A stretch of 34,146 nt of DNA from positions 1 to 34,146 of IMG/VR virus record IMGVR_UViG_3300042923_001782, one strand, 5' to 3'. The stretch is from a virus. The translations under genes were made by a program, and so were the position numbers. The notes below the pieces were generated by a model. That model was given only the letters and a program-made list of their open reading frames with translations. It searched no databases and had not been told where the DNA came from. Shown here in pieces: positions 1 to 34,146 of this stretch. Each line of letters begins with the position of its first letter. The stretch's first letter is position 1.

Positions 1-903
1 TTATAATCCAATATCCTCACCTTCACTATTAGATTTATTTTTTGACAAGTTAATAAAAGAGAATAATTTACCTAAAAAAGTTGTTTTATCTGGTTCTGCG
101 ATGTTAATATGACGAACTGACTTTCTTGAAGAGAATTTCTTCCTTGATCTTTGGATTCGATCCTTTCTTTTACCTGGTACTATTGTTTGATTAAAGCCTT
201 TTACATCTATACTACCATATCCAGATTCTACTAGTGCAATACCATTTTCAATTGATTCCTTAAAAACAACTTCTCCAGTATCCTTGTTTGTTTTTCCAAC
301 CTCAAATCCATCTTTATTTTCCATTTCAATATGTAATTGCTTTAATCCATTTTCGTTGATAATACCTTGGTATAAGTTAAACTCCTTTTTACCTGGATTG
401 GGATGAATAAGATGGAATTGCACTTTTGTTATTTTATCAATAGCTAAGAACTCTTCCCTTATTTTCTGTGGAATCGGAATAGGGTTAATGATAACATCTC
501 CTACATAAGGGTCGCTACTCAAAAGTTTAGTAAAAAGCTCTCTGAACTCATAAGCGCTAATTGAACCTGTACTTTCATGTGCTAATATTTCACTTTGCGG
601 ATCATACATGAAAAATGCTGTATGTGCGAGTTCATAGTCTGTTTTTCTCTTCTCTGTTCTATCACCAATTTTTACTTTCTGACTTGTGAATTTTGATTTT
701 GTTACATTCCCAGTAATTATTTCGTTATCATTAATAATTATTTTTTCAACATCAGTAAAAGACCAATTCCAGCTATTTATTTTGAGTGGTTTAGATTCTA
801 GTATTACTCTTGGAATATGCCTTCGAATAATCTCAAATAAGTCCTGACTAAAAATATTAGCATGTACGTTGATTTTTGCTGCAAAAAAAGTTCTTTTATG
901 CAT
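1..903 (-). CDS. Unrecognised 300-aa protein in the lysogeny arm (possible defence or conversion gene)
   Basis: This gene encodes a soluble 300-aa protein with no signal peptide or clear membrane helix. The N-terminal two thirds is mixed alpha/beta. The C-terminus (about 245-285) is very basic and rich in Arg, Lys and Ser, which suggests nucleic-acid contact, and the tail is acidic. I do not recognise a catalytic motif. The general look (a 'FFMYDPQSEILAHE'-like strand, then a 'KVQFHLIHPNP' strand) faintly recalls DUF4747-type proteins, but I cannot confirm this. ATG start at 901-903, with a GGGGGA ribosome site just upstream on the minus strand. It is transcribed leftward, away from the repressor, in the position where temperate phages carry lysogenic-conversion, superinfection-exclusion or anti-phage genes. 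The function is unknown; a defence role is only positional inference. Confidence 0.75.
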   Translation of the reverse strand: MHKRTFFAAKINVHANIFSQDLFEIIRRHIPRVILESKPLKINSWNWSFTDVEKIIINDNEIITGNVTKSKFTSQKVKIGDRTEKRKTDYELAHTAFFMYDPQSEILAHESTGSISAYEFRELFTKLLSSDPYVGDVIINPIPIPQKIREEFLAIDKITKVQFHLIHPNPGKKEFNLYQGIINENGLKQLHIEMENKDGFEVGKTNKDTGEVVFKESIENGIALVESGYGSIDVKGFNQTIVPGKRKDRIQRSRKKFSSRKSVRHINIAEPDKTTFLGKLFSFINLSKNKSNSEGEDIGL

Positions 904-966
904 TACTAAGAATCCCCCAAGTTAATTATCATAATGTATTACCTATATTTTTACAGTGAATATCTA

Positions 967-992
967 AATAAAAACACGCAGAAAAACGCGTG
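967..992 (-). terminator. Leftward terminator downstream of the BRCT gene
   Basis: Stem CACGC (975-979) pairs with GCGTG (988-992) around an 8-nt loop. Read leftward it is followed by a T-rich tract. It closely resembles the terminator after the repressor at 2033-2056 and shares the same A-rich flank, so the two appear to be copies of one ancestral element. Confidence 0.7.
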
Positions 993-1056
993 CCATTTAT
1001 TAGCTTCACTCTTAATAATCTTCCAACTCTTCATCAGCTGCTCTTGTTATTCCGGG
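993..1056 (-). pseudogene. Relic of a repressor gene 3' end
   Basis: Positions 1005-1043 match 2069-2107, the 3' end of the intact repressor gene, at 38 of 39 bases. Read leftward the relic would encode a peptide like EQLMKSWKIIKSEA, against EQLMKIWKIIKSEG in the intact repressor. It has an in-frame TAA slightly upstream, and the original stop has been lost by an apparent one-base deletion. It lies exactly between the stop codon of the BRCT gene and the upstream terminator copy. It is not an expressed gene but a recombination scar: the tail of a related but distinct repressor left behind when the BRCT gene entered this arm. Confidence 0.75.
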
Positions 1057-1971
1057 TTAGTATATTTCATCCCAAAAATCATTTTCATGAATAATAACAA
1101 TCTGCGCTCCTTCTTTTCTTAATTGCACAGCTTTTTCTACTTTTCTGCCGTAACAGGAAAATGCCCAGCAAGGATTTCCTTCGCCACCTACGATTAAGAA
1201 GTCAGTCTTTTTTGTGACACCGTCATTAAAATAGCCGCCTTTATTAACAATGATTTCGGCAATTTCCTTACGTTTAGCTCGGCTGGAAGTGCCAGTAAAC
1301 GAAAATGTTTTATTTTCAAATGTGATGTTAGGACATACCGCACAAATGCCACTGACTGAATACTTGCTTTGTAGCGCTTTTATTTCAAATTCATTGATAT
1401 TATAAGAGATTCTTGTATCTATAAAATTAGCAAAAAAAGCTTTAAGCATATTCTTTTCATCGGTACTAATGATGCCATCTTGTCTAGCACTTACCAGAAG
1501 GCTATCAATCTCGTCAAATGGGTAGGTACCTTTTAAAAATTCACGCTCTTCCATCCAGGAAGCCAATTGATTAATTTCAATCTCACTCAATTCATTGTCA
1601 GACAATAAGCCATGGAGAATTCCTTGAAGTTCTTGAATCGATGATGTGATAATATTGTAGTATTCATCAAATTCATCACCATTAATGATTCTATTACAGA
1701 GCCATAAAATATCCTGTAGTTCTTCCTTTTCTAAATGACCATCTAATAAAGCACTTTCGATAACAGGAATAATTTCTGAAAATGGGGATTTATTTTGTAA
1801 AAATCTATGTAAATTACACCAGTTAGTAATTTCGTCTAGCTCCTCAGAAGTAACAATCCCATCAATTTCGATTCCCTTGATCATACCGATTAACGAATTA
1901 ACAGCCTTATGTACCTCAGCTTTAGAAGTGTAAACTCGATAATCTTCAACTTCTGAATAGTTTTTACTCAC
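1057..1971 (-). CDS. TerB-like tandem helical repeats plus C-terminal BRCT domain protein
   Basis: This is a 304-aa protein. The C-terminal part (about 218-304) is a BRCT domain of the type found in NAD-dependent DNA ligase: a TFSFTGTSSRAKR start, a central NKGGYFNDGVTKKTDFLIVG segment, and a final aromatic FWDEIY. BRCT domains bind phosphopeptides or DNA ends. The N-terminal part (about 20-190) holds two related halves, each with two acidic 'D-G/N-x-x-x-x-E' helical units near residues 37, 77, 125 and 165, resembling TerB or EF-hand-like helical modules. No nuclease or ligase motif is visible. GTG start at 1969-1971 behind an AGGGGGA site. It is transcribed leftward with its own leader and terminator and is framed by duplicated repressor-end sequence, so it looks acquired. 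It may sense DNA damage or modify host DNA handling, but this is inference. Confidence 0.8.
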   Translation of the reverse strand: MSKNYSEVEDYRVYTSKAEVHKAVNSLIGMIKGIEIDGIVTSEELDEITNWCNLHRFLQNKSPFSEIIPVIESALLDGHLEKEELQDILWLCNRIINGDEFDEYYNIITSSIQELQGILHGLLSDNELSEIEINQLASWMEEREFLKGTYPFDEIDSLLVSARQDGIISTDEKNMLKAFFANFIDTRISYNINEFEIKALQSKYSVSGICAVCPNITFENKTFSFTGTSSRAKRKEIAEIIVNKGGYFNDGVTKKTDFLIVGGEGNPCWAFSCYGRKVEKAVQLRKEGAQIVIIHENDFWDEIY

Positions 1972-2009
1972 ACTTACTCCCCCTAATTAGAAAATAACTA
2001 CTAATTTAC

Positions 2010-2034
2010 TATATTTTTACATTTGTGATGTAAA
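2010..2034 (-). promoter_or_regulatory. Possible leftward promoter/operator of the BRCT gene
   Basis: On the minus strand a TTTACA hexamer (2034-2029) could be a -35, with a weak TATAGT or TAGTAA -10 further on. The same place carries an inverted repeat, TTTACA (2016-2021) N7 TGTAAA (2029-2034), which could be a regulator site. Spacing is not ideal for either -10, so the call is weak. Confidence 0.3.
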
Positions 2035-2056
2035 TAAAAACACGCTAGTTGCGTGT
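2033..2056 (-). terminator. Repressor gene terminator
   Basis: ACACGC (2040-2045), loop TAGTT, GCGTGT (2051-2056). Read leftward the hairpin is followed by a T-rich run (complement of 2033-2039). It sits directly after the repressor stop codon at 2060. Confidence 0.8.
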
Positions 2057-2059
2057 ACT

Positions 2060-2407
2060 TTATTTTCCTTCACTCTTAATAATCTTCCAAATCTTCATCA
2101 GCTGCTCCCGTCTTTCAGGAGATTCGTCTTTGATTTCTTTAAAGAAGATATTGAGCTCTGGATCTTCGAATTCTTCTGGTGTTTTATATTTAGATTTATC
2201 TGGAGTAGGGTCGTCTGTTCTTCCAAGAAGATAATCTGTAGATACATTTAATACATCAGCCAAATCATTTAGCATTTCATTTGAAGGCGAACTGTAATTA
2301 TTTTCATAATTACTAATGGTCCCTTTTGTTGTTTTAAGTAATTTTGCAAGACCTTCTTGAGTTAGTTTTTTCTTTTTTCTTGCAATCCTCAAACGATCAG
2401 AAATCAT
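2060..2407 (-). CDS. CI-like prophage repressor (Xre/HTH_3 family)
   Basis: This 115-aa DNA-binding repressor should maintain lysogeny by blocking the rightward early promoter. The N-terminal 60 residues form a five-helix HTH_3 domain: RLRIARKKKKLTQEGLAKLL, recognition helix around TTKGTISNYENN, then LNDLADVLNVSTDYLLGRTD. Residues about 70-115 form a short, charged, probably helical C-terminal part likely used for oligomerisation. It lacks the S24/LexA-type autoprotease domain, so induction must work through another route, for example an antirepressor such as the Rha-like protein at 4165. ATG start at 2405-2407 behind GAGGGTG. It is divergent from the Cro-like gene, with four operator-like sites between them. 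The 3' end has a degenerate second copy near 1005-1043. Confidence 0.93.
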   Translation of the reverse strand: MISDRLRIARKKKKLTQEGLAKLLKTTKGTISNYENNYSSPSNEMLNDLADVLNVSTDYLLGRTDDPTPDKSKYKTPEEFEDPELNIFFKEIKDESPERREQLMKIWKIIKSEGK

Positions 2408-2435
2408 TATTGTATCACCCTCTCATTATGTAAAG

Positions 2436-2450
2436 TACAAGTAAATTGTA
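2436..2450. promoter_or_regulatory. Operator-like site O1
   Basis: TACAAGTAAATTGTA has perfect inverted arms TACAA/TTGTA with a 5-nt centre. It is the closest of four related sites to the repressor start and likely serves repressor autoregulation. Confidence 0.65.
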
Positions 2451-2489
2451 TATTATTTAAGCTATTTATCATATTAAAAAGTAAACAAG

Positions 2490-2504
2490 TACAAGAAAAT
2501 TATA
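2490..2504. promoter_or_regulatory. Operator-like site O2
   Basis: TACAAGAAAATTATA matches O1 with one mismatch in the right arm. It lies just upstream of the -35 of the rightward promoter. Confidence 0.6.
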
Positions 2505-2512
2505 TTTTTATA

Positions 2513-2541
2513 TTGACATACAAGAATCTCATACATATAAT
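2513..2541 (+). promoter_or_regulatory. Rightward early promoter (PR)
   Basis: TTGACA at 2513-2518 and TATAAT at 2536-2541 with exactly 17 bases between: a full sigma-A consensus. It drives the Cro-like gene and the early operon. Operator-like sites lie upstream, inside the spacer and downstream, so bound repressor would occlude it. Confidence 0.93.
2519..2533. promoter_or_regulatory. Operator-like site O3 (inside the promoter spacer)
   Basis: TACAAGAATCTCATA keeps the left half TACAAG, but the right arm has two mismatches. It lies wholly between the -35 and -10 boxes. Confidence 0.5.
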
Positions 2542-2553
2542 TAGGCTATAAAG

Positions 2554-2568
2554 TACAAGATATTTATA
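2554..2568. promoter_or_regulatory. Operator-like site O4
   Basis: TACAAGATATTTATA has the same left arm and a one-mismatch right arm. It lies just after the -10 box, near the expected transcript start. Confidence 0.6.
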
Positions 2569-2584
2569 CAAAGGTGGGGAGAAA

Positions 2585-2827
2585 ATGAGTAAAAATGTCA
2601 GCTTATTGAAAGCTAGAAAAGAGCATGGTTTTACTCAAAAAGATCTAGCTGATAAGTTGAATGTTGAAAAATCAACTATTAGCAATTGGGAAAATGGTTA
2701 TTCCACTCCAAGGCTTGCTGATGCTTTTCGAGTTGCAGATTTATTGGGAAAAGATGTAAATGAACTTTTTTTTGCTCAAAAAGAACAAGAATCTCATACT
2801 AATACTAACGCAGTAAGTACTTCTTAA
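2585..2827 (+). CDS. Cro-like HTH regulator
   Basis: This is an 80-aa Xre-family DNA-binding protein, almost entirely one HTH_3 domain: LLKARKEHGFTQKDLADKLN, recognition helix around EKSTISNWENG, then ADAFRVADLLGKDVNELFF. It ends in a short polar tail rich in Thr, Asn and Ser. It is the first gene behind the strong rightward promoter and divergent from the repressor, the classic Cro position, where it would bind the same operators and lower repressor synthesis at induction. ATG start behind GGTGGGG. An alternative role as a second repressor-type regulator cannot be excluded. Confidence 0.9.
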   Translation: MSKNVSLLKARKEHGFTQKDLADKLNVEKSTISNWENGYSTPRLADAFRVADLLGKDVNELFFAQKEQESHTNTNAVSTS

Positions 2828-2865
2828 TTTACCCAACAAAATAAAAAGTCATGAAAGGAGGACCT

Positions 2866-3135
2866 ATGCTTAGCATTCAAATTAACGAACGTGAGATTGA
2901 GCAACGATTTCTGGAAGAGATGAAGAAACGACTTGATCAAATTGAGACCCGTTGCACTTATTGGGATATGAAGGAGCTCACCAAGCAAACGAACATGAGC
3001 GAAAACTCCATCAAGGAAAAATTTTTCTATGATCCTCGATTTCCAAAATTCAAAATCGGTGGTAAATGGTATTTTCCGTCGAAAGAATGTGAAACGTTCT
3101 TGCTAACTTGGATAAAAGAGCAGCCATCAAATTAA
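2866..3135 (+). CDS. DUF771-family phage protein (excisionase/HTH-like)
   Basis: This is an 89-aa protein of the DUF771 type. The N-terminal half is helical and charged; the C-terminal half contains the family pattern WDMKELTKQTNMSENSIKE followed by DPRFPKFKIGGKWYFP, which resembles the winged-helix excisionase/MerR-like DNA-binding fold. The role is probably transcriptional or DNA-architectural in the early region; the family is not characterised in detail. I chose ATG 2866 rather than an in-frame ATG at 2851, because AAAGGAGG (2854-2861) sits just before 2866 and would overlap the earlier start. Confidence 0.82.
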   Translation: MLSIQINEREIEQRFLEEMKKRLDQIETRCTYWDMKELTKQTNMSENSIKEKFFYDPRFPKFKIGGKWYFPSKECETFLLTWIKEQPSN

Positions 3136-3149
3136 AAGGGGGATTTTAT

Positions 3150-3644
3150 ATGACAGTTGTTAATTGGTCATTTGAAGAATTATCTTTTGATTTCCAAAAC
3201 GATTACGAAAAAGCACGTGAAGATTTTCATGCGTATTCAGCTAAATCTCAATTGCTACATGAAATGATTATGGAGCGTTTTCAAGTAAAAGATTTTGAAT
3301 CGGAAGTTGTGAAAGTTTTAGAGAAAAAGCGTGTGGAAATTCGTGACCAGGCAGACAAATTATATGACGTACAAAAGTACTTAAATAATTTAACAAAGGG
3401 ATATCCATTTAATGTTCCTCCTAGGGTTGGTAGGCATATGGTTAAATTCGGTCTTACTCAAGAACAAGCTGAAATGTTTTTAAACATTCATAAAAGCCAT
3501 ATGGCAGCAATGGGTTCCGAAAACCAAGGGAAGTACTCATTAGCTCATGTTCAAAATGTTATTTGGGATGCAGAGGACGATTGCATAAAAGTTTATTACG
3601 ATGACATCTGGTGGCATTACGATCGTCAAGGTAACTGGTATTGA
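3150..3644 (+). CDS. Hypothetical early phage protein
   Basis: This 164-aa protein is not recognised. The first 95 residues are strongly helical with heptad-like spacing (about 55-95 likely coiled coil). The rest has a short helical stretch containing GLTQEQAEMFLNIHKSH and a C-terminal beta-like, tryptophan- and tyrosine-rich part ending WWHYDRQGNWY. ATG 3150 is chosen because AAAGGGGG (3135-3142) precedes it; the reading frame extends upstream but overlaps the previous gene without a ribosome site. It is part of the early rightward operon. Confidence 0.78.
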   Translation: MTVVNWSFEELSFDFQNDYEKAREDFHAYSAKSQLLHEMIMERFQVKDFESEVVKVLEKKRVEIRDQADKLYDVQKYLNNLTKGYPFNVPPRVGRHMVKFGLTQEQAEMFLNIHKSHMAAMGSENQGKYSLAHVQNVIWDAEDDCIKVYYDDIWWHYDRQGNWY

Positions 3645-3646
3645 TT

Positions 3647-3760
3647 ATGAAAAAATGTCTCCAGTGCGGCAAAGAAATACCAACTTATAAATATTTTTGT
3701 GATATCGATTGTGAGGTCAAGCACACCGACCAATTGAATAGCAGCAATCTCCAGAGGTGA
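3647..3760 (+). CDS. Very small cysteine-rich (zinc-finger-like) protein
   Basis: The frame codes for 37 aa beginning MKKCLQCGKEIP, with CxxC near the start and two further cysteines (CDIDC) at about 18 and 22. This is the layout of a single four-cysteine zinc finger, as in tiny phage zinc ribbons. The start follows the upstream stop by only 2 bases, so translation is probably coupled. Its 3' end overlaps the stem of a terminator. Function unknown. Confidence 0.55.
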   Translation: MKKCLQCGKEIPTYKYFCDIDCEVKHTDQLNSSNLQR

Positions 3761-3776
3761 AAACCTCACTTTTTTT
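3754..3776 (+). terminator. Rho-independent terminator after the first early operon
   Basis: GAGGT (3754-3758), tetraloop GAAA, ACCTC (3763-3767), then AC followed by seven T. The 5' arm includes the stop region of the small cysteine-rich ORF. Confidence 0.8.
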
Positions 3777-3838
3777 CGGCAAAATAATGTCGAATCCTAC
3801 CGTCGATAAATGATTGATGCTGGCGAAAGATTGCGAGA

Positions 3839-3868
3839 TTGATAATTTCATAGGTTGTTTAGTGTAAA
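3839..3868 (+). promoter_or_regulatory. Possible promoter downstream of the early terminator
   Basis: TTGATA (3839-3844), 18-base spacer, TGTAAA (3863-3868). The -35 is good and the -10 weak. It would restart transcription for the Rha-like gene after the terminator at 3754-3776. The stretch 3777-3892 holds no gene I can support. Confidence 0.35.
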
Positions 3869-3892
3869 TATGTCGAAAGTTGGTGAAAGAAA

Positions 3893-4030
3893 ATGAAATT
3901 CAGCAAAGAGGTTTTGGATAAAGTATCTGATGGTGATCAACACACTAAGCTTGTTGCCGTTGAATATTCAACAAGTGTACGTGAGGTGGTAACGGTTGGG
4001 TACATGATTGAGAATCCACAAAATATCTAG
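3893..4030 (+). CDS. Small hypothetical protein (45 aa)
   Basis: An ATG at 3893 behind GGTGAAAG opens a 45-codon frame (MKFSKEVLDKVSDGDQ... to ...ENPQNI). The composition is protein-like, with balanced charge and a beta-like centre (LVAVEYSTSVREVVTVGYM). No family recognised. It lies between the early terminator and the Rha-like gene. Confidence 0.45.
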   Translation: MKFSKEVLDKVSDGDQHTKLVAVEYSTSVREVVTVGYMIENPQNI

Positions 4031-4067
4031 TTCTAATTGTTTAGTAGCTTTTAAGGGGGTGAAACAT

Positions 4068-4151
4068 ATGAAAATCAAGCCTAAAACATGGTTAGCTATG
4101 ACCACTCAGGAACGATTAATGGCTATTTATATCGCTTCAAAACGAAAATAG
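4068..4151 (+). CDS. Tiny ORF (27 aa) before the Rha-like gene
   Basis: A strong AAGGGGGTG site precedes ATG 4068. The product is a 27-aa basic, mostly helical peptide (MKIKPKTWLAMTTQERLMAI...). It ends 13 bases before the next start, and its 3' end overlaps the next ribosome site (GGAGGGG), so it may be a translated leader as much as a functional protein. Confidence 0.45.
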   Translation: MKIKPKTWLAMTTQERLMAIYIASKRK

Positions 4152-4164
4152 GAGGGGAAATTAA

Positions 4165-4938
4165 GTGAACCAATTACAAGTGGTCGAACAAAATGGAAAA
4201 TTGTTGACCGATAGTCGTGAAGTAGCCGAAATGATTGGAAAAGAACATTCACATCTTCTTAGAGATATTCGGAATTATATCGATGTTTTACGTAAATCCA
4301 AAATTGGATTCACCGATTTTTTTATTGAGAGTTTTTATAATGACACTCAAGGTAAACCGAGACCTCATTTTTTTATGAGTAAAAAAGGCTGCGACATGGT
4401 AGCTAATAAGCTCACCGGAGAAAAAGGCGTACTATTTACAGCTACATATGTAACTCAATTTGAACAAATGGAACAAAAATTAAAACAACCTGAAATCTCA
4501 GGCTTAAGTCCGCAATTGCAATATCTCATTCATTTAGAACATAAACAAAATGAGTTTGAGAAAAAACTGGATCGCACCGAAACAAAAGTTACTCAATTAA
4601 CGGAAGGTTTAACCTCGGTTCCAGACCACACAAAAGTCGTTGAAAGAGTAAACGAATATGCTCGATATACACGTCAAGGTCATGATGCTATTTATAACGG
4701 AATTTATAAAATACTGAAAGCTCAGCATGGGATTGATGTGAAAGCGAGAGTGGAAAACGAACGTAGAAAAATTAACGCTGAGTATTATGCAAGAAAAGGA
4801 AAACTATATTCAGAATCTACTCTTAAGCAAAAAGTGAATGGCATTGATGTCATGGTTCGAATGGGAGCTTTGGAGAAGTTTAATACAATTCTGGTGGGCC
4901 TATTAGCGAAAGCTAGAGGATTTGAGGTTGCGGAATGA
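4165..4938 (+). CDS. Rha-family antirepressor-like protein with ORF6C domain
   Basis: This 257-aa protein carries two known phage-regulator domains. Residues 8-105 are a Rha (pRha) domain: LTDSREVAEMIGKEHSHLLRDI, then FFIESFYNDTQGKPRPHFFM and the closing TATYVTQFEQMEQ. Residues about 120-255 contain a coiled-coil linker and an ORF6C-type C-terminal domain (YARYTRQGHDAIYNGIYKIL ... GALEKFNTILVGLLAK). Proteins of this kind act as antirepressors or early regulators; because the repressor here lacks an autoprotease domain, this protein is a sensible candidate for inactivating it on induction. GTG start at 4165 behind GGAGGGG. A long hairpin overlaps its stop codon. Confidence 0.88.
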   Translation: MNQLQVVEQNGKLLTDSREVAEMIGKEHSHLLRDIRNYIDVLRKSKIGFTDFFIESFYNDTQGKPRPHFFMSKKGCDMVANKLTGEKGVLFTATYVTQFEQMEQKLKQPEISGLSPQLQYLIHLEHKQNEFEKKLDRTETKVTQLTEGLTSVPDHTKVVERVNEYARYTRQGHDAIYNGIYKILKAQHGIDVKARVENERRKINAEYYARKGKLYSESTLKQKVNGIDVMVRMGALEKFNTILVGLLAKARGFEVAE

Positions 4939-4964
4939 CACTTGCTGGAACAAGTAGTCATTCC
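4932..4964 (+). other. Long hairpin overlapping the end of the Rha-like gene
   Basis: GGAATGAC-ACTTG (4932-4944), 6-nt loop, CAAGT-A-GTCATTCC (4951-4964): 13 paired bases with one bulged A. No T-tract follows, so it is not a standard terminator. It may protect the transcript 3' end, be an RNase site, or bind a protein. The rest of the gap to 5067 is AT-rich with nothing else I can support. Confidence 0.6.
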
Positions 4965-5067
4965 AAATTAAATCATTTCAAAATAAATCTAAGTTAATAA
5001 TATCCTGAATGTTACATTTTTTCAAATGGATATATTTTAAGAAAACTGATTGGAAGAGGTGGTGGTG

Positions 5068-5844
5068 TTGCATCAAGGCTTCATAAAACTCCATCGTAAA
5101 ATTCAAGACCACTGGATATACCAAGAAAAAAGAAAGTTTTCACGCTATGAAGCTTGGCTAGATCTTCTTATGTCAGCCAACCACAAGGATAATCGATTGG
5201 TACTTGGAAATGAAATTATCCACATAGAAAAAGGTAGTTTTGTTACCTCTGAATTGAAGTTGATGGATCGTTGGGATTGGGGAAAAGGTAAGTTAAGGAC
5301 GTTTTTGGAAATGCTTGAAAATGACGGAATGATTGTTAAAAAATCGGACCGCAAAAAAACCACGATTACCATATGCAACTACTGTATTTATCATCAATTC
5401 GAAAACGAAAACAGACCACAAACAGACCATGAGCGGACTATAAGCGGACTGTCAGCGGACACAAACAAGAATGTAAAGAATGTAAAGAATGTAAAGAATA
5501 ATACTTCTCGTCACAAATTTGAAATTTGCGACATGGAGATGGCAGAACTATTATTTCAAAAAATGTTAGCGAACAACGAAAATGCTAAACAACCAAACTT
5601 AGAAGCTTGGGCAAATGAAGTTAGGCTGATGAGAGAAAAAGATAATCGAACCATTGAGCAGATTCAATACCTCATCAACTGGTCCCAAAACGATTCCTTC
5701 TGGAAGGTTAATATCCTTTCAATGTCCAAGCTTCGTAGTAAGTTTGATCAGTTGGTTATTCGGTGCAAGGAAGATGCACAAAAGAAAAAAACAGCACCTT
5801 TCAAGAAATCGGTTGAAAAGGAGGACTTTGATTTAAGTGACTAA
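5068..5844 (+). CDS. Phage replication initiator (replisome organiser, O/DnaD-like)
   Basis: This protein of about 258 aa should bind the phage origin and recruit the helicase loader and helicase encoded next. Residues about 1-105 form a winged-helix DNA-binding domain (FIKLHRKIQDHWIYQEKRKF ... YEAWLDLLMSANHK ... RWDWGKGKLRTFLEMLENDG). Residues about 112-150 are a low-complexity linker containing an NVK repeat. The C-terminal domain (about 155-245) has the phage replication-protein pattern LEAWANEVRLMRE ... SFWKVNILSMSKLRSKF. The start is uncertain: TTG 5068 is preferred because GAAGAGGTGG precedes it; GTG 5065 or TTG 5050 are in frame. The linker DNA contains five 11-bp repeats and an AT-rich 9-bp repeat, suggesting the origin lies inside the gene. 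Confidence 0.88.
   Translation: MHQGFIKLHRKIQDHWIYQEKRKFSRYEAWLDLLMSANHKDNRLVLGNEIIHIEKGSFVTSELKLMDRWDWGKGKLRTFLEMLENDGMIVKKSDRKKTTITICNYCIYHQFENENRPQTDHERTISGLSADTNKNVKNVKNVKNNTSRHKFEICDMEMAELLFQKMLANNENAKQPNLEAWANEVRLMREKDNRTIEQIQYLINWSQNDSFWKVNILSMSKLRSKFDQLVIRCKEDAQKKKTAPFKKSVEKEDFDLSD
5410..5464 (+). repeat. Five 11-bp iteron-like direct repeats (candidate replication origin)
   Basis: Five units follow each other with an exact 11-base period starting at 5410, 5421, 5432, 5443 and 5454. The first two begin AACAGACCA and the last three AGCGGAC; all share A-R-C-R-GAC. As 11 is not a multiple of three, the period cannot come from a repeated peptide, which points to selection on the DNA. Iterons spaced at one helical turn inside an initiator gene are typical of phage origins. 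Confidence 0.65.
5467..5499 (+). repeat. AT-rich 9-bp tandem repeat (candidate unwinding element)
   Basis: AAGAATGTA is repeated three times (5467-5475, 5476-5484, 5485-5493) plus a partial AAGAAT. It encodes a Lys-Asn-Val repeat in the linker of the initiator. It is adjacent to the 11-bp iterons on the AT-rich side, the usual place of a DNA-unwinding element. Confidence 0.75.
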
Positions 5845-6100
5845 AGAACAGGTTTTTGAATTAATGAGGTTCATTCGAAATGTGTTTCCGTCATTTGATT
5901 TTGACCAAGAAAAGTTGAATACCTGGCATCGATTGTTAAAAGACCAGGACCCAGCAAAAGTGATGATAGCAGCTGAGCGTTTTGCTTTAGAACAAAAATT
6001 CCCACCAGTCATCGCTGATCTAAGGGAACGGAGAATGAATTACCAATCAGACATTCTTTCGGAAATGGAGGAATGGGAACGAAATGCTACTAGAAAATAA
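5837..6100 (+). CDS. Helicase loader/inhibitor, SPP1 G39P-like
   Basis: This 87-aa acidic-basic helical protein resembles the SPP1 G39P family (loader and inhibitor of the replicative helicase). The N-terminal part EQVFELMRFIRNVFPSFDFD and the middle LNTWHRLLKDQDPAKVMIAA, followed by FPPVIADLRERR, fit the family pattern. It would deliver the DnaB-like helicase to the initiator-bound origin. The GTG start at 5837 overlaps the end of the initiator gene by 8 bases and follows AAGGAGG; its own end overlaps the helicase start. This tight initiator-loader-helicase order is the usual replication cassette. Confidence 0.87.
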   Translation: MTKEQVFELMRFIRNVFPSFDFDQEKLNTWHRLLKDQDPAKVMIAAERFALEQKFPPVIADLRERRMNYQSDILSEMEEWERNATRK

Positions 6101-7379
6101 CGAACAAGCATTACTTTCATGTCTACTCAAAAATGGAGATTTAATTAAAGAAATTTCTTTGAAAAATGAACACTTTGGATTTGTCCCTCACCAACGTATT
6201 TTTGGCGCTATGCGCAGCTTAGAAGAAAAAGATATTCCAATCGATATCGTTTCAGTCAATACAGAAATAGGTCAGGAACTTATGTTCATCGGTGGCAGCG
6301 AATATTTAGGAGATTTGTATAGTCTTATTACCACTGAGGATCACATTCGAACATACGAGAGATTCGTTTTAGAAGAATTCAAGATTCGCAAGACCAAAGA
6401 GTTAATGAGCTCACTTGATGATGTCCAAACTCCAAGAGACATGCAAAAGCTACACCAACTTGTCCAAGAAGCGAATGAGTTACTGGAACAAAATCAAGAT
6501 TCGGAATTTGACCTAATCGATACCTTGGTCGAGTTAAATGACGATATCGACAAAGACAAAGAAGAGGTAAATGGCATTCCAACTGGTTACCTAGAATTAG
6601 ACAGAATTTTAGATGGATTAGATCAAGAAGAATTAATTATTTTAGCTGCTAGACCATCAATGGGAAAGACAGCCTTAGCACTTGGAATAACGAATAACGC
6701 ATGTCAAGCCAACCATTTCGTTAATTTCTTCTCCCTTGAAATGTCCGATAAGTCCTTACTCACCAGAATGATATCCAGTATCGGGAATATCAATTCGATG
6801 AAAATCAAAAACGCGAGAAAAAGGTTTGATGCATCAGATTGGAATAAATATCAGCAAGCTCAAGGTGTTGTTTCTGGATTCAAACACAATTTATGCATCG
6901 ATGACCGTTCCAAAATAACCGTTCAAGAGGTTCGTTCTAAAGTGAAACAGAACCAAAGAAAGCATCCAAATAAAAGGCATCTTGTTGTAATTGATTATCT
7001 AACTCTCATTCAAGGATCTGGTCGCAAGGAAAGGCACATCGAAGTAGGTGAAATAACCAGAAATTTGAAACGGCTTGCGAGAGAGCTGAAAGTTCCTGTA
7101 GTGGTTTTAGCTCAATTAAGTCGAGCAGTTGAACAACGACAAAACAAAAGACCGATGCTCTCGGATCTTCGAGATAGTGGCGAAATCGAGCAGGATGCAG
7201 ACAAGATTCTTTTCTTGTACCGGGATGATTATTACGACAAAGAATCGGAGAACAAGAACATCATCGAAGTGATAGCAGCTAAAAACCGCAATGGCGCATT
7301 AGGAACCGTTTCGCTTGCCTTTGTTAAGGAATACAACAAATTCGTTAATTTAGAAAGACGAATGGATAGTGACACTTAG
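6084..7379 (+). CDS. DnaB-like replicative helicase
   Basis: This 431-aa hexameric helicase should unwind DNA at the phage fork. The N-terminal domain (about 1-100) starts EQALLSCLLKNGDLIKEI and contains HFGFVPHQRIFGAM; a helical linker follows to about 165. The RecA-like ATPase core (about 165-430) has Walker A ARPSMGKTA (about 188-197), Walker B LVVIDYLTLI, and the DnaB motifs VVLAQLSRAVEQR, PMLSDLRDSGEIEQDAD and LFLYRDDYY. The length is close to bacterial DnaB (about 450). ATG 6084 overlaps the loader gene by 17 bases. It appears complete. Confidence 0.96.
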   Translation: MLLENNEQALLSCLLKNGDLIKEISLKNEHFGFVPHQRIFGAMRSLEEKDIPIDIVSVNTEIGQELMFIGGSEYLGDLYSLITTEDHIRTYERFVLEEFKIRKTKELMSSLDDVQTPRDMQKLHQLVQEANELLEQNQDSEFDLIDTLVELNDDIDKDKEEVNGIPTGYLELDRILDGLDQEELIILAARPSMGKTALALGITNNACQANHFVNFFSLEMSDKSLLTRMISSIGNINSMKIKNARKRFDASDWNKYQQAQGVVSGFKHNLCIDDRSKITVQEVRSKVKQNQRKHPNKRHLVVIDYLTLIQGSGRKERHIEVGEITRNLKRLARELKVPVVVLAQLSRAVEQRQNKRPMLSDLRDSGEIEQDADKILFLYRDDYYDKESENKNIIEVIAAKNRNGALGTVSLAFVKEYNKFVNLERRMDSDT

Positions 7380-7581
7380 AGAGTTGTATGCAGAAGCTTT
7401 GATGGGCAAACATTATTCCTTACAACTATTGATTGAGTTTCTCGTCAACGAAAAAAAGGTCCTGACAATGGCGGACGATGAAGAAAAACTATTTTTCTAT
7501 CTGCAAGATAAATTCGCCCAAAGGATGAATGATCACTTATTAGCGTATGAATTCAAAAAATTCGGGAGTGTGAACCAATGA
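7369..7581 (+). CDS. Small hypothetical protein downstream of the helicase
   Basis: This 70-aa protein is predicted mostly helical (LRELYAEALMGKHYSLQLLIEFLVNE ... EEKLFFYLQDKFAQ). GTG start at 7369 overlaps the helicase stop by 11 bases, so translation is likely coupled. No family is recognised. It is placed within the replication operon and may be an accessory of replication. Confidence 0.75.
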   Translation: MTLRELYAEALMGKHYSLQLLIEFLVNEKKVLTMADDEEKLFFYLQDKFAQRMNDHLLAYEFKKFGSVNQ

Positions 7582-7856
7582 CATTAATCTTAGCAACCAT
7601 CTTAATTATCGCGGTCCTATTTATCTATCAATCTAGAAAAATCTTTGACCAAAAGATTAAAGAACTAGACAAGAAGCACCAGCTGCATACATCAGCTATT
7701 AATGATTTAGACCAGGCGCAATTAAGGTACCAACTACTTAGCAACAAGATAGACAATGAATTGGAATTCTGGGAAAAGCGAAGGACCAGGCTTCCTGTAG
7801 TTATTAAGAATACACGAATAAAGAAGATCCGTGGAAAAAAGCGAAAGGGTCGATAA
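7578..7856 (+). CDS. Small single-pass membrane protein with coiled coil
   Basis: This 92-aa protein has an N-terminal hydrophobic helix (TLILATILIIAVLFIYQ, about 2-18) and then a charged heptad-like region (about 22-72). It ends in a very basic tail (KIRGKKRKGR), fitting an N-out, C-in membrane anchor with a cytoplasmic coiled coil. ATG 7578 overlaps the preceding stop by 4 bases (ATGA). Function unknown; small membrane proteins are common in this part of Firmicute phages. Confidence 0.75.
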   Translation: MTLILATILIIAVLFIYQSRKIFDQKIKELDKKHQLHTSAINDLDQAQLRYQLLSNKIDNELEFWEKRRTRLPVVIKNTRIKKIRGKKRKGR

Positions 7857-7858
7857 CT

Positions 7859-8203
7859 ATGAGTAATCGTGTAATTGATAAGTTAGTCGCTGAGAAAGTC
7901 TTAAGATGGATTAAACCACCTGCTACATCAATTTTAAAACCTATGTGGGTTGAACCAGTAGGAATTGTACATGAACAATTACCCCGTTTTAGTACCAACA
8001 TTCAAGACGCTTGGAGAATTGTAGATATTTTTGGTTATGCATTTCAACTTACCGAATCATCAGGAGAATGGAAATGTACCTTTGTTTATAAAATCAATGA
8101 TCGTGGAGTAGGACAATATATATCCTCGGATAGAGAGGGTACAGCACCTTTGGCGATATGCATGGCAGCACTAAAAGCAGTGGGGGTAGAAGTTGATGCG
8201 TGA
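7859..8203 (+). CDS. Phage ABA-sandwich domain protein
   Basis: This 114-aa protein fits the 'Phage ABA sandwich' group often annotated BC1872-type. The pattern is WRIVDIFGYAFQLTESSGEWKCTF in the middle, then the C-terminal helix TAPLAICMAALKAVGV. The N-terminal 25 residues are a helix (VIDKLVAEKVLRW). Its function is unknown. ATG 7859 is 2 bases after the preceding stop, and the 3' end overlaps the YopX gene start. Confidence 0.78.
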   Translation: MSNRVIDKLVAEKVLRWIKPPATSILKPMWVEPVGIVHEQLPRFSTNIQDAWRIVDIFGYAFQLTESSGEWKCTFVYKINDRGVGQYISSDREGTAPLAICMAALKAVGVEVDA

Positions 8204-8612
8204 AATTAAGTTTCGTGCTTGGTATAAGCCAAAAAAGAAAATGTACACTTTATCATTGGAAAGTATCAATTTTGAAACTAAGTTATTAGGCGTTTACACA
8301 ATCGGCGAGGGGTACCAACAATTAAGAATTTCTGATTTTGAATTAATGCAATATACAGGTTTAAAAGATAAGAACGGTAAAGAGATTTATGAAGGGGATT
8401 TATTAGATTGTAACGGCGGTATAGGAAAGGTTGTTTATTTAAATGAGGAAGCAGCCTTTAGAGTTGAATTAAATGTTCCTCATGCTTGTTGGTTTGACAG
8501 TTTAGATATTTGGGCAGACGAAGAAATTATCGGCAACATTTATGAAAATCCTGAGTTAGTGGAGGACCGCGATGGTGGATTACTCAAATGCTACGAATCA
8601 GGAACTTTATGA
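8196..8612 (+). CDS. YopX-family protein
   Basis: This 138-aa YopX-family protein (SPbeta YopX type, small phage proteins of unknown function) begins with the typical REIKFRAWYKPKKKMY. The core family signature follows: LMQYTGLKDKNGKEIYEGDLL, a beta-rich middle, and the closing EIIGNIYENPEL. ATG 8196 is preferred over TTG 8193 because GGGGGTAGAAG precedes it. It overlaps the previous gene by 8 bases. Confidence 0.88.
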   Translation: MREIKFRAWYKPKKKMYTLSLESINFETKLLGVYTIGEGYQQLRISDFELMQYTGLKDKNGKEIYEGDLLDCNGGIGKVVYLNEEAAFRVELNVPHACWFDSLDIWADEEIIGNIYENPELVEDRDGGLLKCYESGTL

Positions 8613-8697
8613 AATCGCAACCAATGATACTAACAGATTGGTAGATCGATATGAAGCAGCGAAGGAATTACAGAGGAGAAGAGGCATAAATGAGTAA
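8572..8697 (+). CDS. Small hypothetical protein (41 aa)
   Basis: ATG 8572 is preceded by GGAGG (8561-8565). The 41-aa product is hydrophilic and helical (NQELYEIATNDTNRLVDRYEAAKELQ split by short polar turns). It overlaps the YopX gene upstream by 41 bases and the zinc-ribbon gene downstream by 8 bases. Overlaps at both ends and a good ribosome site make a real gene likely. No family recognised. Confidence 0.5.
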   Translation: MVDYSNATNQELYEIATNDTNRLVDRYEAAKELQRRRGINE

Positions 8698-8845
8698 TGT
8701 AAAATCGGCAACTAATTGCCCCGAATGCAAGACAAAAGGGGTTCTAGTAGGAAAAAATGGATTACTTTTAAAATTTGAATGTTCTTCTTGTAAATTCGAA
8801 TGGCAAACAATATATACCTCCAAAAGAGGCGGGTTGAGAATATGA
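8690..8845 (+). CDS. Small zinc-ribbon protein (51 aa)
   Basis: The product has two CxxC knuckles (CPECKTKG and CSSCKFEW) about 17 residues apart, the standard zinc-ribbon pattern, with a short basic C-terminus. ATG 8690 overlaps the previous small ORF, with AGAGGAGAAGAGG upstream. It may bind nucleic acid or modulate host transcription; function unknown. It is one of three small cysteine-rich proteins in the early region. Confidence 0.6.
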   Translation: MSNVKSATNCPECKTKGVLVGKNGLLLKFECSSCKFEWQTIYTSKRGGLRI

Positions 8846-8929
8846 ATAACACTCTTGAACGAAATGAAAGGGGAGATGCTCACGTTACATAACAGCTTTA
8901 CAAATTTATCAAAATGAGGAGGCTACAGG

Positions 8930-9307
8930 ATGCCAGTATCCATTGATTTAACAAACTTTGCTGATGGTTCAGTTGCAGAAAAATTCAACCAAGAATTGCA
9001 AAAGGTTTTAGAAAACATCGCGGATCCAAACACGGACCCTAAGAAGGTTAGAAAATTAACTCTCACCATTAAAGTAGCTGGTAATGATAAACGAGAAGTT
9101 TTAGATGTTCTAGTGGAAGCGAAATCAGCACTCATCCCAGCAAAAGCAATCGAAACCAAACTTATTATGGATTATGACAACAAAGGTAGAGTGACAGGCG
9201 CTGAATTGAAGTCTGGAATAAAGGGTCAAACCTTTTTAGATCAAGAAGGCGATGTCGCAGACGATGTAGGCAACAAAATAATAAATTTGAAGCAACAATC
9301 TAAATAA
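8930..9307 (+). CDS. Phage protein commonly named 'replication terminator protein'
   Basis: This 125-aa protein begins PVSIDLTNFADGSVAEKFNQ and has the conserved core KVRKLTLTIKVAGNDKREVL, followed by a strand-rich second half. Homologues in Firmicute phages are often labelled 'replication terminator protein', but I know of no firm functional proof. ATG 8930 follows GAGGAGG. The next gene follows by 18 bases and is usually its partner, suggesting a shared task in phage DNA metabolism. Confidence 0.75.
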   Translation: MPVSIDLTNFADGSVAEKFNQELQKVLENIADPNTDPKKVRKLTLTIKVAGNDKREVLDVLVEAKSALIPAKAIETKLIMDYDNKGRVTGAELKSGIKGQTFLDQEGDVADDVGNKIINLKQQSK

Positions 9308-9325
9308 TATAGGGAGGCACAATCA

Positions 9326-10033
9326 ATGATTAAAGAAGCCATTAAGTACATTGTAGATTTAGGGAATACTCGTTTAGAGACTATCGGAAAAAGAGTTTTT
9401 TCAACTCAACCCATTCATGTTGTTAAGCAGCCTTTACCATCAACTTTAGAGGTTAATAGTTTGTCAGGATTAGTCGGTTACTTAAAATCTAAATTTGACG
9501 GAGATGAAAAGTTATTGGTTCATGTTGAATCACCAACGTTAGTAACAGTTTCTAGTGTGCTAAATGATGATTCAAACAGAAAAGAAATGATTAAATCCAA
9601 AGCGCTGCTACCTAGTTTCTCATTTGATCGTTTTCATAATCCAGAGGAGTTTAACATTCAGCTCCAATCATGCTTTGTTAAAAACGAAGATCGTAACATC
9701 ATGCTGCAAGTGGTCGGGAACATCAGAGAAGAACAAGTTAACACCATCGGGGATGATGGGATTTCGCAATCGGTAACAGCGAAAATTGGAGTGGCCACAT
9801 TATCGCAGGTTCAAGTTCCTAATCCGGTAGTACTAGCACCATATCGTACTTTTGTAGAGGTAGAACAACCAGAAAGTGATTTTATTTTCAGAATGCAAAA
9901 TGGTCCAAAATGCGCTTTATTCGAAGCTGATGGTGGAGCTTGGAAACTGAAGGCGATGAAAAATATTCAAACATTCTTAGTTGAAGAACTGGAAGCTGAA
10001 ATGGCTGCTGGAAAGATTATTGTCATAGCTTAA
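9326..10033 (+). CDS. Conserved phage protein of unknown function (235 aa)
   Basis: This 235-aa protein is mixed alpha/beta. It starts MIKEAIKYIVDLGNTRLETI and has a strand-rich centre with SVTAKIGVATLSQVQVPNPV. A conserved-looking C-terminal portion contains YRTFVEVEQPESDFIFRM and a final helix VEELEAEMAAG. It resembles a family (possibly DUF2303/YfdQ-like) that sits beside the preceding gene in many Firmicute phages; the family name is uncertain. ATG 9326 is preceded by AGGGAGG. No catalytic motif seen. Confidence 0.75.
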   Translation: MIKEAIKYIVDLGNTRLETIGKRVFSTQPIHVVKQPLPSTLEVNSLSGLVGYLKSKFDGDEKLLVHVESPTLVTVSSVLNDDSNRKEMIKSKALLPSFSFDRFHNPEEFNIQLQSCFVKNEDRNIMLQVVGNIREEQVNTIGDDGISQSVTAKIGVATLSQVQVPNPVVLAPYRTFVEVEQPESDFIFRMQNGPKCALFEADGGAWKLKAMKNIQTFLVEELEAEMAAGKIIVIA

Positions 10034-10044
10034 GAGATTTGGAG

Positions 10045-10065
10045 GGAGGGGAGTTTATCCTCTCC
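10045..10065 (+). other. Hairpin upstream of the DUF5651 gene
   Basis: GGAGGGGA (10045-10052), loop GTTTA, TCCTCTCC (10058-10065): eight pairs including one G-U. The purine arm is ribosome-site-like, and the hairpin lies nine bases before the real AAGGAGG (10074-10080). It has no T-tract, so a translational or mRNA-stability role is more likely than termination. Confidence 0.45.
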
Positions 10066-10086
10066 TTCATCTTAAGGAGGATGAAG

Positions 10087-10602
10087 ATGAGAGATTACCT
10101 AAACGCGATAGAAAAAAATCAATTTATGGTTCTTCAGTCGGTCGTGCAGCTGATGGATGGTTTAAGAAATAGTGGAGTAGATGGTCCAAAGATTGAAAGC
10201 ATGTTGGAAGAATGGAAAAAAAGAGACAACATGTCTAAAGATGAGCACAAGAATCTCAAAACAGCAGAAACGTATCTTAGAAAATTTCTGACCTCGGTCT
10301 ATGAACGGTTAAGTCCTAAAGAGCAGGATCTTATCAAGAAAAAAGTTATGAAGTTTGATTTCAAGTTGGTGGATGATTTCACGCTGAAACAAGTCAATCG
10401 GAATATAAAAGATAAGATGGTCAATGCTGTTATCCCTCGTCAGCAATTTTACGACTGGTGCGTGGATATCATGGAAGTGAAATGCAATGGATGTACAAAA
10501 GAATGGAATACTTGCGATCTGCATCAAGTGTTTGAAAATAACTTTGTTCCAGAGAGTGGTTTTGATTGTACGAATTGTAAGTTTGCTTATAGGTCGGAAT
10601 AA
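10087..10602 (+). CDS. DUF5651-type zinc-binding phage protein
   Basis: This 171-aa protein is helical in its N-terminal two thirds (MRDYLNAIEKNQFMVLQSV ... NLKTAETYLRKFLTSVYERL ... KFDFKLVDDFTLKQVNRNI). It ends in a cysteine cluster, CNGCTKEWNTC and later CTNCKFAY, which likely binds zinc. The arrangement matches DUF5651 proteins of Bacillus phages. ATG 10087 is chosen because AAGGAGG ends at 10080; ATG 10081 would be too close. Role unknown, probably DNA-related given the neighbours. Confidence 0.82.
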   Translation: MRDYLNAIEKNQFMVLQSVVQLMDGLRNSGVDGPKIESMLEEWKKRDNMSKDEHKNLKTAETYLRKFLTSVYERLSPKEQDLIKKKVMKFDFKLVDDFTLKQVNRNIKDKMVNAVIPRQQFYDWCVDIMEVKCNGCTKEWNTCDLHQVFENNFVPESGFDCTNCKFAYRSE

Positions 10603-10646
10603 GACCATTGACCCATATTGCGAAATAAACGAAGGGATGATAAACA

Positions 10647-10841
10647 ATGGAAATTAAAGAGGCTAAAGAAGTATTAAGTGCGGGCTTTGCTTGGGCAAAC
10701 TGGACAGATAAACAAAGAGAAGCTATGAGAATTGCTTATAAATCAATGGTTGCAGTAGAAGAGATAAGAAAACATTGCATTAACTGTGACGGTGATGAAA
10801 GGGCAATTCAACCTTATGAGATTTTAGATTTGATTAAATAA
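10647..10841 (+). CDS. Small hypothetical protein (64 aa)
   Basis: This 64-aa helical protein contains two cysteines near the C-terminus (KHCINCDGDE), which may be half of a metal site. The ATG is preceded by GAAGGGATG. No family recognised. It belongs to the accessory early cluster. Confidence 0.65.
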   Translation: MEIKEAKEVLSAGFAWANWTDKQREAMRIAYKSMVAVEEIRKHCINCDGDERAIQPYEILDLIK

Positions 10842-10883
10842 TTTATGTCACAATCCGAGAACATTGTGAAGGAGGCGAAAATA

Positions 10884-11120
10884 TTGAAAATGGTTTATGA
10901 GATTTTATATAAAAACAGTCATATTGACGTTATTGAACAGGAAATAAACGAGGAAAATATCGATTCAGTTGAAGCAGTGAATAAGATTATTCAAAACTCC
11001 ATGAAAGGGGAATGTGAAGCTTATATCACCTTGGGAAATGGGGAAACAGTAGGAAATATCATACGGGTATCTGATATTTCAAGAGTTAAAATAACTTATA
11101 TTGAAAAGGAGTTGAAATGA
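10884..11120 (+). CDS. Small hypothetical protein (78 aa)
   Basis: The start is taken as TTG 10884, since AAGGAGG (10869-10875) lies 8 bases upstream. The frame is open back to ATG 10845, which would add 13 residues but has no ribosome site. The product is acidic, with an N-terminal helix and a C-terminal beta-like segment (CEAYITLGNGETVGNIIRVS). The end overlaps the next start (ATGATG). Function unknown. Confidence 0.62.
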   Translation: MKMVYEILYKNSHIDVIEQEINEENIDSVEAVNKIIQNSMKGECEAYITLGNGETVGNIIRVSDISRVKITYIEKELK

Positions 11121-11722
11121 TGATTATCGGCGGGAAAAGAGCATGTGGCAAAACAACCGAATTAATCAAGGTTGCCAATAAAAAGCATCTTTACATTATT
11201 TGTGCTGATAGGGATAGAGTTCATTTTATTTCACAATTAGCCAAACAAATGAAATTAGATATTCCGTTTCCTATATCTGTAGAAGAACTACCTTTAAGGA
11301 GTACACATATTAAAGAGGTACTCGTTGATGATATGGAAGATGTCTTACACCAATTGATACGTAAGCCAGTTTTGATTTCTAGTACAAGCCTACCTTTTAA
11401 ACCATTTGGTACCAGACCAACCACTAGCCAGATGGTGATTAACGAATTTGCTAGAATTGTAGATTCCCAAGATGAAAAAGGCATTTTGAAGTACGGTGAA
11501 ACCATCGATGATGCTGCTGATCAAGATTATAACTGGGAGCTCATGGCGCTTGAGGAAACTGCTGATTTACAAAAGTATTTGGTTAAAAGGATTAAACAAT
11601 TAAACAAGCAGCTCCTCGTTGCGGAAGGACGGGTAAAAGAATTAGAGAATCAGTTTTCAGTTAAATGGATTGCAGGATTAGATTTAGTGACAAAACCTCC
11701 ATATGAAGATTTGGATGATTAG
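11117..11722 (+). CDS. P-loop NTPase fused to a phage KYG/EExxD helical domain
   Basis: This 201-aa protein has two parts. Residues 1-100 form a small P-loop NTPase with Walker A GGKRACGKT (5-13) and a Walker B-like EVLVDDMED (D71, D72). Residues about 105-165 are helical, with the pattern KGILKYGETIDD and then ALEETADLQKYL (E146, E147, D150). This recalls small phage MazG-like or nucleotide-metabolism domains, though the full EXXE-EXXD set is not complete. A coiled coil follows, then FSVKWIAGLDLV. The first start codon overlaps the preceding stop. It may act in nucleotide metabolism or as an ATPase accessory to replication; this is inference. Confidence 0.75.
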   Translation: MMIIGGKRACGKTTELIKVANKKHLYIICADRDRVHFISQLAKQMKLDIPFPISVEELPLRSTHIKEVLVDDMEDVLHQLIRKPVLISSTSLPFKPFGTRPTTSQMVINEFARIVDSQDEKGILKYGETIDDAADQDYNWELMALEETADLQKYLVKRIKQLNKQLLVAEGRVKELENQFSVKWIAGLDLVTKPPYEDLDD

Positions 11723-11733
11723 GAGAAGTAAAT

Positions 11734-11937
11734 ATGAGTATTCATACTTGTTCAACATGCCATTCAAATGGAAGCGTCATTAACCAGAAAGGCAAAATTC
11801 TTATCATTGAATGCCCACTTTGTTCAAAGAAGTGGAAAGCAGATTCAAAAATATGTTTTTCATGTATGCAACCCAATGGATACACCGTTGAAGGTCCTTG
11901 CAGAAAGTGTTACTCAGAAAATTTCAGAAGTATGTAG
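11734..11937 (+). CDS. Small double zinc-ribbon protein (67 aa)
   Basis: Four CxxC knuckles (CSTC, CPLC, CFSC, CRKC) predict two zinc sites in 67 residues. The ATG at 11734 follows AGGAGAAG, 11 bases after the previous stop. A second frame over the same bases is a shadow. It may bind DNA or RNA or act on host RNA polymerase; no evidence for a precise role. Confidence 0.65.
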   Translation: MSIHTCSTCHSNGSVINQKGKILIIECPLCSKKWKADSKICFSCMQPNGYTVEGPCRKCYSENFRSM

Positions 11938-11953
11938 AGGTGAGGTTATATAA

Positions 11954-12115
11954 ATGTCTGGTAGTGTACAAGAATGGAAGATGACTCCTGAAGAGTTAGA
12001 AGCATATAAGAATAAGTATCCAGTAAAAGAAGGAGTAAAGAAGCGAAAAGGTTATCGTCAAAAGTGGCCATATGAAAAAGCAGTGGCAGCAAGATGGGGA
12101 AATAAAGAAAAATAA
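11954..12115 (+). CDS. Small basic hypothetical protein (53 aa)
   Basis: ATG 11954 follows AGAGGTGAGG. The 53-aa product starts MSGSVQEWKMTPEELEAY and ends in a basic helix (KWPYEKAVAARWGNKEK). Composition and spacing fit a real small phage gene. No family recognised. Confidence 0.55.
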   Translation: MSGSVQEWKMTPEELEAYKNKYPVKEGVKKRKGYRQKWPYEKAVAARWGNKEK

Positions 12116-12175
12116 AAAAAGCCAGGACATCTCCCAGCTAACCCTAAGAATATTTTACCATATGGGGGTGTCTGA

Positions 12176-12547
12176 GTGTCAGTTATTTACTCCGTTACTG
12201 AAAAAGAAATACAAGATGCTGTCATCAAAGATTTGAAAGACTACAAAGCACTAAAGGTAAAACTTGAAAACCTTAAAGAAAGACAAGAAGCAGGAGCTAT
12301 ACATTTGTTTCCCAATCTTAGTATCGAGGCATTTGATGAACTTAAAGCAAAACAAATTGAACGAGCATTAACAAATTCATTGGATCCTATTGAAAGAAAA
12401 ATCATTGAAATAAAATACTTAGATCCTAACGATAGAGAGATAACAGATTTAGAAATCTATCTGTCCTTAGGATTAAAAAAAGGAAAATATTATATAAAAA
12501 AAAGAGAAGCTACTCGTCAGTTGGCCAAGGCACTTGGAATTATCTAA
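12176..12547 (+). CDS. ArpU-family late transcription regulator
   Basis: This 123-aa protein matches ArpU-type phage regulators, believed to activate packaging, structural and lysis gene transcription. It has an N-terminal helical part (EIQDAVIKDLKDYKALKVKL), a central sigma-like region (LDPIERKIIEIKYLD) and a C-terminal helix-turn-helix-like end (DLEIYLSLGLKKGKYYIKKR). GTG start at 12176 behind GGGGGTG. Immediately downstream come a terminator, two 19-bp direct repeats and a second terminator-like hairpin, which suits the early/late switch. It lies before the terminase block, as is usual for this family. Confidence 0.85.
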   Translation: MSVIYSVTEKEIQDAVIKDLKDYKALKVKLENLKERQEAGAIHLFPNLSIEAFDELKAKQIERALTNSLDPIERKIIEIKYLDPNDREITDLEIYLSLGLKKGKYYIKKREATRQLAKALGII

Positions 12548-12557
12548 GTGTCTTTTT
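12529..12557 (+). terminator. Terminator at the end of the ArpU gene
   Basis: GGCACTT (12529-12535), 10-nt loop, AAGTGTC (12546-12552), then TTTTT. One G-U pair. The stem includes the last codons and stop of the ArpU gene, ending the early transcript. Confidence 0.8.
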
Positions 12558-12561
12558 GTTT

Positions 12562-12602
12562 GGACAAATTTCGAACAAAAATCGGACAAATTTCGAACAA
12601 AA
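12562..12602 (+). repeat. Two 19-bp direct repeats (candidate late-regulator binding site)
   Basis: GGACAAATTTCGAACAAAA occurs at 12562-12580 and again at 12584-12602, exactly 22 bases apart (about two helical turns). It sits just after the ArpU gene. This is a plausible binding site for the ArpU protein and thus the late promoter region, but no clear promoter is visible. Confidence 0.6.
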
Positions 12603-12604
12603 TG

Positions 12605-12627
12605 GGTACCAAATTGGGCACCTTTTT
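12605..12627 (+). terminator. Second terminator-like hairpin after the ArpU gene
   Basis: GGT-A-CCAA, loop A, TTGG-GC-ACC, then five T (12623-12627). The stem has an internal mismatch. It is a plausible backup terminator or antitermination target between the early and late regions. Confidence 0.5.
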
Positions 12628-12749
12628 AATTTGGAAATAAATGTACGATTATCTCAAGAGGAAATTCTTGGGAGATGCACTATCCCTTATCAAGATGCAC
12701 TCGATAATAAGTTATAGGTGATGAAGAATGGAACCCTAGGGAGGAACAT

Positions 12750-12887
12750 TTGGAGCCTGAACGCGTCTATCGCGACACTTGTATCGGGGAATTTGGAAGT
12801 ATTGTTTTTGTTGTTGTCTTTTGTTTCGCAGCAATCATACTTTATTCGGTTTTTCCTCCCAGTGTAATTGTAGATTGCGTAAATTGA
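12750..12887 (+). CDS. Possible small membrane protein with TTG start (45 aa)
   Basis: TTG 12750 is preceded by AGGGAGG at a 5-base spacing. The product begins LEPERVYRDTCIGEFG, then has one hydrophobic helix (SIVFVVVFCFAAIILYSVF) and a short tail. The frame upstream stays open for several acidic codons but offers no start. A competing frame from ATG 12721 is less protein-like. The rest of 12628-12928 holds nothing else I can support. Confidence 0.4.
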   Translation: MEPERVYRDTCIGEFGSIVFVVVFCFAAIILYSVFPPSVIVDCVN

Positions 12888-12928
12888 AATAGCTATTAGC
12901 ATAATGAGGTGTTATTCAAGAAATTTTC

Positions 12929-12955
12929 AAGCAGCCTACCTTAGGTTGCTTTTTA
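12929..12955 (+). terminator. Terminator before the recombinase gene
   Basis: AAGCAGCCT (12929-12937), loop ACCTT, AGGTTGCTT (12943-12951) with one G-U pair, then a T-rich run. Confidence 0.75.
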
Positions 12956-12981
12956 TTATTGAAAGTGGGTGAGTTAATGAG

Positions 12982-13536
12982 ATGAATCTTGTTCAACCGA
13001 TTCGCGATTTAAATACCATTCAAAACATTAAATCAATGTTAAAAAAAAGAAACGAAAGGGATTTCGTTTTATTTTTATTTGGCATTCAAACCGGGTTGAG
13101 AATATCGGATATTTTGAGGTTAAAAGTTAGGGACGTTCAAGGATGGTCAGTCTTTGTAAAAGAAGGCAAAACCAAAAAACTTCGAGAAGTTAAAATGCCT
13201 CCAGAACTTAAGAAAGCTGTTCGTCATTATATTAAAGATATGAACAAAAATGATTTTCTTTTCCCAAGTCGGCAGCGAGATCGGAACGGTAAACAAAAAC
13301 CAATATCAAGAGGAATGGCTTACTATATCTTACAAGAAGTCGCTGAGGAATTTGATCTCGAACGCATCGGCTGCCATTCATTAAGAAAGACATATGGTTA
13401 TCACCATTACAATCAATTCAAAGATATCGCAGCACTCCAAGAATCTTTCAATCACAGTCGTACGGATATCACATTAAGGTATATCGGTGTGACACAAGAT
13501 AAGCAAAACAAATACCAAACTGGACTAAGGATATGA
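12982..13536 (+). CDS. Minimal tyrosine recombinase (catalytic domain only)
   Basis: This 184-aa protein is the C-terminal catalytic domain of a tyrosine recombinase, without the usual arm-binding and core-binding N-terminal domains (typical integrases are about 350-400 aa). All catalytic residues are visible: R40 (TGLRISD), a lysine in EGKTKK (63-66), H132 and R135 (CHSLRKT), H158 (FNHSRTD) and Y167 (LRYIG). It is probably active. Its place just before the packaging block, not next to the repressor, argues against it being the main integrase; resolution of phage multimers or a host-site reaction is possible. ATG start at 12982 behind GGGTGAG. Confidence 0.88.
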   Translation: MNLVQPIRDLNTIQNIKSMLKKRNERDFVLFLFGIQTGLRISDILRLKVRDVQGWSVFVKEGKTKKLREVKMPPELKKAVRHYIKDMNKNDFLFPSRQRDRNGKQKPISRGMAYYILQEVAEEFDLERIGCHSLRKTYGYHHYNQFKDIAALQESFNHSRTDITLRYIGVTQDKQNKYQTGLRI

Positions 13537-13553
13537 TAATTAGTTCTTTTTTT
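13522..13553 (+). terminator. Terminator at the end of the recombinase gene
   Basis: GGACTA (13522-13527), 13-nt loop, TAGTTC (13541-13546), then seven T. The stem overlaps the recombinase 3' end. Confidence 0.65.
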
Positions 13554-13562
13554 GTTTTATAC

Positions 13563-13600
13563 AGTTGAACTCAAATTTAAAATTGTTCAACTCGTTTTTT
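13563..13600 (+). terminator. Second hairpin with T-tract downstream of the recombinase
   Basis: AGTTGAAC (13563-13570), 14-nt loop, GTTCAACT (13585-13592), CG, then six T. A perfect 8-bp stem that insulates the following moron from upstream transcription. Confidence 0.65.
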
Positions 13601-13757
13601 GAGTGCTTGTGAGAGCTTCATACTGCTTGTTTTTGGGGTGGTAGCCGAGTTGTACTCCCTATGGTTTGAGGTTAACTCAAAGGCCTAATTCAAAGCAAAT
13701 TTGCAACGAGAATTGACTGTTATATTGGAATCTTTTTGTTTATCTTCATGTCATAAT
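13601..13757. other. Non-coding stretch before the membrane-MazF gene
   Basis: No gene seen. It contains a short inverted repeat TTTGAG-N5-CTCAAA near 13664-13680 and otherwise AT-rich sequence. It may include regulatory DNA for the moron, or remains of an attachment site beside the recombinase, but nothing decisive is visible. Confidence 0.4.
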
Positions 13758-13786
13758 TTGACGAACGATAGTATTTGTCCGATTAT
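13758..13786 (+). promoter_or_regulatory. Candidate moron promoter
   Basis: TTGACG (13758-13763), 17-base spacer, GATTAT (13781-13786). The -35 is good and the -10 moderate. It lies 43 bases before the start of the membrane-MazF gene and downstream of two terminators, so it could express that gene from the lysogen. Confidence 0.5.
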
Positions 13787-13828
13787 TTCCTTTCGCTGAT
13801 AATTAGAGTGAAAGGGGTAGTTATTGCT

Positions 13829-14614
13829 ATGGAAGAAAACTCAAAATGGTCCAATAGAGATTGGAAATGGACTGTAAGTATTTTGGTAAGTATAATTGTC
13901 TTCTTGTTGACTTATAAGTTTTGGGGGAAGTCAGAAAGTATCATAGATGTTATTTCTATTGGAAGTGGCTTAACTTCTATTGCACTGGCGATAGTTGCTA
14001 TTATTATTGCAGTCAGTGAAGGAATTAAATCTCAAGGTAAAGAAAAAATAGTTAATAATGGTTTGCACAGTATTATCAATAATTTGGATACAATGAGAAA
14101 CCTAATAAATAAACTTGAAAATGATAATACGAAAACTCATAACCAATTAAACAAAATAGGAGACTATATTAGTGGGTTTAAAAACATAGAAGAAGAAATT
14201 TATATTGGAAATGAAAAAAATAAAGGACAAGATAAGTCGGGAATTACTCAAAACAACAACGGGTCTATTATATCCAGAGGAGATATAGTATTGGCAAACT
14301 TAGGTCTGGATTTAGGAACAAAAAAAGAAGATCTAAGACCTGTTGTTGTTATTCAGAACGATATCGCTAATAAGTATTCACCTATAGTAACAGTGGCACC
14401 AATAACGAGTCAGATTCAAACTGCGAAATTACCTACTCAAGTTGAGCTAAAAGGAAGTCAATATGGATTAGATAAAGATTCCGTTATCTTAGTTGAACAA
14501 ATAAAAGTAATCAGTAGAGAAAGACTGTCACAAAAAATCTCTAGGATTGATCGAAATAAAATGAGTGAAATTGATAGTGCAATAGAAATACAATTAGGTT
14601 TAGTTGATTTTTAA
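13829..14614 (+). CDS. Membrane-anchored MazF/PemK toxin-like RNase (TM-TM-coiled coil-MazF)
   Basis: This 261-aa protein has three parts. Residues 12-32 and 38-62 are two hydrophobic helices forming a membrane hairpin. Residues about 70-140 are a polar helical, probably coiled-coil, linker (NLDTMRNLINKLEND). Residues 148-261 are a complete MazF/PemK domain with the family's RGDIVLANLG start, LRPVVVIQND (R170), APITSQIQTAKLPT (T193) and DSVILVEQIKVI (E223, Q224). It closely resembles B. subtilis EndoA, a ribosome-independent mRNA endonuclease; the Arg and Thr known as catalytic there are kept, so activity is likely. Normal MazF is about 115 aa and cytosolic, and no MazE antitoxin gene is adjacent. 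I chose ATG 13829 behind AAAGGGG; earlier in-frame starts exist. Its own promoter and terminator mark it as a moron. Confidence 0.88.
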   Translation: MEENSKWSNRDWKWTVSILVSIIVFLLTYKFWGKSESIIDVISIGSGLTSIALAIVAIIIAVSEGIKSQGKEKIVNNGLHSIINNLDTMRNLINKLENDNTKTHNQLNKIGDYISGFKNIEEEIYIGNEKNKGQDKSGITQNNNGSIISRGDIVLANLGLDLGTKKEDLRPVVVIQNDIANKYSPIVTVAPITSQIQTAKLPTQVELKGSQYGLDKDSVILVEQIKVISRERLSQKISRIDRNKMSEIDSAIEIQLGLVDF

Positions 14615-14627
14615 TATTATTTTTTTC

Positions 14628-14656
14628 AGCATCTCATTCGAGGTGCTTTTTATTTT
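14628..14656 (+). terminator. Terminator closing the membrane-MazF moron
   Basis: AGCATCTC (14628-14635), loop ATTC, GAGGTGCT (14640-14647) with one G-U pair, then TTTTATTTT. Confidence 0.85.
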
Positions 14657-14679
14657 GTCTAATAAGGTGGTGAATGGAA

Positions 14680-14952
14680 ATGAACTTTAGATTCAATGTG
14701 AATTATGAGGTAAAAGTAAAATTAACCGATCGTGGTATAGAGATTTTAAAAAGACAACATGATGACTTAAACAAGAAAATTAAAGTTCATGGTGGACAAG
14801 GACTAGGTGAATATGAACTAAAGGTAGATGCAGATGGTTATGCTTCTTTTCAGATGTGGTGCCTAATGGAACGGTTGGGTCCTTACATGAATATAGGATT
14901 CGATCCACCTTTTAATGCAAACATCATTATTTGTAATGGTGAGCCATGTTAA
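14680..14952 (+). CDS. Conserved hypothetical phage protein before the HNH gene
   Basis: This 90-aa protein begins MNFRFNVNYEVKVKLTDRG, then has a helix (IEILKRQHDDLNKKI) and a C-terminal half with SFQMWCLMERLGPYM and a beta-like end. Similar small proteins often precede the HNH/terminase block in Bacillus and Listeria phages. ATG 14680 is preferred because AAGGTGG (14664-14670) is well spaced for it; ATG 14674 is in frame. It overlaps the HNH gene start. It does not look like a MazE antitoxin. Confidence 0.72.
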   Translation: MNFRFNVNYEVKVKLTDRGIEILKRQHDDLNKKIKVHGGQGLGEYELKVDADGYASFQMWCLMERLGPYMNIGFDPPFNANIIICNGEPC

Positions 14953-15332
14953 AGAGCTGCAGTTACTGTGGAAGTATTCATGATCGTAAGTACCAATGTC
15001 CGAGTAAACCTAAGCGTACTAACTATAAGGTAACTTATGTTGATAAATTTAGATGGACCAAGCCGTGGCAAAAGAAACGTAAGCTAATCAATGATCGTGA
15101 CAAGCATCTATGCCAGATCTGTATTAGAGAGCTGCATAACACTCAATTAAAATATAACTTTACTAACATAGAAGTCCATCATATCGTGCCTATTGCAGAG
15201 GACTGGGACTTAAGGCTAGAAGATGATAACCTTATCTGTTTATGCAAACATCATCATGAGATGGCAGAGAGTGGCGAGATCAGTAAGGACGAGTTATTCG
15301 ACATCGTTATCGAACAAATGTCGAAACATTGA
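14946..15332 (+). CDS. HNH endonuclease of the packaging module
   Basis: This 128-aa HNH nuclease has the catalytic beta-beta-alpha-metal core at about 75-105: IEVHHIVPIAEDWDLRL, then DDNLICLCKHHHEMA. Zinc-binding cysteine pairs lie upstream (CSYC, CQIC). In cos-type HK97-like phages such a protein is encoded just before TerS and works with the large terminase to cut at cos. The candidate cos site lies about 30 bases after its stop. ATG start overlaps the preceding stop by 7 bases. Confidence 0.92.
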   Translation: MLKSCSYCGSIHDRKYQCPSKPKRTNYKVTYVDKFRWTKPWQKKRKLINDRDKHLCQICIRELHNTQLKYNFTNIEVHHIVPIAEDWDLRLEDDNLICLCKHHHEMAESGEISKDELFDIVIEQMSKH

Positions 15333-15356
15333 ATTGTTTGTTGAATATAAACAATT
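15332..15356 (+). other. AT-rich hairpin after the HNH gene
   Basis: AATTGTTT (15332-15339), 9-nt loop, AAACAATT (15349-15356). A perfect 8-bp AT-rich stem with only a weak T flank. It could be a weak terminator or part of the cos region. Confidence 0.4.
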
Positions 15357-15364
15357 TTGACATA

Positions 15365-15415
15365 CCCCCCGGAGGGCAATTTTTCGAAATCATAGACTCG
15401 TGACACCACGTGTCA
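15365..15415. other. Candidate cos site region
   Basis: The HNH-TerS gap (15333-15466) holds a GC-rich island in very AT-rich DNA: CCCCCCGGAGGG (15365-15376), followed by AATTTTTCG, and an inverted repeat TGACAC-CAC-GTGTCA (15401-15415). Cohesive-end sites of HNH-type siphophages lie at this place. Exact cut positions cannot be read from the sequence. The repeat may be a terminase or HNH binding site. Confidence 0.6.
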
Positions 15416-15466
15416 AGGTTCGGTTAAAAAAAATTCCCGAAATGAGAAATTCAGGAGGTGAAGAAA

Positions 15467-15928
15467 ATGGGCAGACCGAGCAAAAATGTAGGAGTTTCCA
15501 GTAAAAATTTGACAAAAGAAGAAAAGCAGGTTCGAAAGCAAACAGAGGAAAAGTTAAAAGGTGGCTCAGATAAAATTTCACCTCCATCTTCTCTGACCAT
15601 CAAGCAAAAGAAATTTTTTAAAGCGGTGGTAAAGGAATTAAAGCCGAGTGGCATTCTGAGTAATTTGGATGTGTATGTGTTAGCCGCCTTTGCTGTTGCG
15701 AAGGACCGCTTAGATCATATTGAAAAATTAATAAATGAAAATGAGAAACTACTACTTGATAAAAACTTAATGAGTGCAAAGGATAAATATTCGAAGGATT
15801 TCTTTAGATGTTGCAGCGAGTTAAGTTTATCTCCTCAAAGTCGAGCCAAATTAGGAACCATAAACCTTCAAGCAAAACAAAATGAAGAGGATCCTTTGTT
15901 GAAGTTGTTAGCTGGTGGTAAAAAGTGA
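15467..15928 (+). CDS. terS: Terminase small subunit (P27 family)
   Basis: This 153-aa protein begins MGRPSKN, typical for P27-type small terminases. A basic N-terminal tail is followed by a helical DNA-binding and oligomerisation core (KQKKFFKAVVKELKPSGIL, NLDVYVLAAFAVAKDRLDHI) and a C-terminal segment with SPQSRAKLGTI. It recognises the packaging site and regulates the large subunit. ATG 15467 follows AGGAGGTG; an upstream in-frame GTG overlaps that ribosome site. It overlaps the TerL start. Confidence 0.92.
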   Translation: MGRPSKNVGVSSKNLTKEEKQVRKQTEEKLKGGSDKISPPSSLTIKQKKFFKAVVKELKPSGILSNLDVYVLAAFAVAKDRLDHIEKLINENEKLLLDKNLMSAKDKYSKDFFRCCSELSLSPQSRAKLGTINLQAKQNEEDPLLKLLAGGKK

Positions 15929-17604
15929 TTTTTGAAAAAGCAGTCCGATACGCAGAACGAGTGACAACCGGAAAAGAAATTACAACTAAGGAAGTCATCA
16001 TTCAGTGCCATTGGTTTTTAAAAGATTTGAAAAGACAAGAAGACGAGGACTTTCCTTATTACTTTGATGAAGAGGAACTAGAAAAAATTGAAGGAATCCT
16101 AGCATTACTGAATTTTGCGACAGGACTAGGGGTTATAGGTAAAACGATTTTAGAAGGCTTGGTAGGCTACCAGGCTTTTTTTCTTGTAAACATATTCGGA
16201 TGGCGATTTAAAGAGGACCCGGAAAAGTTTCGGTACCGGGATGTTACGTTGTTTATCCCGAGGAAAAATGCCAAAACATTTATATGCGCTCTGATCTTAA
16301 TCATTCTGATGTTAACAGAAGATCCTTACTCAGAATTCTATTCCATTTGTCTAGACCGCGAACTTGCTGGTGAAGTAAAGAAAGCGATAACTCAAATCAT
16401 TGAGGCTAGTCCTTATATTGAAAAATACTTTACAATTCCTAAGACACTTAGCGGGAAAATAAAATGTAAAATTACGAGTAGTTTTTACCAGGCAAGGACT
16501 GCTGAAGCAAATCGGAACAACTCGATTCGTCCGTCTGCCTTTATTGCGGATGAAGTGGGAGCTCTTAAGGATTATAGCAATATTAACGCTATGAAATCAG
16601 GGCAGCTGAACGTAAAAAACCCGTTGAGGTTTAAACTAACGACTGCATATGCTGAAGATAAATCCATCATGCTAGAAGAGTTAGCCTATATCAAAAAAGT
16701 TTTTAGCGGTTCCATACAAGATGACCGTATGTTTGCCTTGCTTTATTATGCTGAGCCAGATCATCTTTGGGATGATACTGGTCTTTATCAAGCCAATCCT
16801 TTACGCATCGAAGAAAATTACAACGAGATAAGGGATAGTCGCAAAACCGCTATCGAAAAGCCTGCAGAACGTGAAGAGTACCTGTGTAAGCATATGAATC
16901 ATTTCTTGCCTTCCAATAGTGGGGAGGCATTTATTGATATTGAGGACCTAAGGAAATGTAAGATTGATAGCATAGACTGGTCTGGTAGACAAGTTTGGCT
17001 AGGTTTAGATTTGGCCATGACAAATGATAACTGCTCATACTCAATGGTTACCGAAGAGGATTTAAAAATTTATGCTGAATCCTTCGCCTTTGTTCCTACT
17101 GAGCTTATACCTGAGAAAAACCGGTTAGAGAAAATCAATTATCATGAATTTATCAAGGCTGGTAAGTGCTTTGCATGTGGTGACATGACTGTTGACTATG
17201 GCTTTATTGAGGAAGTGATTTTAATGGTAGAGGAAAAACATAATGTCATTGTCATGGGGCTTGCGTATGACCGTTATAACTGTTTATCGAGTGCCCAAAG
17301 ATTTGAGCGTGAAGGATACAAGACTGTCGAAGTGAAGCAGCATTCCAGCGTTCTTCACCCAGCTACCAAACTCTTAAAAGAGAAAATCTTAAACAGAGAA
17401 TTCTACTACACTGAAAATAAATTACTTGAAATCAACTTCCAGAATGCCAAAGTTACTGAAGATACCAACAAAAATATTTACGTAAACAAGAAAAAATCAA
17501 ACGGCAAAGTCGATATGGTTGTAAGTCTGATAAATGCAATTTACTTGCTACAGCAGGATATTATTTTCAATTCGGAAGCGGGTTGGGGCGCACAAGTTAT
17601 TTAA
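15925..17604 (+). CDS. terL: Terminase large subunit (YmfN/Terminase_1 type)
   Basis: This 559-aa packaging motor and nuclease has an N-terminal ATPase with a Walker A variant PRKNAKT (112-118) and Walker B FIADE (D209, E210). The coupling-motif region is TTAYAEDKS. The RNase H-like nuclease domain begins WLGLDLAMTND (D362), with a later acidic GKVDMVVSLINA (D530). The length is normal for the family. GTG start at 15925 overlaps the TerS stop. It cuts concatemers at cos with the HNH protein and pumps DNA through the portal. Confidence 0.96.
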   Translation: MIFEKAVRYAERVTTGKEITTKEVIIQCHWFLKDLKRQEDEDFPYYFDEEELEKIEGILALLNFATGLGVIGKTILEGLVGYQAFFLVNIFGWRFKEDPEKFRYRDVTLFIPRKNAKTFICALILIILMLTEDPYSEFYSICLDRELAGEVKKAITQIIEASPYIEKYFTIPKTLSGKIKCKITSSFYQARTAEANRNNSIRPSAFIADEVGALKDYSNINAMKSGQLNVKNPLRFKLTTAYAEDKSIMLEELAYIKKVFSGSIQDDRMFALLYYAEPDHLWDDTGLYQANPLRIEENYNEIRDSRKTAIEKPAEREEYLCKHMNHFLPSNSGEAFIDIEDLRKCKIDSIDWSGRQVWLGLDLAMTNDNCSYSMVTEEDLKIYAESFAFVPTELIPEKNRLEKINYHEFIKAGKCFACGDMTVDYGFIEEVILMVEEKHNVIVMGLAYDRYNCLSSAQRFEREGYKTVEVKQHSSVLHPATKLLKEKILNREFYYTENKLLEINFQNAKVTEDTNKNIYVNKKKSNGKVDMVVSLINAIYLLQQDIIFNSEAGWGAQVI

Positions 17605-17617
17605 GGGAGGTGAGATA

Positions 17618-18877
17618 GTGGGATTACTGCAAAAATGGAAAGAATTCAGGGAATTTCAGCGTGAAGAACGAATGACTTTAGAAGAAATTCTATTAAGCGC
17701 TGGTGTTGTTAATGGCGAAATAACTAAAGAACAGGCGCTCAATATCCCAGCTGTTAGCGCTTGTGTAGGGATAATTACAGATACAGTCGCTTCTTTGCCT
17801 ATTGTTTTATATAAAGCAGAGAATGGGAAGGTTACTGAGATTAAAAACGATAACCGTGTTTCTCTTTTAAATGATGACACGAAGGATACTCTAGATGGTT
17901 TTCAATTTAAGAAAGCAATTGTTGAAGATTATTTATTAAGTGGTGCCGGATACTCTTTTATTAACCGTGAACGAAATGCTATTAAAAGTTTACATTACGT
18001 AGAACATGGAAATTTAGCTGTTAATATTAACACAGATCCTATTTTTAAAAGCTATGATATTTTGGTTCATGGTGCTACTTATCGTGACTTTCAATTCCTT
18101 AAACTTACTAGGAAAAGTAAGGATGGAGTGACTGGGAAGGGAATCATTAAGGAAAATAACAAAGCTTTGTCAGTTGCTTATAATTCTTTGATTTTTGAGG
18201 ATCTATTAGTCAAAACAGGTGGTAATAAAAAGGGGTTTTTGAAAGCTCAGGGACGATTATCGTCAGATGCCATAACTGAATTGAAAAATGCCTGGAATAA
18301 CCTTTATAAGAACAATACTGAAAATGTAGTTGTGTTGAATAACGGACTAGAGTTCCAGGAAGCTTCTAACACTTCGGTGGAGATGCAGCTGAACGAGAAT
18401 AAGAAAACTAATTCAGCTGAGATAGGGAAAATTTTTATTGTCCCAGCATCTATTCTGGATGGTACAGCTAGTGATGAGGTTTATAACAATTGGATAAAAG
18501 TTTGTATATTGCCGATATTAATTGCCTTACAAACTGCTTTAAATAAAGACCTTTTACTTCCTAGTGAAAAAGGGTCTTTTTATTTTGCCTTTGACACTAA
18601 GGAACTATTAAAAGGTGATATAGAAAAACGCTTTAAAGCTTATGAGATTGCAATTAAAAATAAAATACTTGGCATTAATGAGGTCCGTTATAAAGAAGAT
18701 GAAGAACCAATTGAAGCCTTTAAAGATGTAGTTGTTCTTGGGTTAGATGATGTTTTATATAACGTTAAAACAGGTCAAGTGTATACACCGAATACGGACA
18801 AAACCACCAACATGAATTCATCGGGAGGAGGTGATGACGATGAGAATAGAAATCCGGGGGAACCAGGTGCTGCTTGA
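17618..18877 (+). CDS. Portal protein (HK97 gp3-like)
   Basis: This 419-aa protein has the HK97 portal signature: an N-terminal helical part with ALNIPAVSACVGIITDTVASL, a central DGFQFKKAIVEDYLLSGAGYSF, and a crown region ending in a Gly/Asp-rich tail (SSGGGDDDENRNPG). It forms the dodecameric ring for DNA entry at one capsid vertex. GTG 17618 follows GGGAGGTGAG; longer upstream frames run into TerL. The C-terminus overlaps the protease start. Confidence 0.94.
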   Translation: MGLLQKWKEFREFQREERMTLEEILLSAGVVNGEITKEQALNIPAVSACVGIITDTVASLPIVLYKAENGKVTEIKNDNRVSLLNDDTKDTLDGFQFKKAIVEDYLLSGAGYSFINRERNAIKSLHYVEHGNLAVNINTDPIFKSYDILVHGATYRDFQFLKLTRKSKDGVTGKGIIKENNKALSVAYNSLIFEDLLVKTGGNKKGFLKAQGRLSSDAITELKNAWNNLYKNNTENVVVLNNGLEFQEASNTSVEMQLNENKKTNSAEIGKIFIVPASILDGTASDEVYNNWIKVCILPILIALQTALNKDLLLPSEKGSFYFAFDTKELLKGDIEKRFKAYEIAIKNKILGINEVRYKEDEEPIEAFKDVVVLGLDDVLYNVKTGQVYTPNTDKTTNMNSSGGGDDDENRNPGEPGAA

Positions 18878-19448
18878 TGGGTACGTTAATGCTGTTGAAC
18901 GTGAAAGCCGAGTGCTCCCATCACCTAGAGGTCGATTTATTGAAAAGATTAAGGTAAAAACCTTTGAAAAAGCGTTACAAAAGACTGATGATGTTGAATT
19001 GCGCTTTAATCACGATGAAAATCGAAAGTTAGGTTCTACTAAACAAGGAAACTTGCAATTGTACGAGGATTCGATTGGATTAAGGGCGATTGCTACTGTA
19101 ACTGATGATGATGTTATCCAAAAAGCCAAAAATGGCGAATTAAGAGGATGGTCATTCGGGTTTATTGACAATAAACCGTGCTGGGAAGACCGTGCCGATG
19201 GTATCCAGAGGAGATTTTTAGAGGATATTGACCTTTTAGAAGTATCTATTTTGGATAAAACTCCTGCTTATATTGCAACCTCCATAGAGGCCCGCGGTGA
19301 AGAAAATGTTATCACCGAAAGTAGAAGTGATGAATTTCGGGCAGAAATTGAAGATTTATCCCCTAATGTGGAAGAAAAACGGGATATTGACTATTCCCTT
19401 TATGAAAAAGATTTAGAATTCCTAAAAATGAAAGGTGGAAACCACTGA
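18840..19448 (+). CDS. Prohead maturation protease (HK97 gp4-like, S78 family)
   Basis: This 202-aa serine protease should cleave the capsid delta domain during head maturation. Catalytic His (RFNHDENRKLG, about H58) and Ser (RGWSFGF, about S105) are visible, followed by the family segment LLEVSILDKTPAYIAT. ATG 18840 is preferred because GGGAGGAGG (18823-18831) precedes it; earlier in-frame starts overlap that site. It overlaps the portal by 38 bases and the capsid start by one base. Confidence 0.93.
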   Translation: MRIEIRGNQVLLDGYVNAVERESRVLPSPRGRFIEKIKVKTFEKALQKTDDVELRFNHDENRKLGSTKQGNLQLYEDSIGLRAIATVTDDDVIQKAKNGELRGWSFGFIDNKPCWEDRADGIQRRFLEDIDLLEVSILDKTPAYIATSIEARGEENVITESRSDEFRAEIEDLSPNVEEKRDIDYSLYEKDLEFLKMKGGNH

Positions 19449-20617
19449 TGAAATTACCAATTAATGTACTAGCTAAGAAAATTGAATATCGCTCTATGCC
19501 AACGTTATTAGAACAACGTAACAACCTATTAGATGAGGCTGATAACCTCTTAAAAAAATCTAAGCAGGAATCACGTGCTTTTTCCGATGATGAAAGCAAA
19601 CGGTTTGATGAAATTAAAACGGAAGTAGCTAAAATTGATAAAACATTAACTGCAGAAACTGAAGCGCGTGCTTTTGGAGAAAAGAAAAAGGTTCCTTCAC
19701 ATGTAGAAGAACGTGCAGTTATTGAACACCGCGTGTTTGCGAATTATATCCGTGGGATTGTAGAAGAACGTGCTGATGTAAACTTAACTACAGGTGACAA
19801 CGGAGCAGTAATTCCACAATCTATTGCTAAAAAAATCATCAGTAAAGTTTTTGACCTAAGCCCTATTTACCAATTAGCTACACGTTACAATGTAGGCGGA
19901 ACTCTTACTATCCCTTATTATGATGAATCTACTCAACAAATTACAATGGCTTACGCTGACGAATTTGTAGAACTTGAATCAACATCTGGGAAATTCACAA
20001 GCATTACTTTAACTGGTTTCTTAGCAGGTGCTTTAACAAAAATCTCTAAGAAATTACTTAATAACTCAGACTTCGATCTAGCAAATTTCATCATTCAAAA
20101 GGTTGCAGAAGCTGCAGTTAAATGGATAGAAAAAGAACTTCTTAACGGAACAACAAACAAAATCACTGGATTAACTGGAGTAACACAAACAGTAACTGCA
20201 GCTAGCGCTACTGTGTTAACAGCTGACGAGTTAATTGATGTACAGGAAGAAGTTCCTGACGTTTTCCAAAGTGGTGCCATTTGGATTATGAATCGTAAAA
20301 CTCGTAAGGTAATCCGCAAACTAAAAGATTCAGAGGGGAACTACTTATTAAACAAAGATTTTTCTGCTAAGTGGGGCTACACTCTACTAGGTAAGGATGT
20401 CTATACTTCTGACAATATGGCTCCTATCGCTACAGGCAAAACTGTAATCTATTATGGCGATATGTCAGGTTTAGCTGTAAAAGTTGCTGAAGAAGTTAAT
20501 ATTGAAGTGTTACGTGAAAAGTACGCTACACAACATGCTATTGGAGTAGTGGCTTGGTTAGAAATGGATTCTAAGGTAGAGAACGCTCAAAAAATCTCTA
20601 AATTAAAAATGGCTTAA
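19448..20617 (+). CDS. Major capsid protein (HK97 gp5-like)
   Basis: This 389-aa capsid protein has an N-terminal helical delta/scaffold domain (about 15-95, rich in Glu, Lys and Ala with coiled-coil spacing). The HK97-fold core follows (TTGDNGAVIPQSIAKKIISK, LTIPYYDES, IWIMNRKTRKVIRKL, LLGKDVYTSDNM, and the C-terminal YATQHAIGVVAWLEMDSKV). The preceding protease likely removes the delta domain. ATG start overlaps the protease stop. A terminator follows, usual for highly expressed capsid genes. Confidence 0.95.
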   Translation: MKLPINVLAKKIEYRSMPTLLEQRNNLLDEADNLLKKSKQESRAFSDDESKRFDEIKTEVAKIDKTLTAETEARAFGEKKKVPSHVEERAVIEHRVFANYIRGIVEERADVNLTTGDNGAVIPQSIAKKIISKVFDLSPIYQLATRYNVGGTLTIPYYDESTQQITMAYADEFVELESTSGKFTSITLTGFLAGALTKISKKLLNNSDFDLANFIIQKVAEAAVKWIEKELLNGTTNKITGLTGVTQTVTAASATVLTADELIDVQEEVPDVFQSGAIWIMNRKTRKVIRKLKDSEGNYLLNKDFSAKWGYTLLGKDVYTSDNMAPIATGKTVIYYGDMSGLAVKVAEEVNIEVLREKYATQHAIGVVAWLEMDSKVENAQKISKLKMA

Positions 20618-20624
20618 TTAAAAG

Positions 20625-20648
20625 GGGATGGGTTTCCATCTCTTTTTT
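20625..20648 (+). terminator. Terminator/attenuator after the capsid gene
   Basis: GGGATGG (20625-20631), loop GTTT, CCATCTC (20636-20642) with one G-U pair, then six T. Downstream tail genes are probably read through at lower level. Confidence 0.8.
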
Positions 20649-20667
20649 CCCTGAGGGGGGTGACTTT

Positions 20668-20826
20668 ATGAAAGTTAAAGCAAAAGTAAGTTTCTCCGGA
20701 TTAATTTCCATGCATGAAGGGGAAGAGAGAGAAATTGAAAACAAAGTTATTTATGAGGATCTCTTAAATGCGGGATATGTGGAAGAGGTTAAGTCTAAAA
20801 AGAAGGTGAAAGCTGATGAAAATTAG
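20668..20826 (+). CDS. Small capsid-adjacent protein (52 aa)
   Basis: ATG 20668 is preceded by GAGGGGGG. The 52-aa product (MKVKAKVSFSGLISMHEGEE...) is a small beta-rich module followed by a helix and a basic tail. Similar small proteins are common between the capsid and the gp6-like connector in Firmicute siphophages. It overlaps the connector start by 11 bases. Confidence 0.68.
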   Translation: MKVKAKVSFSGLISMHEGEEREIENKVIYEDLLNAGYVEEVKSKKKVKADEN

Positions 20827-21100
20827 TGAAGTAACCATTCAAGAATTAAAGGATTATGCCCACGTTTTTCATGATGTGGATAATAGACTTTTCACCAGTA
20901 TCTTAGCTGCGTGTAAATCCTATATAAAAGGTTATACTGGACTTACTCCTGACAAGATGGACGAAAAAGAAGATCTAACAATGGCAATGTTCGTACTATC
21001 TAATGAACTTTATGATAACCGAACATTCACTGTCGAAAATGACAAAGTTAATACAGTAATTAAATCTATCCTTGACATGCACTCCGTCAATTTATTGTAG
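20816..21100 (+). CDS. Head-tail connector, HK97 gp6-like
   Basis: This 94-aa all-helical protein has the gp6-type pattern VTIQELKDYAHVFHDVDN, a central SILAACKSYIKGYTGL, and MAMFVLSNELYDNRTF. It adapts the portal ring to the neck. ATG 20816 overlaps the preceding stop. Confidence 0.87.
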   Translation: MKISEVTIQELKDYAHVFHDVDNRLFTSILAACKSYIKGYTGLTPDKMDEKEDLTMAMFVLSNELYDNRTFTVENDKVNTVIKSILDMHSVNLL

Positions 21101-21112
21101 GGGTGCTTTCTT

Positions 21113-21445
21113 ATGTCTAGATATCAAATTAATCCAGGCGAATTTCGCCATATTATTACTTTTCAAAAAAAGTCAGGTGAACAAAACGATTTTGGTGAAG
21201 TAATAGACCATTGGGAAAACATTACAACTACACGAGCTGCCATTTATCCGATTAGTGGTAAAGAATTCTATTCAGCTGAGAAGATTAACAGCGAGGTTAC
21301 TCATAAGCTTAATTTACGATATCTACCAAACATCACTACCGATATGAGGGTGAAGTTTGGTGAGAGGTCCTTCCACATAGAATCAGCAATTAACTTTCAA
21401 GAAAAAAACAGCATACTTCAACTTCTGTGTAAGGAGTTGATCTAG
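21113..21445 (+). CDS. Head closure protein (phage head-tail joining family)
   Basis: This 110-aa beta-barrel-type protein begins INPGEFRHIITFQKKSG and contains the family's DFGEVIDHWENITTTRAAI and HKLNLRYLPNITTDMRVKF. It closes the connector after packaging. Its TAG stop shares one base with the next GTG start. Confidence 0.88.
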   Translation: MSRYQINPGEFRHIITFQKKSGEQNDFGEVIDHWENITTTRAAIYPISGKEFYSAEKINSEVTHKLNLRYLPNITTDMRVKFGERSFHIESAINFQEKNSILQLLCKELI

Positions 21446-21891
21446 TGGCTAAGTTTAAAATTGAAGGCATGAAGGAGCTTGAAAAGGCAATAAAAAGACT
21501 AGGTCAAGTGCCTCAAAAAGATGTTACACCCGCTGCTAGAAAAGGGATGAATATTGCCGTTAAAGACGCTAGGATTAAAGCTCCTGTTGATACTGGTGAA
21601 TTAAAAAGCGGCATGAAGCTTATTGGCGAAAAGTCTAAAAGCAAAGGTAAAAAGGTATATCGTATTGTTTTCGATAGAGCTAAAAACGAAGTATTCCAAA
21701 AGAAGAACAAAGAAGGTAAAGTGACAGGTTACTATCCAGTATCTCAGGAATATGGCTTTTTTACACGAAACGGTCGATATATACCAGGCTTCCATTTCGC
21801 TGAGAAAGGATTAACAGGAAATGCAAATAAGATAGAAAAAGCAATTGTGGATGAGATGGGAAAACGAATAGATAAGGCGCTGAAGGGATGA
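21445..21891 (+). CDS. Neck/tail completion protein (HK97 gp10-like)
   Basis: This 148-aa protein shows the gp10 family pattern: an N-terminal helix KELEKAIKRLGQVPQKDVT, then IKAPVDTGELKSGMKL and a C-terminal PGFHFAEKGL segment. It bridges the neck and tail. GTG start at 21445; ribosome site AAGGAG. Confidence 0.88.
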   Translation: MAKFKIEGMKELEKAIKRLGQVPQKDVTPAARKGMNIAVKDARIKAPVDTGELKSGMKLIGEKSKSKGKKVYRIVFDRAKNEVFQKKNKEGKVTGYYPVSQEYGFFTRNGRYIPGFHFAEKGLTGNANKIEKAIVDEMGKRIDKALKG

Positions 21892-21897
21892 GAGTTG

Positions 21898-22278
21898 ATG
21901 GATATAGCATTGAGGTTTGAACTAAATCAAATACCTGAAATACACAATAAAATTTATCCCACTCATGCTCCTGAAGGTGATAAAGGTCCATATCTAGTCT
22001 ACATTTTTAGTGAACGTCCTTTGAAGACACTTGAAGGAATTACACTAGATAATAAAGCCGATGTCTTATTAAACATCTTTGCAAGTTCTTATAAGGAAAT
22101 GTCAATTTTAAGAAAAAAAGTTAAAGATATAATAAAAACTTTCCCTTTAAGAAGTATTGGTGAAGGGGATGTTTACGTAAAAGATTTAACCATAGAAAAC
22201 ATCACAGCTACCCATGAAAGTGAATTAGGACTTTATAGGGGTATTATTGATTTTAATTTATTTTATAAGGGGGCATAA
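21898..22278 (+). CDS. Tail terminator protein (DUF3168/gp17-like)
   Basis: This 126-aa protein carries the tail-terminator pattern: an early IYPTHAPEGDKGPYLVY, a strand with ADVLLNIFASSYKEM, and the C-terminal YRGIIDFNLFYKG. It caps the tail tube. ATG 21898 is chosen over TTG 21895. The ribosome site is GAAGGGATGAGAG. Confidence 0.86.
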   Translation: MDIALRFELNQIPEIHNKIYPTHAPEGDKGPYLVYIFSERPLKTLEGITLDNKADVLLNIFASSYKEMSILRKKVKDIIKTFPLRSIGEGDVYVKDLTIENITATHESELGLYRGIIDFNLFYKGA

Positions 22279-22281
22279 AAC

Positions 22282-22983
22282 TTGGAAAAAGCATTAGGTA
22301 CGAAAATATTAGTAGGTGCAAATAGTGTTGCGGATTTAACTTCAATTGGTGGTATGGATTTAAGCGCAGATACCCTTGAAACCACTACGTTAGATAGTGT
22401 GGATGGATATAGAACCTTTATTCAGGGGTTAAAAGATGCTGGAGAAGTTAACACAAGTGGATATTTCAATGTAGGCGATACGAATGGCCAAGTGGCACTT
22501 TATAATGCCTTTAATACAGGTGCACTAATCCCGTTCACTATCCTTTTTCCTTTTGGTGCTTCTTGGACTTTTAATGGAATCGTTACTGGGATTTCTACAG
22601 GATCTGAACTTGAAGAGTTAGTTAGTTTCGAAGCAACAATTAAAGTAAGCGGCAAACCTTCACTAGGATTAACTCCTTCCGGTGGATTAACGGCCTTATC
22701 TTTAACTGGTACTGGTGGGGCGCTATCGCCAACATTTAACGCAAATAATAACCTATATGTGTTTAGTGGAGTAACTGCCACATCTGTAACAATGACTGCT
22801 ACAGCTGCAGCTCACACTATTAATCTATTTGTAGATGGAGTGTTAACACAAACATTAAATAGCGGTGTTGCGTCAGCTGCTATTCCTATTACTGCAGTAG
22901 GATCTAAGAAATTAATAATCGTGGCTAATGAAGCAAATAAAGCACCAAAAGTTTACGAGATTACGCTTGTTAAAACAGCTTAA
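22282..22983 (+). CDS. Major tail tube protein with C-terminal cadherin-like/Ig-like domain
   Basis: This 233-aa protein has two domains. Residues 1-130 are the tube fold: MEKALGTKILVG, LETTTLDSVDGYRTFIQGLK and VSFEATIKVSG. Residues about 138-233 are an extra beta sandwich of the bacterial cadherin-like type (LTALSLTGTGGALSPTF ... NLYVF ... AAHTINLFVDG ... KVYEITLVK), which would stud the outside of the tail tube and may bind cell-wall sugars weakly. TTG start behind AAGGGGG. A strong terminator follows. Confidence 0.9.
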   Translation: MEKALGTKILVGANSVADLTSIGGMDLSADTLETTTLDSVDGYRTFIQGLKDAGEVNTSGYFNVGDTNGQVALYNAFNTGALIPFTILFPFGASWTFNGIVTGISTGSELEELVSFEATIKVSGKPSLGLTPSGGLTALSLTGTGGALSPTFNANNNLYVFSGVTATSVTMTATAAAHTINLFVDGVLTQTLNSGVASAAIPITAVGSKKLIIVANEANKAPKVYEITLVKTA

Positions 22984-23013
22984 GGCTAGGGACATTCCCT
23001 AGTCTTTTTATTT
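22984..23013 (+). terminator. Terminator after the tail tube gene
   Basis: GGCTAGGGA (22984-22992), loop CAT, TCCCTAGTC (22996-23004) with one G-U pair, then a T-rich tail. Confidence 0.9.
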
Positions 23014-23029
23014 ATTAGGAGGGATTAAA

Positions 23030-23413
23030 TTGCCAGAGAAAAATGATGTAGTAATGATCAATCTTGATAGACCTAGACAAATACGATTTGGACATAAAGC
23101 CCTTAAAATGCTACAAGCAATGGACATCGATATAGAAAATGTTGAAGAAGATTTCAATTTAGAAAGACTAGAAGAAATTATGTATGTCGGATTACTGTAT
23201 GATGCCAAGCAGAATAATGAAACACTTAAGTTAGAAGATATGGAGGATTTGCTAGACCAAGCCCCAACATACGGTGAAATCACCGAGAAAATGCAAATGG
23301 CTTTTACTGCTGCTTTTGGACAAATGGATATTGATGAAAAAAACTTACAGAGGGTTGCGGAGAAGAGCAAGAAAACCGAGAAGAAGAAAAGTGGTCTTGG
23401 GAAGAATCCCTAA
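23030..23413 (+). CDS. Tail assembly chaperone gpG
   Basis: This 127-aa unshifted chaperone keeps the tape measure soluble during tail assembly. It is acidic and helical (RQIRFGHKALKMLQAMDID, LERLEEIMYVGLLYDAK), with a charged, basic C-terminal tail. TTG start behind AGGAGGG. A canonical slippery heptamer A AAA AAC lies at codons 103-105 (23338-23344). The frame continues 69 bases beyond it before stopping. Confidence 0.9.
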   Translation: MPEKNDVVMINLDRPRQIRFGHKALKMLQAMDIDIENVEEDFNLERLEEIMYVGLLYDAKQNNETLKLEDMEDLLDQAPTYGEITEKMQMAFTAAFGQMDIDEKNLQRVAEKSKKTEKKKSGLGKNP

Positions 23414-23691
23414 AATCCGCAATCCACATAGGAATTAGTATTAAAGACTATGAAGAAATGACACCTTATGAATTAAACGTTTCCATAAATGTGTCTAGCA
23501 AAAAGCAAAAACTAGAGTACGAGAAGGAAATAGCGCTTGTTTGGCTAGGGGCTAAGTTGCAGCGTGCTAAGAGTATTCCTGATTTAAAAAAATTAATGGG
23601 GAATGAACAACAAAAAAAGAAAATGACCCCTGTAGAGATGTTAAATAAAGTCAAACAATTAAACGCTGCGTTTGGCGGCACCACTTATTAG
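23030..23691 (+). CDS. Tail assembly chaperone gpGT (-1 frameshift fusion)
   Basis: A -1 slip at 23338-23344 joins the gpG frame to the frame ending at 23691, giving about 220 aa (105 from gpG plus 115 from the -1 frame). The added part contains EEKWSWEESLKSAIHI, DYEEMTPYELNV and a Lys-rich helix, the T domain that binds the tape measure. The -1 frame has two adjacent TGA codons directly before the heptamer and is then open to its stop, so it can be entered only at or after the slip site. A separate ATG at 23458 has no good ribosome site. Confidence 0.85.
23338..23344 (+). promoter_or_regulatory. Programmed -1 ribosomal frameshift site
   Basis: A AAA AAC in the zero frame (GAA AAA AAC), a canonical X XXY YYZ heptamer, in the gpG gene. 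A GGGA-AGAA-TCCC hairpin about 55 bases downstream is rather far to be the stimulator. Confidence 0.85.
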
Positions 23692-23714
23692 AGTAGTATG
23701 CACTACTCTTTTTT
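23691..23714 (+). terminator. Terminator after the chaperone gene
   Basis: GAGTAGT (23691-23697), loop ATGC, ACTACTC (23702-23708), then six T; a perfect 7-bp stem. Confidence 0.9.
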
Positions 23715-23736
23715 GCGTGAAAGAGAGGTGAGATAA

Positions 23737-26262
23737 ATGGCAACTAAAAACTTACTTGTACGTGGTGGAGCGGACTTTTCAGGTATGAAAAAAGCTATGG
23801 AAAATACTCAGAAATCCATACAAAGCTTTAAGGAAAGTGTAAGAAGTTCTATGCAAAGCATTAATATTGCTCTTGCAGGACTTGGTGCAGGGTTAGGTAT
23901 CGGTGCTGCAGTAAAAGACGCTATGACTTTTCAAGCTTCAATTGAGCAAGTTAATAGATTGATGGGGAAGAGTGCTGGAGAGTTCCTTAAGTGGGCTACT
24001 ACTTCAGCGACTGCGTTTAATATGAGTAAAAAAGAAGCAGTACAGTATGGTGCAACCTTTTCTAACATAATCAGTACATTCGCAGCTACCACTCAACAAA
24101 CCCAGCAGTATACACAGGATTTGCTAAAGGCAACTGCAGTAGCTGCAAGTAAAACAGGACGATCGATGGAAGATGCATTGGAACGTGTCCGTTCTGGAAT
24201 GCTCGGCAATACGGAGGCAATCGAGGACCTAGGAATCTTTGTCAATGTAGCCATGATTGAAAGTACTAAAGCATTTCAACAGTTTGCAAACGGTAAGTCC
24301 TGGGATCAGCTAGACTTTAAAGTCCAACAACAAATTAGGTTATTTGCTATATTGGAACAAGCTTCAACGAAATACGGTGTAGAAGTCGGTAATAATGCTG
24401 TATCTGCAACTGCTAGATTTGTAGCCCAATTGAACAACCTTAAATTAGCAATTGGTCAAGCATTCCTGCCTATTTGGGAAACGGTATTACCATCATTGAC
24501 CGCTTTTGTTGGTTGGTTGGTAAAAGGTATGTCCGTAGTCGCTCAATTCATGCAAGTCCTTTTCGGCAAAGAGCCAGCAAAAGCAGCTCAAAGCCAAGCG
24601 AGTGCAAACGCTCAAGTCGCTTCGTCGGTCGGTTCAGTAGGAGATGCTTATAAAAAGGCAGGCAAAGAAGCGAAAAAGGCAGCAGGCTCTGTATCTGGAT
24701 TTGACGAGGTAAATACTCTAGCCGAAAAAACCGCAACTGGCGGAGAAACTGGAGGCGGCGATACGGGTACTGGTTCTCAAGGCGGAGGTGTCGGAGGGTT
24801 GGTTCCAGAAATACCGACTGAGACTGGTGGAGCTGTTGGTGCAATTAGTGAAAAGGTCCGAAATGCAGCAGAAGCGGTAAAAGGATTTTTTAATGGTATT
24901 AAAGATTTTTTTAAAGGTTTTGGCAGTTTTATCTCTGAACACAAAGATATTATCATAGCTGCTTTAGGTGGAATTGCTGCAGGATTATTAACATACGTGA
25001 TAGCAACAAAAGGTGCTGGGGCTGCAACTTTGATTTGGGATGGTATTGCCAAGGCATCAGCAGCAGTAATGAAAGGACTTAGGTTAGCATGGGCAGCTTT
25101 AGCAGGTCCGATTGGTTTAATTGTTTTAGCTGTAGCAGCCGCAGTAGCTGCTTTTATTTATTTCTATCGTACTAATGATACATTCAAAGGTTTTGTCGAT
25201 GGGATACTCAACAAAATAAAAGATGCAGCAATCTTTTTATGGAAAAACGCGCTTGTTCCAATGGGAGAATATCTTGCCACTGGCTTTAAAGCAGCATGGG
25301 AAGGTATTAAAGTATCTGCTACATGGGTTTGGAAGAATGTTTTTATTCCTTTTGGTGAATACCTAAAAACCTTTTATAAAGTTGTGCTTATTCCATTAGG
25401 GAATGTTTTAAAAGATGTTTTAACAGTAGCTTTTAAAGCTCTTTCAGAAGTAGCGAAGTCTTTTTGGAAGAACGTTATGATCCCACTAGGAGATTACTTC
25501 AAAACTAATTTTAAACCAACCGTAGAAGCACTTTCAGCAGTATTTAAATTTCTTTGGGAAAATGTATTAAAACCATTAGGTACTTTCTTAGGAACAACTC
25601 TCCTGAATCAATGGAAGTCTTATGCTAAAATAGTTGAATTTTTATGGAAAGAAGTATTAAAACCCTTAGTACCTTTTCTAAAAGATAGCTTAAATCAGGC
25701 ATTTAAGAATATCGGAGAGACGATAGGGAATTTAAAAACTGTTATGAATGGTTTAATGACATTTATCTCAGGTGTATTTAAAGGCGATTGGAAAAAAGCT
25801 TGGGAAGGGTTAAAAACAATTTTCAAAGGTGTTTTTGACAGTTTGTACGACATCGTTAAACGTCCTTTAAATCTAATCATTGATGCCATAAACGCAGTCA
25901 TTAGTGGATTAAATAAGATTAGTTTTGAAATTCCCGATATTCCGGGAGTAACTGGTGGAGGCAAAAAGATAGGGATTAACATTCCAAAAATACCAAAATT
26001 AGCACAAGGTGGATACATTGGAGCAAATTCCCCTCTACTTGCCATGATTGGTGACAACCGCAACGAGGGTGAAATAGTGGCTCCTGAAAGCAAGATTTAT
26101 GAACAGACCTTTAATGCAATCAAAGATGCACTCTCTCAAATGGGCGGCGGAAATACAGGAGATATTGTCCTAAAACTTAATGAAATTGAATTAGGTCGCG
26201 CTTCAGCAAAGAGCATTAATAAAGCGCAAAGAACCGCTGGTAAACTACTATTAGAAATATAA
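23737..26262 (+). CDS. Tail tape measure protein
   Basis: This 841-aa protein sets tail length and helps DNA entry. The N-terminus is helical with a Gly-rich hydrophobic stretch (LAGLGAGLGIGAAVKDAM) and a tape-measure core (TSATAFNMSKKEAVQYG ... GMLGNTEAIEDLGIF). A Gly/Thr-rich linker lies near 330-370, followed by hydrophobic segments about 400-485. Residues about 499-665 contain five tandem units of 30-45 aa with the motif FxWKNVxxPLGxxL. The C-terminus has AQGGYIGANSPLLAMIGDNRN-like tape-measure end sequence. No peptidase or lysozyme domain is seen. The start follows AGAGAGGTGAG. Confidence 0.94.
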   Translation: MATKNLLVRGGADFSGMKKAMENTQKSIQSFKESVRSSMQSINIALAGLGAGLGIGAAVKDAMTFQASIEQVNRLMGKSAGEFLKWATTSATAFNMSKKEAVQYGATFSNIISTFAATTQQTQQYTQDLLKATAVAASKTGRSMEDALERVRSGMLGNTEAIEDLGIFVNVAMIESTKAFQQFANGKSWDQLDFKVQQQIRLFAILEQASTKYGVEVGNNAVSATARFVAQLNNLKLAIGQAFLPIWETVLPSLTAFVGWLVKGMSVVAQFMQVLFGKEPAKAAQSQASANAQVASSVGSVGDAYKKAGKEAKKAAGSVSGFDEVNTLAEKTATGGETGGGDTGTGSQGGGVGGLVPEIPTETGGAVGAISEKVRNAAEAVKGFFNGIKDFFKGFGSFISEHKDIIIAALGGIAAGLLTYVIATKGAGAATLIWDGIAKASAAVMKGLRLAWAALAGPIGLIVLAVAAAVAAFIYFYRTNDTFKGFVDGILNKIKDAAIFLWKNALVPMGEYLATGFKAAWEGIKVSATWVWKNVFIPFGEYLKTFYKVVLIPLGNVLKDVLTVAFKALSEVAKSFWKNVMIPLGDYFKTNFKPTVEALSAVFKFLWENVLKPLGTFLGTTLLNQWKSYAKIVEFLWKEVLKPLVPFLKDSLNQAFKNIGETIGNLKTVMNGLMTFISGVFKGDWKKAWEGLKTIFKGVFDSLYDIVKRPLNLIIDAINAVISGLNKISFEIPDIPGVTGGGKKIGINIPKIPKLAQGGYIGANSPLLAMIGDNRNEGEIVAPESKIYEQTFNAIKDALSQMGGGNTGDIVLKLNEIELGRASAKSINKAQRTAGKLLLEI
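25232..25735 (+). repeat. Five-fold internal repeat in the tape measure gene
   Basis: Encodes units beginning FLWKNALVPMGEYL, WVWKNVFIPFGEYL, SFWKNVMIPLGDYF, FLWENVLKPLGTFL and FLWKEVLKPLVPFL. Four have 30-residue spacing and one 45. Such units add tail length in steps. Confidence 0.75.
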
Positions 26263-26275
26263 AGGAGGAGGTAGA

Positions 26276-26620
26276 ATGATTGAGATAAATAATACCAAAA
26301 TTCCAACTCCTTCTTCTTTTAAAGTAGGGATAGAGGACATTAGTAATGCCGAAAGAAATGCTGCTGGTAAAATGCTAATTGACCGCATTGCAACTAAGCG
26401 AAAATTAGAGTTAGGTTGGAAAACTTTAAAACCTGACGAATTATCATTAGTACTTCAACTTGTTAATAACACAACCTTTTTTGTAAATTATCCGGATCCC
26501 ATGACGGGTGGTTTGGTAACTAAGATTTTTTATTGCGGTCCCAGGTCCGTTCCTATCTATTCTTATGGAAACGGAAATCCAGTTTGGACAGATATTTCAT
26601 TCAATCTAATCGAGGAGTGA
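26276..26620 (+). CDS. Tail protein (DUF6711-like)
   Basis: This 114-aa tail protein begins IEINNTKIPTPSSFKVGIED and has a conserved-looking RIATKRKLELGWKTL, followed by a beta-rich end (YSYGNGNPVWTDISFNLIE). It matches small tail-tip proteins placed between tape measure and baseplate genes in Firmicute siphophages. ATG behind AAAGGAGGAGG. The 3' end overlaps the next gene's ribosome site. Confidence 0.78.
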   Translation: MIEINNTKIPTPSSFKVGIEDISNAERNAAGKMLIDRIATKRKLELGWKTLKPDELSLVLQLVNNTTFFVNYPDPMTGGLVTKIFYCGPRSVPIYSYGNGNPVWTDISFNLIEE

Positions 26621-26625
26621 TATTG

Positions 26626-28278
26626 GTGTACAACGCATCAGACCTTTATAAACGTGCAATATCACAACCATATCGAGATTTAAGGTTAAGATGCACAATT
26701 GATAATATCGTTTACACTGAATCTGATCTACAGGATTGTAGCATTGAAGAAAGTATTCTAACAGGTGAAGATTTTAAGTTTGGTAGCGCAACAGCCTCAC
26801 GGTTAGAACTAACTCTATTAAACATGGATGATAGGCTAACCGCAAAAAGCTTTGAAGATAAAGAGGTACACATCGAAATTGGTGTAATGTTAGATAAATT
26901 CCACCAACCTTTTGAATATGTTTCAATGGGTTTTTTTATTGTGGAAGAAGCAAGAAAAGACAACAACCTTATTAAACTAACAGGCTATGATAAGATGATT
27001 TACTTTGAAAAGCCATATGTGAGCAATCTAGCCTACCCAGCAACACTATTACAAATCCTACAAGAAATCTGCACTCAAGCAGGTGTGCAATTAGAAAATA
27101 CCTCTTTTCTAAATAGCGATTATTTAGTAAATGAAATGCCTGATCTTGAAAACGTGACACTTAGATTAGCAGTTGAACATATATCAGAATTGGTTTGTAG
27201 CTTTGCTTGTATCAATCGTGCTGGCAAGTTGGAGCTCAAGACATTTAGCGATACAAACGTTTCAATCAATGCCGACAATTATTACTCTATGAAACTGAGC
27301 GAATATGAGTATGGTCCAATTGAAGTAATTAGCATCAATCCCGAAAACATCTTTGCTCTAAATGCTACCCAGCAGTTAAAAGACAATATGCTCAATGAGG
27401 TTAAAGGATTTACTTTTAAGCCATTTACAACTTCGTGGCAAGGCAATCCTCTGACTGCCCCTGGGGATATTATTAATGTTTCAGAAAAAAATGGAGTTAA
27501 ATATAAAAGTTTCATCGCAAATCAAAAGTTTAATTTTTCCACAGGATTAAAGTGCGATATTACCACTAATGCCAAAACAGCTATTCAATCTGAGTTTCAA
27601 ACGAAAGGACCTATTTCAGCCTCTATCGAAAAAGCTAAGGCCGAATTAAGGTCGAAAATTGAACAATCGGAGAGTAAGATTTTACTTGAAGTGGAGGAAG
27701 TCGGTAAATCTGTTGCATCGTTACAATTGGAAGCCGATAATATCAATCTAAAGGTTGAGGAGTTAGATTCTTCAATAGCTGAGATTGATATAAAGGCAGA
27801 TAACATTTCTTTAAGAGTTGAAGAGGTTAATTCATCAATTGCCGTTGTAGATTTGAAAGCCGATAATATTTCGTTAAGCGTTCAATCGCTTGATGAAGAA
27901 GTAGGTTCTGTACAATCCACTCTAAGTGTTCAAGCTGGTCAGATTAGTACAAAAGTGGAAAGAGATGGTGTTATTTCAGCTATCATCCAATCCCCTGAAA
28001 CAATTAAATTCTCTGCGAGTAAAATTGAATTAGATGGGATCACTCAAGTCAATGGAAATGTCGAGTTGGGTAAGGGATGGGAACCCGGTGGAGAAAATGG
28101 TGAAAAATCTATTACTTTTAGTAACGCAGGTAAAATTAGTTACAATGATGGATTTAGATACCAAGCAAGTACATTTGGTCACTTATTTGTTGGTGATGTA
28201 ACAATTCAATCTGATTATCGTTTAAATCTAACAGGTGTACAAGTCATAGGTCTAAACGTAGTAGCAAGTTTCGGGTAG
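26626..28278 (+). CDS. Tail-tip/baseplate hub protein with trimeric coiled-coil repeats
   Basis: This protein of about 550 aa has an N-terminal gp27/Tal-like hub (YRDLRLRCTIDNIVYTE ... YVSMGFFIVEEARKDNNLIK ... LLQILQEICTQAGVQL). A coiled-coil section follows (about 325-430) with three 21-residue repeats starting ADNINL, ADNISL and ADNISL. The C-terminal beta-rich end starts KIELDGITQVNGNVEL. No endopeptidase motif is recognised. GTG 26626 is preferred behind CGAGGAG; TTG 26623 is possible, and upstream frame extends into the previous gene. Confidence 0.83.
   Translation: MYNASDLYKRAISQPYRDLRLRCTIDNIVYTESDLQDCSIEESILTGEDFKFGSATASRLELTLLNMDDRLTAKSFEDKEVHIEIGVMLDKFHQPFEYVSMGFFIVEEARKDNNLIKLTGYDKMIYFEKPYVSNLAYPATLLQILQEICTQAGVQLENTSFLNSDYLVNEMPDLENVTLRLAVEHISELVCSFACINRAGKLELKTFSDTNVSINADNYYSMKLSEYEYGPIEVISINPENIFALNATQQLKDNMLNEVKGFTFKPFTTSWQGNPLTAPGDIINVSEKNGVKYKSFIANQKFNFSTGLKCDITTNAKTAIQSEFQTKGPISASIEKAKAELRSKIEQSESKILLEVEEVGKSVASLQLEADNINLKVEELDSSIAEIDIKADNISLRVEEVNSSIAVVDLKADNISLSVQSLDEEVGSVQSTLSVQAGQISTKVERDGVISAIIQSPETIKFSASKIELDGITQVNGNVELGKGWEPGGENGEKSITFSNAGKISYNDGFRYQASTFGHLFVGDVTIQSDYRLNLTGVQVIGLNVVASFG
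27733..27921 (+). repeat. Three 63-bp repeats coding for the coiled coil of the hub protein
   Basis: Units begin at 27733, 27796 and 27859, an exact 63-base period (21 codons). Each begins Ala-Asp-Asn-Ile and continues with Leu-x-Val-x-x-Leu/Val spacing, typical of a trimeric phage fibre shaft. Confidence 0.8.
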
Positions 28279-28288
28279 GTGATAGAGC

Positions 28289-29467
28289 ATGGCGATGAAA
28301 TATAGCAGTCAATCATGTTCCGTAACATCAACATGGGAATGGGTCATCACTGGTTATACTCCTGTAACGGAAACAGAAGTAACAGAAACCAAAACTGTCA
28401 CAATCACAAGAACTTGGCACAGATATGCTAACGAGTGGCAAGCAGGTTCTTTATCTTGGCCAAGTAGTGTGGACGGAATGTCCCTTGTTTCGATAAGTCA
28501 TGTAGATACCGAACCTTGGACACCATCTCATTGGGCTGTGGAAGGTTCAACTTACACAACATCAGGTACAGGGGTAGCTACTTACAAAGGCAAAAAGAAA
28601 TCTGGTGGCGAGCCGATTTACGGTTGGGGACACTATTCCACAAGCCATAATCACCCTTCAAGCATTAGTTATGATGACGGTACCTATGCTGGTACTCTTA
28701 CTTATGATTCGTGTAGTGGCTCAGCATCAAGTCCTAGTAGTAGCGGTACGTTTGTGGGGCAACAAACAACTACAACGGGTAGCGGTACTGCATATTATTC
28801 AGGTGATATTCCAGCCAAGGAAACTCCTCCAAGTCTGAGTGTAGCAGCAAAGAATATCAATGATACATCCGTAAGAGCAACAATAGAAAATCTCATGTAC
28901 TCTGCTAATTACTACCACTTATTTGAAATGGAATTGTGGCGAGGTAGTGAGGAAGAATATCTACTCACGAAACAATGGACTGATTCTTCGGGTTTAAATA
29001 AGTACACTTCCATTGATTTCTCAGGATTAGATCCAGGTACAGTTTACACGATAAAGGGGTTTGTTAAGTCAACGTCCTCAAATAGCCGTGTTCACGCTGG
29101 AACGGTTGTTTTTACTACTACAGGTCAACCACTGGTAAGACCGCAAGATTGGTCATGGACTACCTTACAAAGTAGTGGATCAGTTTATCAATACGTTAAT
29201 GAATCAGTCCTAAGAGCTAATGTAGTATCGGCTGATGAATGGACGGATTTTTGTAAACGAATCAATGATTTTAGAAAATACAAAAAACTTAATACGATAA
29301 ACTTTACTCCTATCGGCATTGGTACTAGTTTAACCAGTGCCATTTTTAATGCGGTCAGAAATACCATTGCTGAAATGACAACTGTTACAAATACAGTTTC
29401 TACAGGTCAAACAGGAGTAAAAGCAAAATTGGAAGCTCTAAAGGATTCACTTAACTCGATACAGTGA
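28289..29467 (+). CDS. Minor tail structural protein with fibronectin-III-like domain
   Basis: This 392-aa protein begins with a Thr/Ser/Trp-rich region (about 1-180), probably beta-rich with low complexity. It includes a His/Tyr/Gly-rich part (HYSTSHNHPSSISYDDG) of unknown meaning. Residues about 185-280 are a fibronectin-III-like module (VRATIENLMYSANYYHLFEM ... FSGLDPGTVYTIKGFVK). The C-terminal 110 residues are helical with WTDFCKRINDFRKYK. Its place between hub and receptor-binding protein suggests a distal tail structural role. ATG 28289 follows GGTAGGTGA. A strong terminator overlaps its end. Confidence 0.78.
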   Translation: MAMKYSSQSCSVTSTWEWVITGYTPVTETEVTETKTVTITRTWHRYANEWQAGSLSWPSSVDGMSLVSISHVDTEPWTPSHWAVEGSTYTTSGTGVATYKGKKKSGGEPIYGWGHYSTSHNHPSSISYDDGTYAGTLTYDSCSGSASSPSSSGTFVGQQTTTTGSGTAYYSGDIPAKETPPSLSVAAKNINDTSVRATIENLMYSANYYHLFEMELWRGSEEEYLLTKQWTDSSGLNKYTSIDFSGLDPGTVYTIKGFVKSTSSNSRVHAGTVVFTTTGQPLVRPQDWSWTTLQSSGSVYQYVNESVLRANVVSADEWTDFCKRINDFRKYKKLNTINFTPIGIGTSLTSAIFNAVRNTIAEMTTVTNTVSTGQTGVKAKLEALKDSLNSIQ

Positions 29468-29482
29468 ATCCTATTTTATTTG
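29442..29482 (+). terminator. Terminator at the end of the minor tail gene
   Basis: AGGATTCACT (29442-29451), 11-nt loop, AGTGAATCCT (29463-29472), a perfect 10-bp stem, then ATTTTATTT. The stem includes the final codons of the tail gene. Confidence 0.88.
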
Positions 29483-29503
29483 CATTAAAGGTGAGGTGTG
29501 AAA

Positions 29504-32500
29504 ATGAGAAAATATAACATACTATCTGATTTAGTTATGGTTAGATCCATCCAGCCTGTAGTATATAAACAATACGACAATGGAGATAAACTGGAAGTGG
29601 AACTGTATGAAGATGGAGCTAAAATTAATTTATCCACTGAAATAGTTTTAGCTTTTTTTGAATTACCAGATGGAACGGTAGTTCAGAAAACATGCAGCAT
29701 TCAAAACGGAAATGCTATAGCAACCCTGGATAACAATATTCTCAGTCAAAGCGGAAATCTTAAGGTAGAATTTACGGTTTATAAAAACGGAAATGAAACG
29801 ACAACGAGAGCAATCTTCATCACTGTGGAAGAAAGTATTAATCGAAATGAAGCAATTACCACTACACCACAATGGGACATTGTACAGGAAGTAATGGAAT
29901 TAGAGCCTAGGATATCGACAGCAGAATTACAACGTCAAACTCAAGAATCACAAAGGCAGACTAATACAACTAATGCTATTAATCGGTTAGATACATCATT
30001 AAACAGTCTTAAACTTGAATACAAATCACCTGTAGCTAATTTCGCTGCACTAGCAACTACCTACCCTACGCCAACTGTAGGTTGGATTGCTCAAACATTG
30101 GATAATGGGAAGTTTTATCGTTTCAATGGTAGTGAATGGCTATTTCATTCAGAGATGAATAATAACATCTTAACTGATATTCAAAATAGATTATCAGATG
30201 CAAACCGACAATCACAAGTCCTAACACATGGAACACAGATCCTTAATGCCTCACAGAACAGTCCAGTAGACTTGGAGATTCAAGGACGTACTTTGACAAG
30301 TCTGGGTAATAGTAACCTTGAGGCGAATAAGAGCTATGTCCTCGCTGACAAACGTACAAAGATAAGAGCAGAAGGGCGAGAAGGAACGTTAATAAGCGGA
30401 GTGGCTAAATTTACGAAAAGTGCTAGTTTGATTACTAAGGCTGATTTTGTCGGGAAGGTATCGGGGAGTGTTGTTGAGAATCCTCATGTGGCTAAAGCTA
30501 AATCAGCAACGTCACTATTGAATCCTTCAGATACGTTTACGGAGAGCACACCTAGTGATTATCCAAAAATAGCATCATTAAATGGTACAGTGAATAATAA
30601 CTCGGCATCTCTTAATGGACAATACATGCTACATCTCTTCTCCTTCAACATCATAGAACAAATCGAACGCAAACTAGGACGTATTCCATCTGACACAGTA
30701 GCAGGAAAAGTCCAATGGATAAAGGATAATGTACAACGGTTGACTGCTAACTGGCATGGATGGGGGAGTTCGGTTGGTGGGAATGGTGCAACGGTGGCGG
30801 TGTGGAATAATACATCATGGGCAACGTGGAATAGTCATGCAAATGGAGTTGTTACAAAGATTGCCGTTTCAACTACCAATATGATTTATATTGATTCCAC
30901 AGGGTTTATGCACCTGTTAGCCCACACAACCAACCCATCAGACGGCACAACACCTTCCCAACTCAACACAGACTTTGTGGAATTGGAAATTGAGCTGAAG
31001 CCTACCGCAGTTCTAGACACCAGACCGATTATCACAAGGACTGCAACGTTTGATGGTAAAGTTAGTGGGAGTACTGTGGAGAATCCGAATATTGCTAAGA
31101 GAACAGCAACAGGTACTACGCAAACAACATTATCAATCCCGAACGTAACCAGTATGACGGAGTTCACACAATTAAACCATGAATCTGGGACATCGAAAAT
31201 TGACGGGATAACAGCAACCACTACTACTGGCATTAGTGGAGCTATTTCCCAACACCTATTCTCCTTCAACCTAATCGAAGAAGTGGAACGCAACATCGGA
31301 CGTATTCCCAAAGCGACAGTGGTGGATAAGGTTCAGTGGTTGAAAGATAATTTGGATAAGTTACAAGCGGATTGGTATGGTTTTGGGAGTAGTGTTGGTG
31401 GTAGTAAGGCTAGTTTAACACAATGGAGACCGTGGGTTAGTAGTTGGGAATCCGCTCCTAAAACTCATTCAAACAATACAGTATCAAGTTTATCTATTGA
31501 TGCAAAATATAGCACATCAACAATAGGTAATTTAATTGATACTACCGGAATGATACATTACCTAGCATACGCAGAACCATCAGACGGCGCAACCGCTTCA
31601 ACAATCAACACAGATTACATCGAGCTACAAATAACCCTTAAACAAGGCGCAACACTATATGACCCAGTCCTACCGTTATACGAAGTGGACGCTACAGACA
31701 ATGCGAAGATACTGGTAGATTGGAACGAAGCAGAGGTCATGAACCGTTATCCGAAAGTGCAAGGTGTTCAGCACTTACAAAATCTAGCAGTAATTGCCGA
31801 GGGTGAGAATTTATTACCTCCGTTTACGGAAGGTTGGTTATTGCATACAAGTGCGATTATTAAAAGCGCGTATTCAATGACAATACAGGGGGCAAATGGT
31901 TCAAACTTACTTAACACCTTTACGGTTGATGTTATACCTAATACTAATTATGTATTTTCAACAGTATTGGGGGTGGGTGCTCGTTCTCGAATTGACGGGA
32001 ATATGACGTCGACAATCGTTAGTGCTTCTGCAACAAATCCAAAAACGTTTAATTCTGGAACAAACACAAAAATCACCATTGTTCTTGATAAAACAGGTAC
32101 GGTAACTGATCCAGTATCATTTGATAACCCAATACTCACACCAGGCAACGTAGCCAAACCATTCGTACCAAGAAATCCATCGTACCTATTCGCACCTGTG
32201 AAGTTAGGTCAAATCGGCACAGTGAAAGATAGCCTATTCAAGCAAGATGGACAATGGCAACTGGTAGAGCGTGTGAAGAAAGATGTGGTGTTGGATGGAG
32301 GTTTGGGGTGGACGTATCACTCCGACTATGCGGGGTTTAAGCGTGTAAACGGTCCGACATTCTTAGATGCAATTGGTGATACTTATCCAAATTCGCAAAA
32401 ATATAATGGATTACTAATGCGTAGGATTGGGGCCATGTCTGATGGTGCTGACATAGCATATTTGGTTGCTAAAATGCTGACACTGACTATTTCTGACATA

Positions 32501-33220
32501 GACACAGGATTCGGTGAAACATATTCTCCATTAGCAACTGAATTATCTGCCTACTTCAACGGATGGCAAGCTAAGACTGTAGACGGAAATGGTAAACCTA
32601 CTTCATGGCGTTCCCTAGGTGATGGGACAGATGCACCTACTCAGACACTAGCTTATGTGAGTGTGAATAAGGCACCGAACTTCACACCGTATAAGTTAAG
32701 CTACGTTCTAGCAGCACCACAAACTCTAAACGTCAATCATCTAGTTGAGGGTGATATTGCGGTTAGTGGTCCAACACAGGTTGAAGTGATTAGTGGGGTT
32801 GTGGTGAGGGAGAAAGTAACTCCTGCGTTATATAGTGGTACTTATTTCATTAATGATATAAATCTAGGGTCAGCATACTTGAAAAATAAACCAGAAAAAA
32901 TATTAAACGTTTACGCGAATGGTCAAATAGAAAAGGGTTGGAGTTTGGTCGCTTCAAATGCCGTTGGTAAACAAAAAGCTACACTACCATCCGACAGATT
33001 CAACCCAACTGCAGAATACACAGTAACATATCTAGTCCTAGACCGTCATACCATGTCCAACAACGCATTAGAAGTGAAAGCGAGTTATGCTGGAAACTTT
33101 AAAGAGGTGCAGGATATGCAAGTCGAAAAGGTTAGCGATTTAGCTATCCAACAAAGCCTAGTAGCTAATCAAATGTATAGGGTGTTAGTAGCAGCGAAAG
33201 GAGCTGGATGGAATGTCTGA
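29504..33220 (+). CDS. Large baseplate/receptor-binding protein (BppU N-terminal domain)
   Basis: This protein of about 1238 aa begins with a BppU/DUF2479-type baseplate anchoring domain (LVMVRSIQPVVYKQYDNG ... VLAFFELPDGTVV ... AIFITVEESINRNEAITTTP) and a short coiled coil (about 140-170). A fibre region then has two homologous modules of about 200 aa (about 306-505 and 510-720), each with a FVGKVSGSVVENP-like start, LFSFNIIEQIERKLGRIP, KVQWIKDN and GWGSSVGG. Further beta-rich domains follow, one resembling a carbohydrate-binding module (about 765-880). It probably determines host-surface recognition. ATG 29504 is preferred over GTG 29498 behind AAGGTGAGG. It overlaps the next gene by 8 bases. 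Confidence 0.88.
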   Translation: MRKYNILSDLVMVRSIQPVVYKQYDNGDKLEVELYEDGAKINLSTEIVLAFFELPDGTVVQKTCSIQNGNAIATLDNNILSQSGNLKVEFTVYKNGNETTTRAIFITVEESINRNEAITTTPQWDIVQEVMELEPRISTAELQRQTQESQRQTNTTNAINRLDTSLNSLKLEYKSPVANFAALATTYPTPTVGWIAQTLDNGKFYRFNGSEWLFHSEMNNNILTDIQNRLSDANRQSQVLTHGTQILNASQNSPVDLEIQGRTLTSLGNSNLEANKSYVLADKRTKIRAEGREGTLISGVAKFTKSASLITKADFVGKVSGSVVENPHVAKAKSATSLLNPSDTFTESTPSDYPKIASLNGTVNNNSASLNGQYMLHLFSFNIIEQIERKLGRIPSDTVAGKVQWIKDNVQRLTANWHGWGSSVGGNGATVAVWNNTSWATWNSHANGVVTKIAVSTTNMIYIDSTGFMHLLAHTTNPSDGTTPSQLNTDFVELEIELKPTAVLDTRPIITRTATFDGKVSGSTVENPNIAKRTATGTTQTTLSIPNVTSMTEFTQLNHESGTSKIDGITATTTTGISGAISQHLFSFNLIEEVERNIGRIPKATVVDKVQWLKDNLDKLQADWYGFGSSVGGSKASLTQWRPWVSSWESAPKTHSNNTVSSLSIDAKYSTSTIGNLIDTTGMIHYLAYAEPSDGATASTINTDYIELQITLKQGATLYDPVLPLYEVDATDNAKILVDWNEAEVMNRYPKVQGVQHLQNLAVIAEGENLLPPFTEGWLLHTSAIIKSAYSMTIQGANGSNLLNTFTVDVIPNTNYVFSTVLGVGARSRIDGNMTSTIVSASATNPKTFNSGTNTKITIVLDKTGTVTDPVSFDNPILTPGNVAKPFVPRNPSYLFAPVKLGQIGTVKDSLFKQDGQWQLVERVKKDVVLDGGLGWTYHSDYAGFKRVNGPTFLDAIGDTYPNSQKYNGLLMRRIGAMSDGADIAYLVAKMLTLTISDIDTGFGETYSPLATELSAYFNGWQAKTVDGNGKPTSWRSLGDGTDAPTQTLAYVSVNKAPNFTPYKLSYVLAAPQTLNVNHLVEGDIAVSGPTQVEVISGVVVREKVTPALYSGTYFINDINLGSAYLKNKPEKILNVYANGQIEKGWSLVASNAVGKQKATLPSDRFNPTAEYTVTYLVLDRHTMSNNALEVKASYAGNFKEVQDMQVEKVSDLAIQQSLVANQMYRVLVAAKGAGWNV

Positions 33221-33485
33221 TACAGACTATCTCTTAGAACATTACCGCAAATTAGCAGGAGTGTCGGAAGAACAAATGCAAAAGGACATCGAGGAACAAC
33301 GGGCGAAAAACCCTGTTCCTCTTATTAGAACAGACCTAGAAAATATCGGAGAGGCCATGATCGTTACGTTTCAAAATGACAACCAACTTGGTGAACTAGT
33401 TATGAGCCTGTTTTTACAAGTTAATGATCTAGCAATGGTGGTTATGCAATTACAATCAGAAGTGGAGGAATTGAAAAATGCTTAA
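33213..33485 (+). CDS. Small tail-associated protein (90 aa)
   Basis: This 90-aa acidic helical protein (LLEHYRKLAGVSEEQMQ ... QLGELVMSLFLQVNDLAMVV) has no signal peptide. It overlaps the receptor-binding gene upstream and the CD1375-like gene downstream. Its place suggests a tail or tail-fibre chaperone role, unproven. Confidence 0.72.
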   Translation: MSDTDYLLEHYRKLAGVSEEQMQKDIEEQRAKNPVPLIRTDLENIGEAMIVTFQNDNQLGELVMSLFLQVNDLAMVVMQLQSEVEELKNA

Positions 33486-33582
33486 CTTATACCGTTATAT
33501 GGTGGATAACAATATGAAGAAATTAAACGAGGTTCCTCAGCCATACCAGCAAATGCTACGAGATGAAGGTTATACAGACTAA
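33478..33582 (+). CDS. CD1375/XkdX-like small protein (34 aa)
   Basis: ATG 33478 is preceded by GTGGAGGAA. The product MLNLYRYMVDNNMKKLNEV... ends QMLRDEGYTD and resembles the small XkdX/CD1375-type proteins found just before holin genes in Bacillus and Clostridium phages. It overlaps the previous stop by 8 bases. Confidence 0.68.
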   Translation: MLNLYRYMVDNNMKKLNEVPQPYQQMLRDEGYTD

Positions 33583-33607
33583 CGCCCAATAAGGAGGCGT
33601 ATTTTTT
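33582..33607 (+). terminator. Terminator after the CD1375-like gene
   Basis: ACGCC (33582-33586), 9-nt loop, GGCGT (33596-33600), then ATTTTTT. Confidence 0.65.
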
Positions 33608-33622
33608 ATGTGTTTTTTAGTT

Positions 33623-33655
33623 GGCCCCGAACCGATCGGGGCTAATTTTATTTTG
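33623..33655 (+). terminator. Strong terminator before the holin gene
   Basis: GGCCCCGA (33623-33630), loop ACCGA, TCGGGGCT (33636-33643), then AATTTTATTTT. The first and last bases form a G-U pair. It is the most GC-rich hairpin in the window and, with the one at 33582, would limit early holin expression. Confidence 0.85.
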
Positions 33656-33660
33656 AGAGC

Positions 33661-34146
33661 ATGGTGAAAATGATGGAACAATCACAAAAAATATGGGCAG
33701 CAGTGGCGGGAGCTCTTTTCACGCCTTTATTCGAAAATCTCTATGGTTCTAGCGAAACAGTTCGCGCAATAATGGCTGCCATAGCATTCTTTATTTTTAT
33801 GGATTGGATGAGTGGTACAAGAGCATCAAAAAAGGACAAAACCTACGCAAGTAAATACGGGATAGATGGTGTATTTCGCACTTTCTTTATTTTATTGTTA
33901 CCAGCTGGGGGGCACTTGCTTGATATGGCTTCTAGGCTTCCAGGCATATTCTTCGGACTGCTTTCTTTCGGGGTTCTCTATCACGTCATTCAATCAATGA
34001 CTGCTAATACTATTCGAGCGGGTTGGGTAGATTGGGTTCCAATAAATATTTTAGAAAAAATCATTCAATGGGTGGGTTCGGAAATTGATTCAAAGGTAAG
34101 TCGTGCTGAAAAAAGAAAGGGAGAAAGGGTGATAAATAATGAATAA
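33661..34146 (+). CDS. Phage holin (Holin_4/toxin-secretion holin type)
   Basis: This 161-aa membrane protein should form lethal pores and trigger lysis. Hydrophobic segments are at about 11-27, 34-52, 71-90 and 93-115. The pattern IMAAIAFFIFMDWMSGTRASKKDKTYASK and the following GVFRTFFILLLPAGG match this holin family, and the C-terminus is charged. Starts are ambiguous: ATG 33661, 33670 and 33673 give an M-V-K-M-M beginning that resembles dual-start holins. The expected endolysin would be beyond the window end. Confidence 0.9.
   Translation: MVKMMEQSQKIWAAVAGALFTPLFENLYGSSETVRAIMAAIAFFIFMDWMSGTRASKKDKTYASKYGIDGVFRTFFILLLPAGGHLLDMASRLPGIFFGLLSFGVLYHVIQSMTANTIRAGWVDWVPINILEKIIQWVGSEIDSKVSRAEKRKGERVINNE

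Follow-up and report, generated by a model that had tools for sequence, protein, structure and literature searches.

Why does the end of a repressor gene lie stranded between two other genes of a phage? The window (the whole 34,146-nt IMG/VR record analysed here) comes from a temperate phage, and the piece of repressor tail that it carries between two added accessory genes is best read as a recombination scar. Accessory genes piled up behind the repressors of such phages are often anti-virus. Defence hotspots at this position are known; the way in which they fill up and come to hold genes in series is largely conjectural.

Layout of the locus

Read leftward from the immunity switch, the window has a Cro-like gene, a repressor, a terminator, a leader, a BRCT gene, the relic of a repressor tail with its own terminator and leader, and a gene referred to here as gene 1. 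The cargo lies directly downstream of the repressor, and all of these genes are leftward (2060-2407, 1057-1971 and 1-903). Because the record starts at the stop codon of gene 1, the true left side of the prophage, where ImmA and the integrase are found in relatives, is missing. The features are as follows:

1-903, minus strand: gene 1, 300 aa, first of a conserved soluble plus membrane two-gene pair
904-964, minus strand: gene 1 leader, homologous to the BRCT gene leader (collinear alignment, p 0.004-0.005)
973-994, minus strand: terminator of the relic unit (stem-loop and T run; -10.2 kcal/mol in a 40-nt fold)
995-1056, minus strand: relic, 62 nt, 3' end of a related second repressor gene, now decayed (tblastn E 2e-5 to the repressor C-terminus)
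1057-1971, minus strand: BRCT gene, 304 aa, cargo, phrog_3989 family (phrog_3989 E 6e-81; BRCT E 4e-8)
1972-2031, minus strand: BRCT gene leader, belonging to the repressor-side unit and not to the BRCT lineage (like the gene 1 leader, p 0.004; unlike the L212 BRCT leader, p 0.83)
2040-2056, minus strand: terminator of the resident repressor (stem-loop/fold analysis)
2060-2407, minus strand: resident repressor, 115 aa, HTH_3 (E 1e-16), with the duplicated tail at 2068-2119
2513-2541: promoter TTGACA-17-TATAAT, on the side of the Cro-like regulator (sequence motif)
2585-2827, plus strand: divergent Cro-like regulator, HTH_3 (E 1e-16), on the other side of the immunity switch

Far from this region, positions 13775-14614 encode a 279-aa protein in which an N-terminal hydrophobic stretch precedes a fused PemK/MazF-like toxin domain.

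A repeated tail, terminator and leader

The last ~20 codons of the resident repressor, its terminator and the following leader recur in the same order right behind the BRCT stop codon. A sequence-only reading of this DNA had reported that 1005-1043 matches 2069-2107 at 38 of 39 bases. This match is real and far above chance: a repeat finder places it as the core of a direct repeat (1004-1055 and 2068-2119, 46/52 identical), and blastn against the loci collected recovers it independently (40 nt at 97.5%, E about 4e-14). Short coding repeats do occur and the record is a single contig, but about 2e-13 pairs at 38/39 are expected by chance, and a segment duplicated in assembly would show neither diverged flanks nor unique substitutions, so that the probability of coincidence or artefact is negligible. 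The same reading correctly placed the BRCT gene exactly between the copies with its stop directly at the relic: the TAA occupies 1057-1059 and the relic starts at the very next base. Terminators are likewise present 3' of both tail copies (973-994 and 2040-2056); the 15-base flank that they had been said to share says little by itself, since unrelated Bacilli loci carry 14-17 nt of this terminator motif.

The similarity of the two leaders proved more informative than that reading had suggested. They align collinearly (TGTAAAAATATAGTAA ... GGGGGA) with p about 0.004-0.005 against dinucleotide shuffles, and the collinear match extends through tail, terminator and leader up to the ribosome binding site (RBS). 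The repeated unit is therefore tail plus terminator plus leader, about 150 nt in length. Although alike, the BRCT and gene 1 leaders are unlike the leaders of homologous BRCT genes or of gene 1 homologues elsewhere, which assigns the unit to the repressor side of the slot; the cargo ORFs were joined to it near their RBS. The BRCT leader contains a perfect 7-5-7 palindrome (TTTACAT-N5-ATGTAAA, 2016-2034), of which the gene 1 leader has an imperfect version; the palindrome may serve as an operator or form part of the terminator region.

Condition and origin of the relic

The relic reads PE*QEQLMKSWKIIKSEANK, whereas the resident tail reads PERREQLMKIWKIIKSEGK*. The codon differences are TAA for AGA, CAA for CGG, AGT for ATT and GCT AAT for GGA AAA. 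With an in-frame TAA, an I>S substitution in the conserved core, no stop at the position of the resident's stop and a shifted end, the relic is a dead, decayed fragment that codes for nothing now.

The intact repressor tail of another prophage, L213, matches the relic at 40/48 nt. Two codons, CAA (Gln) and AAT (Asn), are common to the relic and the L213 tail and absent from the resident, so the relic is not just the resident tail duplicated. These comparisons support the assignment of the relic as the 3' end of a related repressor, as had been proposed from its differences from the resident, with a handful of sites pointing to the foreign origin. Two further observations agree with the sequence-only reading as a whole: the relic was never found as part of an unrelated intact gene, and the two copies do not always occur together, as the BRCT gene also occurs without the relic.

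The second copy might have been retained as the terminator and promoter region of the BRCT gene, its coding appearance being incidental. Terminator and leader are indeed intact in both copies, but this explanation is very unlikely as a full account, since it leaves unexplained both the repressor codons before the terminator and their likeness to the tail of another repressor. It is compatible with a scar as a description of the scar's present role.

The BRCT gene and its breakpoints

The closest relative of the BRCT gene (78% protein identity) is in L212, where a repressor also precedes it, with a tail like that of the window's repressor (ESPERREQLRKIWEIIKSE). Between the window and L212, DNA homology starts at the RBS of the BRCT gene and ends abruptly at its stop codon. 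Beyond that stop the window has the repressor relic, while L212 has a different sequence and no repressor relic. The L212 sequence is itself a relic: it matches the C-terminal end of a 340-aa protein (47% over 34 aa, E 7e-5) that another phage, L185, carries in the same module and that is taken as exonuclease-type from its sequence. A third case was found in L011, an unrelated phage, in which the last 18 aa encoded by the gene immediately ahead of BRCT recur directly after the BRCT stop (E 8e-4).

When 338 proteins from these regions were searched against the segments downstream of 61 BRCT loci, relics of gene tails with E below the cut-off of 0.01 were detected at 3/61 loci only (the window, L212 and L011), all of them C-terminal pieces. 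The scar is therefore occasional and not a fixed element: gene-tail scars behind BRCT genes recur but are rare. A strong repeat between upstream and downstream DNA is confined to the window (score 105, against a cross-locus maximum of 54 among the 61 loci).

A site-specific or Campbell-type insertion offers another explanation of the repeat, with the tail core as the insertion site and a small circle carrying the BRCT gene and a copy of the tail crossing over within the 39-nt core. Near-identical 39-nt repeats flanking the cargo amid diverged outer sequence would fit such an event, and L011 has the same geometry with a different upstream gene. The tails of L011 and the window are unrelated, however, and thus provide no common site; most of the 61 loci have no flanking repeat; no recombinase gene accompanies the cassette; and the tail core of L212 differs at synonymous sites, giving no sign of constraint at the DNA level. 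We consider this insertion quite improbable. On the same count of loci, the idea that the BRCT gene is a cassette always flanked by repeats was rejected, and the same direct repeat around cargo in independent insertions was not found among the 61 loci. A functional DNA element in the tail core is also disfavoured, because L212 conserves the protein and not the synonymous sites.

An HTH repressor lies within 1.6 kb upstream of the BRCT gene at 45/61 loci (directly upstream at 20), and the repressors ahead of genes of this family are of unlike kinds. A distant BRCT homologue (26.5% identity) is present in Vibrio phage K139 (orf2). L306 and L307 carry BRCT copies amid apparently chromosomal genes, with no repressor match nearby. 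L212 and L309 both line up a BRCT gene with a gene of 265-267 aa, which is PDC-M41A-type in L212, and a DUF5131-type gene; these trios stand behind unlike repressors, and the three genes may travel together.

Repressor tails as places of exchange

In L217, two repressors in tandem share 49-51% DNA identity over their HTH halves and 86-92% over their tails (oriented 3619-4382), and a second tandem pair with unlike HTH halves and matching tails is found in L229 (oriented 3182-3897). The window repressor itself, whose closest relatives are only about 50-60% identical, resembles L220 in its HTH (47/64 identical) and not in its tail (17/41), while the reverse holds for L212 (tail 28/36, HTH 27/63). 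On these alignments it is chimeric, with the HTH of one class and the tail of another. The tail comparisons cover pairs that were recomputed or read directly, as distinct from a group-wide C-tail profile. Together, the tandem repressors with like tails and the chimeric window repressor indicate that DNA has been exchanged across the tail in this group.

Tandem repressors also suggest another origin for the relic: an ancestor could have had two repressors with a shared tail, the body of the second being replaced by the BRCT gene so that its tail and terminator remained. Pairs of this kind exist, as above, and the codons that the relic shares with L213 and that the resident lacks would suit a second gene. 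This origin would nevertheless require two precise breakpoints, at the RBS and the stop of the BRCT gene; the two terminators and the two leaders differ as much as separate loci do; and no intermediate was found. It is, in our judgement, unlikely.

The accessory slot behind the repressor

Among 20 regions around related repressors, 13 have an ImmA peptidase downstream of the repressor, and 12 of these 13 hold one to four cargo ORFs between the two genes, the remaining one (L225) being empty. An integrase or recombinase lies just past ImmA in the relatives whose far side was listed. The cargo varies, and its PADLOC matches include models of defence systems: PD-Lambda-5 A/B in L216, a PD-T4-6-like kinase in L213 and PDC-M41A/B in L212. 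Proteins with HSDR_N and exonuclease domains are also found in the slot. These observations support the region behind the repressor as an exchange zone for accessory genes.

Hotspots of this type have been described in Bacillales and in K139-type phages (Rousset et al. 2022, PMC9122126). The Bacillales hotspot as drawn in Fig. 7B of that paper has the same slot as our 13 relatives, with a repressor, variable cargo and an ImmA-type peptidase, the far side being cut off in the window. The K139-type hotspot lies, according to the part of the paper considered here, between cI and the integrase; K139, which itself carries the distant BRCT homologue, belongs to a different phage group from the window. 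Unlike the published account, which in that part gives location and content but not junctions, the repressor-tail scar and the tandem and chimeric repressors described here suggest a route of exchange. Judged by full-text literature searches, which were not exhaustive, the hotspot is known, and the scar and the tails as joints are new.

Search for parental forms

The whole arrangement was not found elsewhere by near-mode DNA searches of phages and plasmids, by a degenerate tail pattern applied to viral contigs, or by DNA searches of two families and one class; the best partial matches to the locus were L212 (for the BRCT gene) and L213 (for the tail). Terminase relatives of the phage (84-86% identical) are unusable as parental forms because their repressors are unrelated and their genomes mosaic. 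An empty form, with gene 1 directly behind a repressor whose tail reads like the relic, had been predicted, but none of eight further gene 1 loci had it.

Proposed history

We propose that the relic is probably a scar left by recombination in the region of a Bacilli prophage that takes up accessory genes. This slot opens with a repeated boundary unit made up of the C-terminal coding end of the repressor, a terminator, and the leader and RBS of the next gene. One lineage would have had the order repressor, tail, terminator, leader, BRCT gene; in the other, terminator, leader and gene 1 would have come after a related repressor whose tail was L213-like. Recombination would then have fused the BRCT gene, right after its stop, to the final ~20 codons of this second repressor, producing the junction seen in the window. 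The body of the old repressor would have been displaced by the incoming repressor, leaving both cargoes in series; its tail no longer codes and has decayed. Its terminator and leader would be placed to end transcription of the BRCT gene and to start that of gene 1. The tail is a plausible place for such an exchange because repressors swap DNA-binding domains and keep similar tail DNA, as seen in the relatives.

In favour of a scar are the collinear repeat of tail, terminator and leader, leaders that track the boundary unit rather than the cargo, the end of the BRCT homology with L212 at the stop codon, the L213 codons in the relic, and the analogous tail relics of L212 and L011. Counting against it, the flanks are clearly less alike than the 38/39 core, which may point to re-homogenisation of the core or to a history with more steps. 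There is no visible homology at the BRCT/relic junction, and that step must therefore have been illegitimate. No parental form was found, repressor relics are not general for the BRCT gene family, and the closest repressor relatives are distant, at only about 50-60% identity.

Phage morons are added genes that bring their own terminator and leader. The cargo genes resemble morons in this respect and in their leftward position in a lysogeny module, but differ from a self-contained moron in that the terminator appears to derive from the end of a displaced repressor gene.

The sequence-only reading had taken the repressor tail and terminator to be a recombination point at which phages stack accessory genes. 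Recombination in the repressor region, with tails as joints, agrees with this idea; as a general point of stacking it is overstated, since such relics are confined to three of the 61 BRCT loci, and recombination at the tail and terminator is only now and then the way in which genes are stacked. A stranded repressor tail, together with tandem repressors that share tails, nonetheless provides a concrete recombination route with a searchable sequence signature, and connects a switch in immunity specificity with the acquisition of accessory genes. More speculatively, repressor tail, terminator and leader might form a portable homology adapter through which both the HTH half (immunity specificity) and defence cargo are exchanged, a generalization that we regard as doubtful. 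If it is true, immunity type could change and a defence gene be gained in one recombination, with tail relics as the readable record.

Gene 1 and its membrane partner

Gene 1 has no Pfam or PADLOC family above noise, no NCBIfam family, no significant PHROG and no match among solved structures, and its single-sequence AlphaFold model is uninformative (pLDDT 31). A multi-TM protein of 176-202 aa directly follows the gene 1 homologue in 8/8 loci examined; the partner of gene 1 of the window would lie past the left end of the record. Two of the eight homologues (L078 and L308) are in lysogeny modules, both between ImmA and an integrase or recombinase, and the rest lie outside such modules. The pair (L078 6759-8235; L308 6669-8100) recurs in prophages and other mobile-looking regions and is absent from every family library searched. 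Gene 1 and the membrane protein are an unannotated two-gene candidate travelling in the same region.

Lambda RexA/RexB and RexAB of P. putida (PMC11077077, PMC12894663) likewise consist of a soluble protein of ~300 aa and a small multi-TM protein in a lysogeny module. Gene 1 has no sequence similarity to RexA above controls: the hhalign probability is 0.2 and RexA ranks below several of 148 control proteins, so that homology to RexA is not supported. When 51 TM proteins were compared with the membrane partner of the relatives, four RexB proteins ranked 1, 3, 4 and 5, with probabilities of at most 16%. Kinship of the pair with RexAB is accordingly an unproven lead and not a membership. Beside another BRCT gene, L256 has a different, opposite-strand pair (4093-5675) that encodes proteins of 316 and 183 aa; the smaller one is a membrane protein and scored as high as RexB against the profile of the gene 1 partner.
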